A DNA stretch of 64,000 nt. Origin: Acidimicrobiales bacterium. Its GTDB lineage: Bacteria; Actinomycetota; Acidimicrobiia; Acidimicrobiales; MedAcidi-G1. Below are positions 1-64,000 of the stretch, piece after piece. Below the pieces are notes generated by a model, which did no database searches, had not been told where the DNA came from, and was given only the letters and a program-made list of their open reading frames with translations. The position numbers were made by a program, and so were the translations under genes. The stretch lies in assembly GCA_029242745.1 (NCBI GenBank), contig JAQWTI010000037.1:1-64000 (forward strand), in the 5' to 3' direction. Position 1 is the first letter of the stretch; every line of letters begins with the position of its first letter.

Positions 1-51
1 GTCCGCTCGTGACGACTGCCGGCTAAGTGGCCTGTGGCGCTTTAAGACGAA

Positions 52-79
52 CAGGGCCGGCCCCGAAAGACCGGCCCTG
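52..79 (-). terminator. hairpin downstream of tRNA-Asn
   Basis: An 8-bp perfect inverted repeat (agggccgg / ccggccct) encloses a short loop just past the 3' end of the minus-strand tRNA gene. No strong T-tract follows, so it is either a weak intrinsic terminator or a processing hairpin. Confidence 0.5.
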
Positions 80-92
80 ACCTGCACCTTTA

Positions 93-168
93 TGGCTCCG
101 GGGGTGGGGATCTAACCCACGACCTGCGGATTAACAGTCCGACGCTCTGCCAGCTGAGCTACCCCGGA
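93..168 (-). tRNA. tRNA-Asn (GTT)
   Basis: The minus strand folds as a complete cloverleaf. The acceptor stem is TCCGGGG/CCCCGGA, followed by discriminator G and an encoded CCA. The D-arm is AGCTCAGCTGGCAGAGC, the anticodon loop CTGTTAA carries GTT, and the T-arm has GTGGGTTAGATCCCCAC. The CCA tail is encoded in the genome. It lies downstream of rpoD on the same strand, separated by about 60 bp. Confidence 0.95.
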
Positions 169-228
169 ATGGGCGAACGCAACGATACCAACACCGTCAG
201 TTTCTCCCGACTCGGCACCAAGCAATGA

Positions 229-1470
229 TCAGTCACCCTCGAGGTAATCCCTCAGTCGCTGCGAGCGGTTCGGATGCTTCAACTTTGACATAGTTCGAGC
301 CTCAATCTGCCGCACTCGCTCTCTGGTGACCCCAAAGTATGAGCCAACCTGTTCAAGAGTCTGCGGTTCGGCACCATCAAGCCCAAATCGCATCCGGACG
401 ACATCCTTTTCCCGGTCATCCAACTCGTCGAGGACGAGCAACACGTCCTGACCCAGAAGGCGCCGGGCTACCGCATCAGGTGGTGCGACGGCCGCAGGAT
501 CGGCCACCAATTCCGCCAGGCTGCCGTCCTGATCCTCCCCCATCGGAGAGTCCAACGACAACAGATTGTCCTGCTCTAGTGACAGACGAAGCAGGCTCTC
601 CACCTCTGTAGGCGACAAAATAGCCCACTCACCGATTTCAGCGTGAGACGGTTCCCGCTCTAACTGCTGAGCGAGATCCCGTTGAACTCGCAGCACCCGG
701 TTCATGGCGTCCACCTTGTGTACGGGGATCCGGATGGTCCTGGACTGGTCGGCGATCGCTCGACTGATGGCTTGACGAATCCACCAAGTGGCGTAGGTCG
801 AGAACTTGAATCCCTTATTAGCATCGAATTTTCCTACCGCCCGCATGAGGCCAAGATTCCCCTCCTGAACAAGATCCAGCAGGGGTAAACCCCGAGCCCT
901 GTACTTCTTGGCCACCGACACTACGAGCCGAAGGTTGGCCCTAGTTAGACGGTCGCGCGATCGATCACCATGCTGCTGAAGCTGCTTCAGTGTGGCCAAT
1001 TCCACTACGTCGGCATGGCCGAGTTCCCCCGACACAACCAGATCCGCCAGCCGAGCTTCAGCCTCGTTGCCTCTCCGTATTCCATTCGCTAATTCCACCT
1101 CCTCTCGAGCAGTCAGTAGCGCCACCTCTCCAATCTTGCGCAGGTATAGGTGTGTCGAGTCCGTAGTCTCACTGGTTCCAGTTGGCGCTCCTGCCCGAAC
1201 TTGGTGCGAGGAAAGGCTGGCAGTCTTTGGCCTTATTCCTGCTCCAACGCCTGTCTCTAAATCCACTGTTTCATCGAACTCAATATTCTGGGCGACCACC
1301 CGTCTACGCACATCAGCGATGAGTTCTAGAGTGAGGTCTGTATCGCGCAGCACCTCTATCACCTCTTCTAAACCAAGGCGGCCCCGGTCGCGCCCTCGTC
1401 GAAGCAGTCGCGTCAACTCGAACTCCAAGACCTCACTCCGGGCTTTCGTCTTGGGGTTAGTGTCAGCCAT
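229..1470 (-). CDS. rpoD: RNA polymerase primary sigma factor (RpoD/SigA type)
   Basis: A group 1/2 sigma-70 factor that directs RNA polymerase to housekeeping promoters. The 413-residue product has region 1.2 near residue 103, then region 2 (about 175-245) with the DLVQEGNLGLMRAV and FSTYATWWIRQAI core-binding and -10 melting segments. Region 3 follows, and a C-terminal region 4 helix-turn-helix carries VTRERVRQIEARTMSKL. I chose the ATG at 1470 (MADTNPKTK) rather than an upstream one because it overlaps the dnaG stop by 8 nt, which suggests translational coupling. The N-terminus is short and lacks the long acidic/Lys-rich region 1.1 extension of many actinobacterial SigA proteins. It could therefore be a SigB-like paralogue, but linkage to dnaG favours the primary sigma factor. 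Confidence 0.92.
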   Translation of the reverse strand: MADTNPKTKARSEVLEFELTRLLRRGRDRGRLGLEEVIEVLRDTDLTLELIADVRRRVVAQNIEFDETVDLETGVGAGIRPKTASLSSHQVRAGAPTGTSETTDSTHLYLRKIGEVALLTAREEVELANGIRRGNEAEARLADLVVSGELGHADVVELATLKQLQQHGDRSRDRLTRANLRLVVSVAKKYRARGLPLLDLVQEGNLGLMRAVGKFDANKGFKFSTYATWWIRQAISRAIADQSRTIRIPVHKVDAMNRVLRVQRDLAQQLEREPSHAEIGEWAILSPTEVESLLRLSLEQDNLLSLDSPMGEDQDGSLAELVADPAAVAPPDAVARRLLGQDVLLVLDELDDREKDVVRMRFGLDGAEPQTLEQVGSYFGVTRERVRQIEARTMSKLKHPNRSQRLRDYLEGD

Positions 1471-3268
1471 TGGCCGTTCCCTCCCCGTGATCACGGAGCC
1501 ACTGCAACAACCCTTTAAGCTCGTCGTCGTAGGGCACCACGTCTCGGAGCCGGATTACTTCTTTTCGGAGATATGCGATGACCGACTGGTAGGCCGCTAT
1601 GTCGCCGGACTGACGCGCTCGAGCCTCTAAGGAGGCCGCTGCCCGCTGGGCTGCTAGATAGGCCAGTCGGTTTAAGACACCTAGAGGATCATCATCTGAT
1701 GCCTCCTGAACGGCGAGCCGGCCCAACAAGTCAGCAACTTCTGACCCAGCAGCCGCACGGGCCCCGTGGAGGTCGTCAGCCGCCACTAGTGCGACGTATG
1801 ACGCTCGGTTGAGCTGGTCTGAGAAAAGACTGGGTGAAAGACGATCAATAATCTCTTCAGGGCGGTGAACAAGGACTCGTAGGGCCTGAAGCTCAGGAGT
1901 CAGGTGGCTGGTACCGGTTGGATCTGCACCGGTGGGCCAAGAATTGGTTCTGAGGTCGGGGGAGACCGCCCGCCCCCGTGAAGCAGCCACCGTCGCAGCT
2001 GCTCCCCGTCGGCGTAGTTCTTCGATTCCAACTTGGCACCGATCGGCAATGCTCATGGCGTACTGATCTCGGACCAACGAATCAGGGTGTTCAGCGACCA
2101 AGACCATGGCTTCGGTGGCCGACCGAGCCCGACCCTCGGCTGAATCCAAGTCTCCACGGGCCAGCACTCGATCAACCCGGAATTCCAAAAACGGCCTCGC
2201 CTCGGAAATAGCCCGCTTCAACCTCGCAGGATCCGAGCCTGCCAGATCGCCTGGGTCAGCGCCCTCGGGTAGGCCGGCTACTGCGAACTGCAAGCCAAAC
2301 TCTTCTTCCCATGCGTACACCCGTTCAGCGGCCGACTGGCCAGCCCCATCGGCGTCGAACGCAAGAACCACCCGCTTGGCGAACCTTCCTATGGTTCGGG
2401 CGTGACTGGGAGTGAGAGCCGTGCCACACGTCGCCACTGCTCGTTCGATCCCCGCAAGGTGGCAGCCGATGACGTCGGTATATCCCTCGCACACCACCAA
2501 CTCGTTGAGTCGGCCTGCTTCAGCCTTCGCTGAATGGAGACCGTAGAGCACATCAGACTTGGAGTAATACTCAGCCACGTCAGAGGTGTTCTTGTATTTT
2601 GGACCCTCACTTTCAGGTAGTTTTCGACCCCCAAAGCCCACGGGATTGCTCTGTGGATCAAAGATGGGGAATACGATTCGGGCCCGGAAGAAGTCGTATT
2701 GGCCTCCGTGTTTATTGATTCCGCCGAGGCCGGTGGCTAGCAGGTCCTCGTCGTCCAAACGGAGGTGACGCGACAATACGGACCAGTCATCCGGTGCCCA
2801 GCCGATCTGAAACTTTCGGGCTATTTCACTGTCGTAGCCGCGGGAACGAAGATAGTCCCGGGCAGGTCGCGCTGCCGGATCCTCCAAAAGACGTTGGTGG
2901 TAGAAGTCCACCGCCTTCTGGACAATCTCAGCGTGCTCTTTTCGCCTGTTTCTCCGCTTCCCCTCATTGTGGTCGGTGTAACGCAGGGGTATCCCAGTCT
3001 TGGCGGCTAGAAACTCTACCGAACCTGCAAAGTCCAGTCCTTCGATCTCCCGAACGAAGTCGATGACATCTCCTGAGACCTGACAACCAAAGCAGTAATA
3101 GACGCCCTTTTCGGCATTGACCGAGAACGAGGGCGACCTCTCCCCATGGAACGGACACAGTCCCATCCACTGGGAGCCGGTCTTTCTGAGTTGGGTGTGT
3201 TCGGTGATAATCCGGATGATGTCGCACTCGTCGCGCACCTTCCGGACGTCCTCGTCAACGATACCCAT
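1463..3268 (-). CDS. dnaG: DNA primase DnaG
   Basis: Synthesises RNA primers at the replication fork. The 601-residue product has an N-terminal CHC2 zinc-binding domain with ligands C38-x2-H41-x17-C59-x2-C62. The primase catalytic core and a TOPRIM domain follow, with acidic motifs CEGYTDVIG (about 260) and AFDADGAGQ (about 305). A poorly conserved C-terminal helical region would bind DnaB helicase. Length is normal for the family. It forms the classic macromolecular-synthesis pair with rpoD immediately downstream, overlapping it by 8 nt. Confidence 0.96.
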   Translation of the reverse strand: MGIVDEDVRKVRDECDIIRIITEHTQLRKTGSQWMGLCPFHGERSPSFSVNAEKGVYYCFGCQVSGDVIDFVREIEGLDFAGSVEFLAAKTGIPLRYTDHNEGKRRNRRKEHAEIVQKAVDFYHQRLLEDPAARPARDYLRSRGYDSEIARKFQIGWAPDDWSVLSRHLRLDDEDLLATGLGGINKHGGQYDFFRARIVFPIFDPQSNPVGFGGRKLPESEGPKYKNTSDVAEYYSKSDVLYGLHSAKAEAGRLNELVVCEGYTDVIGCHLAGIERAVATCGTALTPSHARTIGRFAKRVVLAFDADGAGQSAAERVYAWEEEFGLQFAVAGLPEGADPGDLAGSDPARLKRAISEARPFLEFRVDRVLARGDLDSAEGRARSATEAMVLVAEHPDSLVRDQYAMSIADRCQVGIEELRRRGAAATVAASRGRAVSPDLRTNSWPTGADPTGTSHLTPELQALRVLVHRPEEIIDRLSPSLFSDQLNRASYVALVAADDLHGARAAAGSEVADLLGRLAVQEASDDDPLGVLNRLAYLAAQRAAASLEARARQSGDIAAYQSVIAYLRKEVIRLRDVVPYDDELKGLLQWLRDHGEGTANG

Positions 3269-3312
3269 GGTCGGAAGGTACCGCTATCGCGCCTAGTCCG
3301 TCAGTCAGGCGG

Positions 3313-4878
3313 TTAGCCGTCGCGCGCAATTAGTGCTTGAGCGGCAGCCAATCGGGCTACGGGAACCCGAAATGGTGAGCACGAAACCGAGTCAACTCCT
3401 GCCTCCACTAGGAGATGGATTGATTTTGGATCACCCCCGTGCTCACCACACACTCCTACTTGTAGGCCTGGTCGGGCGATACGTCCTGCCCGAGTAGCAG
3501 CAGCCACCAACGGCGCAACAACTTCTGGATCCAGATGTGTGAACGGGTCAGCAGGAAACAATCCACGCTCTAGATACGGGCCCATCATCTGTTGTTGCAC
3601 GTCGTCTCGACTCAACCCGAACACCATCTGGGTTAGGTCATTGGTCCCGAAGGAGAAGAACTCAGCATGGACAGCCATCTCACCGGCCATTAAGGCTGCT
3701 CTGGGTGTCTCAATCATGGCTCCGACTGCCAGTGGTTCAGCAGCCTCCCAAGCCGTGATCTCTGCCAGCACCCAGCCCCGAACCAGGGCTAGTTCAGCCA
3801 CTGTGGACACCAAGGGCAACATCAGCGCCACCTGGGTGTGACTCCCTGCGTCATTGGCATCGTCCATAGCGGCCAGCACCGCCCGCGTCTGCATGCGGTA
3901 CAGGCCCTCACGCAGAACAGCCAGTCGGATTCCCCGAGTACCGAGCATCGGGTTGTGCTCTCTCCACTCTTTTGGAGCTTCATCGCCAAGAAACTCGTGA
4001 AGTGGAGCATCAAGGAGTCGAACAGTTACTGGCAGCGGTGACATCGCAACCAGTACCCCAGCGAGGTCTTCTCGCTGCATCTCACCGAGCGCCATCAACG
4101 CCTCGGTTTCCCCAACAGGCGAAGTCGCCATCAAGAATGTCTTAACTAGCTGCAGACGGTCGCCAAGGAACATGTGTTCAGTGCGACAGAGGCCGATTCC
4201 TTCGGCGCCGAAAGACCGGGCCCGCTCCGCATCCTCCACACGGTCGGCGTTTGCGAGCACCTTTATCCGCTCGCCGCGCACCTCATCAGCCCATGAGAGG
4301 AGCACGTCAAGGCCCGGCGCGTCAACGGCGCCTGAACCGTCTTCGACTTGCACCGCAGCACTCAACACCTGGCCGGATCCACCGTCGATGGAGATCACCG
4401 TCCCGGTACTAATCCGAACATCGCCCACCTCTACATGATCATCACCTACCACCATGTTGGACACCCCTACGACGGCTGGGATCCCCCATCCACGGGCCAC
4501 CACTGCGGCATGGCTCGCAACACCTCCGCGCGAAGTCACAATCCCGGCAGCCATCCGCATACCCAATTCATCAGCTGGTGAGGTCTCTTCACAGACTAGG
4601 AGTGCGTCTTCACCGCGTTCGACGGCGTCCAGCACATCCTCAGCGGTCAGGCAAAGCACTCCTACTCCGACACCCGGACTTGCCCCCGTGCCCATGGCCA
4701 GCAACACGGGCGGGTTTTCTTTCACTTCCTCGGCGGGATCGATGCCACCATGGATGAGGCGCTCGACCAACTCCGGTTCGACCGCTGCCACAGCCCTCCA
4801 CCGGGCCTCAGCCGTCCCAAGTGCCTGCGCCTCGGCAACAAGTAACTGAAGGCCTTCCAGACTGTCTACGGAGACCAC
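3313..4878 (-). CDS. PPDK-like protein lacking the ATP-grasp domain
   Basis: Related to the central and C-terminal parts of pyruvate phosphate dikinase. The phosphohistidine swivel domain has GIVTSRGGVASHAAVVARG, with the phospho-accepting His at about 123. The PEP/pyruvate TIM barrel (about 190-521) has IGLCRTEHMF, LMLPLVSTVAE, FFSFGTNDLTQMVFG and a catalytic-type Cys in VCGEHGGD. Full PPDK is about 880 residues. Here the N-terminal ATP-grasp half is missing, and no candidate for it lies upstream, where only 20 bp separate this gene from glyS. The family would need that half to use ATP, so the protein may work with a separate nucleotide-binding partner or have another phosphotransfer role. 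The frame is open and motifs are intact, so it does not look like a decaying pseudogene. Confidence 0.85.
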   Translation of the reverse strand: MVSVDSLEGLQLLVAEAQALGTAEARWRAVAAVEPELVERLIHGGIDPAEEVKENPPVLLAMGTGASPGVGVGVLCLTAEDVLDAVERGEDALLVCEETSPADELGMRMAAGIVTSRGGVASHAAVVARGWGIPAVVGVSNMVVGDDHVEVGDVRISTGTVISIDGGSGQVLSAAVQVEDGSGAVDAPGLDVLLSWADEVRGERIKVLANADRVEDAERARSFGAEGIGLCRTEHMFLGDRLQLVKTFLMATSPVGETEALMALGEMQREDLAGVLVAMSPLPVTVRLLDAPLHEFLGDEAPKEWREHNPMLGTRGIRLAVLREGLYRMQTRAVLAAMDDANDAGSHTQVALMLPLVSTVAELALVRGWVLAEITAWEAAEPLAVGAMIETPRAALMAGEMAVHAEFFSFGTNDLTQMVFGLSRDDVQQQMMGPYLERGLFPADPFTHLDPEVVAPLVAAATRAGRIARPGLQVGVCGEHGGDPKSIHLLVEAGVDSVSCSPFRVPVARLAAAQALIARDG

Positions 4879-4898
4879 CGGAGATTACACCAGGCCGT

Positions 4899-6218
4899 TC
4901 AGGCTGGGAGGCGCTCAGAGAGATAGGCCACCAGATCGGCTATAGCCACCCGCTCTTGATTCATGGAATCCCTCTCTCGCACGGTCACGGCTCGATCCTC
5001 AAGGGTGTCAAAGTCGATGGTTACGCAAAAGGGTGTCCCAATTTCATCTTGTCGTCGATACCTGCGGCCAATGGCCTGTGTCTGGTCGTAGTCGCACATC
5101 CAGTGGGGCTGTAGGAGGCCCAGCACCTCAGTGGATGGGTCAATCAACTCTGGTTTCTTGGATAACGGAAGGATGGCCACCTTGTACGGTGCGAGGCGCG
5201 AGTCGAGTCGCAGGACGGTGCGAACGTCGTCGTTGACCTCCTCTTCATCGTAAGCGGCCATCAGGAATGCCATAGCAGTTCGAGTTGCACCTGCTGCTGG
5301 TTCGATCACGTGCGGCACGTAGCGCTCACCTGATCCCGGATCGTGATACTCGAGTCGGGCCCCTGAACACTCAGAATGACGGTTCAGGTCAAAGTCGGTG
5401 CGATTCGCTATGCCCTCCAGTTCATCCCAGCCCCATGGAAACAGGAATTCCACGTCAGCGGTGGCCGAGGAGTAGTGACTCAACTCGCCACCCTCGTGCT
5501 CACGTAGGCGCAACTTGTCTGTCGTCATACCGAGGTCGCGATACCAACTCATCCGAGCCTCACACCAGTAGCGGTACCACTCTGATGCCTCATCTGGCGG
5601 AACGAAGAACTCCATCTCCATTTGTTCGAATTCGCGGGTCCGGAAAACAAAATTTCCTGGGGTGATCTCGTTACGAAATGACTTCCCTATCTGGGCGATT
5701 CCAAATGGTGGCTTTTTACGAGATGTGTTGAGCACGTTGGCAAAGTTGATGAACATTCCCTGAGCGGTCTCAGGTCGAAGGTACACCTCCGTGGCCGACT
5801 CGACCATGGGGCCAGCGTGGGTCTTGAACATCAGGTTGAACTGGCGGGCTTCCGTCAGCGTGGCCGACTTTGAACACGAAGGACAAGTTTCCGGGTCGTC
5901 CAACTTGTCCAACCGATGGCGGGCACCGCACTCACGACAATCGACAAGTGGATCGGTGAAGTTCGCCAAGTGACCAGAGGCCTCCCAGATGGCTGGGGGT
6001 GAGAGAATTGAGGCATCGAGGCCGACCACGTCGTGACGCAATTGCACCATCGTGCGCCACCATTGCTCCTTCACATTACGAAGAAGCAGAACTCCAATCG
6101 GGCCATAGTCGTAGGTGGACCGGAATCCTCCATAGATGTCAGCAGACTGGAACACGAACCCCCGACGCTTGGAGAGGTTCACAACCTTGTCAAAGAGCGT
6201 GTCGTCATTTGGGACCAT
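4899..6218 (-). CDS. glyS: glycyl-tRNA synthetase (alpha2 type)
   Basis: Class II synthetase charging tRNA-Gly; 439 residues, the usual size of the single-chain dimeric form. The N-terminus has FDKVVNLSKRRGFVFQ and YDYGPIGVLLLRN. Cysteine pairs CRECGARH and CPSCSKSA suggest a zinc-binding insertion. Class II motif 2 reads SFRNEITP...FRTREFEQMEMEFF, and the C-terminal anticodon-binding domain ends with DFDTLEDRAVTVRERDSM. I moved the start to the ATG at 6218 (MVPNDDTLFDK). The longer frame has 58 non-homologous residues and would overlap the divergent RDD gene. Confidence 0.95.
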   Translation of the reverse strand: MVPNDDTLFDKVVNLSKRRGFVFQSADIYGGFRSTYDYGPIGVLLLRNVKEQWWRTMVQLRHDVVGLDASILSPPAIWEASGHLANFTDPLVDCRECGARHRLDKLDDPETCPSCSKSATLTEARQFNLMFKTHAGPMVESATEVYLRPETAQGMFINFANVLNTSRKKPPFGIAQIGKSFRNEITPGNFVFRTREFEQMEMEFFVPPDEASEWYRYWCEARMSWYRDLGMTTDKLRLREHEGGELSHYSSATADVEFLFPWGWDELEGIANRTDFDLNRHSECSGARLEYHDPGSGERYVPHVIEPAAGATRTAMAFLMAAYDEEEVNDDVRTVLRLDSRLAPYKVAILPLSKKPELIDPSTEVLGLLQPHWMCDYDQTQAIGRRYRRQDEIGTPFCVTIDFDTLEDRAVTVRERDSMNQERVAIADLVAYLSERLPA

Positions 6219-6269
6219 ACATATGCAGGGTAGCGACGCGCTCCGCCGTGTCGGGGCCAGACTGGGTTT

Positions 6270-6863
6270 GTGGGTATCTCTGATCGCTTCCGACCACCAA
6301 AGGCCGTCGATCCGACCTCCGTTATCGGTCGTCGTATCGTGGCCTGGCTGCTCGACAACCTGCTCATGGCAATCGTCGTTCTGCTCATCCATCGCGGGGA
6401 TCTCGCATTTGAGACGGAGAGCGGTCTGTCCATCAACCCAGCCGTCATTTGGACCGTGACTGTATTGATGGTTCTAAATCACGTGGCGCTGACCATGACC
6501 ACTGGTTTCAGCCTTGGCAAGGCCGTGACTGGACTGCGGGTGGTACGGCAATCCGACGGTGGGCTTCCAGGATTCCGTGGTGCTGCGGGACGAACACTGC
6601 CGTGGATAATTCCCTTACCGTTTATTCCTATCGTCGAGGCGGGGCTGATGCTGGTGAGTCGAGGCCATCGACGTATCGGAGATCGGCTCGGGCGCACGGT
6701 TGTGGTCGACCGAGGTTGGGTCGGTGAGGAAATTGTGTTGCCAAATCCAACTAGGACAGGACCTGCGGACCGCCCACTCGACTGGCGCTGTGAGCATTGT
6801 GGAACACCGATAGGACCAAACAGCGACGGGGTTTGTCAAGAATGCGGGACTCCAAGTACTTAA
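6270..6863 (+). CDS. RDD-family membrane protein with C-terminal zinc ribbon
   Basis: 197 residues. The RDD domain has an N-terminal RRIVAWLLDNLLMAIV segment with the Arg-Asp-Asp-type signature, about three hydrophobic helices, and GFSLGKAVTGLRVV. A soluble tail carries a zinc ribbon (CEHCGTPIG...CQECGTP, four Cys). RDD proteins are inner-membrane proteins, some shown elsewhere to act in ion transport; no specific substrate can be read here. Start is GTG, 51 bp from the divergent glyS start. Its stop overlaps the recO stop by 4 bp (convergent). Confidence 0.75.
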   Translation: MGISDRFRPPKAVDPTSVIGRRIVAWLLDNLLMAIVVLLIHRGDLAFETESGLSINPAVIWTVTVLMVLNHVALTMTTGFSLGKAVTGLRVVRQSDGGLPGFRGAAGRTLPWIIPLPFIPIVEAGLMLVSRGHRRIGDRLGRTVVVDRGWVGEEIVLPNPTRTGPADRPLDWRCEHCGTPIGPNSDGVCQECGTPST

Positions 6864-7579
6864 GCGCCGTCTAGGACTCGACGGGAACGGAGTCTCCTTT
6901 CCATGTGATACTCCGCTGCCGAAGTCACGACGGCATCGACCTCTGCGCACACTGAAGGGTCGGTCACAGCCAATGCCTTGGACAGGCCTCCTCCGAGGAC
7001 CGCTCGCATCACAGCAATAGCAGCAGTACTTACAGATCTGCCACTCCGGCAACCTTGGCAAAGCACACCACCCTCGCCGATATCCACGGCCACCATCGGA
7101 CCGTCGATTCCGCAGCGAACACACACTTCAAGTTCTGGACCTAGACCCTCGTGGGCCAACAACTTTAGAAGAAAGGCTGGAACGACAAGCGCAGCAGGAT
7201 GCTCCTCCAAGGTTCGCAGCCCACCGACGAGCATCTGGTACCGATCACGATCGGGATCCCGGTCTAGCGCAACCACGTCGACCGCCTCGAGTAGCGATGA
7301 GGCATCAGCGAATCTCTCGGCATCTAGGCGCAGGCCCTCAAACCGGTCGAGAGTTTCCGCCTGAGTGACAATGTCTAGATCACCCCGTCCCCGATGCAGT
7401 TGGACCGCCACGTGGCTGGTCGGCTCAAGGCGCCCGCCGAACTTCGATCGGGTCTTGCGTACTCCCTTTGCAACCGCCCGAACCTTGCCGTGCTCAGCAG
7501 TCAGGAGCACCACGATTCGGTCGGCCTCACCTAGGCGCCACGTCCGCAGCACCACACCATCGTCTCGATAGAGACTCAC
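6860..7579 (-). CDS. recO: DNA repair protein RecO
   Basis: RecF-pathway mediator that loads RecA on gaps and anneals SSB-coated DNA; 239 residues. The N-terminal OB-fold begins YRDDGVVLRTWRLGEADRIVVLLT and includes GKVRAVAKGVRKTRSKFGGRLEP. The C-terminal helical domain carries a zinc site with CVRCG and CQGC. Its ATG overlaps the uppS stop by 4 nt (ATGA), so it is probably translated by coupling with uppS. Confidence 0.92.
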   Translation of the reverse strand: MSLYRDDGVVLRTWRLGEADRIVVLLTAEHGKVRAVAKGVRKTRSKFGGRLEPTSHVAVQLHRGRGDLDIVTQAETLDRFEGLRLDAERFADASSLLEAVDVVALDRDPDRDRYQMLVGGLRTLEEHPAALVVPAFLLKLLAHEGLGPELEVCVRCGIDGPMVAVDIGEGGVLCQGCRSGRSVSTAAIAVMRAVLGGGLSKALAVTDPSVCAEVDAVVTSAAEYHMERRLRSRRVLDGA

Positions 7580-8337
7580 CTCTGTGGGCCCTCCGATCCA
7601 CCTAGTCCACCAAAACGGCGATCACGGTCCTGGAACTCTTTGATCGCTGCGTGCAAGTGCTCTCGACGGAAGTCCGGCCATAGTGTTTCGCTGAACACCA
7701 GTTCGCTATACGCCATCTCCCAAAGAAGGAAGTTCGAGACCCGGTACTCACCCGAGGTCCTAATAACTAGGTCAGGGTCGGGCATCTCCGGGGCGTAGAG
7801 ATGGCGGGTGATACTCCGCTCGGTTACCCGTTTGGTGCCGCTGTCCAGGATTCGCTGCACGGCATCAACCAACTCGGTACGACCTCCGTAGTTAAACGCG
7901 ATCGTGAGTGTCAATCCGGTGTTGCTCTGCGTTAGAGCCGCAGCCTCTTCCATGCGTCGGATAAGACGCCGAGGAACCCGCCGGTCTCGTCGACCGATAA
8001 ATTGAATTCGGATGTTTCGTTGGTGAAGTTCCTCCTGTCGACTGAGCAGGATTTGCTCGTTGAAGCGAAGAAGGAACTGGACTTCGTCAGGAGGACGGCG
8101 CCAGTTCTCCGTCGAAAACGCGTACACGGTGAACCATCTGACGCCGAGGTCGTCGGCCCCATCTAACACCTCAAAGAGCGCCTTCTCTCCAGCCTCGTGT
8201 CCGGCGGTTCGCGGCAGTCCGCGCTGCTCTGCCCAACGGCCGTTGCCGTCCATGACGCATGCAATGTGGTTCGGAATCCGAGACCGGTCTAGACCTGAGG
8301 GGAACACACCGCTGAAACTACCTGAGCCCCTCGACAC
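7576..8337 (-). CDS. uppS: isoprenyl transferase (undecaprenyl diphosphate synthase type)
   Basis: cis-Prenyltransferase that makes the polyprenyl carrier lipid for cell-wall synthesis; 253 residues. Visible signatures are HIACVMDGNGRWA with the catalytic Asp at about 30, FSTENWRRP, and the C-terminal DPDLVIRTSGEYRVSNFLLW with FSETLWPDF. The start is a GTG at 8337; a start a few codons later is possible because the first 20 residues are variable. It forms a unit with recO through a 4-nt overlap. Confidence 0.93.
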   Translation of the reverse strand: MSRGSGSFSGVFPSGLDRSRIPNHIACVMDGNGRWAEQRGLPRTAGHEAGEKALFEVLDGADDLGVRWFTVYAFSTENWRRPPDEVQFLLRFNEQILLSRQEELHQRNIRIQFIGRRDRRVPRRLIRRMEEAAALTQSNTGLTLTIAFNYGGRTELVDAVQRILDSGTKRVTERSITRHLYAPEMPDPDLVIRTSGEYRVSNFLLWEMAYSELVFSETLWPDFRREHLHAAIKEFQDRDRRFGGLGGSEGPQR

Positions 8338-8365
8338 TGTGGGACCAGGCCTAGCCTCAATAAAG

Positions 8366-10321
8366 GTGGACGAGACGATCGGCGATTTGGGAGTTGGGCT
8401 AGCTGAAGCCTCGGCTATTGCCCTAGAAGAAGTTTGTGGTGCGCTTCCAGAAGGCGGCGAACGTCGCCCTGGTCAAGAGGCCATGACCCGCCGAGTGGCC
8501 GAGACCATCAATTCAGGTTCGCACCTGATGGTTCGAGCCGGCACCGGGACCGGCAAATCACTTGCGTACCTGATTCCGGCCATCCTCTCAGGTAAATCCA
8601 CAGTGGTGGCCACTGCCACCAAAGCCCTCCAAGACCAGCTAGCTAGAAAGGACCTCCCGTTTCTAACTAAGCATCTGTCACCCTTTATTGGCCGATCGTT
8701 CTCGTTTTCAGTACTCAAGGGCCGTGCCAACTACATCTGCCGGCAACGCTTAAGTGAGCTCGCCGTCAGTGATGGTTCAGGAGATCAACAGCAACTGGAC
8801 GGATTGGCTGAGATTGCCGACGCTAACGAATTGGCCACCATCGTCGAGTGGGCCGAAAGCACCGACACGGGTGACCGGTCCGATCTCCCCATGGAACCTT
8901 CGCCTTCGACCTGGGCAGCAGTGAGTGTTGGGTCCCAAGAATGCCCCGGCGCTAACCGCTGCCCCAGCGGCGAGGAATGCTTCGCTGAACAAGCCCGCAC
9001 CAAGGCTGCATTCTCTGACGTGGTCGTCACCAACCTCCACCTCTACGGCATTGACGTCGCTGCCGAAGGAGCGCTCCTGCCTGAACACGAAGTGGCCATC
9101 CTCGACGAAGCGCACAAGACGGAGGACATCCTGGCCAGGGCTGTCGGATTCGAACTCCGGTCTGGCCGCTTCCTTGCTCTCGTTCGCCGGGCCGGTGCCA
9201 TTCTCTCAAGATCCACTGCGGTGACAGATGTGGCCGCATTGGCCGGGAAGATGGACGATGCTCTCGGACTACACCTCGGCGAACGGTTGGTTCCGTCAGA
9301 CTCAGCCGAACTCCGATCAGTGCTACAGCTGGCTGAGACCCGGCTCGCCGTCCTTCACACGGAAATAATGGCTGTTCCCAAGGATGGTGCGGGCAACGTA
9401 AGCGCGCGCCGGGCACGGGCCCTGAAATCCTTGGAGTCTCTGGCTGGTGACGTCTCGTCCGCGCTGGATCTTGATGCTGGAACCATTCCTGGCCACAAGG
9501 TGGCGTGGACCGAAGGCTCGGTGAATCAGCCAAGCCTCCAAGTGGCACCTGTTGAAGTGGCCACTGTGCTTGATCAGAGATTGTGGAAGGAACGGACCGT
9601 GATACTCACCAGCGCCACCGTGCCCTCCAATCTTCCAATCCGGCTGGGACTGGAGTCACACGACCATAGTTTCGAGGACGTAGGCAGCCCTTTTGATTTC
9701 GCCAATCAAGCTCTCCTCTACTGCGCTACGACAATGCCTGATCCCCGCGAGGAGAATTTCTTGACTGCCTGCCATAACGAGATCGAGCACCTAACTAGGG
9801 CAGCCGGGGGGCGCACTCTTGCCCTGTTCACCAGCCGGCGAGCTTTAGACGCAGCCGTGGAGGCTCTTCGGGACCGTTTGCCCTGCCGAATACTCCATCA
9901 AAATGATCTGCCGCTCCCCCTTCTCATGGCTGAGTTCGCCGCCGATGAGACGTCGTGTCTGTTTGGAACCAAGGGGCTCTGGCACGGTATCGATGTGCCC
10001 GGTCCAAGCCTGTCACTAGTTGTGATTGATCGAATTCCTTTCCCCCGACCAGATGATCCCTTACTGAGCGCACGACGCGACCTCGTCGGACAGCAAGAAG
10101 CCTTCCGCCAGATCGATTTGCCTTTGGCTGCAACTGAACTGGCCCAAGGTGCTGGGCGCCTGATCCGCAGCACTACCGACAGGGGCATGGTCGCTGTGCT
10201 GGACAGACGGCTGGCTACCAGCAAGGCTTACCGATGGGACCTTCTCGAAGCCCTCCCCGGCATGCCCAGAACGGGCGACCGACAAGAAGCATTGGACTTC
10301 TTGGCTCGATTGTTTGACTAG
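8366..10321 (+). CDS. DinG/XPD-like ATP-dependent DNA helicase
   Basis: Superfamily 2 helicase of the DinG/YoaA group, 5'-3' polarity in characterised members, used in repair and R-loop removal. About 651 residues. Walker A is GTGTGKSLAYLIP. A four-cysteine cluster (YICRQRL, then ECPGANRCPSGEECF) is expected to hold 4Fe-4S. The DEAH box is AILDEAHKTED, with later motifs ILTSATVPSNL, LFTSRRALDAA, GTKGLWHGIDVPG and a final GAGRLIRSTTDRG arginine-finger motif. The start is uncertain. The open frame runs far upstream over uppS, and GTG at 8339 or 8366 are the sensible choices because they avoid that overlap. Confidence 0.88.
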   Translation: MDETIGDLGVGLAEASAIALEEVCGALPEGGERRPGQEAMTRRVAETINSGSHLMVRAGTGTGKSLAYLIPAILSGKSTVVATATKALQDQLARKDLPFLTKHLSPFIGRSFSFSVLKGRANYICRQRLSELAVSDGSGDQQQLDGLAEIADANELATIVEWAESTDTGDRSDLPMEPSPSTWAAVSVGSQECPGANRCPSGEECFAEQARTKAAFSDVVVTNLHLYGIDVAAEGALLPEHEVAILDEAHKTEDILARAVGFELRSGRFLALVRRAGAILSRSTAVTDVAALAGKMDDALGLHLGERLVPSDSAELRSVLQLAETRLAVLHTEIMAVPKDGAGNVSARRARALKSLESLAGDVSSALDLDAGTIPGHKVAWTEGSVNQPSLQVAPVEVATVLDQRLWKERTVILTSATVPSNLPIRLGLESHDHSFEDVGSPFDFANQALLYCATTMPDPREENFLTACHNEIEHLTRAAGGRTLALFTSRRALDAAVEALRDRLPCRILHQNDLPLPLLMAEFAADETSCLFGTKGLWHGIDVPGPSLSLVVIDRIPFPRPDDPLLSARRDLVGQQEAFRQIDLPLAATELAQGAGRLIRSTTDRGMVAVLDRRLATSKAYRWDLLEALPGMPRTGDRQEALDFLARLFD

Positions 10322-10360
10322 GGGTCTTAGTTCAGGATTCTCCTCTTAGGCGGAGTCTTT

Positions 10361-11230
10361 CTAGTAACCCAGTCGGTCTAGGGCCTTGGGACGGCGCTGC
10401 CAGTCCTTGTCGACACGGACCACCAGTTCAAGAAACGCTCCTTCAGGCATCTGGGCCCGGGCGGCAATCCCAACTTCCTTCAGCACAAGACCCTTCTTCC
10501 CGATCACAATCCCCTTCTGAGAGTCACGCTCAACAAGAATCTCACACCGGACACGGGGCCACTCCCATTCAGTTACACGAGTAGCGATGGAGTGCGGCAA
10601 CTCTTCCTTAACGACCGTCAATAACTGCTCGCGCACCAACTCCGCTACCCAAAACGCCTCGGGCACGTCAGTAACCATGTCATTGGGGTAGTACTGGGGC
10701 CCCTCCGGTAGGCGATCAAGCACATGGGCCAGTAGCGCATCGACGCCATCACCAGTACGAGCCGAAATTGGAAAGTACTGGTCTGACTCGAATTTCGAAG
10801 CAGCCATAAGTTGTTCTGCGATCCGGTCCCGCCCTACCCGATCGACCTTATTGACCACCAGCACCGTCCGTTCCTTTGGTAAGCCATTAGCGATGAACGC
10901 ATCGCCCTTGCCGATCGGCCCATCTGCTTCCACAAGGAACAAGACAACATCCATGTCAGCCAACGCTGCTCGTGCCGTGTGATTTAGCCGTTCTCCGAGC
11001 AATGTCCGGGGCTTGTGAATACCTGGCGTGTCACAAAATACCGCCTGCACTCCAGGTTGGGTAAGGACACCACGGATCTCTGTCCTTGTGGTCTGGGGCT
11101 TGTCGGAGACAATGGAAACTTTGTGGCCCAGCAGCCGATTGACGAGCGTCGACTTGCCCACATTGGGACGCCCGACGAGGGTCACGAAGCCCGACCGATA
11201 CCCGTCACCCGACGCCATGGTGGAACTCAC
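10361..11230 (-). CDS. era: GTPase Era
   Basis: Ribosome-associated GTPase needed for 30S maturation. 289 residues: an N-terminal GTPase with G1 GRPNVGKS, G3 DTPG and G4 NKVD, then a KH RNA-binding domain with CEILVERDSQKGIVIGKKG. The first GTG gives a 4-nt GTGA overlap with the upstream CBS-domain gene; an ATG four codons later (11218) is the alternative. It is last in phoH-ybeY-corC-like-era, an order common in bacteria. Confidence 0.96.
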   Translation of the reverse strand: MSSTMASGDGYRSGFVTLVGRPNVGKSTLVNRLLGHKVSIVSDKPQTTRTEIRGVLTQPGVQAVFCDTPGIHKPRTLLGERLNHTARAALADMDVVLFLVEADGPIGKGDAFIANGLPKERTVLVVNKVDRVGRDRIAEQLMAASKFESDQYFPISARTGDGVDALLAHVLDRLPEGPQYYPNDMVTDVPEAFWVAELVREQLLTVVKEELPHSIATRVTEWEWPRVRCEILVERDSQKGIVIGKKGLVLKEVGIAARAQMPEGAFLELVVRVDKDWQRRPKALDRLGY

Positions 11231-12507
11231 GACGAAGTTCCAGGAACACCGATTCGTACTCTCGTAATTCTTCGGCCCACTACCTGCTCTACGCCGAACC
11301 TTCGTCCAGCCACATTGACGGCCTCTCCGGCGACCGGCACGTGCCCTAGCGCGTCAAGGATCAGGCCACCAACAGTGTCCCAGTCACCCTCAGGAAGAGC
11401 ATCACCGAGCAGTTCGTTCAACTCGTCGATCGGCATGCGGCCGTGAACGCGTATGCCTCCGCCTGCCACTGATTCGGCAAGAGGTTCCTCATGATCGAAT
11501 TCGTCAACGATCTCACCAACGACCTCCTCAAGAAGATCTTCCATGGTTACCAATCCAGCGGTACCCCCGTACTCGTCGATCACGATTGCCAGATGAAAGC
11601 GGCCGTTTTGCATCTCGCGCAGCAGGTCGTCGGCCTTCTTCGTTTCCGGCACGAACCGCGGAGAGCGAACTAGTGACCTGACCAGCTCTTCATCTTGACC
11701 AGCCAAGTGGGCTCGCATCAGATCCTTGGCGTAGACCACACCAATAATGTCGTCGACACCTTTGCCGCTGACTGGAATCCGACTGAAACCATTCCGAGCG
11801 GCCTCACTCATTGCGGCTGCCACGTTCAAGTCTGACCCGATGCATCCCATGTCCGGTCGTGGCACCATCACTTCACGGACCAGTCGGTCACCAAACGCAA
11901 TCACCGACTCGATTAAGTCGTGTTCCTCGGCGTCAATGGTCTCTGACGCGAGCGCCCGGTCAACCACGGCTAGCAGTTCCTTCTCAGAGACAACTATCGC
12001 ACCGCTGCGTAACGACTGAGGCAAGAGCCATTCACCTGCAGAAACGAGGCTCTGGGCTAGCCAGCGCAACGGTGCGATGAGGGACAGGCGCTCCACGACC
12101 CCCACCGAGCCCACTACAACCCGATCCAAAGAACGCAGGGCAACGGTCCGGGGAATCACGTCCGTCAAGGTGAAACCCGCTAGCAGGAGAAGTGCCACCG
12201 CTCCGACCGCCCAACCTTTCCCAGCACGTCCGTTAACCAGCACGGCCAGAATCCCAGCAGCCGACATTCGACAGGCCATCGCTACGAATAAAACGACTCC
12301 AAGAGTCCGGACACGATCGTCTAGCAGCGAGGGCAGCGAGCCAACTCTCGCCGCCACTTCCGGGTGTCCGTCCCTTTCCCCTAGCCCCCCCACCAAGACT
12401 TCAGCCCGTGATCTCCGGATATGAAGGATCGCTGTCTCTACGACCACCAGTAGGCCCGACATCAGAGTTAAGACAGCGACTAACCCAAGTCCGAACCCTA
12501 AACTCAC
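11227..12507 (-). CDS. CNNM/CorC-type membrane protein with CBS pair (hemolysin-like)
   Basis: About 426 residues: an N-terminal DUF21/CNNM transmembrane domain of three to four helices, a linker with EHDLIESVIAFGDRLVREVMVPR, two CBS modules (about 205-325), and a C-terminal CorC_HlyC domain (GRMPIDELNELLG...TVGGLILDALGHVP). Members are linked to Mg2+/Co2+ efflux and are often labelled hemolysins. I chose GTG at 12507 over the TTG at 12525 because it makes a GTGA overlap with the ybeY stop, as at the next junction with era. Confidence 0.85.
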   Translation of the reverse strand: MSLGFGLGLVAVLTLMSGLLVVVETAILHIRRSRAEVLVGGLGERDGHPEVAARVGSLPSLLDDRVRTLGVVLFVAMACRMSAAGILAVLVNGRAGKGWAVGAVALLLLAGFTLTDVIPRTVALRSLDRVVVGSVGVVERLSLIAPLRWLAQSLVSAGEWLLPQSLRSGAIVVSEKELLAVVDRALASETIDAEEHDLIESVIAFGDRLVREVMVPRPDMGCIGSDLNVAAAMSEAARNGFSRIPVSGKGVDDIIGVVYAKDLMRAHLAGQDEELVRSLVRSPRFVPETKKADDLLREMQNGRFHLAIVIDEYGGTAGLVTMEDLLEEVVGEIVDEFDHEEPLAESVAGGGIRVHGRMPIDELNELLGDALPEGDWDTVGGLILDALGHVPVAGEAVNVAGRRFGVEQVVGRRITRVRIGVPGTSS

Positions 12508-13034
12508 GGGTGGGACCCTTCGCAACGATCTCCGATGTAACGGGCCAGATGAAGATCTTCACGCGCACGCATCACGGCCGCCTCTTCAGGCAGCACATGG
12601 TCATGGCCGAGGAGATGCAACGCTCCGTGAACCAGCAGCAGGGCGATTTCGGAGTCGAAATCCCCGGTGTGTTCAGCCGCCTGCCGATTGGCCACTTTAG
12701 GGCAAAGCACTATGTCACCCAGCAGTAGTGGCACCTCTGATGGTCTGCTCTGGCTGAGGGCTTGAGGGTCCTCGATCGGAAAGGAAAGAACATCAGTTGG
12801 ACCCTCCACGCCCATATGTTCGAGATTCAACGCGGCCATCGCTTCCTCGTCAACCAAATGCACATGAACCTCGACGTCGTATCCATCTAGATGCTCATGG
12901 TCCAACACATCAGCCACTAGCGTCCGGCAGACTTCGGCGTCAACAAGGCACTCGGCTTCCGCCTCTTCTCGCTCATCGTCCACGATCACTGTGAGCAAAC
13001 CAACGACTTGGCGTCTTGGAAGCTCACCCCTCAT
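12504..13034 (-). CDS. ybeY: endoribonuclease YbeY
   Basis: Zinc-dependent RNase for 16S rRNA 3'-end maturation and ribosome quality control. 176 residues with the family's three-histidine site in HGALHLLGHDH and the upstream TDVLSFP motif. It lies 7 bp after phoH and overlaps the following gene by 4 nt. Confidence 0.94.
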   Translation of the reverse strand: MRGELPRRQVVGLLTVIVDDEREEAEAECLVDAEVCRTLVADVLDHEHLDGYDVEVHVHLVDEEAMAALNLEHMGVEGPTDVLSFPIEDPQALSQSRPSEVPLLLGDIVLCPKVANRQAAEHTGDFDSEIALLLVHGALHLLGHDHVLPEEAAVMRAREDLHLARYIGDRCEGSHP

Positions 13035-13041
13035 TGCCTTC

Positions 13042-14004
13042 TCACCGACCTACCTCGCTGGCCTTGGCCTCGCGTTCGTAAGCCTCAACTATGTCCTGAA
13101 CTATCCGGTGACGGACTACATCACGCGCTCCCAGATGCACAAACGAGAGGCCGTCGATCCCGGTAAGCATCGCTTCAAGGTCAGCCAATCCACTGCGCCC
13201 GCCAGGGACATCCACTTGACTGGTGTCACCTGTCACCACGACCCGAGATCCGAAACCCACCCGGGTCAGGAACATCTTCATTTGTTCCGGTGTCGTGTTC
13301 TGGGCTTCGTCAAGGATAATGAAACTGTTGTTGAGTGTGCGACCCCGCATGAAGGCCAGTGGAGCTACCTCGACTTGCCCCCGGTCAACTAGGCGGTCGG
13401 CGGTCTCTGTATCGACCATGTCAAAAAGAGCGTCATAGAGGGGCCGCAAGTAAGGGTCAACTTTGGCCATTAGGTCACCGGGAAGGAAACCAACCCTTTC
13501 GCCGGCCTCAACCAACGGCCGGGTTAGGACAATTCGATCGACCTGACCAGTCTGGAGGGCGCGCACTCCTAGGGCCACAGCCAGCCAGCTCTTACCCGTA
13601 CCCGCCGGGCCAATACCAAAGGTGATAATTCCATCGGTGACTGCTTCCACATAGCGTTTCTGGCCCGAAGATCGAGGGCGGACCGGTTTACCACGCGAGG
13701 TACGAAGGATCTCGGTGGTTAGTACCTCTGAAGGGCGTTCGTCAGCCCGTACCATCTCAATTGTCCGGTCAAGCGTCCGCTCATCAAGAATTAGGCCTTT
13801 CTGGAGTAGCACCATCATTTCTCCGAATACCATTTCGACGGTTTTTGCATGATCACCGCCGATGGTGATTTGGTTTCCACGCACATGGATGGAAGAACCG
13901 GGGAAGGCCCCTTCGACTCGCCGGAGCAGGATGTCTCGCTCGCCAACCAGATCAAGCATGAGATCATTGCCAGGAACGTTGACGGTAAGCGTGGACGACT
14001 CCAT
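13042..14004 (-). CDS. phoH: PhoH-family ATPase (PhoH/PhoL)
   Basis: Cytoplasmic P-loop ATPase, often with predicted RNA helicase or RNase-linked roles. About 320 residues from ATG 14004 (MESSTLTVNVPG), the normal family length. Walker A is GPAGTGKSWLA, Walker B FIILDEAQN, and VTGDTSQVDVP is the sensor region. An N-terminal KH-like segment (RGNQITIGGD) precedes the ATPase. The open frame extends 56 residues further, but that part is Arg/Cys-rich and does not look conserved. It is first gene of the phoH-ybeY-corC-like-era unit. Confidence 0.92.
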   Translation of the reverse strand: MESSTLTVNVPGNDLMLDLVGERDILLRRVEGAFPGSSIHVRGNQITIGGDHAKTVEMVFGEMMVLLQKGLILDERTLDRTIEMVRADERPSEVLTTEILRTSRGKPVRPRSSGQKRYVEAVTDGIITFGIGPAGTGKSWLAVALGVRALQTGQVDRIVLTRPLVEAGERVGFLPGDLMAKVDPYLRPLYDALFDMVDTETADRLVDRGQVEVAPLAFMRGRTLNNSFIILDEAQNTTPEQMKMFLTRVGFGSRVVVTGDTSQVDVPGGRSGLADLEAMLTGIDGLSFVHLGARDVVRHRIVQDIVEAYEREAKASEVGR

Positions 14005-14420
14005 GGGAAGGTCACAGGCTACCGGGCGCAGAGGCCTCCGTCTGCAGGATCTACCAATTGCAGTTGAGCGGACTCCAAATTCTCTTCCTCTTTCCCAGAC
14101 AGCGATCAGCGCATGCTCCGACAAAGGAGTACCTGCTGAGGTTCCACAGCACGAGCGACTCTCGGCTGACACCTCTCATAATTGAAGTTCAATCAGGCTT
14201 GAGGATGGAAAATCTGAGTTTTGACCGCTCTGTGAAATTCCAGCCTTCTGAACTTTCAACCGCTCCCAAGAGGACCTAACTTCCGGGGAGATCCAGCCCG
14301 ACTGTGAATTTTCTCTGAACTCCTCTAGACACAAGATCGTTACTCAAACAGAGCACTTGGAGAACCTCTGCGACGGCCCGGTGGGCGTCTGGGCGAATCG
14401 CAACTCAGCAATACTCCAGA
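14005..14420 (-). other. intergenic region upstream of phoH, no gene seen
   Basis: 416 bp between the methyltransferase stop and the phoH start. No open frame here has recognisable protein features. It probably holds the phoH promoter on the minus strand; I could not pick a convincing -10/-35 pair or hairpin. Confidence 0.4.
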
Positions 14421-15437
14421 TCATTCTGGCTTCTGACCAACGCAGTGCCAATTGAGCGTCAATAGCTCCTCTTCCTCGGCTTGGATGTACGACTGGCTAT
14501 TTTCATTCAGCCGTTTCATCAATGCGTTGGTCTTTTTTGGAATCAGACGGACCTTCGCAAGGAACTTAAACACCGCTTCGTACTTGTCAAAAAGCGCAAC
14601 CTCTTTCTTGATCATTTCAACTGCAGGTCTTCCCACAGAAGAAAGCAGATTAAAGCCAGCGTTCCTATACGAATCTTCCCAGTACTTGTAGTACCAGAGC
14701 CCCCCAAATACCGTTAGTTCGCGAGTGTGTTGAATCAAGGTCTTCTGATGCAGGTTTTCGCTGTCGTAGGCGTCGAGAGCCGCCACGTCATTGATGACGA
14801 ATATTCCTCCTGGTTTCAGGACGCGAGACACTTCCTTAAAGGTGAACTCATGGTCGCTGACATAAGTCATCGGCTGGATGGCATAGACAGCATCGAACGC
14901 TCCATCGCCAAATTCAAGTGGCTTGTTAAAGTCACCGATAGTGAAGTTCGACCTCGAAAGGTTCGAGTTCTTCCAAGCCTTCTCGATTTGGGATCCATCG
15001 AGGTTTATTCCGTAGGGCGTGGCTCCGGTCAGATCAGCGATGTGCTCGGCGATGGCGCCGCACCCACACCCCAGTTCGAGCACTTTTTCTCCTCTGCTCA
15101 ACTTGAGATCGTTCGCAACGATCTGTTCGAACAGAACCTGGTTCTGGAGTACTGATTTTTCTGGGTCAATCTCGGGTGGCATGTACATTTTTTCAACTGA
15201 GCCGAGCGTGCACAGTAGATGAATGACCTTGTAAAGCTCCTGAAGTTCATTACTACTGCCCTGCGGATACCCCTGTAGCGCAACACCGTTGGCATGGTCT
15301 GCTTTGGTATTTTCGGGCGAGTCGACGAACAACTCTCCGTAGGACCGCATGTAGGCACTGAAGTCATCGTCGCTAATGGTGAGGAGCCCCCTCAGGGCGC
15401 CGAGTCGATCCATCATGGTTGTCGGTTTGTGACTCAC
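14421..15437 (-). CDS. sterol-C24-methyltransferase-like SAM methyltransferase
   Basis: Class I SAM-dependent methyltransferase of 338 residues. Motif I is VLELGCGCGAIAEHIADLTGA, followed by GINLDGSQIEKA, then AVYAIQPMTYVSD and SRVLKPGGIFVIND. These line up in order and spacing with ERG6/SMT sterol methyltransferases (LDVGCGVGGPAR, YAIEATCHAP, YRVLKPGG). The downstream segment DAYDSENLHQK...YRNAGFNLL also parallels the SMT region after motif III. The N-terminal 95 residues are specific to this protein. A GTG start is supported by AGGAAG 6 nt upstream. Base composition is more AT-rich than the core genes, and long non-coding stretches flank it, suggesting transfer. The substrate is unknown; an isoprenoid lipid or polyketide is possible. 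Confidence 0.75.
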   Translation of the reverse strand: MSHKPTTMMDRLGALRGLLTISDDDFSAYMRSYGELFVDSPENTKADHANGVALQGYPQGSSNELQELYKVIHLLCTLGSVEKMYMPPEIDPEKSVLQNQVLFEQIVANDLKLSRGEKVLELGCGCGAIAEHIADLTGATPYGINLDGSQIEKAWKNSNLSRSNFTIGDFNKPLEFGDGAFDAVYAIQPMTYVSDHEFTFKEVSRVLKPGGIFVINDVAALDAYDSENLHQKTLIQHTRELTVFGGLWYYKYWEDSYRNAGFNLLSSVGRPAVEMIKKEVALFDKYEAVFKFLAKVRLIPKKTNALMKRLNENSQSYIQAEEEELLTLNWHCVGQKPE

Positions 15438-15589
15438 ATCATTCTTCCTGGTCGCAGGTTGGATCTACAGGAACCATCAACTGCTTCAAGCGGCGTGCTC
15501 CATCGGCTCAGAATAGACACAATGCGTAGATCTTTCCTTTTCTGGAATCTGCATGAGTTTCATTTTGGGAAGTTTTATTTCGCTTGCGC

Positions 15590-15785
15590 TAACCCCTGAG
15601 TCGCGAGTAGAAAGACCTCCAGCGGGTTGACACTTCGGTGAAGGTCCGCTCGGGGTGGAACCAAAACGTGGAAGTCCCTCGGGATGACCACACCTCAACC
15701 CTTTGGGGAAGAGGTCGATGCGCCGAGAGGCTGCTCTAGTGAAACTCCGGGTACAGCCTCCTTCGGGGGGTTGTACTGCTTTTTG
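15590..15785 (+). ncRNA. structured RNA / attenuator with terminator-antiterminator pair
   Basis: This non-coding stretch is dense in hairpins: AGCGG...CCGCT enclosing CACTTCGGTG (15621-15650), GTCCC-TC-GGGAT, and ACCTC...GAGGT around CCCTTTGGGG. It ends in an 11-bp stem with a TTCG tetraloop and a T run. Bases 15727-15733 (GAGGCTG) are perfectly complementary to 15754-15760 (CAGCCTC), which also form the 5' arm of the terminator stem, so the two folds exclude each other. The 5' boundary is estimated. The next plus-strand gene is the helicase at 16076. No known riboswitch family could be assigned. Confidence 0.5.
15751..15784 (+). terminator. strong intrinsic terminator
   Basis: GTACAGCCTCC (15751-15761), loop TTCG, then GGGGGTTGTAC (15766-15776) form 11 bp including G-T pairs. 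A T5 run follows at 15780-15784. The orientation is plus strand. Confidence 0.85.
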
Positions 15786-16075
15786 GGCGAACAAAAATTA
15801 ATACAAGACCCCCTGTGTCACTAGGTCTACTCAACTCGCTGGACCTAAGCCCGGTTCCGCAAAACTCTCTGAGTGAACGACCAACGAAGCAAAGGGAAGT
15901 GCCCTGAGAAATGGGCCTCCACCCCTGAACCTCGCACCATATTCGACGAGATAGAGCCAGAGAGCAGCCGCACCCACCACAACCTCAGCACATAATCAGG
16001 GCCCGGCAATGCGTCATTAGCAACTTCCACCAATACCGTCAGGTCTCGCAGAACATCTCTCAACCTGATCGCCCC

Positions 16076-17779
16076 ATGAATCAAACCAAACAGAGTCTCT
16101 ACCGTTGGCAATTCGAAGCACTCATCAGTTGGCTCCGTTGCGGACGTCGCGGGATCGTGGAAGCCGTTACCGGCTCTGGGAAAACCAACGTCGCTCTGAT
16201 TGCTGCCGCTGATGCGCACCGGCGGGGCCTTTTCGTACTAGTCGTCGTGCCAAGCCGGGTCCTGATGAACCAGTGGGCTCTCCGCCTGAATGAGACCCTG
16301 CCGAATTGTCGAATAGGTCGTCTCGGCGACAACTTCAGTGATGGAGTAGACGGCTGCGACGTTCTCGTGACGACCCGTCATTCGGCGAGCACCAGACGCC
16401 CTCTCCCTCCGACCGAAGCCGGCGGTCTAATCATCGCAGACGAGTGCCACGGTTTCGGTGGTGAGACCCTCAGACAATCACTTATCCACGAGTACAAAGA
16501 GCGCCTTGGGCTCACAGCAACTTTAGAGCGCTCTGATCAGGCTGTTGAAAAAACGCTACTGCCGTACTTTGGGGGCGTCTGCTTTCGCTACGGCTTCGGC
16601 GAAGCCATCGATGATGGCGTCTGCGCTCAGCCCCGGGTTGCCTTCGCTGCTGTTCCACTGGCCCGTGACGAACGTATCGAGTATGACGAGATCGAGACAT
16701 CTCTTGTCCAGGCGCGCCAGTCGCTTCGAGCCATACCTGATATGCCACAAGATCCGTTCAGCGCCTTCCTCGCAGCAGTCAGTTACCTCGCGGAACATGA
16801 TGCAGGGCCAAACGGCAAGGCAGCTGTGACCTATCTTGAGGCATTCTCAAGGCGGCGGGAAATTGTCGCCACTAGTCGGACGAAGTACGACGTTTTGTCT
16901 CGCTTCGCACCGTTAATCAAACAGGCGGCAGGAAGTTTGCTGTTTACGCAGACTGTGAAGGCAGCGAACCATGCAATTAACCGACTAGATCCACTTTTAA
17001 ATATCGAAATCATTACAGGGGAAACAAACCGTGGTGAGCGTGAACGAATTCTCGATGATCTGCGCGTAGGGACCATCGACGCTGTTGCCGCCCCACGCGT
17101 CCTCGACGAGGGAATCGACGTGCCCGACGCCAACCTAGGCATCGTCATCAGCGCAAGCAGGACCCGCCGTCAGATGATTCAACGCATGGGGCGGATTCTC
17201 AGACGCAAGCCACTCGGCAGCGGGGCCCGGTTCGTGATCCTTTTCGCGAGTGACACCCTCGAGGACCCGCGGACCGATGAACGCGACGGTTTCATGGAAG
17301 AAATCCAGGATATTGCCGAATCATCATGGATCTTTGGTGCGGAGGATCATGCAGAACTGAATGGCTTTCTGGACTATCACGGTCCCGAGGTTCTTACACC
17401 CCCACAAACAATTGGCCCTATGACGTCCTTGGCAGACGTGCCTGCTCGAGTCGATGATTTCGAAAGGTATGCATGGCTCAACTTTCTGGCCTGGAACAAT
17501 CTCACCAAAGCCCACGAAGATGCCTGGGATTCAGATCCCATCGACGCCGCCGCTCCACCCTATTTGGACTTTGAAATTCCCGAACTCCCTGCGCTCGGAG
17601 TCAAACGAGTCGCAAAGGCCAAGGCGGCAAGGCTCTCAACCGGAGAACAACCAGTAACCCTCATCAAACGGCCAGACGGATTTGTACTCCAGTGCACCGG
17701 CTGTAGCGCCATGTCCGAACCCACACCATTTCGATGGAAAGCGCTTGATGCAACCGTCGAGTGCGGCTGCCTCTGGTGA
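16076..17779 (+). CDS. XPB/Rad25-like superfamily 2 helicase
   Basis: 567-residue SF2 helicase. YRWQFEALISWL resembles the Q-tip region. Walker A is EAVTGSGKTNVALIA, motif Ia VVPSRVLMNQW, the motif II box is IIADECHGFGG (DECH), and motif III is LGLTATLER. The second RecA domain has LLFTQTVKAA, APRVLDEGIDVPDANLGIV and the QRMGRILRRK arginine fingers. A short C-terminal Cys cluster (CTGC and CGC) may bind zinc. No nuclease or methylase partner lies beside it, so a role in repair is more likely than restriction. The ATG start has no clear ribosome-binding site; transcripts may be leaderless or depend on the upstream structured RNA. Confidence 0.85.
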   Translation: MNQTKQSLYRWQFEALISWLRCGRRGIVEAVTGSGKTNVALIAAADAHRRGLFVLVVVPSRVLMNQWALRLNETLPNCRIGRLGDNFSDGVDGCDVLVTTRHSASTRRPLPPTEAGGLIIADECHGFGGETLRQSLIHEYKERLGLTATLERSDQAVEKTLLPYFGGVCFRYGFGEAIDDGVCAQPRVAFAAVPLARDERIEYDEIETSLVQARQSLRAIPDMPQDPFSAFLAAVSYLAEHDAGPNGKAAVTYLEAFSRRREIVATSRTKYDVLSRFAPLIKQAAGSLLFTQTVKAANHAINRLDPLLNIEIITGETNRGERERILDDLRVGTIDAVAAPRVLDEGIDVPDANLGIVISASRTRRQMIQRMGRILRRKPLGSGARFVILFASDTLEDPRTDERDGFMEEIQDIAESSWIFGAEDHAELNGFLDYHGPEVLTPPQTIGPMTSLADVPARVDDFERYAWLNFLAWNNLTKAHEDAWDSDPIDAAAPPYLDFEIPELPALGVKRVAKAKAARLSTGEQPVTLIKRPDGFVLQCTGCSAMSEPTPFRWKALDATVECGCLW

Positions 17780-17886
17780 GATCTTCGTTGGGGCCATAAG
17801 AACCAGTAGCAGTTCCTGAGCAAGGTGTTTCTCCTACCTGAAACGGTTGGAGAACACGAGAGTTGCCCTGCGGCCGTCAGAGTCCA

Positions 17887-17920
17887 AATCAGTTAACGGA
17901 ACCCCCAACTCTGATTTTTT
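17887..17920 (+). terminator. possible terminator after the helicase
   Basis: AATCAG (17887-17892) pairs with CTGATT (17911-17916), followed by further T residues. The loop is long and the stem is short, so this is a modest candidate in the convergent gap. Confidence 0.35.
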
Positions 17921-17977
17921 CAGGATTGATGACGCGGGCTAGACTTGACCTTTTAGGCGATCAAACGGGGGTTGTCC

Positions 17978-18703
17978 TTACTCCATGTAGTGCTGCAAAG
18001 TCCTATGCCACTTGTTTGATGGTAGGTCTGGCCGCAGCGCAGCAAGTCCGGTGCAGTACTTCGATAGCCGAACTGGCCTCACCCCGTGGGTCCACAGCCA
18101 ACGATCAAACCGGCTCGGCGGTCCCACAGTTTTGGACTCGATTACCAGCCCATTTAGCGAAATTGAGCGGCCAGTGACGTCCATGCACGTGACCTCTCGA
18201 TCAATGGTAAGACGAGAGGCCCCGGTGGGGTCAACGAGAGTAGATCGTCGGTACTGCGTAGTTAGCACGGGTTCAAGGCCGCTCGCGATGCTGCTATCAG
18301 TTGCCTCGTCAACGAAGCTCCGCCTTTCCAGTGAACGCAGATCAGCTTCGCTTTCATCTACCGGTATCCGTATCTTTTGGCTTTGCCCCCGAGCAGTTCT
18401 CAACTTGACTTCGAGCATGTGATCATTGGTATCTAGGTAGTGCCGGAATCGGACCTTGAAGCGACGCCGCCGGCTATGAGCAGCAGCCCGATACGCCAAA
18501 AGGTTCGGGGTGTCGAAGTAGCAGGATTCATAACGAAAGTCGTGACGCCCGTCAATGTTGAGGGCGAAGACTCCCTCTGGAAAATCTTTGCAAAGTTGAT
18601 CAAAGTATTCGACGCCGATTACGTACTTGCGGTCCTTCCGCAACTGAAGTCCAGCCATACCCTCGACCTCAGTCTGCGAAATCGGCGGCAACGTGTCGAT
18701 CAC
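17978..18703 (-). CDS. VTC-domain polyphosphate polymerase-like protein
   Basis: 241-residue protein of the VTC domain family, whose yeast member VTC4 polymerises polyphosphate from ATP inside a tunnel of basic residues. Visible features are LPPISQTEVEGMAGLQLRKD then RKYVIG, RYESCYFDTP, the basic strand RRRRFKVRFRHY, a core MLEVKLRT strand, and LTIDREV near the C-terminus. I chose GTG at 18703 because it gives a GTGA overlap with the DUF4956 stop and keeps the conserved LPPIS segment. It is last in the operon CotH-DUF4956-VTC. Confidence 0.85.
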   Translation of the reverse strand: MIDTLPPISQTEVEGMAGLQLRKDRKYVIGVEYFDQLCKDFPEGVFALNIDGRHDFRYESCYFDTPNLLAYRAAAHSRRRRFKVRFRHYLDTNDHMLEVKLRTARGQSQKIRIPVDESEADLRSLERRSFVDEATDSSIASGLEPVLTTQYRRSTLVDPTGASRLTIDREVTCMDVTGRSISLNGLVIESKTVGPPSRFDRWLWTHGVRPVRLSKYCTGLAALRPDLPSNKWHRTLQHYME

Positions 18704-19260
18704 GAGGACTGCCCACTGCCATTGAGTTTGTAGCAAACGTCAACCACGGTGCTGTCGTTCACCAAGTCGACGCGACGGACCTTGAGTCGGACCACGGTTC
18801 CGCCAAGCATCAATTCGAGGCGCTCCCGGAGTTCGGACTCGTCGGTATGGGCCTGATCCATGGTGACCGTCTGGTTCCGGTTCCGGGCGTAGAGCTTTGG
18901 ATGATCACCTATGTAGATGGCAACCAGAGCCGCACCCATGAGAGTCGGTGTTGCCCACGCTGGCTCTATCGGCATGCCACCCAGCAGACCCAGGGCGAGC
19001 GCTGTGAAGTAGTACGCCACCTCCTGCTGACCTAACTCGGTGGACCGGAGGCGAATAATTGACAGGACGCCGAAGAGTCCCAGCCCAAGGCCAAGGTTTA
19101 CCGTGCTGCGCGTCAGGGTCATGGCGATACCCAACAACCCAACATTGAGACCTAGCAGCGCCACCACCATGTCACGGCGTCCGTTTCTGGGGAAGTACAG
19201 GACGAAGACCAGTACCGCCAGAGCAAGTAGGTCAGAGACAATTAACCAGTGTGTCGACAT
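18700..19260 (-). CDS. DUF4956 membrane protein
   Basis: 186 residues with four or more hydrophobic helices in the first 120 residues (LLALAVLVFVLYF, MVVALLGLNVGLLGIAMTL, GLGLGLFGVLSIIRLRS, YYFTALALGLLGG) and a soluble C-terminal domain. The RLRSTELGQQEVAYYF segment is typical of DUF4956. The family's biochemical function is not established, but it recurs next to VTC-domain genes. Start is ATG, and its stop overlaps the VTC start by 4 nt. Confidence 0.82.
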   Translation of the reverse strand: MSTHWLIVSDLLALAVLVFVLYFPRNGRRDMVVALLGLNVGLLGIAMTLTRSTVNLGLGLGLFGVLSIIRLRSTELGQQEVAYYFTALALGLLGGMPIEPAWATPTLMGAALVAIYIGDHPKLYARNRNQTVTMDQAHTDESELRERLELMLGGTVVRLKVRRVDLVNDSTVVDVCYKLNGSGQSS

Positions 19261-19323
19261 TGAGTCCTTACCTATGTTCAGGGAGACCAGTGAGTGGCAA
19301 ATAGGTCCCGGGTCATTATTGCG

Positions 19324-20820
19324 TTAACGGGCAACCTCTCGGGCGTAATCGAGATCAACCAACAAGTTGTCAACGGCCCAGTCCCAATAAGCGACTGGAA
19401 GGGCGTCGTCGTGGGAATCAGCTGATTCAGTGGTGGCTTCCCTTATCTGAGCAGTCCAGGCCGTGATCTGTTTCTGCACTTGGTCTTCAGCGAAGGGTCC
19501 ATCTAAAAATCGGCCAAGGACTCGGTGATAGTCGTCGTCAAAGGCCCCCCATGCGGCAAACAGCGGATCGCATGCTGCAGAACGCTGCGGTATACCCCAC
19601 TGGCCATATTTGAATACTTCGCAGTCCTTGGTGATCTCACCCCAAGCATCAGGTATCGGAGTGACCGGGTTCCGATCTTCTCTAATATTTTGAAAAGCGT
19701 TGTCCAGGTCCCACGGAATTAGATGGAGCAGGCTGGTCGTGGGGTCCTCGTACCAGTAAAAATTATGATTGTTGCAGAAGCCATCAAAGCAATACCAGTG
19801 GAAGGGGCCATCATCGTTGCGGATTGAGCGGTCAACGACCGCCCACGCCAATACCTCTTCGATGTTCATCCATTTTTTGACTACAGCCGGAGCCCCGCCC
19901 GGCTGAGCATCAGTTACTTCAAGGCCAAAAGTTCTGAGCATCTCGACCGAGGGGTTATCCCCTTCGTTGGTTTTTAGCGCCAATCGGAAGTCCCTCTCGT
20001 CTGGGACCCCCTCCCAGCTCCCAGTCGGCCATATCTCCTTGTAGAGGTTCCCGGCACCGTCATCGAAGTTGTACCGAGTAAAGCGACCATCAATCTGCTC
20101 CGTGAGAGCAAACAGGCCAACATAGGTACCGTTAACCATCAAACGGGCATGGACTGATCGGGGAGCCGGCACCCCCATCTCACGAAACAACCAGTACCCA
20201 AGACGCTCATGTAACTGCGACGGGTCAAGGTTCATCGAATGGAACTGAAGGCGCCGTAGCCCATGGAACTCTCGGTCTGGGTCGTCCCAATTCATCTTGA
20301 CTTTCATTGACAGTTTGGTGCAGGTCTTGCGGCCAGACGGGTTGGCCCAATCTTCTCCCGACAGGCAGCCGTACCACGCTCCGACACTCCCCTTGTAACG
20401 GATCCCAACACGGTCGATGGTCTCGCCCTCGAAGCCCAGTGACCCAACAACCCATACTTCCGCCGCTGGATTACGATCAATTTGCTCTAGGGCCTCATTG
20501 GACAAAGTCAACTCGAAGGTATGTAGTTGGCTTTGGTCAAAGATGTAGTTGGAGTCTTCCCGGACAAGAGCGGACGCCGCATCAACAACCGTGCTGGGCG
20601 TAGCCGTAGTTGGAGGTGGAGTTGCTGTTGTGGTGGTCGTGGTGCTTGGCAATGAAGTTGTTGTGCTTTGAGGTGCAACTGTCGTCAAATCCGCAGCCGC
20701 CTGCGCAGGTGCAGTCTTTGTGGGAGTCATAGACGTCGAGACAACGGGCGTAGTTGCGCTACCGCCACAACTTGCGGCAAGGGCCGCCAGAACAACAACG
20801 CCTGTCGAGATCTGCTTCAC
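19324..20820 (-). CDS. CotH-family lipoprotein (CotH kinase-like)
   Basis: 498 residues. The GTG start at 20820 puts a lipoprotein signal (MKQISTGVVVLAALAASC, lipobox LAASC) at the N-terminus. A long Thr/Ser/Pro-rich spacer follows (about 25-85), probably a linker outside the membrane, and then a CotH domain. CotH features include VGIRYKGSVGAWYG, KLSMKVKMNWDD, LRRLQFHSMNLDPSQL, PRSVHARLMVNGTYVGLFAL with TEQID, and a DLDNAF motif matching the metal-binding Asp of CotH kinases. It is first gene of the operon with DUF4956 and VTC. It probably acts on an extracytoplasmic protein or polymer; the substrate is unknown. Confidence 0.85.
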   Translation of the reverse strand: MKQISTGVVVLAALAASCGGSATTPVVSTSMTPTKTAPAQAAADLTTVAPQSTTTSLPSTTTTTTATPPPTTATPSTVVDAASALVREDSNYIFDQSQLHTFELTLSNEALEQIDRNPAAEVWVVGSLGFEGETIDRVGIRYKGSVGAWYGCLSGEDWANPSGRKTCTKLSMKVKMNWDDPDREFHGLRRLQFHSMNLDPSQLHERLGYWLFREMGVPAPRSVHARLMVNGTYVGLFALTEQIDGRFTRYNFDDGAGNLYKEIWPTGSWEGVPDERDFRLALKTNEGDNPSVEMLRTFGLEVTDAQPGGAPAVVKKWMNIEEVLAWAVVDRSIRNDDGPFHWYCFDGFCNNHNFYWYEDPTTSLLHLIPWDLDNAFQNIREDRNPVTPIPDAWGEITKDCEVFKYGQWGIPQRSAACDPLFAAWGAFDDDYHRVLGRFLDGPFAEDQVQKQITAWTAQIREATTESADSHDDALPVAYWDWAVDNLLVDLDYAREVAR

Positions 20821-21215
20821 ATTCGCATTCTGGCCCCAATCAGACTCTGCTTGGGTAACTAAAATAAGAAACTTCACCCAACCCTGCCCAAAGGTGGCGT
20901 GATCCAACAAATTTGATTTCACTTAGGTTCTTACATCACTCAACTCAAGATTTAGATTCAGGTTAAGGCCACCACATCGTAGGAACCTTCTCGTCCCAGC
21001 GAGACTGAGCCCAGGAGAATCCCTTGAACTTTTATCGTTAATATCAAAGCGACCTATCTTAAAATTCAGTTAGCAAGTTGGAGACTTAATAGATCGATGT
21101 CTGCGAGGTAGAACGTGTTCTATTCTCAAGTATGTTGAGGCTTGCTGAAGAGTTCACGAAATAAGTCGCCGCAACATGCTGGTTATTCACATTCAGGTAG
21201 TACGGGGGTCGATAG
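20821..21215. other. divergent intergenic region
   Basis: 395 bp between the CotH operon (minus) and the amidohydrolase operon (plus), clearly more AT-rich than its flanks. It should contain both promoters. No open frame looks real. It contains the palindrome listed separately at 21109-21122. Confidence 0.5.
21109..21122. promoter_or_regulatory. palindrome, possible operator
   Basis: TAGAAC-GT-GTTCTA is a perfect 6-bp inverted repeat with a 2-bp spacer, 94 bp upstream of the amidohydrolase start. The position suits a repressor or activator site for the purine-type operon. The 2-bp spacer does not match the 4-bp spacer of Gram-positive LexA boxes. Confidence 0.3.
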
Positions 21216-22610
21216 ATGCCAACTGACAAAGGGGCTGGAGAAACAACCTTCCTGCTTGAAGGCGGCATCGTTTTGCCCATGGAAGGTGACCGTGTCACCT
21301 ATGACCCCGGCTCTGTGCTGGTTCTCGATGGGATTATCGCTGCGGTCGGTTCAGTCTCAGATGTTGCAGCACACCCTGCGTCGGCCTCTGTAGAGACGAT
21401 AGATGCCACAAACCGTGTACTCCTGCCCGGTTTCCACAACTGTCATCTTCATTCAGGCCTCCTACGGGGGACGGCCGAATCTCTGGCTCTTTGGGAGTGG
21501 CTGGAAAATCACATTGACCCCGCTCACCGAGCAATGACACCCGAAATTGCCAAGGCGGCCTCTTACATGGCCTATACCGAAGGACTCATGGGCGGGACTA
21601 CCTCGGTGCTCGACATGTGGCGGTTCATGGAGGGTTCAGCCCAGGCTGCAGAAGATGTCGGGATCCGAGCCACATTGGCTCCCTACACCGCTGATCGCTA
21701 CGACTATTTTGAGACGCTCGAGACCAACCGACGCCTTCTTGAAACGCATCGAGTCGCAGCCGACGGCCGAGTGAGATCTTGGGTTGGGCTTGAACACATC
21801 TTCTATTGTTCGCCCGAGATGTTCCGAAACGCTGCGGCCTTGGCCGAGGAGTTCGACACGGGGATTCATACTCACAGCTCCGAGTCAATATGGGAAGTCC
21901 AAGAATGCCTTCGGCAATTCGGTCGTAGGCCAATTGAAGAATTCTACAATCGCGGCATTCTTGGTGAAAATACTGTAATTGCCCACGGTGTCTGGCTCGA
22001 CGATCGAGAAGTTCAGTTGCTGGTTCAAACTGGTAGTTCAGTGACGCATTGCCCTTGTTCAAATATGAAATTGTCCTCAGGCCCCGCCCGCGTTGGGTTC
22101 TATCGTGACCAGGGAATGACAGTGGCCCTTGGCACCGATGGCGAAAAGGAAAACAATAATCTCGACATGCTTGAAGAAATGAAGTTTGCGTCCCTGTTGC
22201 AAAAAGTGAGTTCCCTCGACCCAACTGTTGGAGACCCCTGGGACATACTCGACATGGCGACTCGCTCCGGTGCAGAAGCGCTTGGCTTGGATGATGCAAC
22301 TGGGACTCTCGAAGTGGGCAAGGACGCCGACATCGTCATGGTCGATCTTGGGGCACTGCACTTTGTGCCAGTCCTACATGGGTCAAACTTCAATGTGCCA
22401 GCACATCTTGTGTTTTCAGCAAGTTCCCACGACGTCAGTGACGTCTGGGTTCGTGGTGCCCACTTAGTCGAAGACGGTGAGGTCATCTCGGTAGACGTGG
22501 CGTCGATAGCAAGTAACGCTCAGGCGGCGGCAGAAGACCTGTTTGAACGCCGGGCTGCTCTAAAAGGTTCAACCCCGAGCCCCGCTACCGACTTAGGAAA
22601 GAACCAGTAA
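21216..22610 (+). CDS. amidohydrolase, ATZ/TRZ/SsnA-type deaminase
   Basis: 464-residue metal-dependent hydrolase of the cytosine-deaminase-like (subtype III) amidohydrolase superfamily, which includes S-adenosylhomocysteine/methylthioadenosine, guanine and triazine deaminases. The metal ligands are HNCHLHSG, HTHSSES, VIAHGVWLDDREV and the final Asp in ALGTDGEKENNN; VTHCPCSNMKLSSG is also typical. ATG start with a GGGGGTCG-type ribosome-binding site. It begins an operon with a ferritin-like protein and a three-subunit xanthine-dehydrogenase-type enzyme. That context suggests a heterocycle deaminated here and then oxidised. The exact substrate is not determinable. Confidence 0.85.
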   Translation: MPTDKGAGETTFLLEGGIVLPMEGDRVTYDPGSVLVLDGIIAAVGSVSDVAAHPASASVETIDATNRVLLPGFHNCHLHSGLLRGTAESLALWEWLENHIDPAHRAMTPEIAKAASYMAYTEGLMGGTTSVLDMWRFMEGSAQAAEDVGIRATLAPYTADRYDYFETLETNRRLLETHRVAADGRVRSWVGLEHIFYCSPEMFRNAAALAEEFDTGIHTHSSESIWEVQECLRQFGRRPIEEFYNRGILGENTVIAHGVWLDDREVQLLVQTGSSVTHCPCSNMKLSSGPARVGFYRDQGMTVALGTDGEKENNNLDMLEEMKFASLLQKVSSLDPTVGDPWDILDMATRSGAEALGLDDATGTLEVGKDADIVMVDLGALHFVPVLHGSNFNVPAHLVFSASSHDVSDVWVRGAHLVEDGEVISVDVASIASNAQAAAEDLFERRAALKGSTPSPATDLGKNQ

Positions 22611-22662
22611 GTAAACCAAATGAATAAGAACTTCGTATGTTGTTCCACTATTGAAGTTGCGG

Positions 22663-23364
22663 ATGAGTAAGGATGTTGTTGTGACTGAACAGATATCTTT
22701 TTATGACACTCTCGTTGACGAACTTGAGACCATGAGGTCTCAACTCACTCCCGACGAGGGAGGTAGTTTCTTCAATCGCCCAATGAGCGAGCAAGAACTA
22801 ATCGAATGGCTCTCTTTTCAGGCTTACTACGAGAAGCGCGCTGCGCAATTCATCGGACGCTGGCTTGCTGATACTCCCGAACGTGATGCATTTGTTCTAT
22901 TAGCGCAGCAAGTTGAAGACGAGGGCCTCCACTACGAGTACTGCATGCGCGCTCTAGAACGTCGCGGGGTGACCTCTATTGACGATTGGAAGCCTGAACC
23001 CGAGTGGGAGGAATGGATCGACGCCTGGTACCCCTCCGGTGACGACACGATCGAGCGCGTTGCTTCCCACAATCTGGCTGGCGAACTCGGTGCCTGCAAT
23101 GCTTTCGTCGAGATTAAGACCCGTGTGCCCAATGACGTCATTAAGACACTGGACCGCATTATCCCGGATGAGCATTTCCATATGCGAATCGCCAAAACCC
23201 TTATCGACAAATATGCGGTTGAAGAAGATCAGCGGGGCCGCGTTCGCCAGCGTGTCACCCGAACCTTCGAACTGGAACAAGCAGGACGTGTCGCTTACAA
23301 CCGAAGAATGGTGCGACTCGGTCTGGCCAATGAAAGCGATCCGACTCCACCAATGCCTGGTTGA
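22663..23364 (+). CDS. ferritin-like di-iron protein
   Basis: About 233 residues, all helical, with repeated di-iron ligands: Glu in AYYEKRAAQFIG, ExxH-type EDEGLHYEYC, Glu in NLAGELGACNAF, and DEHFHMRIAK. This arrangement resembles the ferritin-like superfamily, near PaaA/PaaC-type oxygenase subunits or iron-containing redox proteins. It sits between the amidohydrolase and the FAD subunit of a molybdenum hydroxylase (9-bp gap downstream). It may be an oxygen-using or iron-handling partner of that pathway. I chose ATG 22663 rather than the upstream TTG. Confidence 0.7.
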   Translation: MSKDVVVTEQISFYDTLVDELETMRSQLTPDEGGSFFNRPMSEQELIEWLSFQAYYEKRAAQFIGRWLADTPERDAFVLLAQQVEDEGLHYEYCMRALERRGVTSIDDWKPEPEWEEWIDAWYPSGDDTIERVASHNLAGELGACNAFVEIKTRVPNDVIKTLDRIIPDEHFHMRIAKTLIDKYAVEEDQRGRVRQRVTRTFELEQAGRVAYNRRMVRLGLANESDPTPPMPG

Positions 23365-23373
23365 GTCGGCGCT

Positions 23374-24222
23374 ATGAAGCCGCCAGCCTTCGACTACGCC
23401 GATCCCGACACGCTTGACGGTGCTCTGGCACTGCTTGCCGACCACGGGGATGACGCTGTGATTATTGCCGGCGGCCAGTCACTTATTCCCCTGCTAAATC
23501 TCCGTCTGGCCCGTCCTGAACTTGTCATTGACCTTCGCCACATTGACGACCTCTTTGAAGTCAGTGTTGATGAAAGTTGCTTGCGTTCTGGCACCATGGT
23601 CCGGGCAGCAGACCTAGAAGAACACCCGTCGGCTACGACGATTCCAGGTCTAGTGCCGGCGCTCTCACTTATAGCTCATTCTCAGATCCGAGCAAGGACC
23701 ACGATCGGCGGCTCAGTCGCCCACGCTGATCCCGCAGCAGAACTTCCGGCACTTCTCGTCGCTTTAGACGGATCAGTCGCTTTAAAAAGCAGCGCCCGGG
23801 GTGAGCGGACTGTGGAGGCTGCCGACTTCTTTCTAGGCCCTTTGTGGACAGCACGGGAACCAGATGAGATTCTTACCTCTGTTACTTTTCCCCGCCACAA
23901 AGGTGTAGTTGCAATTGACGAGGTGGCAATGAGACCCGGCGATTTCGCTCTAGTGGGCGTAGTCACTGCTTACAACGTTTATGCAGGGATGGTTGCCGAC
24001 CCACGGATTGTTCTGTTCGGTGTGGCTGGGACACCAATAAGGGTAACCGAGGCAGAGGCCGCACTCGTTGGGGCTGTGCCCAGCACTGCGACGTTTGCCG
24101 CTGCAGCCGAAAAAATTCGTGAACACCTCACACCGCTCGGCGACGCCCATGCTTCAGTTGAATACCGCCGCAATCTTGCAGCCGTTCTTGTCGAACGAAG
24201 TTTGGTAAAAAACAATGACTAA
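23374..24222 (+). CDS. molybdenum hydroxylase FAD-binding subunit (XdhB/CoxM type)
   Basis: 282-residue medium subunit of the xanthine dehydrogenase/CO dehydrogenase family, passing electrons from the Fe-S subunit to FAD. The FAD motifs AGGQSLIPLLNLRLARP and TIGGSVAHADPAAELP are clear, and the C-terminal CO_deh_flav_C domain begins near residue 175. It overlaps the next gene by 8 nt. Confidence 0.9.
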   Translation: MKPPAFDYADPDTLDGALALLADHGDDAVIIAGGQSLIPLLNLRLARPELVIDLRHIDDLFEVSVDESCLRSGTMVRAADLEEHPSATTIPGLVPALSLIAHSQIRARTTIGGSVAHADPAAELPALLVALDGSVALKSSARGERTVEAADFFLGPLWTAREPDEILTSVTFPRHKGVVAIDEVAMRPGDFALVGVVTAYNVYAGMVADPRIVLFGVAGTPIRVTEAEAALVGAVPSTATFAAAAEKIREHLTPLGDAHASVEYRRNLAAVLVERSLVKNND

Positions 24223-24697
24223 CGAGCGCACCGTTGAAATGAACGTAAACGGAAGAGATTACTCCCTCAGATGTGAACCTCGCCGGTTGCTGAGTGAGGC
24301 GTTACGCGAAGACTGCAGACTCACCGGGACTCACGTCGGCTGCGAACAAGGTTCCTGTGGCGCATGCACGGTAATTGTTGATGGTCGGGCGCAGCGATCA
24401 TGTCTCATGCTTGCGGTTCAAGCGGACGGCTCCAATATTGAGACCATCGAAGGCGTCGGAGCCGACAGCGAGACAGGTCACCCAGTACAGATTGCCATGC
24501 ACCAAGCTCACGGCCTTCAATGCGGCTTCTGCACGGCGGGGATCGTGATGTCCCTGGTGCACGCTCACCGAAATGGCATCTCGCGTCAAGACGTCACCAA
24601 GGAGGTACTAAACGGACATCTATGTCGGTGCACCGGGTACGTAAACATTCGCCAGGCCATCGATGCCGCGTGGGTAGAACTTGAAGACAACAAGTGA
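24215..24697 (+). CDS. molybdenum hydroxylase 2Fe-2S subunit (XdhC/CoxS type)
   Basis: 160 residues. The N-terminal plant-ferredoxin-type cluster is CEQGSCGAC plus a distal Cys in QRSC, and the C-terminal helical cluster is CGFC...CRC. Both match the small subunit of XDH/CODH enzymes. Its stop overlaps the GTG start of the large subunit by 4 nt. Confidence 0.93.
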   Translation: MTNERTVEMNVNGRDYSLRCEPRRLLSEALREDCRLTGTHVGCEQGSCGACTVIVDGRAQRSCLMLAVQADGSNIETIEGVGADSETGHPVQIAMHQAHGLQCGFCTAGIVMSLVHAHRNGISRQDVTKEVLNGHLCRCTGYVNIRQAIDAAWVELEDNK

Positions 24698-27018
24698 AGG
24701 ACCTAAATCTCTACACAGGCAAGCGTATTGCTCGACGTAATGACGGGTCGTTTCTACACGGCTCCGGTCAATACACCGATGATTTGGACCCAGCAGACAT
24801 GCTTCATGCTGCAATCGTGCGGAGCCCCGTAGCCAATGGGACCCTGATTGGATTCGATGTTGCAGATGTTCCAAGCACAGCCACCGTTCTAGGCCCTGAC
24901 GAACTGGCAGAGCACGTAGTCGGGGACCTCCCAGTCGTATGGAAACTTGAAGGACAGTGGCAGGAACGAACCCCGCTGCTCGATACGCACTTGCGGTACG
25001 TCGGTCAGCCAATAGGGATTGTTGTTGCAGCCTCTCGGGCGCTCGCAGAAGATGCTGCAGAGAAGGTGATTCTGGACATAGTCGACCTGCCCATCGTGGT
25101 AGACGCGCTGGAAGCCCTAGCCCCAGACGCTCCACTTCTGTATCCCGATTCGAATTCGAATGTTCTCGCTGCTTTTGAAGCAGGCGATACGGAAGACCAT
25201 ATAGAGGAAGTGTTCGCTGCCGCTGATCGAACCCTATTGACCACCATCCACATTGGTCGTGTTCACGGCGTTCCTATGGAGAATCGCGGTCTTGTTGTTG
25301 TCCCCAGTCCCAGTGGGTCGCTCATCATTACCACTTCCACCCAGACCGCTCACGCAGTTCGAGATGTGGTCTGCGAAGTTTTAGGCAAGCGCCAAAACGC
25401 TGTCCGGGTCGTAGCCCCAGACGTTGGTGGTGGGTTCGGACTAAAAGATCACGGCTACGAAGATGAGATCATGACAGTCATCGCAGCAGTGGTGATCGGC
25501 CGTCCTGTCAAGTGGATTGAAGATCGAAACGAGTCATTTTTAACGACAACCCACGCCCGAGACGAAGTTCATGAGGTTGAGGTCGCGTTTGACTTCGATG
25601 GCAAACTAAGGGGGCTCCGCGTCGATGCCGTACGAAATGCTGGTGCGCGATTTTCGATCTTCGGTGGTGGACCCCTCTTTGCGGCATTCGGAGTTCTTCC
25701 TGGCCCATATAAGTGGGATGCAATACGCGGTTATGGGCGCCTAGTCGCCACAAACACCATGAGTACTGGTGCTTACCGTGGTTTTGGGCAAACGCAGGCG
25801 GCGCTTGTCCGCGAACGTGCCGTGGACTTGGTGGCAGAAGCACTCGGGCGAGACCCCATCGACCTAAGGGTGCAGAACATGATTCGCCCTGAGGAGTTGC
25901 CCTATGGAACACGCACTTTCATCGAGTATGACAGCGGCGACTATCAAAGTGCCGCCCTGCGAGCCGCCGAATTGATCATGGAGCCAGCCTGGCCAGAGGA
26001 CGGAAAGGTCCGAGGTGTTGGGTATTGCTGCTATGTCCAAATGACGGGAATCGGAAATAGTGATACAAACCGTGCCATCGGTCTCGATATTGGTGGTTTC
26101 GAAACTGCCGACGTGCGCTTGGAACCCGACGGAACAGTTTGTGTTGCAACCGGTGTGTCACCACATGGTCAAGGCCTAGAAACCACGATTCCCCAACTGG
26201 TTGCAGACGAGCTAGGAGTGAATATCGACGATGTTCAACTGATCTGGGGCGACACTGAGACCACCCCCTACTCGGCATATGGAACTGCTGCTTCGCGGTC
26301 AATCGCTCTAGGAGGTGGGTCCGCAGTCCTCGCTAGCCAAAAAGTGGCTGAGCAGATCAGACAGGTCGCAGGGACAATGCTAGAAGCCTCCCCAGATGAC
26401 ATTCGCTTAACTGACGGAGCGGCGACCGTTGCTGGCACCAATGTCTCCGTGTTGATCCGTGAAGTGGCTAAACGTGCGTCTCAGGGCTTCGGCATGCCCG
26501 AAGGCGTCGGACCCGGCCTTCATGCCCGTCACGCATACGATCCTCCCAATGCAACCTTTTCCTACGCTACGCACGCATGTCGTGTAGCAGTCGACGTCGC
26601 TACAGGTGAGGTGGTGGTCGAAGATTACGTCGTCGTTAATGACTGCGGAGTCATGGTCAACCCCACCATCATTGAGGGTCAGATCCACGGTGGCGTTGCC
26701 CAAGGCCTTGGGGCTGCACTAATGGAAGAGGTCCTCTACGACAACAACGGACAACCGCTGTCTTCGACCATGCTTGACTACCAAGTTCCCGTCAGCGCCA
26801 GTATTCCCGATATTCGAATCGAGCACATGGAAACGCCCAGCCCATTTACTCCAGGTGGGATGAAAGGAATGGGCGAAGGTGGGACTAATGGCGCCTACGC
26901 GTGTGTTGTGAATGCTGTTATGGCTGCGCTTCCTGACGCCGATAATTCCACGCTGCATACCCCACTAACCCCTGCTCGGGTGTGGGAGGCAGCACAGAAG
27001 AGAAAACAACTCGACTGA
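24694..27018 (+). CDS. molybdenum hydroxylase large subunit (XdhA type)
   Basis: 774-residue molybdopterin-cofactor subunit. The N-terminal domain begins RIARRNDGSFLHGSGQYTDD. The active site has GAYRGFGQTQA, which fits xanthine dehydrogenase/aldehyde oxidase (AFRGFG) rather than CO dehydrogenase (AYxCSFR). The catalytic Glu is in GMGEGGTNGA near the C-terminus. GTG start with a GTGA overlap. Given the neighbouring deaminase and adenine deaminase genes, a purine or other N-heterocycle is the most likely substrate. Confidence 0.9.
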   Translation: MKDLNLYTGKRIARRNDGSFLHGSGQYTDDLDPADMLHAAIVRSPVANGTLIGFDVADVPSTATVLGPDELAEHVVGDLPVVWKLEGQWQERTPLLDTHLRYVGQPIGIVVAASRALAEDAAEKVILDIVDLPIVVDALEALAPDAPLLYPDSNSNVLAAFEAGDTEDHIEEVFAAADRTLLTTIHIGRVHGVPMENRGLVVVPSPSGSLIITTSTQTAHAVRDVVCEVLGKRQNAVRVVAPDVGGGFGLKDHGYEDEIMTVIAAVVIGRPVKWIEDRNESFLTTTHARDEVHEVEVAFDFDGKLRGLRVDAVRNAGARFSIFGGGPLFAAFGVLPGPYKWDAIRGYGRLVATNTMSTGAYRGFGQTQAALVRERAVDLVAEALGRDPIDLRVQNMIRPEELPYGTRTFIEYDSGDYQSAALRAAELIMEPAWPEDGKVRGVGYCCYVQMTGIGNSDTNRAIGLDIGGFETADVRLEPDGTVCVATGVSPHGQGLETTIPQLVADELGVNIDDVQLIWGDTETTPYSAYGTAASRSIALGGGSAVLASQKVAEQIRQVAGTMLEASPDDIRLTDGAATVAGTNVSVLIREVAKRASQGFGMPEGVGPGLHARHAYDPPNATFSYATHACRVAVDVATGEVVVEDYVVVNDCGVMVNPTIIEGQIHGGVAQGLGAALMEEVLYDNNGQPLSSTMLDYQVPVSASIPDIRIEHMETPSPFTPGGMKGMGEGGTNGAYACVVNAVMAALPDADNSTLHTPLTPARVWEAAQKRKQLD

Positions 27019-27437
27019 GTCACCTCCAAGCACTCTTCACTTACCACGCGACGCCCAGCACTCACCTCACTTACTTTCCAAGAGTCCGGAATCGGCATTC
27101 AAGGCCAAATTTTCCGTGCACTTTCAGGATTGTGCGTATGAGAGTTGCTCTCCCACAGAATCAAAATGTTTTACCTAAATTCGGTAAATCACCTGCGGTC
27201 GGGAAACCTCAAGGGAACTGTGAGGCTGGTGGTTTCCCATGTCCTAGTCGACCTCCGTCGCTGCTGACTTGTGAGCCTCGGTGAACGTCCGGAGGAGGAA
27301 TCAAGGGTTTCAGCGCTCAAAGAAGATTTCACCCTCATCTAGTGCCGTCTTTTCTCAACTAACAAACTTAATTGACTAAAAGCAAGTAAGAATACTGTGA
27401 ATAAATAAACCCGATGTTGCAACAATTAGGAGTTCTA
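27019..27437 (+). other. intergenic region with inverted repeats upstream of the aldehyde dehydrogenase
   Basis: 419 bp with no credible gene. It contains GGGAAACC (27201-27208) pairing with GGTTTCCC (27231-27238), and an overlapping alternative stem CCTCA/TGAGG (27207-27211/27221-27225). A further stem is CCTCCG/CGGAGG (27252-27257/27290-27295). The overlapping stems could form a regulatory leader. No known riboswitch core was recognised. Confidence 0.4.
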
Positions 27438-28865
27438 ATGGATGCCTCGTGCTATGTAAACGGTAAATGGGTTGAGGCGGACGCACGGTTCGACGTATTT
27501 AACCCAGCTACTGGTGAAGTGGTCGGCACTGCAGTTGATGCTGGATCTAACGTGGCAACTGCCGCTGTCGATGCAGCCGCCGCAGCATTCCCAGAATGGT
27601 CTGCGACTACTGCGGTAGAACGAGCCGCAGCAATACGTCGAATCTCCGCCGCCCTTTTGGCAAATAAGGATGAGATGGCATCACTCATCGTTGCTGAGCA
27701 AGGGAAGCCCAAGGGTCAGGCTGATTTTGAAGTGGTGTACGCCACGCAGTGGCTCGACTGGTTTGCTGAAGAGGGGCGACGTGCATACGGGGAGGTTGTA
27801 CCAACACACATGCCTGGAAAACGTCTCATCGTTCAGCAAAAACCTCTGGGCGTAGCAGTTGCTATAACGCCTTGGAACTTCCCGGTGGCAATGATTGCCC
27901 GCAAACTTGCTCCAGCGCTGGCTGCTGGCTGCACCATCGTGGTGAAGCCAGCCGAACAGACCCCTCTCTCTCCAGCATCTCTCTTTGAGGCGATCGCTAA
28001 AGCCGAGTTGCCGCCGGGCGTATGCAACTTGGTTACTTCACTGGAACCTGAGCCTCTCGCCCCGGCCCTGCTTGAGGATCCACGGGTCAGGAAGATCACG
28101 TTTACTGGGTCAACGGAAGTTGGCAAGCTCTTAGTCCGAGCTTCCGCAACCAACCTTGCGAGAATCTCTCTTGAACTTGGCGGTCAAGCACCGTTCATAG
28201 TGTTTGATGATGCCGACTTGAACGCTGCTGTCGCAGGTGTTCTCATGTCGAAGTTTCAGGTCAACGGGCAGTCGTGCCTTTGCGCCAATCGGATCTTCGC
28301 CCAAGAAAGTATCGCAGGTGAGTTTACGGAACGGCTGACAGAGGCTGTCGGGAAACTAACTGTCGGCCCTGGTACTAGTCAGGACACCGATGTAGGGCCT
28401 TTAATAGATGACAGAGGTTTCGCCAAAGTTTCCGCTCACGTGGCCGACGCCGTTGCAGGGGGTGCGACAATCACCACTGGAGGCAGTCGCGTGGACAGCC
28501 TTAGTGGTGGATACTTCTTCCAGCCAACAGTCCTCAGCGGATGTACCGACGACATGCTCTGTGTGTCTGAAGAGACTTTCGGCCCTGTAGCGCCGGTCCT
28601 AACGTTCGCCGATGAAGAAACGGTGATACGGCGAGCGAACAACACTCGTTTTGGACTGGCGGCCTACGTCTACACCAGCGACCTAGGACGTGCGCTGCGG
28701 ACGTCGGAGGCACTTGAGTTCGGCATGGTTGGCGTTAACGATCCAATGCCGGCTTCACCAACTGCGCCTTTCGGCGGTTTTAAGGAATCGGGACTCGGTC
28801 GAGAAGGCGGACACGATGGTCTCGCTGCATTTATGGAAAAAAAGTTGGTCAGCTTCATTGCGTAA
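27438..28865 (+). CDS. NAD(P)-dependent aldehyde dehydrogenase (succinate-semialdehyde type)
   Basis: 475 residues, ALDH superfamily, most like GabD. NAD-binding and catalytic motifs are TPWNFPVAMIARKLAPALAAG, TFTGSTEVGK, the catalytic Glu in LELGGQAPF, the nucleophile Cys in NGQSCLCANRI, and a C-terminal PFGGFKESGLGREGG. The ATG at 27438 is preceded by AGGAG at good spacing, better than the upstream ATG at 27414. It is convergent with the TPP decarboxylase pair, and oxidation of sulfoacetaldehyde or another C2/C4 aldehyde is possible. Confidence 0.9.
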   Translation: MDASCYVNGKWVEADARFDVFNPATGEVVGTAVDAGSNVATAAVDAAAAAFPEWSATTAVERAAAIRRISAALLANKDEMASLIVAEQGKPKGQADFEVVYATQWLDWFAEEGRRAYGEVVPTHMPGKRLIVQQKPLGVAVAITPWNFPVAMIARKLAPALAAGCTIVVKPAEQTPLSPASLFEAIAKAELPPGVCNLVTSLEPEPLAPALLEDPRVRKITFTGSTEVGKLLVRASATNLARISLELGGQAPFIVFDDADLNAAVAGVLMSKFQVNGQSCLCANRIFAQESIAGEFTERLTEAVGKLTVGPGTSQDTDVGPLIDDRGFAKVSAHVADAVAGGATITTGGSRVDSLSGGYFFQPTVLSGCTDDMLCVSEETFGPVAPVLTFADEETVIRRANNTRFGLAAYVYTSDLGRALRTSEALEFGMVGVNDPMPASPTAPFGGFKESGLGREGGHDGLAAFMEKKLVSFIA

Positions 28866-28918
28866 CTTCAACTAAGAAGCCCCTGCACTCCAACTGGAAG
28901 ACCTTTAGGAGCAAGCGT

Positions 28919-29563
28919 TTAGTCGGTCATAAGCCCAATGTCTTGGGGTGGGACACCGGTGATCCAGATGTCTTCCAGTTTCTCTACGTAACGGACAAAG
29001 CGATACTTATCTTCAATACCGTCGGTTCGACGCGGCTGTGCCCGTGAGTTGCCGGGCCGTGTTCGAACGTTAATAAAGCTGCAAACGTTCCGACCGAAAG
29101 CCAATTCAATCTCGGATTCAAGTTCTTCAGGAGTTCTCACATCAGCCGTGTATGGCACACCGCATCCAGCAGCAATAGCAACCAGGTTCGCCTGTCCTGA
29201 TGTCGCCGTAGGTCGACGGCCATGTTCAGCCCACCCGATGCTCTCGTACACGCCGTTATCTGCAACGAATACCACGAGATTGTTTGGAGCGTGCTCACCC
29301 AAGGCGACCAACTGACCAAGTTCCATCAGAACTGAACCATCACCATCCAGACAAACAACTTTCCGATGGGGAAGCGCTATAGCCAGCCCCAAAGCCATGC
29401 CGATTACATCACCCATCTGACCAAGGTGCGCCGTCCGATGATGCTCATCTGTGTGGTGTGCCCACTCAAATGAAACTGCTCCAATGTAAGTAGACATCAC
29501 CAAGCAATCTTCAGTCAGACCACCAGCCAATCGTCCCAACCACTCATATCGATCAAGTGCCAT
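28919..29563 (-). CDS. TPP-dependent decarboxylase beta subunit (sulfopyruvate/phosphonopyruvate type)
   Basis: 214-residue C-terminal TPP domain. The cofactor motif reads GDGSVLMELGQL...VADN, with GQMGDVIGMALGLA upstream. Split alpha/beta enzymes of this kind are sulfopyruvate decarboxylase (ComDE) or phosphonopyruvate decarboxylase. The alpha subunit lies directly upstream with a 1-nt TAATG overlap. The pairing fits a heteromer making sulfo- or phosphono-acetaldehyde. Confidence 0.8.
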   Translation of the reverse strand: MALDRYEWLGRLAGGLTEDCLVMSTYIGAVSFEWAHHTDEHHRTAHLGQMGDVIGMALGLAIALPHRKVVCLDGDGSVLMELGQLVALGEHAPNNLVVFVADNGVYESIGWAEHGRRPTATSGQANLVAIAAGCGVPYTADVRTPEELESEIELAFGRNVCSFINVRTRPGNSRAQPRRTDGIEDKYRFVRYVEKLEDIWITGVPPQDIGLMTD

Positions 29564-30081
29564 TACTTCTGCGCTCCGTCGTCCCAGACACAGTCCCCAG
29601 ACACCAGTACTGCGGCTGGGTGGAGCTGTGCCTCCGACAAAAGCTTCGCACGCTTTATCGCTTGTGCTAACTCTTCCACGCGCCGGACAACCACGAATTT
29701 GATTCGGAGTGCCTGGAGAAGTGGCTCTGCGACGATTCCATGAGGGACGCCCCAGTGTTCAGTTTCTCCTACATCACCGCGATAACTACAGATCATCGTG
29801 ACGGGAACACCTGTGCCCAGCGAGATTCGAGCGATGTACTCAGCGGCAACTCGAATCCCACTGTTTTCCATAATCAGTGCAGACTTCATGCCACCGAGCC
29901 ATGCCCCTGCACACATAGAAAACGCCACCCCTTCGTTGCAGGCGGGCGCGTAGCGGAAAGTATCGTTTTGTTCAACTAACTCGTGGACGTTTCGCTGCCA
30001 CCCGTCAGGCAGTCCAGACACAAAGTTGATTCCAGCTTCTTCAAGTCCCCGGATGGCTTCATCTGCAGCATGTGGCAACAT
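29563..30081 (-). CDS. TPP-dependent decarboxylase alpha subunit (sulfopyruvate/phosphonopyruvate type)
   Basis: 172-residue N-terminal TPP (PYR) domain. The catalytic-type Glu is in APACNEGVAFSMCAGAWLGG, and MENSGIRV plus SYRGDVGETEHWGVPHG follow as in sulfopyruvate decarboxylase alpha. It starts 91 bp from the divergent Fe-alcohol dehydrogenase, so the two may share a control region. There is no phosphoenolpyruvate mutase here, which leans towards sulfonate use rather than phosphonate synthesis; this is an inference. Confidence 0.8.
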   Translation of the reverse strand: MLPHAADEAIRGLEEAGINFVSGLPDGWQRNVHELVEQNDTFRYAPACNEGVAFSMCAGAWLGGMKSALIMENSGIRVAAEYIARISLGTGVPVTMICSYRGDVGETEHWGVPHGIVAEPLLQALRIKFVVVRRVEELAQAIKRAKLLSEAQLHPAAVLVSGDCVWDDGAQK

Positions 30082-30172
30082 TAGAAGATTCTTTCACATA
30101 GATATTTGCTATACATGGGCGACAGTCAAATCAATTAGGGCGAACAACGCCCGCTCCACTCTTAGGGGATAC

Positions 30173-31324
30173 ATGTTTAAAACATTCCAATACTTCTCAC
30201 CGATTGAGTTTGTCTTCGGTGCTGGACGGGTGGTTGAGGTTGGTAAACGATTGCAAGCCAAAGAACTCCAGCGAGCACTGATCGTAACTGATGAGGGGAT
30301 CGTCAACGCAGGGATTGTTGACGTAGTTGAGGCGATGCTCAGCGATCACCACATCACCTCTGAGCGGTTCACCGATGTTAAATCAAATCCAACAGTGGAA
30401 AATGTTGATGCAGGTGCGAAGGCACTGAGTGAGTTCGGCGGTGACGTAATTATTGGACTTGGAGGTGGAAGTCCAATTGACACTGCGAAAATTATTGCTG
30501 CATCCGCCGCCAACAAATGCTCAGCCCATGACTTCATGACCGGAAAGCGAACGATTGAGATCCCAGGAGTACCCCAGATAGCGATACCAACCACCGCTGG
30601 ATCTGGTGCTGAATCAGCAAAGGTTTCAGTTCTCATAGACCACACCACTGGTGAAAAGAAGGGAGTATTCGGGCCCGGAACAGCGCCTTGGATAACCGTC
30701 TTGGATCCAGAACTACAGGTTGGAATGCCTGCCTGGCTGACTGCTGCGACCGGCATGGACGCCCTGTCACATTCACTGGAGGCATATCTCGGTTTGGCGG
30801 CCAATCCATTCTCCGATTCTTTGGCCGAGCAAGGAATGCGCTTGGTAGCCGACCACATAGAACGAGTGGTTGACGACGGGAGCGACATCGAGGCTCGTTC
30901 GGCGCTAACAATCGCTTCAGCCCTCGGGGGTCTAGCGAAGGAACAATCAGGGCTCGGGATACTGCACGCCGTTGCCATGCCTATTGGCTATCTCTATGAC
31001 CTCCATCATGGCTACCTATGTGCGGCCCTGATGCCAGCAACACTCGATTACAACCGCTCTGCTGTTTTGGCAAAGACCGCTTGGGTGGCCCGATTGTTTG
31101 GGGTAGAAGATCCTGACGATGAGGGTGCAGCAGCAGCAGCAGGACACACGATTCGCCAACTAAACGATCGGATCGGAATGGGGACGGGTCTTGCTGAATC
31201 AGGCGTCAAACCCGACGACCACCAACGCCTCGTTGACGACGCCATGAATAGTTATCTGTTGAAAAATAACCCCATAGAAGGAACTCCAGCGGGTTGTCTT
31301 GCGGTCCTAGAGGCTTCACTTTGA
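30173..31324 (+). CDS. iron-containing alcohol dehydrogenase
   Basis: 383-residue group III alcohol dehydrogenase. NAD binding is in GLGGGSPIDTAKIIA, TTAGSGAESAKVSV marks the fold, and metal ligands lie in HSLEAYLGLAANPFSD and HAVAMPIGYLYDLHHG. The start is the ATG at 30173 with AGGGG 7 nt upstream; the longer frame would run over the decarboxylase promoter. Relatives reduce sulfoacetaldehyde to isethionate or phosphonoacetaldehyde to hydroxyethylphosphonate, which suits the divergent decarboxylase. Its TGA overlaps the TTG start of the next gene. Confidence 0.88.
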   Translation: MFKTFQYFSPIEFVFGAGRVVEVGKRLQAKELQRALIVTDEGIVNAGIVDVVEAMLSDHHITSERFTDVKSNPTVENVDAGAKALSEFGGDVIIGLGGGSPIDTAKIIAASAANKCSAHDFMTGKRTIEIPGVPQIAIPTTAGSGAESAKVSVLIDHTTGEKKGVFGPGTAPWITVLDPELQVGMPAWLTAATGMDALSHSLEAYLGLAANPFSDSLAEQGMRLVADHIERVVDDGSDIEARSALTIASALGGLAKEQSGLGILHAVAMPIGYLYDLHHGYLCAALMPATLDYNRSAVLAKTAWVARLFGVEDPDDEGAAAAAGHTIRQLNDRIGMGTGLAESGVKPDDHQRLVDDAMNSYLLKNNPIEGTPAGCLAVLEASL

Positions 31325-33153
31325 TTAGTGGCCCGTATCGAACGGCAATAGATCGCGCCAAACTGGTCCGGGTTGCCTTGGGTGATGATCCAGCCGATCT
31401 AATTCTAAAAAACGCACAAATCGTCAGCGTGACGACTCGAGAGGTCATCACTGGTGACATTGTTCTTTCGGGTGGCCATATTGCTGCGTTAACTCGAGGC
31501 GACAACTACCTGATCGCCGACAACACCGAAGTATTGGATCTGGGCGGCGCCTTTGTCTGCCCCGGCCTAATCGACCCGCACGTCCATATCGAGAGCTCTA
31601 ATCTGACCGTCACAGAACTTGCACGCGCCATTGTGCCCCGAGGTGTTTCAACGTTGGTGGCTGATCCGCATGAAATCGCCAACGTTCTTGGCCTACCGGG
31701 TGTCAATCTCCTACTTGAAGAGGCCGTGGCCGTCCCGCTTGACGTCCTGCTTCGGGTCCCTGGACGAGTACCCGCACTACCGGCCCACCTCGAGACCAGC
31801 GGGGCTGAAATTGACTTGGCGGCAACCATCGAATTACTTGACCGAAGCGACGCCGTCTGTCTTGGGGGCGATATTAATCCTGCTCTTATCTTTCGAGCCG
31901 ACCACGACCAACTGCGTAAGATCGAAGCCACCATCGAACGGGGAAAGACCGTTGGTGGACAACTACCGGGTTTCACTGGATCGGTTCTAGACGCGTCAGT
32001 CTCTGCAGGTCTTGAGGATACGCACGTGGCTGAAAGCGTTAGTGAGGTAATTGAACAACTTCGCCGTGGGCTTAGGGTCCTATTGACCCCTCGCATTGAC
32101 CGCTTACCGGCAGCAGAGTGGCCTGAACTCGCTGCGGCGATTAACGAAGGTGGTGTCGACACGCGTTATCTGGTTCTGTGCACCGACGACATCCACCCAA
32201 ACATTCTGCGCCGTGAAGGACATCTAGACCAGCGGGTTCGACTTGCAATTGATGCTGGGTTTGAACCTATTGCAGCCATTCAAATGGCCACCATCAACGC
32301 CGCCGAGTTGATGCGGCTCGACAGAGATCGAGGGGCAGTGGCGCCAGGAAAACTTGCCGACCTTGTCGTGTTAGACGATCTTGAGAGTTTTGCCCCAACC
32401 CTTGTAATACATGGCGGCAAGATCGTTGCCCGTAACGGTTCCCTTGAAGAGAATCAAGTTCAGATGCCCGATCACGAATATCCCGAATGGTCCAGGTCGA
32501 CTATCCACCTAAAGAATCCAGTAACTCCCTCCGATCTCGAAGTACGTGTCACGTCGGACGCTCAATTTGAGGTAAACGTACTCGAATTCGGTGGTCCAAA
32601 AACAATGCGGCAAGTGCTCCTAGAACCGACCAATGGAGTGATCTCAGCAAACTACGAAAAGGACATTCTGTGCATCTCAGTTCTCGAGCGGCATCAGGCT
32701 TCGGGCGCAATCGGTCGCGGCTTTGTGGCTGGAATCGGCATCCAAGGCGGTGCGGTTGCCAGCACCGTCAACCACGATTCGCACAACATCTTCATAGTCG
32801 GCGACAACTACGAATCGATGGCAATAGCCGCCAACGCTGTTGCTGACGCAGGAGGCGGGTACTGCGCGGTTGTAGGGGCAGAGGTAAGGGCGCTAGCCCC
32901 CCTGCCCATTGCTGGCCTGCTTTCACAGGCTCGACTTGAAGAACTTGCAAGTCAACTTGATGATGTTGAACGAGTTCTTTTGGAGGAGTTGCACTGCTCC
33001 ATTCCATATATGCCGCTTTACGCCCTCAACTTTCTCTGCCTACCAAATATCCCGGACGTAGGTGTCACGGACCAAGGCATCGTCGAGACCGCGTCCATGA
33101 GCTTAGTCCCAACGCTGGTAGACAATTCCTCAAAAGAGATATGCGAACAGTAG
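31321..33153 (+). CDS. adenine deaminase family protein (divergent, copy 1)
   Basis: 610 residues with both domains of bacterial adenine deaminase. Metal ligands HVHIESS, DPHEIANVLG and LCTDDIH and the C-terminal NHDSHN are kept. The position that is DGH in E. coli Ade reads VGGQLPG, so that metal-ligand His appears replaced by Gln, and CHES reads THVA. Substrate may differ from adenine. The TTG start at 31321 makes a TTGA overlap with the alcohol dehydrogenase stop, with AGAGG upstream. It is the last gene of the plus-strand unit and convergent with metY. Confidence 0.82.
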   Translation: MISGPYRTAIDRAKLVRVALGDDPADLILKNAQIVSVTTREVITGDIVLSGGHIAALTRGDNYLIADNTEVLDLGGAFVCPGLIDPHVHIESSNLTVTELARAIVPRGVSTLVADPHEIANVLGLPGVNLLLEEAVAVPLDVLLRVPGRVPALPAHLETSGAEIDLAATIELLDRSDAVCLGGDINPALIFRADHDQLRKIEATIERGKTVGGQLPGFTGSVLDASVSAGLEDTHVAESVSEVIEQLRRGLRVLLTPRIDRLPAAEWPELAAAINEGGVDTRYLVLCTDDIHPNILRREGHLDQRVRLAIDAGFEPIAAIQMATINAAELMRLDRDRGAVAPGKLADLVVLDDLESFAPTLVIHGGKIVARNGSLEENQVQMPDHEYPEWSRSTIHLKNPVTPSDLEVRVTSDAQFEVNVLEFGGPKTMRQVLLEPTNGVISANYEKDILCISVLERHQASGAIGRGFVAGIGIQGGAVASTVNHDSHNIFIVGDNYESMAIAANAVADAGGGYCAVVGAEVRALAPLPIAGLLSQARLEELASQLDDVERVLLEELHCSIPYMPLYALNFLCLPNIPDVGVTDQGIVETASMSLVPTLVDNSSKEICEQ

Positions 33154-33212
33154 AGACTTCACACTCTTGAAGACCCCTCTGCTTTCTGGTAGCCAAGATC
33201 TGTTCCTATCAC

Positions 33213-34529
33213 TCAGCTAGAACCCACCGAAGAAAATCCCTTCTCCAAGTCGGCAATGATGTCATCTACAGACTCCAGACCGACCGATAGCCGAACCAAG
33301 CCCGGTGCAACCCCAGTAGCGGCCTGCTCCTTTTCTGTTAACTGTGAATGAGTCGTCGAAGCCGGATGGATAGCCAAGCTTCGGACATCCCCAATATTGG
33401 CAACATGGCTATGCAACTCAAGCGAATCAACGAAGCGCGACCCAGCGCCTTGTCCTCCCTTAATGATGAAGGCTGGGACGGAGCCGTAACCTCGCCCTCC
33501 CCCGTACTCAGTCATCCGGTCATGCCACCGACTACTGGACAGACCCCCATATTGAACTGCCTCGACCTGACTATGGCTCTCGAGGTATTCGGCAACTACT
33601 TGAGCATTAGAGAAGTGCCGTTCCATCCGATAGCTGAGTGTTTCGAGTCCCTGAAGAAAATAGAAGGCATTCTGAGGAGAAACTGCGGCACCAAGGTCGC
33701 GTAGTAGCTGAACTCGGGCCTTGATGATGTAAGCACCTGCGCCAAGTGCTGGCCAGTAGGCAAGTCCGTGATAGCTCGGGTCAGGATCTGTCACATTTGG
33801 GAATCGCCCGCTCGCTCCAAAGTCGAAGGTTCCTCCATCGATAACTACTCCTCCTACGGAATTGCCGTGGCCTCCGATGAACTTGGTTAATGAGTGGACC
33901 ACTATGTCCGCTCCCAAAGTCAGTGGGTTGATGAGAAACGGAGTAGCAACGGTGTTGTCAACAACAAGTGGAATGCCCACCGCATGACCCACCTCGGAGA
34001 TGCCCTTGATGTCTAAGCAGTCATTACGCGGATTGCCAATTGTCTCCCCATACAGAACTTTGGTGTTGGGTTGGATTGCTGCTTCCCACGCGTTGAGATC
34101 GTCCGGACTATCAATAAAAGTGGTGGTGATTCCGAGCTTCGGAAGCGTGTAATGAAACAGGTTGTAAGTCCCACCGTAGAGGGATGCCGAGGAGACGATA
34201 TGGTCACCGGCTTCGGCTAGGTTCAAAATTGCAATCGTCTCTGCAGCTTGGCCAGAAGCCACCACTAAGGCTCCGGGAAGCCCGATCGCCGTATCAGTAC
34301 CACCCTCAAGAGATTGCAATCGCGCCTCAAGCACCATTTGAGTTGGGTTCATGATCCGCGTGTAAATATTTCCAACTTCAGCCAATGCAAAGAGATCCGC
34401 TGCGTGCTGACTATCACGGAACGTGTACGACGTGGTTTGGTAGATCGGAACAGTCCGACTACCGGTCGTAGCGTCCGGTTCCTGACCAGCATGGATCTGT
34501 CTAGTTTCAAATCCCCATTCATTGCTCAT
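33213..34529 (-). CDS. metY: O-acetylhomoserine sulfhydrylase (MetY type)
   Basis: 438-residue Cys/Met-metabolism PLP enzyme making homocysteine from O-acetylhomoserine and sulfide. Motifs include ETRQIHAGQEPD, TTSYTFRDSQHAADLF, YTRIMNPT, the PLP Lys in VHSLTKFIGGHGN, and the C-terminal VRLSVGLES. The length and long central insertion fit MetY rather than MetB. Start is ATG 34529 with GGAGG at good spacing. A structured leader lies upstream and is also one member of the long direct repeat. Confidence 0.92.
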   Translation of the reverse strand: MSNEWGFETRQIHAGQEPDATTGSRTVPIYQTTSYTFRDSQHAADLFALAEVGNIYTRIMNPTQMVLEARLQSLEGGTDTAIGLPGALVVASGQAAETIAILNLAEAGDHIVSSASLYGGTYNLFHYTLPKLGITTTFIDSPDDLNAWEAAIQPNTKVLYGETIGNPRNDCLDIKGISEVGHAVGIPLVVDNTVATPFLINPLTLGADIVVHSLTKFIGGHGNSVGGVVIDGGTFDFGASGRFPNVTDPDPSYHGLAYWPALGAGAYIIKARVQLLRDLGAAVSPQNAFYFLQGLETLSYRMERHFSNAQVVAEYLESHSQVEAVQYGGLSSSRWHDRMTEYGGGRGYGSVPAFIIKGGQGAGSRFVDSLELHSHVANIGDVRSLAIHPASTTHSQLTEKEQAATGVAPGLVRLSVGLESVDDIIADLEKGFSSVGSS

Positions 34530-34740
34530 CGGTATTCCTCCCAGCCCTACACGGCTTTGTCCGGAGAGGGACACCCCTAGTTGCCAGCGAAGAACTGCTT
34601 AGAGCACGGAGCCCAAACACCTCAGACACTTGGTTGCTCTGGCCATCTGACCTGAGCCACATCTCCGCCATAAGCGGACAGCACCTTGGGTGTCCATCCC
34701 AGGTTGCTGGACACGCCACAAGACGTGTCTCTCTTAATGT
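34530..34740 (-). promoter_or_regulatory. structured 5' leader of metY, possible SAM-sensing RNA
   Basis: The minus-strand RNA can form GACACG/CGTGTC, then CAGCAACCT (34701-34709) with AGGTGCTG (34679-34686), which resembles the P3 core (GCAACC...GGTGC) of SAM-I/SAM-IV riboswitches. Then come AGAGCA/TGCTCT, TGTCC/GGACA and AGCC/GGGCT just before the ribosome-binding site. A SAM-responsive leader would suit metY. The full SAM-I or SAM-IV consensus was not found, so the ligand is unproven. Confidence 0.4.
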
Positions 34741-34930
34741 GATCCCTAGTTAACCAGAATTTCGACCACTTTGTTCGAATATGAGGCCAACATTCTGGCA
34801 ATGTCTCATAATCAGCCCAACTAAGCCTGACAAGACCAATTAATTAGGTGAGCCAGTTCCCTTCTCGCTACCCCCGGACGCCAGCAATACCTGGAACTGA
34901 TCCTTATTCATGTCTCCCCACACGCAACAC
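34544..34930. repeat. long direct repeat, copy 1 (387 bp)
   Basis: Nearly identical to 43880-44265 in the same orientation: I count about 10 substitutions and one 1-bp indel. This copy spans the metY leader and the last codons of the CoA-transferase gene. The two copies lie 9336 bp apart. Confidence 0.97.
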
Positions 34931-36088
34931 CGCCTCACCTCTAGCCACAATGTCCTGCACAAGCTCACTGTCGTGTTCGCCTAAGGAAGGAATCCAAGAC
35001 TGTTCAGCAGAACTGGTACCAAAGTTGAGAGGCAAGGGGAAGAGTTGTGTTGACTGTCCGTCACCTAAATCAACATCCATCCGAAACCCCCGGGATAGCA
35101 ACTGTTCATGGGTCCAGAGATCAATCGGATCATTGAGTTGAGCGTTAGCTATCAGATTCTCCTGTAAATGGCTTCGAAGAACTTTGGGGTCAATTTCTGC
35201 GAATCGTTGAGCCAACAAGGTTTCTAATGTTTCTACATTCGCTATCCGATGTTCATTGCTGGAATACAAAGGATGCGTGGACAACTCATGGTCACATATA
35301 ACGCCCTCACAGAACCGTTGCCATTCTTCCTCCGTCTGGATTGCTATTAGTATCTGTGAGGAATCTGCGAGCGTAAACACCCCATACGGCGCAATATATG
35401 CATGTCTATGACCTGCCCGCTGGGGAGAACTACCAGACTCTCGAGCTGAATATGTCGGTGCGGACATCCACTCAGCGAGACATTCCAGCATTGAGATAGA
35501 CAAGCACGCTCCCTTCCCTGTGCTGCCTCGCTGAAACAACGCAGCAAGAATGCCGCTAAACGCATACATGGCTGCAGCGATATCAGCTGCGGGAAATCCA
35601 GCTTTTGAAATCTGCTCATCACTACCAGTCACGGACATAACTGCTGCTTCAGCTTGAATCGCCAAGTCGTAGGCTTTGTCGCCGTCACGAGGTCCACCGG
35701 GCCCGTACCCAGAGATCTCACAGGCGATGAGCGACGGATGGAGGTCCGAGAGTTCTCTAGCTGTCAGATTATTTCGTGCTGCAGCCGCTGGAGAGAGATT
35801 GTGAAGGAATACATCAGCACCAGCAATCAAGCAGTCCAGAAAATGGCGATCAGATTCTGACTTTACGTCCAACACCAAACTATGTTTTCCACGATTTACC
35901 CATACAAAGAAAATTGAATGACCTTTTAATTTTGAGTCATAATGGCGAGCCAAGTCACCTTTTATTGGTCGTTCAATCTTGATAACAGTCGCGCCCAGGT
36001 CAGCCAACTGCCGTGTAGCAAATGGCCCCGCCACCGCTTGTTCTAGTGATACAACTACCACTCCTTCTAGCGGACCGGTTCTAGACAT
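34904..36088 (-). CDS. CaiB/BaiF family (class III) CoA-transferase
   Basis: 394-residue formyl-CoA/carnitine CoA-transferase family member moving CoA between carboxylic acids. The N-terminal GVVVVSLEQAVAGPFATRQLADLGA with KIERP is standard, and the catalytic Asp is in YDLAIQAEAAV. GFPAADIAAAMYAFSGILAAL and GKGACLSISMLECL are also typical. The last codons lie inside direct repeat copy 1. It is the first gene inside the repeat-bounded module. The acyl substrate cannot be inferred. Confidence 0.9.
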   Translation of the reverse strand: MSRTGPLEGVVVVSLEQAVAGPFATRQLADLGATVIKIERPIKGDLARHYDSKLKGHSIFFVWVNRGKHSLVLDVKSESDRHFLDCLIAGADVFLHNLSPAAAARNNLTARELSDLHPSLIACEISGYGPGGPRDGDKAYDLAIQAEAAVMSVTGSDEQISKAGFPAADIAAAMYAFSGILAALFQRGSTGKGACLSISMLECLAEWMSAPTYSARESGSSPQRAGHRHAYIAPYGVFTLADSSQILIAIQTEEEWQRFCEGVICDHELSTHPLYSSNEHRIANVETLETLLAQRFAEIDPKVLRSHLQENLIANAQLNDPIDLWTHEQLLSRGFRMDVDLGDGQSTQLFPLPLNFGTSSAEQSWIPSLGEHDSELVQDIVARGEAVLRVGRHE

Positions 36089-36211
36089 TGGGCATTAACT
36101 CCTAATTTGAGTCCCGTCATAGCCAGTCAACGACCGGTTGGGGAATTCAAGTGGATAACACGCTCTTTGGGCACTTCAATTGTATTTCTCTTCCATTACG
36201 AAATATTGCGC

Positions 36212-36607
36212 CTAGTCCCATACGGTGAAGTGCTTTGGCTCCAACGTCACAACCACTCTCTCAGTTCCCGGCGCATCAAAGGTGTACTCTTTGATTCCCA
36301 TATACCTCGATGCCAGAGCATTAAGAAACTCATTATCAGAATCTTCTGAAATATCAATAACTGAGCTTCGAACCTCCATACTCCGATAAGGGTTATCTGG
36401 GTCAATAAGTGACATGGCGACTAGTGGAGTCGCACAGACATTGCGGTATTTCTGCCTAGCGGTAGTCAAACTTAAACGTATTGTGACTCCATCCCAGTCA
36501 AACCACACTGGCGTGCAGTGGGGCTCTCCCGAGGGTCCAATCGTCGCAATATCAGCCACCATTGTGCAATCCAGCAGATCTAGATGAGAAACGGGGGCGG
36601 TTACCAT
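36212..36607 (-). CDS. pyridoxamine 5'-phosphate oxidase-fold protein (FMN/F420 type)
   Basis: 131-residue split-barrel protein. MVADIATIGPSGEPHCTPVWFDWDG is the typical first hairpin of the PPOX family that binds F420 or FMN, followed by LTTARQKYRNV and LVAMSLIDPDNPYRSMEV. Small PPOX enzymes of Actinobacteria are often F420-dependent reductases. A separate transcription unit is possible, because 123 bp separate it from the CoA-transferase gene. Confidence 0.75.
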   Translation of the reverse strand: MVTAPVSHLDLLDCTMVADIATIGPSGEPHCTPVWFDWDGVTIRLSLTTARQKYRNVCATPLVAMSLIDPDNPYRSMEVRSSVIDISEDSDNEFLNALASRYMGIKEYTFDAPGTERVVVTLEPKHFTVWD

Positions 36608-36865
36608 CAGGAGTTACGCACCCATTTAAATGCACAATTGCAAATGTGTACACAAATACGGTTCATTCTGATGCAAACCATTGCTAGCTTTACTCCTTAA
36701 TTTCAGAAACAATTATACGTCTAAGTACTTGAGTCAAAATGAGATAATAGAAACACTTTATGTCTTTAGTTAAAAACCTCGTTATTTATTATTTCACTTT
36801 AATACAACAGACTCACTGTAAACTTATGACTTCTTTATATCACGCTTAATAGCAGAACAAAATAT

Positions 36866-38626
36866 TTATAGCCGAGCAAGCACTGGGCTGCAGAACGACA
36901 ATGTTGCTTGCTCAACAAATCCTCGATCAATTAGTGAGTACTCTGGAATCGCAGTAATGGGCAGAAATATAAGCCACATAAACGGATTCGGAAGTTGGCA
37001 ACCCAATTCATGAGATGCTGCTATTAGTTGATCCTCGGCCGCCATCATTTGTTCGGGATCGATATCGCTCATGATGCCCGCAATAGGAAGTGCGAGCTCA
37101 GCGAGCACTTCGGAGCCCCGTGCTACAACCTGGCCACCGTTCATCTCAATGATTCGATTGGTAGCGGTAACCATGGATTGGACATCGGCTCCAAGGCAAA
37201 CAATATTTTCATCATCTGGAGACAGTGATGAAGCGATAGCCCCTTCTTTCAAAGAAAAACCAGACATGAAAGCGGTTGACCGTGAACCAGTGTCGTTGTA
37301 CCTCTCGATTACAGAAACGTAGAGGACATCGTCTTCAGGATTCGGAAGAATGACACCATCTTTTATTTCCAGTTCAGCATCGCGGCGCAAGCGCAGCGGG
37401 ATATCTGGCGGTACAAACATTGAAATAACCTGAGCGCGACCATCCTCTAGATCTGTCCGGAATAGCAGATCGTCTTCCGTCACAGGTGTCAGGTTAAAGG
37501 TGTTCACCATCTCCACTGGTCGGCTTGGTGGTTCCGCCTCATACAAGACTTCCTCCCCGTTTGCTACCAGTTCACCACCCACGTAGGTCGCCGCAACTTG
37601 AAATTCTGAAAGATTCTCAACAAGGAGAATGTCGGCATAGCGACCAGGCCCGATTGCTCCTACCTGATCATCAATTCGAAGAGCATCTGCGGCGTTGATG
37701 GTCGCCATTTGAATGGCCACAACTGGATCCACACCCTCCCCGATAGCCAGTCTCACAATGTGATCCATGTGGCCCAGACGGAGCAGAGTCGAAGTATCAG
37801 TGTCATCTGAGCATAGGCATATACGTCGAGTCGGCAGGCCTGCCTCCGTCACAGCGCGTATACATTCCACCAAGTTTGCAGCCATCGTTGCCTGCCGCAA
37901 CACGCAGTAGAGGCCATTTCGTAACTTCTCGATCGTCTCTTCCATCGAATAGCACTCATGGTCGTCACGAGCCCCACAGTTCATGTAAGCACCAAGTCGC
38001 GGACCCACCACAAATGGCGCATGTCCATGAATCGGAAGTTTGTGGTCAGCGCAGAGTTGGATGGACTTGAACACGTCTTCGTCGCCGGCAGCGATGAAGT
38101 CCATTGTTGTTTCAGCTATCCCGTTGGCCTCGGGCCATTCAAATGCAATCCGATGGTCTTCTGGTCCCACACTCGCCCCAAGGGTCCCGGCCGGAATTGT
38201 GTACGGAATCTTGCACGGCGGCGGGTTGAAGACCCGCAATGGAAGGCTCTCAGCCTCGTCGAGCATGTACCGAATACCGTCTATCCCTTTAACTGGCGCG
38301 ATCTGATCAAATGCAGTGCAGACAGACGTGGTTCCATGCAGGTTCACAACTTTTGCGAAATTTGTAATAGACATCTTTGTGACTTCAGTGTGTACATGAG
38401 CATCAATAAGCCCTGGCACCAGATGGAAGCCTGTTACGTCAATAATTTCTGTATCAGCACCAATTGTAGAATCAACATCGCCTACTAATGCAATCTTTCC
38501 GTCAAATACTGCTACGTCCGCGTCGTAGATCTCAGCCGTGTAGACATTAACAAGTTTGCCACCTTTAAATATCTTATGAGCAGAAGTTCTTCCTAGTCCA
38601 ACATCTATAACTGAACGATTAAACAC
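36866..38626 (-). CDS. adenine deaminase family protein (divergent, copy 2)
   Basis: 586 residues, same family as the gene at 31321. HVHTE, HGHAPF, DDHECYS and LCSDD are kept, but the DPHE metal motif reads AFDQIAP, and the C-terminal HDSHN of true adenine deaminase reads SPDDEN. It has thus lost a different set of residues from copy 1. ATG start with AGGGGGATG upstream. It precedes the ABC transporter unit on the same strand, inside the repeat-bounded module, and AT-rich spacers flank it. An altered purine or pyrimidine substrate is likely. Confidence 0.8.
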   Translation of the reverse strand: MFNRSVIDVGLGRTSAHKIFKGGKLVNVYTAEIYDADVAVFDGKIALVGDVDSTIGADTEIIDVTGFHLVPGLIDAHVHTEVTKMSITNFAKVVNLHGTTSVCTAFDQIAPVKGIDGIRYMLDEAESLPLRVFNPPPCKIPYTIPAGTLGASVGPEDHRIAFEWPEANGIAETTMDFIAAGDEDVFKSIQLCADHKLPIHGHAPFVVGPRLGAYMNCGARDDHECYSMEETIEKLRNGLYCVLRQATMAANLVECIRAVTEAGLPTRRICLCSDDTDTSTLLRLGHMDHIVRLAIGEGVDPVVAIQMATINAADALRIDDQVGAIGPGRYADILLVENLSEFQVAATYVGGELVANGEEVLYEAEPPSRPVEMVNTFNLTPVTEDDLLFRTDLEDGRAQVISMFVPPDIPLRLRRDAELEIKDGVILPNPEDDVLYVSVIERYNDTGSRSTAFMSGFSLKEGAIASSLSPDDENIVCLGADVQSMVTATNRIIEMNGGQVVARGSEVLAELALPIAGIMSDIDPEQMMAAEDQLIAASHELGCQLPNPFMWLIFLPITAIPEYSLIDRGFVEQATLSFCSPVLARL

Positions 38627-38722
38627 ATCATCCCCCTAATTTTTAAATTTCACAGTAAATATTTTACCAACGAGATCTTTAAGAACTCTTCAAACACCTG
38701 AATACCTGACACATCAATAATT

Positions 38723-39658
38723 TCATTTAATTGCTTCATAGTTGGTTCCGAGAGCAGGAGGCATTCGAGACCACCGAACACCAACTGTCAGAATTGCTAA
38801 TGCCACAACAAATGGAATGGCCTCAAGAAGTTCAGTTGGCATGTCGACGAAGACATTATTAAGATTTATACTTAAAGCTTCAAAAAATCCAAACACAAAT
38901 GCGCCTAATGCTGCTCCCCAAATTTTCCAACTGGCCATTATTAGTACTATCAAAGCGATAAAGCCGCGATTGGCTGTAACCATAGGTTGAAAGCGCCCAA
39001 CAGCTCCCAGCATGAGGGCGGCCCCCCCAAAGCCGCCAAGCAGACCCGAGATGAGGGTCGCGTGAGTACGTACTTTTATGACATCGATTCCGCGAGCTGA
39101 AGCCGCATCAGGGTCCTCGCCAACTGATCGCACTTGGAGCCCAAAGATAGTTCTCGAAGAAATCCACCAAGCAACTGGAACAAGTCCAACTGCAAACCAG
39201 GTGTACCAACTATGAAGAAACAGTGCACGACCAAACCAAGGAATATCCGAGAGCACTGGAATATTGATTTTCCCTGGCAAGGGAACTTGTCGGTCTACAC
39301 CCCCAACGCTGGTGGTGAGACGGAAGATGAAACCGGTTATTCCCACTCCGAGAATTGTTAGGCCAAAGCCAACGACTACTTGATTGGCGCGAAGTCTTAT
39401 AGAGAACAAAACCATCAGCGCCGAAAGCAACAAGCCTGCCAACCCGCCCGCCACAAAACCAATAGGTGTCAGTGTTGGGTCCGCTACGTAAAGCGAAGCC
39501 AGTGCTCCCACGATCATGTATCCCTCAAGACCAATATTAAGCACACCGCTACGCTGAGCAAACGTTTCACCAATTGATGCAAATATCAAAGGAGTCGCAA
39601 GCCGGAGGCCACCAGCAAATGTGGCACTCCAAAACGTCGCTTCAGCCAACCGGCTCAT
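38723..39658 (-). CDS. BMP-type ABC transporter permease (second subunit)
   Basis: 311-residue membrane permease of the BPD_transp_2 family with about eight hydrophobic helices and the signature GETFAQRSGVLNIGLEGYMIVGAL near the N-terminus. GEDPDAASARGIDVIKVR is the cytoplasmic coupling loop. Homologues work in nucleoside (NupQ-like) uptake with a BMP lipoprotein. Its ATG overlaps the upstream permease stop by 4 nt. Confidence 0.88.
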   Translation of the reverse strand: MSRLAEATFWSATFAGGLRLATPLIFASIGETFAQRSGVLNIGLEGYMIVGALASLYVADPTLTPIGFVAGGLAGLLLSALMVLFSIRLRANQVVVGFGLTILGVGITGFIFRLTTSVGGVDRQVPLPGKINIPVLSDIPWFGRALFLHSWYTWFAVGLVPVAWWISSRTIFGLQVRSVGEDPDAASARGIDVIKVRTHATLISGLLGGFGGAALMLGAVGRFQPMVTANRGFIALIVLIMASWKIWGAALGAFVFGFFEALSINLNNVFVDMPTELLEAIPFVVALAILTVGVRWSRMPPALGTNYEAIK

Positions 39659-40797
39659 GACACGGTTCGTCCTTTGGGTCTCGCTCGACTGGCTATCCGA
39701 CCAAACACATCAGCAATTTGAGGCGCATAGCGGACAGAGAATCCCAGCAGAATCATCGCCTGAATGATGTCAGATAGTGAGGCAGGGATACCCTCTGCCG
39801 ATTGCATCGAAAGGCCACCACTTTGCAAGGCACCAAAGAGAACAGCGCCCGCAAGAACACCAAGTGGCCGAGCCCCACCGAGAAATGCCACAACAAGTCC
39901 AAAAAATCCAAGTTCCGCAGCAATTTGGACATACACGCGATTTAAAAGGCCCGCTGTCTGTATCCAACCAACCAACCCAGCAGCCGCACCAGATATCAGA
40001 AGTGAGTTGACAATCACCCGCTTATCTGAAATGCCCAGACCTCTAGCCAGAGAGGGATTTTCTCCAAAAAGGTCATACTCAAAACCCCGAGTAGAACGAA
40101 TCCACCAAGTAAAGATGAGACAAGCTACGGGTACTGCCAACACACCATAATGAAATCTTGTGCCCCCCCAGATTAAACCTAACGATGCATTAGCAGGAAA
40201 CTTGACTGACTGGGGCGTAATTGCAGAAGGTGGTTTAAGTGGGTCATTGAGGAGAAACTTGAGCAATAGAAATGCAAACTCGGTAAATAACAGAGTCGAT
40301 AAAATTTCATTAACTCGGAAGTAGGCCTTTAGTAGCGCTGGCAGCAGAACCCAGGCCATTCCGAAGACAGCTCCACCAATGGCAGCTGCAGGTAGTGCGA
40401 TGACTGACGGAGCATCCTCAAACAACAATGCCGTGAGGAGGGCTCCTATGGCCCCAGTCATCACCTGCCCTTGTGCACCAATTGACACCAATCCTGCCCT
40501 TAAGGCCACGGCTGCACCAAATCCAACCAAGGCAAGTGGAGCAGCGCGCGCCAGTGTCTCCCCTATTGCAAATCGGGATCCGAAGGAGCCCTTAATCATC
40601 GCCGAGTAGGCTGAAACTGGGTCCTCACCGAAGACCAACAAGAGAAGCCCCCCAAGAAGAACCGCCGCTCCCAGCGCCAAAGAGCTTGGTTGCACTGCGC
40701 TACGAAAACGAAAGCGCCAAGAACCTTTAACTGGTTCGATCTCTGTCTTTGGATGCGCAGCGTTCTCAGGCATCTGAGTTCTTTCTAAATTATTCAT
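39655..40797 (-). CDS. BMP-type ABC transporter permease (first subunit)
   Basis: 380-residue permease, paired with the gene downstream and similar to NupP/YufP. About nine hydrophobic helices are visible. The segment AAPLALVGFGAAVALRAGLVSIGAQGQVMTGA is the family signature, and FGENPSLARGLGISDKRVIV is the coupling loop. It overlaps the ATPase stop by 8 nt. Confidence 0.88.
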   Translation of the reverse strand: MNNLERTQMPENAAHPKTEIEPVKGSWRFRFRSAVQPSSLALGAAVLLGGLLLLVFGEDPVSAYSAMIKGSFGSRFAIGETLARAAPLALVGFGAAVALRAGLVSIGAQGQVMTGAIGALLTALLFEDAPSVIALPAAAIGGAVFGMAWVLLPALLKAYFRVNEILSTLLFTEFAFLLLKFLLNDPLKPPSAITPQSVKFPANASLGLIWGGTRFHYGVLAVPVACLIFTWWIRSTRGFEYDLFGENPSLARGLGISDKRVIVNSLLISGAAAGLVGWIQTAGLLNRVYVQIAAELGFFGLVVAFLGGARPLGVLAGAVLFGALQSGGLSMQSAEGIPASLSDIIQAMILLGFSVRYAPQIADVFGRIASRARPKGRTVS

Positions 40798-42352
40798 TAC
40801 TTGACAAGCCAGCCATCGCAGTTCCGAGACGCGCAGCGGTCATATCTGCAATATCAAATCTGTCTACAATTTTTCCAGAGCTTAAGACGATAACTCGATC
40901 GGCAAGTTCTATGATTTCTTCCAGATCTGCTGAGATTACGACCACTGCACCACCTGCTTCGGCTACTCCAAAACATCGATCCCTCATAACTTTTGATGCT
41001 TCTGGATCAAGTCCCTTAGTGGGTCCATGGGCAACGAGAACTGCGGGGTTGTTCTCGAGTTCTCGCGCTGCCATTAACTTTTGCTGGTTGCCGCCAGACA
41101 GTGAACCGGCCTTACTTGTGGGGTCCGGAGGCCGAACTTGGAAGCGGTCAGCCAATAGGGTGGCGTGACTTCGTATCCGAGAGAGAAGTCGAACTCCGTA
41201 TCTTGAAAAGTCGCGGTCGCGGACTCGTCGTGCTAGGGCATTATCGGCAACTGACATCTCCGCAGCAAGTCCAACCGATCGGTCCTCGTAGAGGTGGGCG
41301 ACTCTGGCACTGATCGCATCTCGCGGTTTACCGGCAATTTCAACACCGTCAACAATTACCTGCCCTTCGACACACTGGGATTGACCGGTAAGCGTTTCGG
41401 CCAAAGTGTTTTGACCATTTCCGGCAACACCAACTACACCGAGCACTTCGCCGCTGCGTACCTGGAAAGAAACATTCTCCAAACCGACACCCCTACTCGT
41501 GTGGACTGCAACTGAGTCCACAGTTAGACGCGTCTCGCCATACTCTCGATTTGGACGATCGACCTCAAGTAAAGAGATGTCCCCCACCATCATCTCGGCA
41601 ATCTCATGAAGATCTGCCTCACTAACATCTGCGCCACCTACTACAACCTCTCCTTGTCGCAAAACAGTGAGGCGATCAGCCAACTCTGTAAGTTCGGGGA
41701 GCCTGTGAGAGATGTAGATAATTGGTGTGCCCTCATCTCGGAGCCTGTGGCAAAGACTGATTAATGCCGCTGTCTCACGCGGGCCGAGACTGGAGCTGGG
41801 CTCATCAAGAATCAACAAACGAGCCCCCCATGCAACGGCAGTCAAGATCTCTGCTTGTTGCCTCAAAGCCAGAGGCAAATCATCGACAAGGCTCTCCGCA
41901 GGGACCTCCATCGACAACTCCCTGCACCAGTGATCAATCTCCACTATCGCAGCCTTGAGGTTGAACACTGGAGAGGCCCCTGGGCGTCCTAGTTGAAGAT
42001 TTTCTGCCACGGTTAGACCCCGAACCAGCGAGAGTTGCTGGCGCACATAGGCCACGCCAGACGACGCCCCATCTCGACGAGATTCAGGGGCGTAAGGCTG
42101 ACCGAAGAGACTCATCGAGGCCCTGTCAGGCTTTAACCCACCAGCAATAATCTTCGCTAAGGTTGACTTACCAGCGCCATTTTCTCCAACCAGTGCATGG
42201 ATTTCACCAGGTCTTAGTGAAAATTCAACTTTGTTGAGAGCCTGAACCTCTCCAAATCGGCGCGATACAGCATCGGCTAAAAACGCCGGTTCCTCAAGAG
42301 AGGACTGGCTGGAACTGGCTAACACAGGTTCTTCTGCCAATCTATTTCCCAC
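40790..42352 (-). CDS. BMP-type ABC transporter ATPase (tandem domains)
   Basis: 520 residues with two ABC domains, as in NupO and sugar importer ATPases. Domain 1 has Walker A GENGAGKSTLAKIIAGG, a degenerate signature (LALRQQAEI) and Walker B LLILDEPSSSLGP. Domain 2 has a degenerate Walker A (GVAGNGQNTLAETL) and signature LSGGNQQKLMAAREL, with an unusual Walker B (VLVAHGPTKGLD) lacking the usual Asp-Glu. One active and one degenerate site is common in this family. Confidence 0.9.
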   Translation of the reverse strand: MGNRLAEEPVLASSSQSSLEEPAFLADAVSRRFGEVQALNKVEFSLRPGEIHALVGENGAGKSTLAKIIAGGLKPDRASMSLFGQPYAPESRRDGASSGVAYVRQQLSLVRGLTVAENLQLGRPGASPVFNLKAAIVEIDHWCRELSMEVPAESLVDDLPLALRQQAEILTAVAWGARLLILDEPSSSLGPRETAALISLCHRLRDEGTPIIYISHRLPELTELADRLTVLRQGEVVVGGADVSEADLHEIAEMMVGDISLLEVDRPNREYGETRLTVDSVAVHTSRGVGLENVSFQVRSGEVLGVVGVAGNGQNTLAETLTGQSQCVEGQVIVDGVEIAGKPRDAISARVAHLYEDRSVGLAAEMSVADNALARRVRDRDFSRYGVRLLSRIRSHATLLADRFQVRPPDPTSKAGSLSGGNQQKLMAARELENNPAVLVAHGPTKGLDPEASKVMRDRCFGVAEAGGAVVVISADLEEIIELADRVIVLSSGKIVDRFDIADMTAARLGTAMAGLSSNE

Positions 42353-42452
42353 CTAAAGACGCACGTTGTCAACCACGGAATCTCACCTAAGAGGCGGGCA
42401 GCCACCAAACTCGGCTCCCCGCCCCGTAAATGAGGTAAATCAGGCTTAGTTC

Positions 42453-43598
42453 CTAGCCCGCGAAGGGAATCATGAACTCACCGTTCTGAACACTTGCTAC
42501 GAAGTCATCCATGATCGCCTGCAACTCTGCGAGTGGCAATGCGGTCTCCACAGTGGCGTTCATGTTCACCGGCATGACTTCCACTTGTCCATTGAAGATT
42601 CCCGATGGGAAGAAGGCATAACCCTCTTCACCGAACGTGAGCTCACCTTCACTGGTGCCGAAACTTCCGTCCCGGACCTGGTCGAACCAAGTTCCATAGA
42701 GCCCGTCTAGACGAATGACCGTGGCCGACAGATAAGCATCAGGCGCGGCTTGCTCCTGCGAACCAAAACCAACTGCAATAGGTATACCCGCAGCACTTGC
42801 AGCCTGAGCAGCGCCAATGCAGATGCCATCTCCTGAGCAGTAGATCAGATCTGCACCCTGATCTATATGTTGCTGGGCAACCTCAGCGGCACGTTGTACA
42901 TCAATGAACGAGCCTGCGAACCCTTCCAGGAACTCGACATCCGGATTAACCGACAGAACAGCGTCTCGGTAGGACTGGTGCATACCCTTAACAAAGTCAA
43001 ACTCCGGCCCACCGACTATTCCAATCGTGTCCCCAACAAGCGCATTTGCTGTCAACACTCCATTAGGCCAAGCCATGTCTTGGGTGTTGTAAAGCCAGTC
43101 AGCGACGTTGGGTGTCGTAACCGAACCAGGAATAAGAATTCCACCAGCCATAGCAAAGTCAACGTCTGGGAACTCTGCCCAAAGTTGCTGGATTGGATCG
43201 ACATATTCAATGCCATGGCCAATAATCAAGTCATAGCCCTGGCTCGCAAAGTCCCGAATCGCGGGAAGCGAATCAGTCGGGTCAACAATCTCCTCAATTA
43301 CCTGATACTCGATATTTCCATCCGCCGCTGCTGCAGCAATCAAACCTTCATAACCGGCTTGGCTGAAAGAATTATCGTTCTTGACACCCGGCAGAAGCAA
43401 AGCAACCTTGATCGAATCCTCAACCGGAGCAACAACCTCCTCAGCAACAGCTTCTGTTGTCGCCGGAGCCGCCGTCGCCGTCGGCTCAGAGGCCGAGCTA
43501 GACGAACCACTGCTTGAGGCACCACCGCCGTCATCTGAGCCGCAGGCCGACGCCACCAGCGTCAACAAGGTAAGAATGACAATAAACCGCTTCAACAT
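42453..43598 (-). CDS. BMP-family substrate-binding lipoprotein
   Basis: 381-residue solute-binding protein of the BMP/Med (purine nucleoside-binding) family. The signal peptide ends in lipobox VASAC at about 19, followed by a Ser/Ala/Glu-rich linker. The binding domain begins KVALLLPGVKNDNSFSQAGYEG and includes ASQGYDLIIGHG, AMAGG and GADLIYCSGDG. It is the first gene of the importer operon and starts about 280 bp from direct repeat copy 2. Nucleosides or purines are probable substrates given the neighbouring deaminases. Confidence 0.9.
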   Translation of the reverse strand: MLKRFIVILTLLTLVASACGSDDGGGASSSGSSSSASEPTATAAPATTEAVAEEVVAPVEDSIKVALLLPGVKNDNSFSQAGYEGLIAAAAADGNIEYQVIEEIVDPTDSLPAIRDFASQGYDLIIGHGIEYVDPIQQLWAEFPDVDFAMAGGILIPGSVTTPNVADWLYNTQDMAWPNGVLTANALVGDTIGIVGGPEFDFVKGMHQSYRDAVLSVNPDVEFLEGFAGSFIDVQRAAEVAQQHIDQGADLIYCSGDGICIGAAQAASAAGIPIAVGFGSQEQAAPDAYLSATVIRLDGLYGTWFDQVRDGSFGTSEGELTFGEEGYAFFPSGIFNGQVEVMPVNMNATVETALPLAELQAIMDDFVASVQNGEFMIPFAG

Positions 43599-43879
43599 GA
43601 ATACTTCCCCCCGAATACCAGTAGATAAATTTCATTTGGGCTTTGTTAACTGTGTATGCCGCAGTCTACTCCGCACCGTGATGGTGCCTCGCCAATCAGC
43701 CCACGTCAATAATTTACTTGATTGATTGAGTATTAATTTGATCCTGCTTGAAATAGCTCTGAATTCTTGAGAGTTTTCTTTAATAATTGAGAATTAAGAA
43801 CTTTCATGATTTATTAAACTGAACCAACTCAAACTTCCTTGTTTCAATTCCTACTTATTACTTATCAATATTTCTCCCC

Positions 43880-44265
43880 GCCCTACACGGCTTTGTCCGG
43901 AGAGGGACACCCCTAGTTGCCAGCGAAGAACTGCTTAGAGCACGGGGCCCAAACACCTCAGACACTTGGTTGCTCTGGCCATCTGAACTGAGCCACATCT
44001 CCGCCATAAGCGGACAGCACCTTGGGTGTCCATCCCAGGTTGCTGGACACGCCACAAGACGTGTCGCTCTTAATGTGATCCCTAGTTAACCAGAACTTCG
44101 ACCACTTTGTTCGAATATGAGGCCAACATTCTGGCAATGCCTCATAATCAGCCCAACTAAGTCTGACAAGACCAATTAATTAGATGAGCCAGTTCCCTTC
44201 TTGCTACCCCCGACGCCAGCAATACCTGGAACTGATCCTTATTCGTTTCTCCCCACACGCAACAC
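43880..44265. repeat. long direct repeat, copy 2 (386 bp)
   Basis: About 97% identical to 34544-34930, same orientation. It carries the full metY-leader-like RNA (P3-like stem at 44015-44045) and a remnant of the CoA-transferase 3' end. Here it lies between the importer operon and the amidohydrolase gene at 44275. The 281 bp between it and the lipoprotein start is very AT-rich and holds no gene. Confidence 0.97.
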
Positions 44266-44274
44266 AGCGTTCTC

Positions 44275-45660
44275 CTATCCCCGAATGGGACGCGGAGGAA
44301 AAGCGTTGCGCGCCTCTTCTGCAATGACCTGCTCGTCGACTTTGAGACACTGCGAATCTCGAACCAAGATTTCTCCATTAACCATCACCAAGTTGGCGCG
44401 ATCAGATAGTCCAGCCAGTAGCAGGCCTACTACCGGGTCATGGATACCCACTCGATCTACAGTGGACATGTCCCAGGCTGCTAGGTCTGCTGTCATACCT
44501 GGCGCAATGACACCAAGAGTCTCTCGACCTAAACACTCAGCCGAGCCACGGGTCGCCAACTTCAGCAGTTCTCGGGCAGTCGGCCATTTCGAGGTTGGTG
44601 CATCCGGTAAACGATGAACCAACGCTGCAATACGCAAATCACCTAACTGGTTTGCACCGTCGTTCGATGCCGATCCAGTGGTACCAAAACCTACCTTGCA
44701 GCCAGCATCAAGATATTTTCGCAGAGGGGCCAAACCAAAGCCCATTCGTAAGTCAGGGGCAATTAGATGAACAATACCAACGCCAACTTCTGCAAATTCT
44801 GGAATCTCCTCTTCAGGAGGATCAACCATGTGTGCTAACCAAACATGACGATCATGCCAACCATTTTTCCCAAGAAAGCCCCATGGTGTGACATCATAAG
44901 TATTTTTACAATATTCTGTATCAATCACCTCATAAAGGTGAGTATGGAGCCCCACCCCAGAGTTTTCTGCAGCCATTCGAGCGAACTCTCGAAATAATTC
45001 AGGTTCGTCAGTGTGTACGCCACACGGCGCTAGATCAATTCTAATTTGAGCTGTTGGGTCAGGATCATGGTAATTCTCAATCAGTTCCAACGAGTGCCTG
45101 AGAACTTCGTCAACGGTCTGACAGGCCTGATCCGGAACAACCCCCCCTTTGGCCCTACCCTTCGTCATTGAGCCGCGACCGGCATGTAAACGGATTCCCG
45201 TTTCACATGCACCTTCAATCATTGCCTCTATATACGGCTCCGTGGTACCTCCGGGGAACACGTAATGCTGGTCAGCAACGGTTGTCACACCACCTAACAG
45301 TGATTCAACCATCCCAGCAGCAGCCACAGCCCCAACTGTTTGGGGCGTGTAATAGCCTTGCTTCCACCAGTAATGCGTCTTGACATGAAGACCGTTCAGC
45401 CAAGGATGGATACGAGCCCGCTCCAATTCGGTGATCGACCTCATTCCAACTTGATATAGATGCTGATGTGCATTGACGAGCCCTGGGGTAACAATCAAAT
45501 TGGAAGCATCGACTATCTCAGTCTCCGGGCCGGCTTTTAGCCCTTTACCCACTGCCTCAATTCGATTACCCGAAATAGCAAGATCAACACCCGTCAACTC
45601 TCGACTTGCATCATCCATAGTTACCAAGTAAGAAATATCACGCAATATAGTTGTCGTCAC
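44275..45660 (-). CDS. 8-oxoguanine deaminase-like amidohydrolase, catalytic Asp replaced
   Basis: About 461-residue amidohydrolase most like 8-oxoguanine deaminase/hydroxyatrazine hydrolase: TPGLVNAHQHLYQVGMRS, GLHTHLYEV and VWLAHMVDPPEEE supply His ligands. The segment that should carry the last metal-binding Asp (GVDGSASNDG in relatives) reads GFGTTGSASNDG, so that Asp is Thr, and the HCPSSN segment reads HLIAPD. It may be altered in chemistry or inactive. Start is uncertain; I prefer GTG 45660 (MTTTILRDISYLV) over TTG 45681. No clear ribosome-binding site is visible. Confidence 0.75.
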   Translation of the reverse strand: MTTTILRDISYLVTMDDASRELTGVDLAISGNRIEAVGKGLKAGPETEIVDASNLIVTPGLVNAHQHLYQVGMRSITELERARIHPWLNGLHVKTHYWWKQGYYTPQTVGAVAAAGMVESLLGGVTTVADQHYVFPGGTTEPYIEAMIEGACETGIRLHAGRGSMTKGRAKGGVVPDQACQTVDEVLRHSLELIENYHDPDPTAQIRIDLAPCGVHTDEPELFREFARMAAENSGVGLHTHLYEVIDTEYCKNTYDVTPWGFLGKNGWHDRHVWLAHMVDPPEEEIPEFAEVGVGIVHLIAPDLRMGFGLAPLRKYLDAGCKVGFGTTGSASNDGANQLGDLRIAALVHRLPDAPTSKWPTARELLKLATRGSAECLGRETLGVIAPGMTADLAAWDMSTVDRVGIHDPVVGLLLAGLSDRANLVMVNGEILVRDSQCLKVDEQVIAEEARNAFPPRPIRG

Positions 45661-45814
45661 AATACGATAGTGTTGCTTCAAACTGAAGGAAAGTCAAGAC
45701 TTCATCAGAGCTATATATTGAAGTTATGGAGTTTAGTTGATATTTTAAACTCCGATCAACTGAAGCATAGTTAACTACGTCTAGTGCGCTTTAATGACCA
45801 TTCGGGGGGCTGCA

Positions 45815-47104
45815 ATGAATGCTGTTGATTTTGAACGTCTTCGAGTTTTATATCCGGATACTTTCGGATTTGCCCGAGGCAAGTATGTTCCGATTGAGGC
45901 AGCCGACGGAAACTTAAACTATTCAGTAACTGCTTTTGGAATTGGATACGACAGGGGCCTCATACCTGCACCTGGGGCTGCTGTCCTGGAAGGCATGGCT
46001 GATATGACGGCGGTTTACGACCCCGCTACGGCGCGCCCGTCGTGGCAAGAAAAGACCGGGATAGTGATAGCCGATCTCCAAGCAGGCGACCAGCCCCTCG
46101 CCATATCGCCTCGTGTAGCACTTCAAGAGTCCATCAAATCACTAGTCGACATCGGCTACATGCCAAAGATCGGCGTTGAGGTCGAAGGGTACGTTCTGGA
46201 GCGAAACAGCACCAACCAGTGGGTTCCTTGGAACACACCGACATCATATTGCTATGGGACTGGGGTGTTAGCAGACCCCGTTGGACTAGTCGACGACATT
46301 ATGACCACAGCTGCAAAAGTGGGTATACCTATTGAAACAGTTAGCTCTGAATATGAATCAGCACAGTTTGAATTTACTATTCATTACGATGATCCAATAG
46401 TAGCCATAGATAATACCTTTTTACTTAAACTACTAGCCCGCGAACGCGCTATTGAACACGGCTTGATGATGACTTTTCTTGGTCGCCCTTTTAACGACCG
46501 AGGTGGCAGTGGAATACATCTGAATATCAGCCTGACAGATTCGAATGGTGTAAATCTTTTCGATAAGCCTGATGAGAAAATGGGTATATCTCAGTTGACT
46601 TATCAAGCAATTGCTGGTGCTTTAGCACACCATGAAGGCTTAACAGCGATCTGTGCTCCCACCGTCAATTCCTACAAACGCTTGTTCCCCGGCCAGCTAT
46701 CCGGCTACTGGGCCAACTGGGGCCACGACCACCGGTCCGTTGCTGTAAGAGTTCCGGGTGACCGCGGCACAGGGACAAGGATTGAGAGTCGACTAGCTGA
46801 CGGTTCCGCAAATCCCTACTTAGCCGCAGCAGCACTACTGCAAGCTTGCCGACTTGGAATAGAGGGAGAAATGGTCCCACCTCCCCCTGAAGAAGGCGAC
46901 GGTCTGGAAGTAGCAAATACAGAGCGGTGCTGTCCAGAGAACCTATCAATGGCTCTCGATGCACTTGAGGCTGATCTAGATTTGGTTGCCTCGCTGGGCT
47001 CGCCCATCGTCAGACATTTCGTTGCGATGAAACGAGCCGAGTGGGCACGATTCTCTCGAACAGTCACCGATTGGGAACTAAATGAATACCTCAGTTACCA
47101 CTGA
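45815..47104 (+). CDS. glutamine synthetase-like enzyme (GlnA3/PuuA type)
   Basis: About 429 residues. The GS catalytic fold is visible in KIGVEVEGYVLERN (Glu ligands), EYESAQFEFTIHYDDP, GGSGIHLNISL, the ATP/ammonium region APTVNSYKRLFPGQLSGYW and RIESRLADGSANPYLAAAA. The divergent N-terminus and lack of a classical adenylylation motif fit gamma-glutamyl-amine ligases rather than true GlnA. I chose ATG 45815, preceded by a G-rich site. It may conjugate amines or recover ammonia from the nearby deamination pathways. Its end overlaps the convergent SDR gene by 14 bp. Confidence 0.82.
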   Translation: MNAVDFERLRVLYPDTFGFARGKYVPIEAADGNLNYSVTAFGIGYDRGLIPAPGAAVLEGMADMTAVYDPATARPSWQEKTGIVIADLQAGDQPLAISPRVALQESIKSLVDIGYMPKIGVEVEGYVLERNSTNQWVPWNTPTSYCYGTGVLADPVGLVDDIMTTAAKVGIPIETVSSEYESAQFEFTIHYDDPIVAIDNTFLLKLLARERAIEHGLMMTFLGRPFNDRGGSGIHLNISLTDSNGVNLFDKPDEKMGISQLTYQAIAGALAHHEGLTAICAPTVNSYKRLFPGQLSGYWANWGHDHRSVAVRVPGDRGTGTRIESRLADGSANPYLAAAALLQACRLGIEGEMVPPPPEEGDGLEVANTERCCPENLSMALDALEADLDLVASLGSPIVRHFVAMKRAEWARFSRTVTDWELNEYLSYH

Positions 47105-47903
47105 CCGACTCGCTGCGATCCGGTAACTTTCCGAGCAGAATGGCGGCTTCAGCACCACCATCAACGATCAGATTGGCGCCATTTATCCAACTTGCTGCTG
47201 GGCTCAGCAGGAACACGATAGGAGCAGCGATCTCTGAAGGGTAACCCTCACGCCCGCCAGCGGCTGCACGTAATTGGACCAACCGGTCACGATTCATAGT
47301 CGAATAGAAATCATCGAGTATCGGGGTATAGGTGGCACCTGGACTAACTGCATTCACCCGGATTCCTCGATTAACCCCTGCAGAAGAAACATCGAGGGAG
47401 TACATGGTCACACACTCCTTGCTCAAACGGTAAGCATCTACCGGTTCCAGCGCAAGGCTGTCAAAGAACTGGAGCCCCTCTGCGACTCCAGAAGAAGCCA
47501 CTAGTTTCTCGACGACGTTGGAGCGCAGTTGCCAATCAGTGCCCGCGCATGAGGCAACATTGACTACCGACCCTCCATCCTCTAGCAGCGGAAGAACCAG
47601 ATCCGTGATCGCACGAAGCCCGTAGAAATTAATTTCCATGATCTCACGAGAAGATCTTGAAGTTGGGACCCCCGCTGCATTACACAAACCATGAATCGGT
47701 TGGTTGAGACCAGCGATCAGATTTCCAATTTCAACCTGGTTCCTCAGATCGCATTGAACGAAGTTGTCTACTTGAACTTCCGGCGGGTTGATATCCACAC
47801 CGGTTACATTGGCTCCCTCATCCAGTAGAGACGATCCGACTGCCGCTCCAATCCCTGAGGAAATGCCGGTTACTACGTAATGGCATCCAACTAACTCACT
47901 CAC
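47091..47903 (-). CDS. short-chain dehydrogenase/reductase
   Basis: 270-residue classical SDR. The NAD(P) motif is TGISSGIGAAV, the structural motif is NAAGVP (in place of NNAG), and the catalytic Tyr-Lys is YRLSK. A Ser lies about 50 residues upstream in VVNVASCAG. VNAVSPGATYTP follows as usual. The GTG start has GGGGAGAG upstream. Substrate unknown; 3-alpha-hydroxysteroid dehydrogenase-like SDRs have similar length. Confidence 0.85.
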   Translation of the reverse strand: MSELVGCHYVVTGISSGIGAAVGSSLLDEGANVTGVDINPPEVQVDNFVQCDLRNQVEIGNLIAGLNQPIHGLCNAAGVPTSRSSREIMEINFYGLRAITDLVLPLLEDGGSVVNVASCAGTDWQLRSNVVEKLVASSGVAEGLQFFDSLALEPVDAYRLSKECVTMYSLDVSSAGVNRGIRVNAVSPGATYTPILDDFYSTMNRDRLVQLRAAAGGREGYPSEIAAPIVFLLSPAASWINGANLIVDGGAEAAILLGKLPDRSESVSGN

Positions 47904-48148
47904 GACTCTCTCCCCATGCTTCCGCGGACTATTCAGACAATACCAAGGCTCCCCTCATCATGACCTCAACAAGCCACCTCTTCACCTACCACCTAAGTGG
48001 GAGGGGCCAACCAAATCCTGAAGCACGTTCTCCAACTTGGCGACTCCCCCTAGGCTCGGCTGGCTAGGCCGTTCTTCGACATGCACAACAAATCCCCATC
48101 GAGGAACGATAGCCACCTGCCGACAGCACCAACCAACAAGGAACGACT

Positions 48149-48907
48149 GTGGACGTTGCAATAAGCAAATTACGCAAACTCAACTTGGCCGCAGGGCTAC
48201 TACACCTCGTGTCGCTCATCGGGATCCTTTTGCTCTCAAACGACGTATCGCTCCCTATTCGAGCGACCTACATGACCGGTGCCCCATCAACCGACTCATT
48301 TTCTGATCCTGTCAACTTATTCAACCTAAACATCGGCTACTCGGTCGCCATTTTTTTCGGGCTTTCAGCCTTCTTTCATTTCTTGGTTTGCTCACCAAAG
48401 TTCTTCCCTCGCTACGCAGACGGCCTTCGCCGTAATCAAAACATATTTCGTTGGGTTGAATACTCGATTTCATCCTCAATCATGATCGTGGTGATCCTGC
48501 AACTCAATGGAACAACTGACTACATCGCCCTTACCGGCATTTTTGCAGTCAACGCGTGCATGATCTTGTTTGGATGGCTGCAGGAGAGGTACACCTCTCC
48601 AGGTGATGGCGACCTTTTGCCCTTTACTTTTGGAAGCCTTGCCGGAATGGTGCCCTGGTTGGTGGTCACAATCAGCCTTATCTCACCCAAGGGCCCAACT
48701 CCAGATCCCACCCCCGGCTTCGTGTACGGCATCGTGATCTCGCTGTTCCTCTTGTTCAACTGCTTTGCAATTATTCAATGGAAGCAGTACCGCGCTCTTG
48801 GCAAGTGGGCCAACTACCTCCATGGCGAGCGTCGCTATATCATTCTCAGTCTGGTCGCGAAGTCTGCTTTGGCTTGGCAGGTTTTCGCCGGGACACTTGC
48901 TGGATGA
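48149..48907 (+). CDS. heliorhodopsin
   Basis: 252-residue seven-helix retinal protein of the heliorhodopsin family, which has an inverted membrane topology compared with type 1 rhodopsins. The retinal Schiff-base Lys is K238 in SLVAKSALAWQ. The counterion Glu is E104 in RWVEYSISSS. Other family residues are present at matching positions: H19, H77, R101, S234 and W243 (HeR 48C12 numbering H23, H80, R104, S237, W246). GTG start with AGGA 7 nt upstream. No retinal-synthesis gene (blh, crtI) lies beside it. Heliorhodopsins do not appear to pump ions; proposed roles are light sensing or enzyme regulation. Confidence 0.95.
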   Translation: MDVAISKLRKLNLAAGLLHLVSLIGILLLSNDVSLPIRATYMTGAPSTDSFSDPVNLFNLNIGYSVAIFFGLSAFFHFLVCSPKFFPRYADGLRRNQNIFRWVEYSISSSIMIVVILQLNGTTDYIALTGIFAVNACMILFGWLQERYTSPGDGDLLPFTFGSLAGMVPWLVVTISLISPKGPTPDPTPGFVYGIVISLFLLFNCFAIIQWKQYRALGKWANYLHGERRYIILSLVAKSALAWQVFAGTLAG

Positions 48908-48986
48908 GCCCGCTTCTTCACTATTCCATTTAAGCCAAAGGGGAGTTCTTCAACTCAACCCCGAGAGCCGAAAACCAAAGGGATGA

Positions 48987-49523
48987 TGGCCCAATTCCGT
49001 AACGAATCGTCTCACTGGTGAGGGACTGAGAGTAGTTCCGCCAGGTATCGATTGCCCTACAGTAAAGTCCGAACTGGTAACAATTTCTTCAGCCCGGTCC
49101 AGTAGCAACAATAGTTGTGGCCAATTGAGTTGGGCCTCCGCAGGACTCGTTTCCACTCCTGCACATATTGCCCACTGGGGCTTCGAGCTTTACAGCCCAA
49201 ATGGAGCAGCATTGTCAAGTTCCAGCCGGGCAACCTTGATTGAATCCACAGGAGACGAAGTTGTCACCTTTGGTGGACTTCCCCACAGATACGGCTATTA
49301 CGCAGCCCAGAAAAGCTTTGAATACAGTGACGGCACGGCTATCTCGGTAATTGGCCACCAAGGCGGAGGTGCGGGCTACGTTTCGCAACTCCTCTACTCA
49401 GCAGACCTGGATCTTGCGATTTCAGTCCTGGCAAATGCAGATTTCCGTTATCGCGGTGCATGCAGGTCACACGGGGTCTTGGACTGCATTGTTTCAGAAC
49501 TTTTCAAGGCCTACCGAGACTGA
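48987..49523 (+). pseudogene. beta-lactamase-family (class C/serine hydrolase) remnant
   Basis: The open stretch carries only the C-terminal half of a beta-lactamase-family hydrolase: SWASAGLVSTPAHIAHWGFEL, then RYGYYA, IGHQGGGAGYVSQLLY and LAISVLANA. The N-terminal half with the SxxK nucleophile and YxN motif is absent, and the frame is closed by a stop at 48984. There is no good start codon. It is most likely a decayed gene fragment. Confidence 0.7.
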
Positions 49524-49695
49524 CGAGAGCTCGGTAAAGCCGAACTCTGGCGAATTCCTCAGGTGTCTTCCGGAAGACCTCCGGCGCACCGATGACACTC
49601 CATGGCAAAGGTGGATTGGCTTGCCTACCGTGTCCGGAAAGAACTGCGGGCCCTTAATCGCCACTCTTTCCAGCCAAGACTAGATTGCGAAAGCA

Positions 49696-50709
49696 ATGAT
49701 GGAACGCTTGAACTTGACCGGTGATCGGCAGGACTGGTACGCCCTAGTCGACGAGGAAGTCATTGACCCGGATCAAGAAATTATCGACCCCCACCACCAC
49801 CTATGGCATCTCCCTGGCGCCAACTACCTCATAGAAGAACTATGGGCAGACACCGAATCAGGCCACCGGGTCACTAAGACCGTCTTCATCGAGTGCCACT
49901 CCTCCTATCGGGACAACGGACCAAACCACCTTCAACCTGTCGGCGAGACTGAGTTCGTCGCAACATTGGCCAACCAAAGCAGAACCGGTCCGGGGCCATA
50001 TATCGCAGGCATAGTTGCCCATGCAGACCTCCGCATGAGCGACCGATTACCCGAAGTATTGGACGCCCACGTTCGAGCCGGTGGCGGCCTGTTCCGGGGC
50101 ATCCGCCATGCTGGCTCCCATGCTGAAAATCGCGAGTTTCTCACGATCCCAGGTCGAGCACCAGCCGGGTTGTTCGCTGATGAGAACTTTCGCGAGGGCG
50201 TACGTCTCCTGGGTCGGCGCGGTTATACGTACGAGAGCTGGCACTACCACTACCAATTGCGCGACTTCATTGAGTTGGCTCGATCTGCACCGGAAACCAC
50301 GATCATTCTCGACCACTTCGGCACACCTCTGGGTGTCGGGCCATACACCAATTATCGGGATGAAATTTTTAATGCCTGGAAAACAGATATCGCTGAGTTG
50401 GCAAGCTGTCCAAACGTGGTAGCCAAACTTGGAGGCCTCGCTATGCCAGACAACGGCTACGGCTGGCACCTAGGTACACGCCCCCCGACCTCCGACGAGG
50501 TCGTAACCGCCCACCGGGACTACTTCCTCCACACCATCGAACAGTTCGGACCTGATCGGTGCATGTTCGAGAGCAATTTTCCTGTTGACCGGGTGTCGAT
50601 GTCGTACAGGACCCTGTATAACGCATTCAAAAAAATGGTCGCCGATTTTGGCGCAGACGAACGCGCTGCAATGTTTGCTGGTACCGCATCACGCGTTTAC
50701 TCCATCTGA
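49696..50709 (+). CDS. COG3618-type metal-dependent hydrolase (amidohydrolase_2)
   Basis: 337-residue TIM-barrel hydrolase of the lactonase/2-pyrone-4,6-dicarboxylate hydrolase-like family. IIDPHHHLWHLPG gives two His ligands near the N-terminus, TVFIECHSSYR, LFRGIRHAGS, the barrel segment TTIILDHFGTP and the catalytic Asp region CMFESNFPVDR follow. ATG start. It begins a co-directional set with DDAH-like, LDI-family and PLP decarboxylase genes. The true substrate is unknown. Confidence 0.85.
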   Translation: MMERLNLTGDRQDWYALVDEEVIDPDQEIIDPHHHLWHLPGANYLIEELWADTESGHRVTKTVFIECHSSYRDNGPNHLQPVGETEFVATLANQSRTGPGPYIAGIVAHADLRMSDRLPEVLDAHVRAGGGLFRGIRHAGSHAENREFLTIPGRAPAGLFADENFREGVRLLGRRGYTYESWHYHYQLRDFIELARSAPETTIILDHFGTPLGVGPYTNYRDEIFNAWKTDIAELASCPNVVAKLGGLAMPDNGYGWHLGTRPPTSDEVVTAHRDYFLHTIEQFGPDRCMFESNFPVDRVSMSYRTLYNAFKKMVADFGADERAAMFAGTASRVYSI

Positions 50710-50725
50710 ACGGGACATCAGGTCA

Positions 50726-51499
50726 ATGCACATCGCCATCACCCGAGAGGTCAGTCAGTCAATCGGGGACTGCGAACTCACCCACCTCGAACGGACTCCA
50801 ATCAACCACAACACCGCCCGAGATCAGCACGCTGCTTACGAGGCCGTGCTCACGAGTTTGGGTTATCAGATCGAACGCTTACCCACCGAACCAAATATGC
50901 CGGACTCGGTGTTTGTGGAGGACGTGGCGGTCGTCCTTGACGAGGTGGCCATCATTACACGGCCGGGTGCCCTGTCGCGCAGAGATGAACGCCCCAGCAT
51001 CGAGAGTGCACTGAGGCCCTATCGTGAACTGGAACACATAACGTCCACGGGGATTCTCGATGGTGGAGATGTCCTAATAGTCGGACGGGACATTTGGATC
51101 GGTGTTTCTAGCCGCAGCAACGTCGATGCCATCGGCCAGTTCCGCTCCCACGTGGATTACCACGGCTACCAAGTCCACAGTGTGCAGATACGCGACTGCC
51201 TGCATTTAAAGTCCGCCGTAACTGCACTCGACGACACGACCGTGCTGGTGAACCCTGCCAGGGTCAATTTGAGTAACTTCAAAAACCAGCGATGTATTCA
51301 GGTTGACCCGTCCGAGCCGGAGGCTGCCAACGCACTTCGGGCAGGCCGCACCATTGTCGCTGCCTCAGCATTTCCTCGGACCGCTGCGCTTATCGAGGCT
51401 GCCGGATTTGCGGTGGTCACAGTAGATGCATCAGAGTTAGCCAAGGCTGAAGGCGCACTGACATGCTGCAGCCTGCTATTTGACGTATCTGTTGCATGA
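50726..51499 (+). CDS. dimethylarginine dimethylaminohydrolase-like enzyme (DDAH)
   Basis: 257-residue amidinotransferase-fold enzyme. Typical DDAH motifs are present: LERTPINHNTARDQHAAY, PDSVFVEDVAVVLDEVAIIT, RPGALSRRDE, LDGGDVL, the catalytic His in CLHLKSAVTALDD and the C-terminal catalytic Cys in GALTCCSLLF. It should hydrolyse methylated arginine or a similar guanidino compound to citrulline plus an amine. I chose ATG 50726, 16 bp after the previous stop. Its TGA overlaps the next gene's ATG (ATGA). Confidence 0.9.
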   Translation: MHIAITREVSQSIGDCELTHLERTPINHNTARDQHAAYEAVLTSLGYQIERLPTEPNMPDSVFVEDVAVVLDEVAIITRPGALSRRDERPSIESALRPYRELEHITSTGILDGGDVLIVGRDIWIGVSSRSNVDAIGQFRSHVDYHGYQVHSVQIRDCLHLKSAVTALDDTTVLVNPARVNLSNFKNQRCIQVDPSEPEAANALRAGRTIVAASAFPRTAALIEAAGFAVVTVDASELAKAEGALTCCSLLFDVSVA

Positions 51500-52989
51500 G
51501 CCTCACCAACTCCCCTCTCCCGCTGGATAAACGGTCACTCGGCTGGCTGCGTTATCTCCACCGTAAGGCCACTACACCAGACAACTGGAACCGTGACGGC
51601 CAGCCTCACCCCCACTGGGATGACCGCACCGGGGAACCGATGCTTTCCTGGCACCGATTTGACCTCGTGGACTCGAGCTACGCGTTAGCTCTTATGGCAG
51701 ATCGCACCCCTGCCTGGAGAGAGGTGTATGCCGAGATCCTCGACCAACTCATTACTAGACATACCTCGTGGTGGGCGGCATCTGACTGGCTAACCCAATT
51801 CGGCCCCGATCCCGATCGTTCCCACTATCCACAAGAGTGGAGACCCCTTGTTCCTGCCGAACGGTGGGGCGACTACGACGTGCCCGGCTGGACCGCTAAC
51901 GGCATCGAGCCGTACGGCACTCAAATGGATCCCATCGCCGCCGATGGAATGCTCTTCTTTAAAGGATTCTTCGGACTGCTTTTAGGCCTTCACCGTCGCG
52001 TTACCGGCGATGGTCGTTGGAATCAGCCCTTCGAAATGATCCAGGACGGTGAGCACACCTTTACCTGGTCACATTCGGCTATCGCATCCCACTTGACCGA
52101 CCAGTGGCGCAAACGACCAATTGGGGTGCACTGCGAAAATACAAAGATCTGGCCCTACTGACTGAGCGGCGCCGGCCTCGGTCTGAGGCTGCACGACTCT
52201 CTTCTTGGCACCAACTACCACCAAGTCTTTGACCGCTGGTGGGACCACGCTGAGGCCAACTACATCACTTGGCAGGACGGACGACCCGTCGCCATGGACC
52301 TCTACTACGACCCAGTGATCGACGAGCACGTGGCCAATCCACTGGGCCTGATGGCGCCCGTTTGGTATCTAGCCCCCCAGAGGCCGAAAGTCGCCCGTTC
52401 TGCTTGGGAGTTGGCAGTCATGTTGACTGGTCTGGACGGCGAAGGTGACCCTGCCGGGCTCAATGATCCAGCATTCATTTCGCTTCTGGCTATGCAAACC
52501 GGTGAGTTCGACAATGGACGAGTGCAGGATCGCCTCTGGGAGGTCCTCGACGACATCCACGAGCCCAACTGGGACCCCAACACCGGCGAATTCACCTTCG
52601 GGTTCGGACTTGGTGAGCCATATCCACGGGGTCAATTGAACGCACGCGCTATGGCCGGCTGGGTTTGCACGCCCGGTGCCTGGAGCAAACTTTTTGATGC
52701 CTGCAGCAATGACCGGTTTACCGAGCCGACGGTCTCCGGTGTCGACTTCCCAAATACCGCTTTGAGCGAAGCCCAGTGGGATGGTGACGCATTGCATGTA
52801 GCGGCACAGGCTCGGAACGAGTCGCTCGTCGACTCTCCAACCTCAGTCCGAATCACTGCACTCCCAGCAGATGGGCCATGGATCCTTGTACAACCTGACG
52901 ACTCCAAAGTGCCGATTGAAATTGTTTCCGGCGAAACCACCGTGGAACTCAGAGCCGATGGTCGTCGGCGTACTCTGAGGCAATCTTGA
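51496..52989 (+). CDS. linalool dehydratase/isomerase-family protein with in-frame TGA (candidate selenoprotein)
   Basis: One continuous 497-codon frame interrupted only by TGA at codon 222 (52159-52161). The reading frame and protein-like composition continue for 275 codons beyond it (LSGAGLGLRLHDSLLG...). The sequence before it reads HCENTKIWPY. The Cys at codon 213 is nine residues before the TGA, the same spacing as Cys171 and Cys180 in linalool dehydratase/isomerase (numbering from memory). RFDLVDSSYAL also has the Asp-x5-Tyr spacing of Asp39/Tyr45. A hairpin like the E. coli fdhF SECIS follows the TGA. Either Sec is inserted, or the gene carries a nonsense mutation and makes two fragments (51496-52161; 52294-52989). 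The ATG overlaps the DDAH stop. Substrate unknown. Confidence 0.8.
52174..52190 (+). promoter_or_regulatory. SECIS-like hairpin downstream of in-frame TGA
   Basis: GGCCTC (52174-52179), loop GGTCT (52180-52184) and GAGGCT (52185-52190) make a 6-bp stem including one G-U pair. The loop starts 18 nt after the TGA, as in E. coli fdhF, where the loop is also GGUCU with essential G23 and U24. The bulged U17 of fdhF is not present; here position 17 is a paired G. The lower stem is weak. Confidence 0.5.
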
Positions 52990-53046
52990 TGCTTAACACC
53001 AGACTGGATTGACGAGGTATGAGCACTGGCTCGTAACCTCCCAGCG

Positions 53047-54417
53047 ATGCATGAGTACGACACTGAAAATCAGGCCCTCGTCCGATCAGTAGTTGATTAC
53101 GCCTTGGCACGCTTGGTCGAAGAACCGCCTCTCCGACCCGTTAAAACCGCCCATGAGTTGCAAGCACTAGTCGGCAAAACCATTACGGCCGAGGGACTGG
53201 GTGGCAACGAGGCGTTATCCCGCTATGCCGAACATCTCGCTCCTAGCACCATCGCTGCCGACAACCCTCGCTACCTGGCCTTTGTTGCCGGTGCACCGAC
53301 CCCTGCCGCAACCGCCTTCGACTTCGCTGTGACCTCATCGGCGGTCGCTGGATCAAGTTGGCTAGACGGTGCTGGTCTGGTCCACGCCGAGAACGAGGCG
53401 CTCCGGTGGATTGCCGACCTGGCAGGACTTCCCAAAGCCGCTGGCGGTTGTTTCGTCACTGGTGGAACTATGGGGAATCTGTCTGCACTCGTCACAGCCC
53501 GTGATGCAGCGAACCGAGGCCGCGTCAGCGCTGGAACCACCCGTCCGGAACGGTGGGCGGTAGTCGCGTCAGCCAGTTCACATGCGTCAATCGGCTCTGC
53601 TGCCCGTGTTATGGATATAGATGTCATTGTCGCCGACCTAGACGAGGAACTACGCCTGACCGGAGATTCAGTGGCCGCAGCGATAAGAAATCGGCCTGAT
53701 CACACTGAGATCTTCGCCGTGGTAGCTACCGCCGGCACCACAAACGTGGGTGTAGTTGATGCGCTCGATTCGATAGCTCAAGTGTGTGATATTCATGGAA
53801 TCTGGTTTCACGTTGACGGCGCTTACGGTGGCGCAGCACTGGCCGCTCCATCAGTCAAACACCGCTTTAAGGGAATTTCACGCTGTGACTCGCTGATTGT
53901 TGACCCCCACAAGTGGTTGTTTTCACCGTTCGACTGCGCTGCGCTTATCTATCGTGACCCAACGCCAGCCCGCCTTGCGCATACACAGCATGCTGGCTAC
54001 CTCGATCCACTAATCGATGAGACCGTGTTCAACCCCAGCGACCATGCTCACGTACTAACCCGCCGGGCCCGCGGCTTGCCCTTCTGGTTTTCGCTAGCCG
54101 TCTACGGCACCAATGCCTACCGGGATGCCATCGAACAGACCCTTACCGTGGCTCGGGCCACTCGAGATCTAGTCCTACGCTCCGCTCATCTCGAGCTAGT
54201 AATCGAGCCAGAACTATCAGTCGTAGCGTTCCGTCGCCAAGGCTGGGACGCTCAGGACTATCAGGCGTGGTGTGACCAGTTGCTTACCGCAGGGATGGCG
54301 CTGCTCACCCCCACCACGTTTGACGGTCAGCCAGCCATGCGGGTATGCATCATCAACCCGAGAACAACAGTGGATGACCTTGCTGAGATCCTCGCAACTC
54401 TCAACCCTGTTGCCTAG
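53047..54417 (+). CDS. PLP-dependent amino acid decarboxylase (group II)
   Basis: 456-residue aromatic-L-amino-acid/glutamate decarboxylase-type enzyme. The PLP Lys is in VDPHKWLFSPFDC, the Asp holding the pyridine N is in HVDGAYGGAAL, and TGGTMGNLSALVTARD and ATAGTTNVGVVD are typical. ATG start, 57 bp after the LDI-family gene. It may make an amine from an amino acid connected to the DDAH step, though the substrate is not resolved. Confidence 0.9.
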   Translation: MHEYDTENQALVRSVVDYALARLVEEPPLRPVKTAHELQALVGKTITAEGLGGNEALSRYAEHLAPSTIAADNPRYLAFVAGAPTPAATAFDFAVTSSAVAGSSWLDGAGLVHAENEALRWIADLAGLPKAAGGCFVTGGTMGNLSALVTARDAANRGRVSAGTTRPERWAVVASASSHASIGSAARVMDIDVIVADLDEELRLTGDSVAAAIRNRPDHTEIFAVVATAGTTNVGVVDALDSIAQVCDIHGIWFHVDGAYGGAALAAPSVKHRFKGISRCDSLIVDPHKWLFSPFDCAALIYRDPTPARLAHTQHAGYLDPLIDETVFNPSDHAHVLTRRARGLPFWFSLAVYGTNAYRDAIEQTLTVARATRDLVLRSAHLELVIEPELSVVAFRRQGWDAQDYQAWCDQLLTAGMALLTPTTFDGQPAMRVCIINPRTTVDDLAEILATLNPVA

Positions 54418-54458
54418 CTCAGCTTCTGATAACCACAGACCTCAGATACGTTCGTGCC

Positions 54459-55271
54459 ATGGGTCGTATATCTAGAACTATTGGATTAGCCAAAGCGTCA
54501 TGGCAGGTGCTCCGCCGAGACCGCGAACTTCTGGCATTGCCGGTGCTCTCATTCCTCGTATCCGTCGTGGCACTCGTTGCGCTCTGGGTACCAATCGCGG
54601 CGGTGAGCGGTCTATCAGGCCTCTCGTCCGAAGACGGCCAAATTGATCCAGTGTTCGCACTCGCTGGAATCGCCAGCGCGCTAATACTCAGCATTGTTGG
54701 GGTGTTTTTCAAAGCAGCACTCGTGGCCGGAGCATACGAACGACTCTCCGGCGGTGATCCAACAATACGGTCCGCCCTAAACCGTGCTGTGGGTCGTCTG
54801 AGTGGCCTCCTGCCGTGGGCTCTCCTCAGTGCCACAGTTGGACTCATCCTCTCTGTGTTAAAGGAACGAGCTGGGCGTCTCGGCAGGTTTGCCGTAGATC
54901 TGATCGGCATGGCCTGGGAGGCCGCTTCATTTCTCGTTATCCCAGCAATCGTGGTCGACAACCACCGGGCAGTTAGCGGCCTCAAAGCCTCAGCATCACT
55001 ACTTAAGAAAACTTGGGGCGAGAACCTTGCCTCTCAAATAGGATTCGGCCTCCTTGGCCTAGTGTCCACAATCCCGGCAATCCTCCTTGTGATGGTGGCC
55101 GGGCCGATCGGTCTAGTGATTGCCGTCCCATGGGTAGCACTGGTTGTGGTCGTCCTTACCGCCCTCGGCGCCATCTTCCAAACCGCCCTCTACCTCTACG
55201 CCACAACCGGTTCCATGCCGGAAGGCTTTGAGAACTCCAATCTTCAGGAGGCCTTCGCAGCGCGTCCGTGA
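54459..55271 (+). CDS. DUF6159-like multi-pass membrane protein
   Basis: 270 residues with five or six hydrophobic helices (LALPVLSFLVSVVALVALWV, LAGIASALILSIVGVFFKAAL, LLPWALLSATVGLILSVL, GFGLLGLVSTIPAILLVMVA, LVVVVLTALGAIFQTALYLYA). SWQVLRRDRELLALPVLS near the N-terminus and AVSGLKASASLLKKTWGENL are typical of DUF6159 proteins. Function unknown. A strong hairpin follows the stop. Confidence 0.7.
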   Translation: MGRISRTIGLAKASWQVLRRDRELLALPVLSFLVSVVALVALWVPIAAVSGLSGLSSEDGQIDPVFALAGIASALILSIVGVFFKAALVAGAYERLSGGDPTIRSALNRAVGRLSGLLPWALLSATVGLILSVLKERAGRLGRFAVDLIGMAWEAASFLVIPAIVVDNHRAVSGLKASASLLKKTWGENLASQIGFGLLGLVSTIPAILLVMVAGPIGLVIAVPWVALVVVVLTALGAIFQTALYLYATTGSMPEGFENSNLQEAFAARP

Positions 55272-55284
55272 TTCAGTAAGCGAA

Positions 55285-55310
55285 ACAGCCCCCACCGAAG
55301 CGGGGGCTGT
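55285..55310. terminator. GC-rich hairpin, bidirectional terminator
   Basis: ACAGCCCCC and GGGGGCTGT form a 9-bp stem around a short loop, directly after the DUF6159-like gene and in front of the convergent EamA gene. The minus-strand side is followed by TTTC; the plus-strand side lacks a T run. Confidence 0.7.
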
Positions 55311-55537
55311 CCGCACGGTGGGAAAACCGTGTCCGATAGCGGCTCCTCAGCCATCTACCAGTACCGCCAGCCTAGGAACCTTCAGCCCAAGTCGGCACTG
55401 TCTCCAACCTTGGCCCGCCCCAACGACGTCGATCGCGACAACCACCAACCTGTGGACTCTCCGTGTGGCATCATCTGCCTGTCGGCTTTGACTTTGTTCA
55501 CGACACCCAGCCTCCCACTGGCCAACTATTCTCAGGC

Positions 55538-56359
55538 TTAGCCAGCCACAACGCCAGCGATGCCAACCAGCACCAAACTGAGCCCAGCGAACTGCCACCC
55601 CCGTACCTCGTCATTAAACGCAAGTCGACCGACAGCCACAGTGACCGCCGGAAACATCGCCCCCCCTACTGCAGCGGGCAGCGGATCAGCCTGTACGCCA
55701 AGAATGTAGAGAAATGTGGCCCCGGCAGCCGATACGCCCATAAGCGTCCCCAATAATCGGGAACCAGTTGTCGGCTTAATCGAGACCCGACCGCCAAGGG
55801 CCAGAGCAACCGAAACCAAGCAAGCTGTCCCCCGTTGCATCAGACTAGGCCAGGCGCCGCTGGCCGCAGAGGTCTCCACAAGGACGGTCATTCCGATACC
55901 GAAAGCCAAGCCGGAAACTGTTCCCCAAAATAACCCCTTCCAAAGCCCCACAACCCTTACACCAGAAGCAACGAGGCCCAGCCCCAGAGTGGACAGCACC
56001 ACCCCAGCAAACACGAAGATTGATGGCCGATCACCGGCAATGATCACGTAACCGGCAGGTAACACAGCGACCAAAACAGCCACTACCGGCGCCACTACAG
56101 TCGACGAACTCCGCCTCAATCCAATGAGGTAGGCAACCATCCCAACCCCGACGCCAACGCCCGATAACGCACCTATTAACACGTCGTGAAGGTTGAAAGT
56201 GCCAGGCACCACCAGAACGAGCACGATGGACACCACCGCTGCGGTTCCCTGGCCCAAGATGGCCAAGGTCAGAACCCCAGAAAAACCCATAGCCCGGCGA
56301 CCGAAGTATTCAGATGCGCCAACAGATAGTGAACTCAACATTCCAAGGAGGACACCCAT
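55538..56359 (-). CDS. EamA/DMT-family transporter
   Basis: 273 residues from ATG 56359 (MGVLLGMLSSL). Ten predicted helices form two EamA repeats, the usual drug/metabolite transporter layout; each repeat has the GxxxG-like glycine-rich helices. Segments such as GVLLGMLSSLSVGASEYF and GMLSSLSVGASEYFGRRA open repeat 1, and FWGTVSGLAFGIGMTVL opens repeat 2. Efflux of amino acids or metabolites is typical; the substrate is unknown. The longer frame adds 15 Arg-rich residues unlikely to be translated. Confidence 0.82.
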   Translation of the reverse strand: MGVLLGMLSSLSVGASEYFGRRAMGFSGVLTLAILGQGTAAVVSIVLVLVVPGTFNLHDVLIGALSGVGVGVGMVAYLIGLRRSSSTVVAPVVAVLVAVLPAGYVIIAGDRPSIFVFAGVVLSTLGLGLVASGVRVVGLWKGLFWGTVSGLAFGIGMTVLVETSAASGAWPSLMQRGTACLVSVALALGGRVSIKPTTGSRLLGTLMGVSAAGATFLYILGVQADPLPAAVGGAMFPAVTVAVGRLAFNDEVRGWQFAGLSLVLVGIAGVVAG

Positions 56360-56732
56360 CCGGCGGCATGCTATGTGTAGAGGTAGTCGTCTCCCAGCAT
56401 CCACCGGCTGCTGCGTTCAGACTTAAGGGAATGTAAATAACGGCGCCAACAGGCGGGGACCGTCAGGTTTACCTTCTGCCTAGCCATCCTCAGCGATTAT
56501 TGACGCCATCACCTTGCACAGAGTCGTCCATGCCGACTGCGCAGACCCCGGATGTGAGAGGTGCCGACAACCAACAGTTGCTGCACCTGAACCGGCCGGC
56601 GTCACCCCTGTACCTCAACTGAGCGAACTGGCGAAATATGTGCAGCCGTTGGTGACCTATTCAGAAAAAGTGGCGCTTCTAAGACGTGGGTGCACTTCCA
56701 TACGCATTCTCACTGATCTATACCCGCTCGCC
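56360..56732. other. intergenic region, nothing seen
   Basis: 373 bp upstream of the EamA gene. Short open frames lack any recognisable motif or codon bias, and no hairpin or repeat stands out. Confidence 0.4.
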
Positions 56733-57428
56733 TCAAAGAGGCCTTAACTTCACACGAACCCCGCCAATATTCAAATTGGCTGACCTGTCAGACCTCAACT
56801 CCAGCCCGGAAACGCCCTCACCTCGATCATCTTCAGGCACAACGAAACGTATCTCCCCCTCGTCCAACGGCACCACCGTGCCCGAGGGACGCACTCCGAG
56901 AACATTTGCCCAGCGCCTAGCCATGCTGTCTGGATCGTCCGCCTGCACCTCGACTGCAACGAGATCAGTTGCAACATCAGTTCGCACAGACTCTCGCCAG
57001 GCCGAACCAGCCCATGGCCAGTCACTCCAGTCGTCGGTCTCATCAACTGACAAGATTGCGCCTCCGATGTCCTTTGGGTGCAGATGGACACCATCGACTC
57101 CCGCCATAGACGCCTCCAACACAATCCGCACATCCAAGTCCCGTAGTCGCCGGCGGAAGCCAGCCAAGTCGTCAGTCTGCACCAGCACCATGTAGCCGCC
57201 ATCTCCACCTCGCCGGTCCAATTGACGCCCCGCTGCAGTCCCGCCCACCGTTGGAGAGACAATCTCCAGCAGTCGCTCTCCCACCGGAAACAAAACATTG
57301 CGGAGGCCAAATGCGGCGACCCCCAAGTCATGCACGCAGGCCTGTAAGCCCAATTGACCAACAACGTCGCTCTCCACCGCAAGGAGATCTCTCGCCACTA
57401 GGGCTACTTGCCGCAGTCGAATTGCCAT
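56733..57428 (-). CDS. VOC-superfamily (glyoxalase/dioxygenase fold) protein
   Basis: About 231 residues from ATG 57428 (MAIRLRQVALVARDL). Two VOC modules are visible: residues 1-120 (RQVALVARDLLAVESDV...ERLLEIVSPT) and about 125-231 (VAVEVQADDPDSMARRWANVLG...LNIGGVRVKL). The family includes glyoxalases, extradiol dioxygenases and antibiotic-resistance proteins. Metal-binding residues could not be assigned confidently. The upstream 26 in-frame residues seem non-coding. Confidence 0.75.
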   Translation of the reverse strand: MAIRLRQVALVARDLLAVESDVVGQLGLQACVHDLGVAAFGLRNVLFPVGERLLEIVSPTVGGTAAGRQLDRRGGDGGYMVLVQTDDLAGFRRRLRDLDVRIVLEASMAGVDGVHLHPKDIGGAILSVDETDDWSDWPWAGSAWRESVRTDVATDLVAVEVQADDPDSMARRWANVLGVRPSGTVVPLDEGEIRFVVPEDDRGEGVSGLELRSDRSANLNIGGVRVKLRPL

Positions 57429-57738
57429 TTGAGAAACCGTACTTGGCTTGACAAAGCTCAACACGTCGAAACTGTCAGCACGCACTGAGCAACACAAATT
57501 CGCCAACTTGCCTCTTTATTATTTTCAGCGTGAAATACAGACAAAATTCTTCATCCGAGTCCAATAAAGCCAGTATCCATATACAAAATTCCGTATTGAG
57601 ACGAGAGTTGTCTTGAGGCAAATTAAGTCAACTGTGTCCCCGAGCGACGGGTCCGGTCCAGATATGCGTAGGATTGCTATACCGGGCCGATCAGGTTCTG
57701 GTTTTTTCAAAAGTTTCAAAAGAAAGCGATACCGAATA
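57429..57738 (+). other. AT-rich divergent region including csp leader
   Basis: 310 bp between the VOC and cold-shock genes. It is markedly AT-rich near 57510-57620. The part just before the cold-shock gene is likely its long 5' untranslated leader, a common site of temperature control, but I could not define promoter boxes. Confidence 0.4.
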
Positions 57739-57939
57739 ATGCCGAATGGCACCGTAAAATTCTTTAATGCCGAAAAGGGCTATGGATTCCTCTCCGTCAC
57801 TGACGGAGAAGACGTCTTCGTCCACTACTCCAACATTGAGGGCGAGGGTTACCGCAGCCTTGACGAAGGTCAGGCCGTCGAATTTGAGGTCGGCCCCGGC
57901 CGTAAGGGTCCCGAGGCTCTTAGCGTCCGCAAGGTCTAA
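57739..57939 (+). CDS. cold-shock protein (CspA family)
   Basis: 66-residue single-stranded nucleic acid-binding OB-fold protein. RNP1 is KGYGFLSV and RNP2 DVFVHYSNI, flanked by [11 protein letters not shown] and [19 protein letters not shown] start; the upstream frame extension is not conserved. It acts as an RNA chaperone in cold or in stationary growth. A strong hairpin terminator lies about 90 bp downstream. Confidence 0.95.
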
Positions 57940-58026
57940 ATCTGAACTGGTGGGCAAGGACGGGCGTTAGCCCAACACCACAGCCCAACACGCTGCCATC
58001 TCATTTCCTTCTAGGAGAGGTGGCAG

Positions 58027-58054
58027 AGAGCCCGCTCTTTGGAGCGGGCTCTTT
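58027..58054 (+). terminator. intrinsic terminator after csp
   Basis: AGAGCCCGCTC (58027-58037), loop tttg and GAGCGGGCTCT (58042-58052) form an 11-bp perfect stem, followed by TTC. It also lies at the end of the convergent EamA gene and may serve both. Confidence 0.75.
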
Positions 58055-58071
58055 CGCGTATCAACCCTGTA

Positions 58072-59064
58072 TCAATCTTTGACGGTCCCATAACGCCGGT
58101 ACCCGGGCACAGCACCAACATGCAAGCCCCGTACCCGACCAGCGGGATCTGGAAACTCTTCCTCATTCGACCGGGCCGACCGAATTGTTAACCACAAGAT
58201 CGCCCCTAAGGAAATAGCCCCACCCAAAAGAGTGCCTCCTGCGGGCTGTTCGCCCATCCAGATCCATACCCAAACCGGGGCTAAAACGATTTCAGAAATC
58301 AAAAGCAAACTGATATCGGCTGGAGGAACGAAACGGTGCGCGTAGTTCCAAATAGGGGCAAACAGGCCGATTAGTAACCCACCAGAGATAAAGGCCATCC
58401 ATACGTCAAACACAGGCGCACCAAAACCTTGCCCTCCAACAGCCACCAAAGCAGCCACTACTCCAGCGGCTGCACCACCAATCATTGTCGGTACGGCGGG
58501 ATCACGGGCCGGGGCGCTGCGGATCAGCACCGCGTACCCGGCAAGGGCTATGGGGAGGACCGTCGACAAGACAATCCCCAGCGTGTCTCCTGCCCCTACG
58601 TTGCCGGCCACCATCACGACGACACCAACGCCGGCAGCCGCGATCGCCATCATGGTGTCCCGAGTAACTGGTTCGCGGAGAATTACCCTGCCGAGGATGG
58701 CTGCGTAAAGGGGACTTGTTGACTGCATCAGGAGAACGAAAGCAGCCGACACCCGACTCAATGCCACCACAAAGAGAGTAAACAATACTCCTAGCAACAG
58801 GCCTGCCACCACCTGCCGAGTTCCGGCATCACGAACCGCCCGGACCGGATTACGGCCAGTTGCCAGGATCACCAGAAGAGAAACTAAGGCCACTGAGAAG
58901 CTCCGGTGGCTCAAATACTGCCATTCGTCGGCCTCACGCAGAGAGCGAAAGGTCAAGGGCCCAAAACTGAATGCCATCCCACACATAAGGACAACCACAG
59001 AGGCTTGGAACCTAGAGAAGGTAGGCAACTTTAGACAACTCCTTGCCGAGTGACCCAGTAACAC
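58072..59064 (-). CDS. EamA/DMT-family transporter
   Basis: 330-residue drug/metabolite transporter-like permease with ten hydrophobic helices in two EamA halves. Repeat 1 contains EWQYLSHRSFSVALVSLLVIL and SAAFVLLMQSTSPLYAAILGRVILRE. Repeat 2 has ADISLLLISEIVLAPVWVWIWMGE, the classic conserved end of EamA. GTG start. It is not closely similar to the EamA gene at 55538. Substrate unknown. Confidence 0.85.
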   Translation of the reverse strand: MLLGHSARSCLKLPTFSRFQASVVVLMCGMAFSFGPLTFRSLREADEWQYLSHRSFSVALVSLLVILATGRNPVRAVRDAGTRQVVAGLLLGVLFTLFVVALSRVSAAFVLLMQSTSPLYAAILGRVILREPVTRDTMMAIAAAGVGVVVMVAGNVGAGDTLGIVLSTVLPIALAGYAVLIRSAPARDPAVPTMIGGAAAGVVAALVAVGGQGFGAPVFDVWMAFISGGLLIGLFAPIWNYAHRFVPPADISLLLISEIVLAPVWVWIWMGEQPAGGTLLGGAISLGAILWLTIRSARSNEEEFPDPAGRVRGLHVGAVPGYRRYGTVKD

Positions 59065-59169
59065 CGCCTATCGCCGACGAACGATAGGCCCGAAACTCTG
59101 CTTCCAGTCGGATATCTCAATACGAGGCTAGACAGTGCCTCCGGTCACGTATCCCGGTTCCCAACTGTT

Positions 59170-59334
59170 GGTGCGCTACCATGTAACGACGCCGTCTGTT
59201 AATAGTCGGTGGGTTCGCTAACGGGAATTGGTTCCCCGGTAGAGGTGAGCCGTCCGCCCCGCCAATCCGTGCCGGGCGATCCCATTAGAAGCCTCTCATA
59301 GGCAGGCCCGGCGGACCGCGGGCCTGGAGTTCAC
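59170..59334 (+). promoter_or_regulatory. structured 5' leader of the DEAD-box helicase gene
   Basis: The stretch before the helicase start has a 7-bp long-range stem, GTCCGCC (59252-59258) with GGCGGAC (59310-59316). It encloses a small GCCT-CTCAT-AGGC hairpin (59291-59303). GC content is high and no protein frame fits. Long leaders are common for cold-induced RNA helicases; this one may be autoregulated. Confidence 0.4.
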
Positions 59335-60864
59335 ATGTCGTCCCCCACCTTCGCCGATCTCGGCGTGCCGTCAAATATTTACCAGGCGCTTGACGCCCGA
59401 GGTATCAGCTCGCCATTCGCCATCCAAGCTGTCACCATCGCCGATGCCCTGGCCGGCCGCGACGTCTGCGGCCGAGCCCCGACAGGCTCAGGCAAGACCT
59501 TGGCATTCGGGATTCCGCTGGTCGCCTCAGTCGGTCGCGCCGACCCTCGACGTCCACGCGGACTCGTGCTAGCCCCCACCCGAGAACTGGCAGAGCAAAT
59601 CCGTACTGAGATTCGGTCTTTTGCCGGAAAAGTTCGTGTCGGTGTTGTCTACGGCGGTGTCGGCTATGGCCCGCAGCTAAAGGCCCTTCGCGACGGTATC
59701 GACATCCTTGTTGCCTGCCCTGGGCGTCTGGAAGATCTCATCGAACAGGGTGCCGTGGACCTTCGAGACGTTGACCGTGTCGTGCTCGATGAGGCCGACC
59801 GAATGGCCGACATGGGCTTTATGCCTGCCGTCCGTCGCCTGCTTGATCAAACGGCCAAGGTCCGTCAGACAGTTTTATTCTCAGCCACACTCGATGGAGA
59901 CATCGCCAAGTTAACCCGCGACTACCAGAACGATCCGGTACGCCACGAGGTGGGAGACGAAACGCCCGACATCGCTGCCGCAACTCACTTGTTCTGGAAC
60001 GTGGGAAAGACTGAACGAGTTGACTTGGCCGCCAAGGCCGTTGCTGCCGCTTGGCCAGCGATAATCTTCTGTCGGACCCGGCATGGCGCTGACCGCCTAG
60101 CCAAACAACTCGAACGGTCCGACATCAAAGCGGCGGCCATTCACGGAGGCCGAAGCCAGAGTCAACGAACTCGTGCGCTTGCCGACTTCAGCAACAGTCG
60201 GGTGCATGCCCTGGTTGCGACCGACGTGGCAGCGCGCGGCATCCACGTGGATCGGGTGGCAGCGGTGATCCACTTCGATCCACCCGAGGACCACAAGGCC
60301 TATGTCCACCGGTCCGGGCGGACCGCGCGAGCAGGCGAGGGTGGTGTGGTTATATCACTCGTTCAACCGGATCAAAAAAAGGACGTGCGTCGGCTCCAGC
60401 GTGATATCGGCCTCGAACAACTAGTGACGACCGCTGATCTGGCTCTTGTCTGCAGCCTCACTACAGGCGATAAGACCTTGGCTGCACCTCAAGATCGCCC
60501 TCAACGTCGAGAAGGCCGTAACAACGACCGCTCCGCCGACCATCAGTCTCGCAGGAACCGCTCCCAGGGCAATCGCCACAACTCCCAGAAACGGAGCGAA
60601 AACTCTCGCTCCGGAAACGGTGCTGGTAACCGGCAGGGCGGTCCCAAGAGGAACGGTAAGCCCAATTCACGTGGTGGTGATTCTGGCGCCAGTTCCTCCA
60701 GCCACCCCAAGGGTGGCAACCAGAAGCACGGCGGACAGAAAACCGGTGGGAAGGGTCAAGGTCAGAAAACCAATGGGCCTCGGTCCAGCGCCCCAAGGCA
60801 CGGCGCCAAGCCAGGACAACGCCGGAACGGTAAGCCCAGCAACACCCGTCGAAACGCCGCCTAA
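59335..60864 (+). CDS. DEAD-box ATP-dependent RNA helicase
   Basis: 509 residues. The core (1-375) has the Q motif FADLGVPSNIYQAL, Walker A APTGSGKTLAF, PTRELAEQI, the VLDEADRMADMGF box, FSATLDGDI, the second-domain ATDVAARGIHVDRV, and HRSGRTARAGEGG. A long basic tail (about 385-509), rich in Asn, Gly, Lys, Arg and Gln, should bind RNA. Similar proteins work in ribosome assembly and mRNA decay, often at low temperature. ATG start with GGAG upstream. Confidence 0.93.
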   Translation: MSSPTFADLGVPSNIYQALDARGISSPFAIQAVTIADALAGRDVCGRAPTGSGKTLAFGIPLVASVGRADPRRPRGLVLAPTRELAEQIRTEIRSFAGKVRVGVVYGGVGYGPQLKALRDGIDILVACPGRLEDLIEQGAVDLRDVDRVVLDEADRMADMGFMPAVRRLLDQTAKVRQTVLFSATLDGDIAKLTRDYQNDPVRHEVGDETPDIAAATHLFWNVGKTERVDLAAKAVAAAWPAIIFCRTRHGADRLAKQLERSDIKAAAIHGGRSQSQRTRALADFSNSRVHALVATDVAARGIHVDRVAAVIHFDPPEDHKAYVHRSGRTARAGEGGVVISLVQPDQKKDVRRLQRDIGLEQLVTTADLALVCSLTTGDKTLAAPQDRPQRREGRNNDRSADHQSRRNRSQGNRHNSQKRSENSRSGNGAGNRQGGPKRNGKPNSRGGDSGASSSSHPKGGNQKHGGQKTGGKGQGQKTNGPRSSAPRHGAKPGQRRNGKPSNTRRNAA

Positions 60865-60907
60865 TTCTCGACCGTTACATCAAACGCCTATAGTCGGCTG
60901 TCCTTCC

Positions 60908-61447
60908 GTGCATCTGGCCCTCAACCTTTGCTTAGTCGGATTGATCGCCGGAGCCTGTGGGTCTTTGGATGTCCACCCTGAGACCTCTAAGGAGAAGATT
61001 CCTCTTGCTGAGGTGGAGCCAGATCGCCGTGAAGCGATGCAATCATCTCAGGAACGCTTCAATGCCTGCATAGATCGGGCTGGCTATGAGTTTCGTGGCT
61101 TTGCCGGAGGCGAAGGCGATGCAATCGTCATTGAGGACTCTCGGTACCAAGCCGCTCTGCAGCGTTGCGCCAATGAGTCGGGGGTTGCTTTGCTCCGCGC
61201 AGGGTTCGCCGAGTCTCGTTCCAGTCGAACGACTGATCAGATCCTCGCTGAGAACAACGCAATCTTGAAAGTAGTTGAGTGTTTGCGGGCCAAAGGAAAG
61301 GACCTCATCGATCCTGTTCAGGACGAGGTCGGTGGCCTTAATCTTCGATCTGCTCTCCAGTCTGCTGCGGTCGATCCGCGCGACAGCCAAGAAGCCCGGG
61401 AGTGTCTTAGTGAAGTGGGTCTACGTCGCCCACCGATAGGCAACTGA
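60908..61447 (+). CDS. putative lipoprotein, unknown function
   Basis: 179 residues from GTG 60908. The signal peptide HLALNLCLVGLIAGAC ends in a lipobox LIAGAC, so the mature protein should be lipid-anchored outside the membrane. The mature part is short, acidic and helix-prone, with several Cys (NACIDRAG, QRCANES, ECLRAKG, ECLSEVG), possibly two disulfides. I do not recognise a family. It is about 40 bp after the DEAD-box helicase. Confidence 0.6.
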   Translation: MHLALNLCLVGLIAGACGSLDVHPETSKEKIPLAEVEPDRREAMQSSQERFNACIDRAGYEFRGFAGGEGDAIVIEDSRYQAALQRCANESGVALLRAGFAESRSSRTTDQILAENNAILKVVECLRAKGKDLIDPVQDEVGGLNLRSALQSAAVDPRDSQEARECLSEVGLRRPPIGN

Positions 61448-61465
61448 TTCCACACCTACGAGGGA

Positions 61466-62620
61466 CTAACCGACAGAGAGCATCCGATCGGCGTACCAAC
61501 CAGCGAATCGGGCCACGTTGGGCTCAAGGTACGAAAATCGCCCCTGTTCAGCAAACGGCGACTGCATCCCCCGGTGCTGTCGTTCCAGCATTGGTATATC
61601 TTCGGCTATAGCAACATCGAAGCGTTGGTAGTAGGCCTCCGCCACCTGCTCAAACTGGTCGAGGCCCACTGTCTCCGGCGGGAAGCAAACCACCTGTGCA
61701 CATCTGCATCGATCTGGGCCATCTGGGTAGACCTCGTACATCCACATACCCTCAGCGCCCGTCGCTATCACCAACGTTGGAAAAAGCCACGAGTAGCGGA
61801 CACCGTGGGACTCCCGCTCAGTCAGGGAACCTATTGCCGGAAGAGCTTTGAGCTGATCGACCTCCAGTAGGCCTCCGGTGCCTTGTGTCGTGCTGGAATG
61901 AGTAGCCCACGCGCCATCCACATCCTCAGGGTCGTCGGGCTCGTTGTAAGTGTCGTCGATGCTTCCTGGGTGCACATAGGGCAGGTGGTAGTACTCATTG
62001 AAGACTTCAGCGAAGCCCTTCCAGTTGCAATCGACCGTGAACTCACGGCGACGAGTGGTAACGAGCGAGGCCAAGTCCCAGCGTGCATGGACTTCACCAA
62101 AATCGCCAAGCCATTGGTCGATCGGCGGGGGCGACGACTCAAGACTCACAAAGGCGAACCCGTAACGCTCAGTTGCTGCAAACTGGTGCATGCCGTAGTC
62201 GGAACGTTCAAAGTCTTCAGTTCGCTGCATGCTCGGCGCTCCGACCAGCCGTCCATCTAGTCCGTATGTCCAGAAGTGAAACGGGCAACGCATTCGCGTG
62301 CAGTTTCCCTCGCCCTCCATCACCTGAGATGCCCGATGTCGACACGTGTTGGCATAGGCACACAGGTCGCCGTCAGCGTTGCGGACCACCACAACTGGCA
62401 CACCGCCAAGCTCTATCGCAGCGTAATCTCCCGGGTCAGACCAACGGTCACCCCGGCCGATACCAACCCATCCCCGCCGAAATAGAACTTCTGCTTCGAG
62501 TGAGGCGATTTCGGGATCCACATAGCAAACGACGGGCAGAGAGTGTCCACTTGCCGCAGATCCGGTGCATCGAATGAGTGCTTCAACCAAATCACCAGAT
62601 AGTTGGCTACCCAGAGTCAT
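61466..62620 (-). CDS. Rieske non-heme iron oxygenase, large subunit
   Basis: 384-residue aromatic-ring-hydroxylating-type oxygenase alpha subunit. The Rieske cluster is CRHRASQVM...CPFHFW (CxH...CxxH), and the mononuclear iron site has NEYYHLPYVH with a later Asp in EDIPML. The start is ATG 62620 (MTLGSQLSGD); the longer frame would include 111 unlike residues and overlap the divergent gene. Related enzymes include choline or carnitine monooxygenases and ring dioxygenases. The reductase partner is not in the window. Confidence 0.9.
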   Translation of the reverse strand: MTLGSQLSGDLVEALIRCTGSAASGHSLPVVCYVDPEIASLEAEVLFRRGWVGIGRGDRWSDPGDYAAIELGGVPVVVVRNADGDLCAYANTCRHRASQVMEGEGNCTRMRCPFHFWTYGLDGRLVGAPSMQRTEDFERSDYGMHQFAATERYGFAFVSLESSPPPIDQWLGDFGEVHARWDLASLVTTRRREFTVDCNWKGFAEVFNEYYHLPYVHPGSIDDTYNEPDDPEDVDGAWATHSSTTQGTGGLLEVDQLKALPAIGSLTERESHGVRYSWLFPTLVIATGAEGMWMYEVYPDGPDRCRCAQVVCFPPETVGLDQFEQVAEAYYQRFDVAIAEDIPMLERQHRGMQSPFAEQGRFSYLEPNVARFAGWYADRMLSVG

Positions 62621-62668
62621 ACGGCGAATTGTAGGTCCACCGAGGTATTGGTCCCCTACGGTGCTGGA

Positions 62669-63676
62669 ATGCTGGACCATACCCCTTCCCCACTGAGCCT
62701 TACGTTGGACGAAATTGCGGAGTACACCCGCCGTTGCCTTATTCGCTACGGGGCAACCGAACAGGTGGCCACTCAAGTTGCACATGCTGTTCGCGTGGCT
62801 GAAAGTAACGGCAACAGAATATGTGGCCTCTACTACTTGGAAAGTTATTGCCTCCAACTCGAGTCGGGCCGAATCAACGGTGTCGCCCAACCCGTCGTGA
62901 CCATCCCCCGTCCGGGCGCCATTCGTGTTGATGGTTTGCTCGGATTTGCCCAACCCGCGTTTGCAGCTGGATTCTCAACCGCTGTCGCCGCCGCCCGCAC
63001 CAACGGCATCTGTGGAATGTCTGTTGAGCACACCCACACCTGCACTTCACTGGGCTACTTCACCGAACAATTCGCCCGAGAAGGCCTTCTGGCTCTCGGG
63101 GCCACCAATGCCACGCCCCGGGTCGCACCACCCGGCGGGTCAGTACCCATTTTGGGTACAAATCCTATTGCTATGGCTGTTCCCGACGGAGATGGAGGAA
63201 TCGCTCTTCAGTTCGACTTCTCTACAAGTGCCGTCGCCCTCGGAAAGGTCACAATGGCTGCAGCTGCCGGCGAAGAGATACCTATTGGTTGGGCTCTAGA
63301 TGCAGGAGGCCACCCAACCACTGATCCACATGCCGCCCTAGGTGGTTCTCTGGTCTCAGCAGGTGGCTACAAAGGCTACGGCATCGGCCTCATGGTCGAG
63401 GTTCTAGCTGGCGCGATGACCGGCTGTCGGCTCAGCGTCGACGTCCCACCTCTCAAGACTACTGAAGGGGAACCCCACGACCTAGGCCAATTTTATATCG
63501 TCATCGACCCTGACTCATATAGTGGAGACGGCTTCTACGACCGACTACTGGCCCTAGGTGAGAGCATCGCCGCTCAACCCAACTCCCGCCTACCAGGGGC
63601 GAACCGTGTACCGCTGGATCCAGTCAGGGTCGAGGTTGCGCTGTGGAATCGTGTGACCGAACTGGCGGGCGACTGA
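62669..63676 (+). CDS. Ldh2/malate dehydrogenase-family oxidoreductase
   Basis: 335-residue NAD(P)-dependent oxidoreductase of the Ldh2 (YlbC/ComC) family. Visible features are GICGMSVEHTHTCTSLGYF with a catalytic-type His, GTNPIAMAVPDGD, LQFDFSTSAVALGKVTMAA, and GGYKGYGIGLMVEVLAGAM. The family oxidises 2-hydroxy acids such as malate, lactate, ureidoglycolate or delta-1-piperideine-2-carboxylate. I use ATG 62669 to avoid overlap with the divergent Rieske gene (48 bp apart). Confidence 0.85.
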   Translation: MLDHTPSPLSLTLDEIAEYTRRCLIRYGATEQVATQVAHAVRVAESNGNRICGLYYLESYCLQLESGRINGVAQPVVTIPRPGAIRVDGLLGFAQPAFAAGFSTAVAAARTNGICGMSVEHTHTCTSLGYFTEQFAREGLLALGATNATPRVAPPGGSVPILGTNPIAMAVPDGDGGIALQFDFSTSAVALGKVTMAAAAGEEIPIGWALDAGGHPTTDPHAALGGSLVSAGGYKGYGIGLMVEVLAGAMTGCRLSVDVPPLKTTEGEPHDLGQFYIVIDPDSYSGDGFYDRLLALGESIAAQPNSRLPGANRVPLDPVRVEVALWNRVTELAGD

Positions 63677-63685
63677 CTGTGTCCG

Positions 63686-64000
63686 TCAACCCTCAATTTC
63701 ATCGAGTACCGACTCGGCCACCAAGAACTCTCTAGCTGCAACATTCAGAGCATCAAAGGTCTCACTATTCATGACCAAACCGTCTCGTGCGGCACGTGTC
63801 GTATTCGCAAGACCAGCAGGTAGTGCTGGACCACCAATTTGCAGCCTCTCCACCACCGTGGCTCCCGTCGCACCCTCCGGCACGCCGTCCACCCCAATTC
63901 CACGACCCTCAATGTCGGCAATAACTGATGCCAACGCCGCCAAGGGTGTCGGCACACCAAAGACCACCGAGGCGGAACCAGCATTCTTCGCCTCAACCTC
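63686..64000 (-). CDS. unrecognised protein, C-terminal part only (truncated by window edge)
   Basis: The frame is open from the window end to a stop at 63686, at least 104 residues. It is hydrophobic and Ala/Gly-rich (VVFGVPTPLAALASVIADIEG, LPAGLANTTRAARDG), with a C-terminal VAESVLDEIEG. I do not recognise the family from this part. It is convergent with the Ldh2-type gene. Confidence 0.6.
   Translation of the reverse strand, partial: EVEAKNAGSASVVFGVPTPLAALASVIADIEGRGIGVDGVPEGATGATVVERLQIGGPALPAGLANTTRAARDGLVMNSETFDALNVAAREFLVAESVLDEIEG

Follow-up and report, generated by a model that had tools for sequence, protein, structure and literature searches.

In this article we describe a gene in which a catalytic cysteine of an enzyme with the fold of linalool dehydratase/isomerase (LDI) is very probably replaced by selenocysteine (Sec): on the comparisons presented here a probability of about 95% is given to the reading that the in-frame UGA at residue 222 encodes Sec. 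The gene lies in the window (the whole stretch of 64,000 nucleotides that was analysed, from a contig of an Acidimicrobiales bacterium), and its position and those of the associated features are collected in Table 1. A preliminary description of the same DNA had proposed that this UGA encodes Sec in place of a catalytic Cys, and the Sec machinery of the genome, the homologues and a hairpin behind the codon lend support to that proposal. Judged from its relatives, the gene appears to belong to a selenoprotein family in the LDI fold that is spread over several phyla and absent from the sources searched.

Table 1. Positions of the predicted Sec gene, its putative recoding elements and its neighbours
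Feature	Position	Strand	Basis
Predicted Sec-containing LDI-family gene, 497 residues with Sec222	51496..52989	+	PF18566 match of 61.4 bits, relatives, structural model, Foldseek
Cys213 codon, equivalent of LDI Cys171	52132..52134	+	TGA in 21/80 named relatives
Predicted Sec222 UGA codon, equivalent of LDI Cys180	52159..52161	+	reading frame, relatives, PDB alignments
Putative SECIS hairpin, stem GGCCTC/GAGGCT, loop GGTCT	52174..52190	+	comparative: conserved loop, pairs and codons
Dimethylargininase/arginine-deiminase-like gene	50585..51499	+	its stop overlaps the ATG of the Sec gene by 4 bases; cluster in 9/81 loci
PLP-dependent decarboxylase-like gene, downstream	53047..54417	+	same cluster in 6/81 loci, window included
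Amidohydrolase (PF04909), upstream	49696..50709	+	cluster in 4/81 loci
Extra hairpin, candidate first SECIS	columns 17-39 of alignment A4 (21 Sec/Sec loci between L080 and L112)		pairing in Sec/Sec genes

The reading frame and its relatives

The frame contains one internal TGA, nine residues past Cys213, and 275 sense codons stand between this codon and the terminal TGA. Downstream of the internal TGA purifying selection acts on the frame as far as 52989: in the comparison of the window gene with L045 dN was 0.231 and dS 1.69 (dN/dS about 0.14; in NG86 estimates a dS above 1 is near saturation), and in the 10 pairs tested by the same method dN ranged from 0.065 to 0.38 and dS from 0.60 to 1.69, therefore dN is well below dS in this part of the gene. 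In each of the 10 pairs dN downstream of the TGA exceeds dN upstream of it. The preliminary description of a single TGA in a 497-codon frame with intact coding after it is borne out by these results, and the pattern that it regarded as contrary to Sec, i.e. random stop codons and lost selection downstream, is absent.

A search of 100 related genomes returned a match at 1e-10 in 24 of them. All 18 near-full-length matches in the window's own family (window included) have TGA at the Sec222 codon; outside this family L019 and L020 have TGA at both Cys positions and L021 at the second only, and altogether TGA stands at the Sec222 codon in 21 of 21 TGA-bearing near-full-length matches, the window included. 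L023 and L024 are fragments that do not reach this codon, and in the distant LDI-family relative L022:1501-2802 (G087), which is 45% identical, the catalytic positions are occupied by Ser and His, and TGA is lacking. Genome contigs were also scanned with the patterns CENTKIW and PM[LAF]SWHRF, and the best 80 of 243 relatives, which overlap with the loci of the related genomes, were examined at the two catalytic positions: 48 were Cys/Sec (L109 being counted here from another frame than that at its reported start), 21 Sec/Sec and 11 Cys/Cys, numbers which are not frequencies because the CENTKIW pattern demands Cys at the first catalytic position. The Sec222 codon is TGA in 69 of these best 80 relatives and TGC/TGT in 11, without any TAA or TAG. 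Cys or TGA is accordingly found at this codon in the homologues, as the alignment proposed in the preliminary description was meant to reveal, the His of L022 excepted; with the same codon being TGA in relatives, the TGA at residue 222 is, on sequence comparison, far beyond chance.

According to the names in the records, the Cys/Sec form occurs in Acidimicrobiia, in Gamma-, Alpha- and Deltaproteobacteria and in Entotheonella, the Sec/Sec form in Acidimicrobiia and less closely named actinobacteria, and the Cys/Cys form in Pseudonocardia, Ktedonospora, Chloroflexi, several Proteobacteria MAGs and two 'Candidatus Microthrix' records; chromosome records of Entotheonella and of an alphaproteobacterium are among those with the TGA form. 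The Cys/Cys relatives share the motif HCENTKIWP.C with the window protein, to which their best segment is 44-52% identical; they differ in that the codon is one for Cys and that the paired hairpin is missing. A quick tree built from 81 rows (the window, L022 and 79 of the 80 loci, with L109 left out, the two catalytic columns masked and the root not inferred) indicates, L022 not being counted, at least two changes between Cys and Sec at the second position, at least two at the first and at least four for the three states. The Cys/Sec loci L087 and L090 sit within the Sec/Sec clade on this tree.

Since TGC or TGT is one substitution away from TGA, a disrupted gene or a sequencing error would look the same in a single sequence. 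This explanation was rejected and has next to no probability, given that TGA is shared by 69 of the 80 named loci (best 80 of 243) from several phyla, that selection continues downstream and that a hairpin is conserved behind the codon.

Relationship to linalool dehydratase/isomerase

The fold of LDI is an alpha/alpha barrel, and His129 is a residue with a role in this enzyme. The window protein matches the Pfam family Ldi (PF18566) with 61.4 bits, the gathering cut-off being 26.1, and all 63 aligned members, namely the window protein and 62 of the 80 loci, match the same family at E 0.001 or better; NCBIfam contains no family with a match to the window protein at E 0.001. By phmmer the segment GVHCENTKIWPYULSG (U sent as C) was aligned with GIVCEPDNYFVQCNS of LDI (7ad2_A, E 0.00041), and when residues are counted along the printed 7ad2_A chain Cys213 and residue 222 fall on LDI Cys171 and Cys180, the two residues that are also named in the PDB mutant titles C171A and C180A. 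The family profile, compared with the PDB, found LDI at E 6e-9 with the same Cys pairing, thus a chalcogenol would be present at both LDI Cys positions, with Sec replacing Cys180. An AlphaFold2 model, in which Cys was modelled at position 222, reached a pLDDT of 91.9 and a pTM of 0.93. In the Foldseek comparison of this model with the PDB, LDI occupied ranks 1-27 among the 37 matches at E 0.001 or better, with TM scores of 0.52-0.56 by query and 0.69-0.75 by target. Both the assignment to the LDI family and the location of the UGA at a catalytic Cys, as put forward in the preliminary description, hold by the Pfam score, by the best structural match and by the PDB alignments; linalool chemistry is not implied.

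By the same chain counting LDI His129 aligns with Phe158, and Phe is present in at least 90% of the 63 aligned members, so the window protein departs from the LDI enzyme at this residue and linalool is, from the alignment, probably not its substrate. Together with the low identity of the Foldseek matches (15-16%), this means that the chemistry may differ from that of LDI. Compared with the LDI/LinD of Castellaniella defragrans (PDB 5HLR, 5G1U, 5I3T), the family of the window has in common the Pfam Ldi domain, the fold and the nine-residue spacing of Cys171/Cys180, whereas it has predicted Sec at one or both of these positions, Phe at the position of His129 and, in the window protein, a longer chain (497 versus 371-397 residues).

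The hairpin behind UGA222

The hairpin consists of the arms 52174-52179 and 52185-52190 and the loop 52180-52184, which begins 18 nt past the TGA; its stem, loop and spacing are those given in the preliminary description, and the loop GGTCT and the 18-nt distance are, we presume, the same as in E. coli fdhF. All 48 Cys/Sec rows (the window among them, L109 being left out of the hairpin table) and all 21 Sec/Sec rows have the loop together with six standard pairs; among the Cys/Cys rows the loop letters occur in 2 of 11 and the stem in none of 11. In 20 chosen Cys/Sec rows columns 45/57 are paired as C-G (11 rows), G-C (5) and U-A (4). The same 20 rows hold 9 double-change cells, a value that was equalled in 0 of 500 shuffles, and in slid controls 12.5-62.5% of the cells were paired. 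Changes on both sides were seen in only one of the six stem pairs of these rows, and at least as many double-change pairs and pair types arose in 455 and 451 of 500 shuffles, respectively.

The codon usage of this segment is also unusual. Codons +6, +7 and +8 after the UGA are CTC GGT CTG in 69 of 69 Sec rows; in synonymous comparisons of the 48 Cys/Sec rows the other codons within 30 on each side, Trp aside, are 26-79% identical. Where Arg stands at +9, in the 3' arm, its codon is AGG or AGA without exception (41 of 41 Cys/Sec rows with Arg and 21 of 21 Sec/Sec rows), whereas AGR makes up 10.6% and 5.3%, respectively, of the Arg codons in the rest of these genes. Folded as a single sequence, the window segment has an unremarkable energy (z = -0.22), therefore the evidence for a SECIS is comparative and not thermodynamic. 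The weak points of the hairpin that had been listed in the preliminary description persist in this folding energy, and the comparison which it recommended gave a hairpin conserved in all 69 Sec rows, with one covarying pair, and absent from the Cys/Cys genes.

In the proposed mechanism SelB would bind this short hairpin with the GGUCU loop closely 3' of UGA222 and bring Sec-tRNA(Sec), and the ribosome would read through UGA222 to give the full 497-residue enzyme. The in-frame UGA, the short hairpin, the GGUCU loop, SelA/B/D and tRNA-Sec are common to bacterial selenoproteins with an fdhF-type SECIS, from which the present family differs by its lyase/isomerase fold and by the existence of a Sec/Sec form with the two residues nine positions apart. 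The UGA might alternatively be a selenium-dependent switch with both the short and the long product functional, in agreement with the incomplete recoding of bacterial UGA (30-40% in vivo) given in the available part of PMC4513850; such regulated truncation is very improbable, since the 221-residue product would lack the second catalytic residue and, by the model, more than half of the 497-residue fold.

The selenocysteine machinery

The assembly of the window (2.44 Mb, 94.7% complete) holds a tRNA-Sec with the anticodon tca (67.5 bits), selA (401.8 bits, cut-off 267.9), selB, which adjoins selA (279 bits, cut-off 242.25), and selD (343.6 bits, cut-off 125) with one internal TGA; curated cut-offs are passed by all four, so the genome has each of the components for which the preliminary description had recommended a search. 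The internal TGA of selD (G000:C11:14443-15387, L127) stands in the motif GAGUGCK, like that of known Sec-containing SelD. On the contig of selA and selB a further gene (L125:10307-12148) encodes a 613-residue protein in which a stretch of about 150 residues matches the Fe-S part of xanthine dehydrogenase families, the best match being the selenium-dependent xanthine dehydrogenase family, far under its cut-off.

The machinery also bears on the reading that the window organism has given UGA a different sense meaning, such as Trp or Gly. The frame would stay open whatever residue UGA means; nevertheless, the homologous residue is Cys, the window gene terminates at TGA, as do 15 of the 17 remaining near-full-length homologues in its own family (the last two terminate at TAA), and tRNA-Sec(UCA) and selA/B/D are present, hence code reassignment was rejected as having a negligible probability.

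Co-occurrence was followed in 48 loci from 45 genomes, 34 with a Sec form and 11 with Cys/Cys; L068 and L124, the latter from the same record as L101, are absent from this sample. With E 1e-63 or better required for selB (all hits being above the cut-off) and E 1e-9 or better for tRNA-Sec, selB was found in 29 of 34 Sec-form and in 6 of 11 Cys/Cys genomes, and tRNA-Sec was found in 2 of the 5 selB-less Sec-form genomes and in 1 of the 5 selB-less Cys/Cys genomes. At these thresholds neither was found in 3 of 34 Sec-form genomes, perhaps because of gaps in the MAGs. As 7 of 11 Cys/Cys genomes have selB or tRNA-Sec, the machinery alone fails to discriminate the Sec from the Cys forms, and the presence of selB was set aside as a weak discriminator. 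The contigs of L099 (Cys/Cys) and L066 (Sec form, outside the co-occurrence sample) carry one MAG name, UBA2110, and L099 has a zero end-branch length next to the gammaproteobacterial L123 on the quick tree, which may reflect a binning error; since G103 was counted as Cys/Cys through L099, the two sets of genomes are not fully clean.

Genes with two UGA codons

In the Sec/Sec genes an additional hairpin, UCUGGCC/GGC[CU]GGA, surrounds the second UGA and carries it in its loop. Pairing amounts to 99.3% in 20 distinct Sec/Sec rows versus 55.7% in 20 Cys/Sec rows, and GGA occupies codon +3 in 20 of 21 Sec/Sec rows as against 2 of 48 Cys/Sec rows. No pair of the extra hairpin is changed on both sides in the 20 distinct rows, its loop is without GGUCU, and the Sec/Sec rows belong to one clade, therefore relatedness may explain the pairing. 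This hairpin is regarded, from its pairing pattern, as a candidate SECIS for the first UGA, although a single SECIS may instead serve both UGAs of these genes. Two Sec per protein are also found in the UxxU peroxiredoxin-like proteins, MbdU and TsoB, as listed in the accessible portion of Table 1 of PMC13188914; the Sec/Sec genes differ from these in that the predicted Sec residues occupy both catalytic Cys positions in a single active site of the LDI type, and that the second UGA is within the loop of a hairpin almost restricted to Sec/Sec genes. The preliminary description mentioned neither the Sec/Sec form, seen in 21 of the best 80 of 243 relatives, nor the spread of the family.

Gene neighbourhood

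The neighbours were compared in 81 loci, the window included, and no single conserved pathway was found among them. In the clade of the window the conserved neighbours are the dimethylargininase-like and the PLP decarboxylase genes (Table 1). In another acidimicrobial clade 3-hydroxyisobutyrate-dehydrogenase-like, acyl-CoA-dehydrogenase-like and phosphotriesterase-family genes are adjacent in 8 loci each, with two further loci at a distance for the phosphotriesterase-family cluster, and alcohol dehydrogenase, CoA-transferase, P450 and luciferase-like genes form further clusters. These surroundings are consistent with a catabolic enzyme whose pathway would vary between clades. The window also carries a heliorhodopsin gene at 48149-48907 on the + strand (PF18761; NF038020) and, on the - strand, two matches to the SAM-I/IV riboswitch that exceed the gathering score, at 34620-34745 and 43956-44081.

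Possible function of the Sec residue

The Sec222 selenolate may take the part of LDI Cys180, acting either by general acid/base catalysis or as a nucleophile that forms a covalent intermediate, and the step served would be a lyase or isomerase reaction in a catabolic pathway. For LDI itself the cysteines are credited with non-redox chemistry and acid/base versus covalent thiol mechanisms are debated, according to the part of PMC6013536 that was available, and a noncovalent proposal is represented by the title of a work cited in PMC12455561. Lyase/isomerase chemistry is somewhat preferred by us over redox chemistry for the Sec, by a little better than even odds.

Between the Cys and Sec of the pair (both Sec in one clade) a reversible Se-S or Se-Se bond may also form, and in a redox selenoenzyme a Cys213/Sec222 selenenylsulfide, or a diselenide, would shuttle electrons or reduce a substrate in a repurposed LDI fold. 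This possibility, which we consider appreciable yet clearly short of even, is in line with the occupation of both positions by Cys or Sec in 80 of 80 named loci (best 80 of 243; one scan pattern demanded the first Cys, and the distant L022 has Ser/His), with the ability of Sec to occupy either position, with the low identity to LDI and the lack of conservation of His129, and with the predominance of redox or redox-fold proteins among known selenoproteins in the portion of PMC13188914 that was at hand. It is opposed by the non-redox chemistry of the LDI cysteines mentioned above and by the annotated neighbour proteins, 0 of 10 of which are of thioredoxin or glutaredoxin type, while those 10 look catabolic. 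Returning to the lyase/isomerase reading, its fullest form, in which a selenolate replaces the thiol in a non-redox enzyme and one acidimicrobial clade has gone to Sec/Sec (possibly a diselenide) with tandem hairpins, is put forward only tentatively.

Position among known selenoproteins and significance

In the literature searched (subscription papers and preprints being outside its scope) no paper combined 'linalool dehydratase' with 'selenocysteine' or 'selenoprotein'. As judged by titles and the beginnings of abstracts, the papers on linalool and selenocysteine contained no Sec-containing LDI relative, and those on selenoproteins and Acidimicrobi nothing on an LDI-type selenoprotein; the pairing of selenocysteine with Microtrichales gave nothing, and PF18566 did not appear in the papers of the PF18566/Entotheonella search, among the matches listed. 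The accessible part of Table 1 of the 2026 inventory PMC13188914 (119 families) has no LDI entry, the terms 'linalool' and PF18566 are absent from that paper, and 'linalool' does not occur in the available parts of PMC12013277, PMC9312934 and PMC2398784. The 'hypothetical protein' families GOS_A to C, DG, DW and DF were compared by sequence only through NCBIfam, which by Table 1 of PMC13188914 models most of them; GOS_A is absent from that table as far as it was available. The remark in the preliminary description that it knew of no described Sec-containing member of the LDI family is thus in agreement with the papers, the inventory and NCBIfam, as far as these were searched.

By comparative evidence the present results add a selenoprotein family that did not turn up in the inventories searched, and the fold in which they place Sec is that of an alkenol lyase/isomerase. 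Such genes are presumably truncated or split by automatic annotation, so their pathways may be overlooked. With the Sec/Sec genes it can be tested how recoding takes place at two UGA codons separated by 27 nt: if the candidate hairpin is correct, the second Sec codon would lie in the apical loop of the first hairpin, and the same mRNA segment would serve first as a SECIS and next as a decoded codon. Because Cys/Cys, Cys/Sec and Sec/Sec forms of one active site occur naturally, what selenium does in this family can be tested directly.
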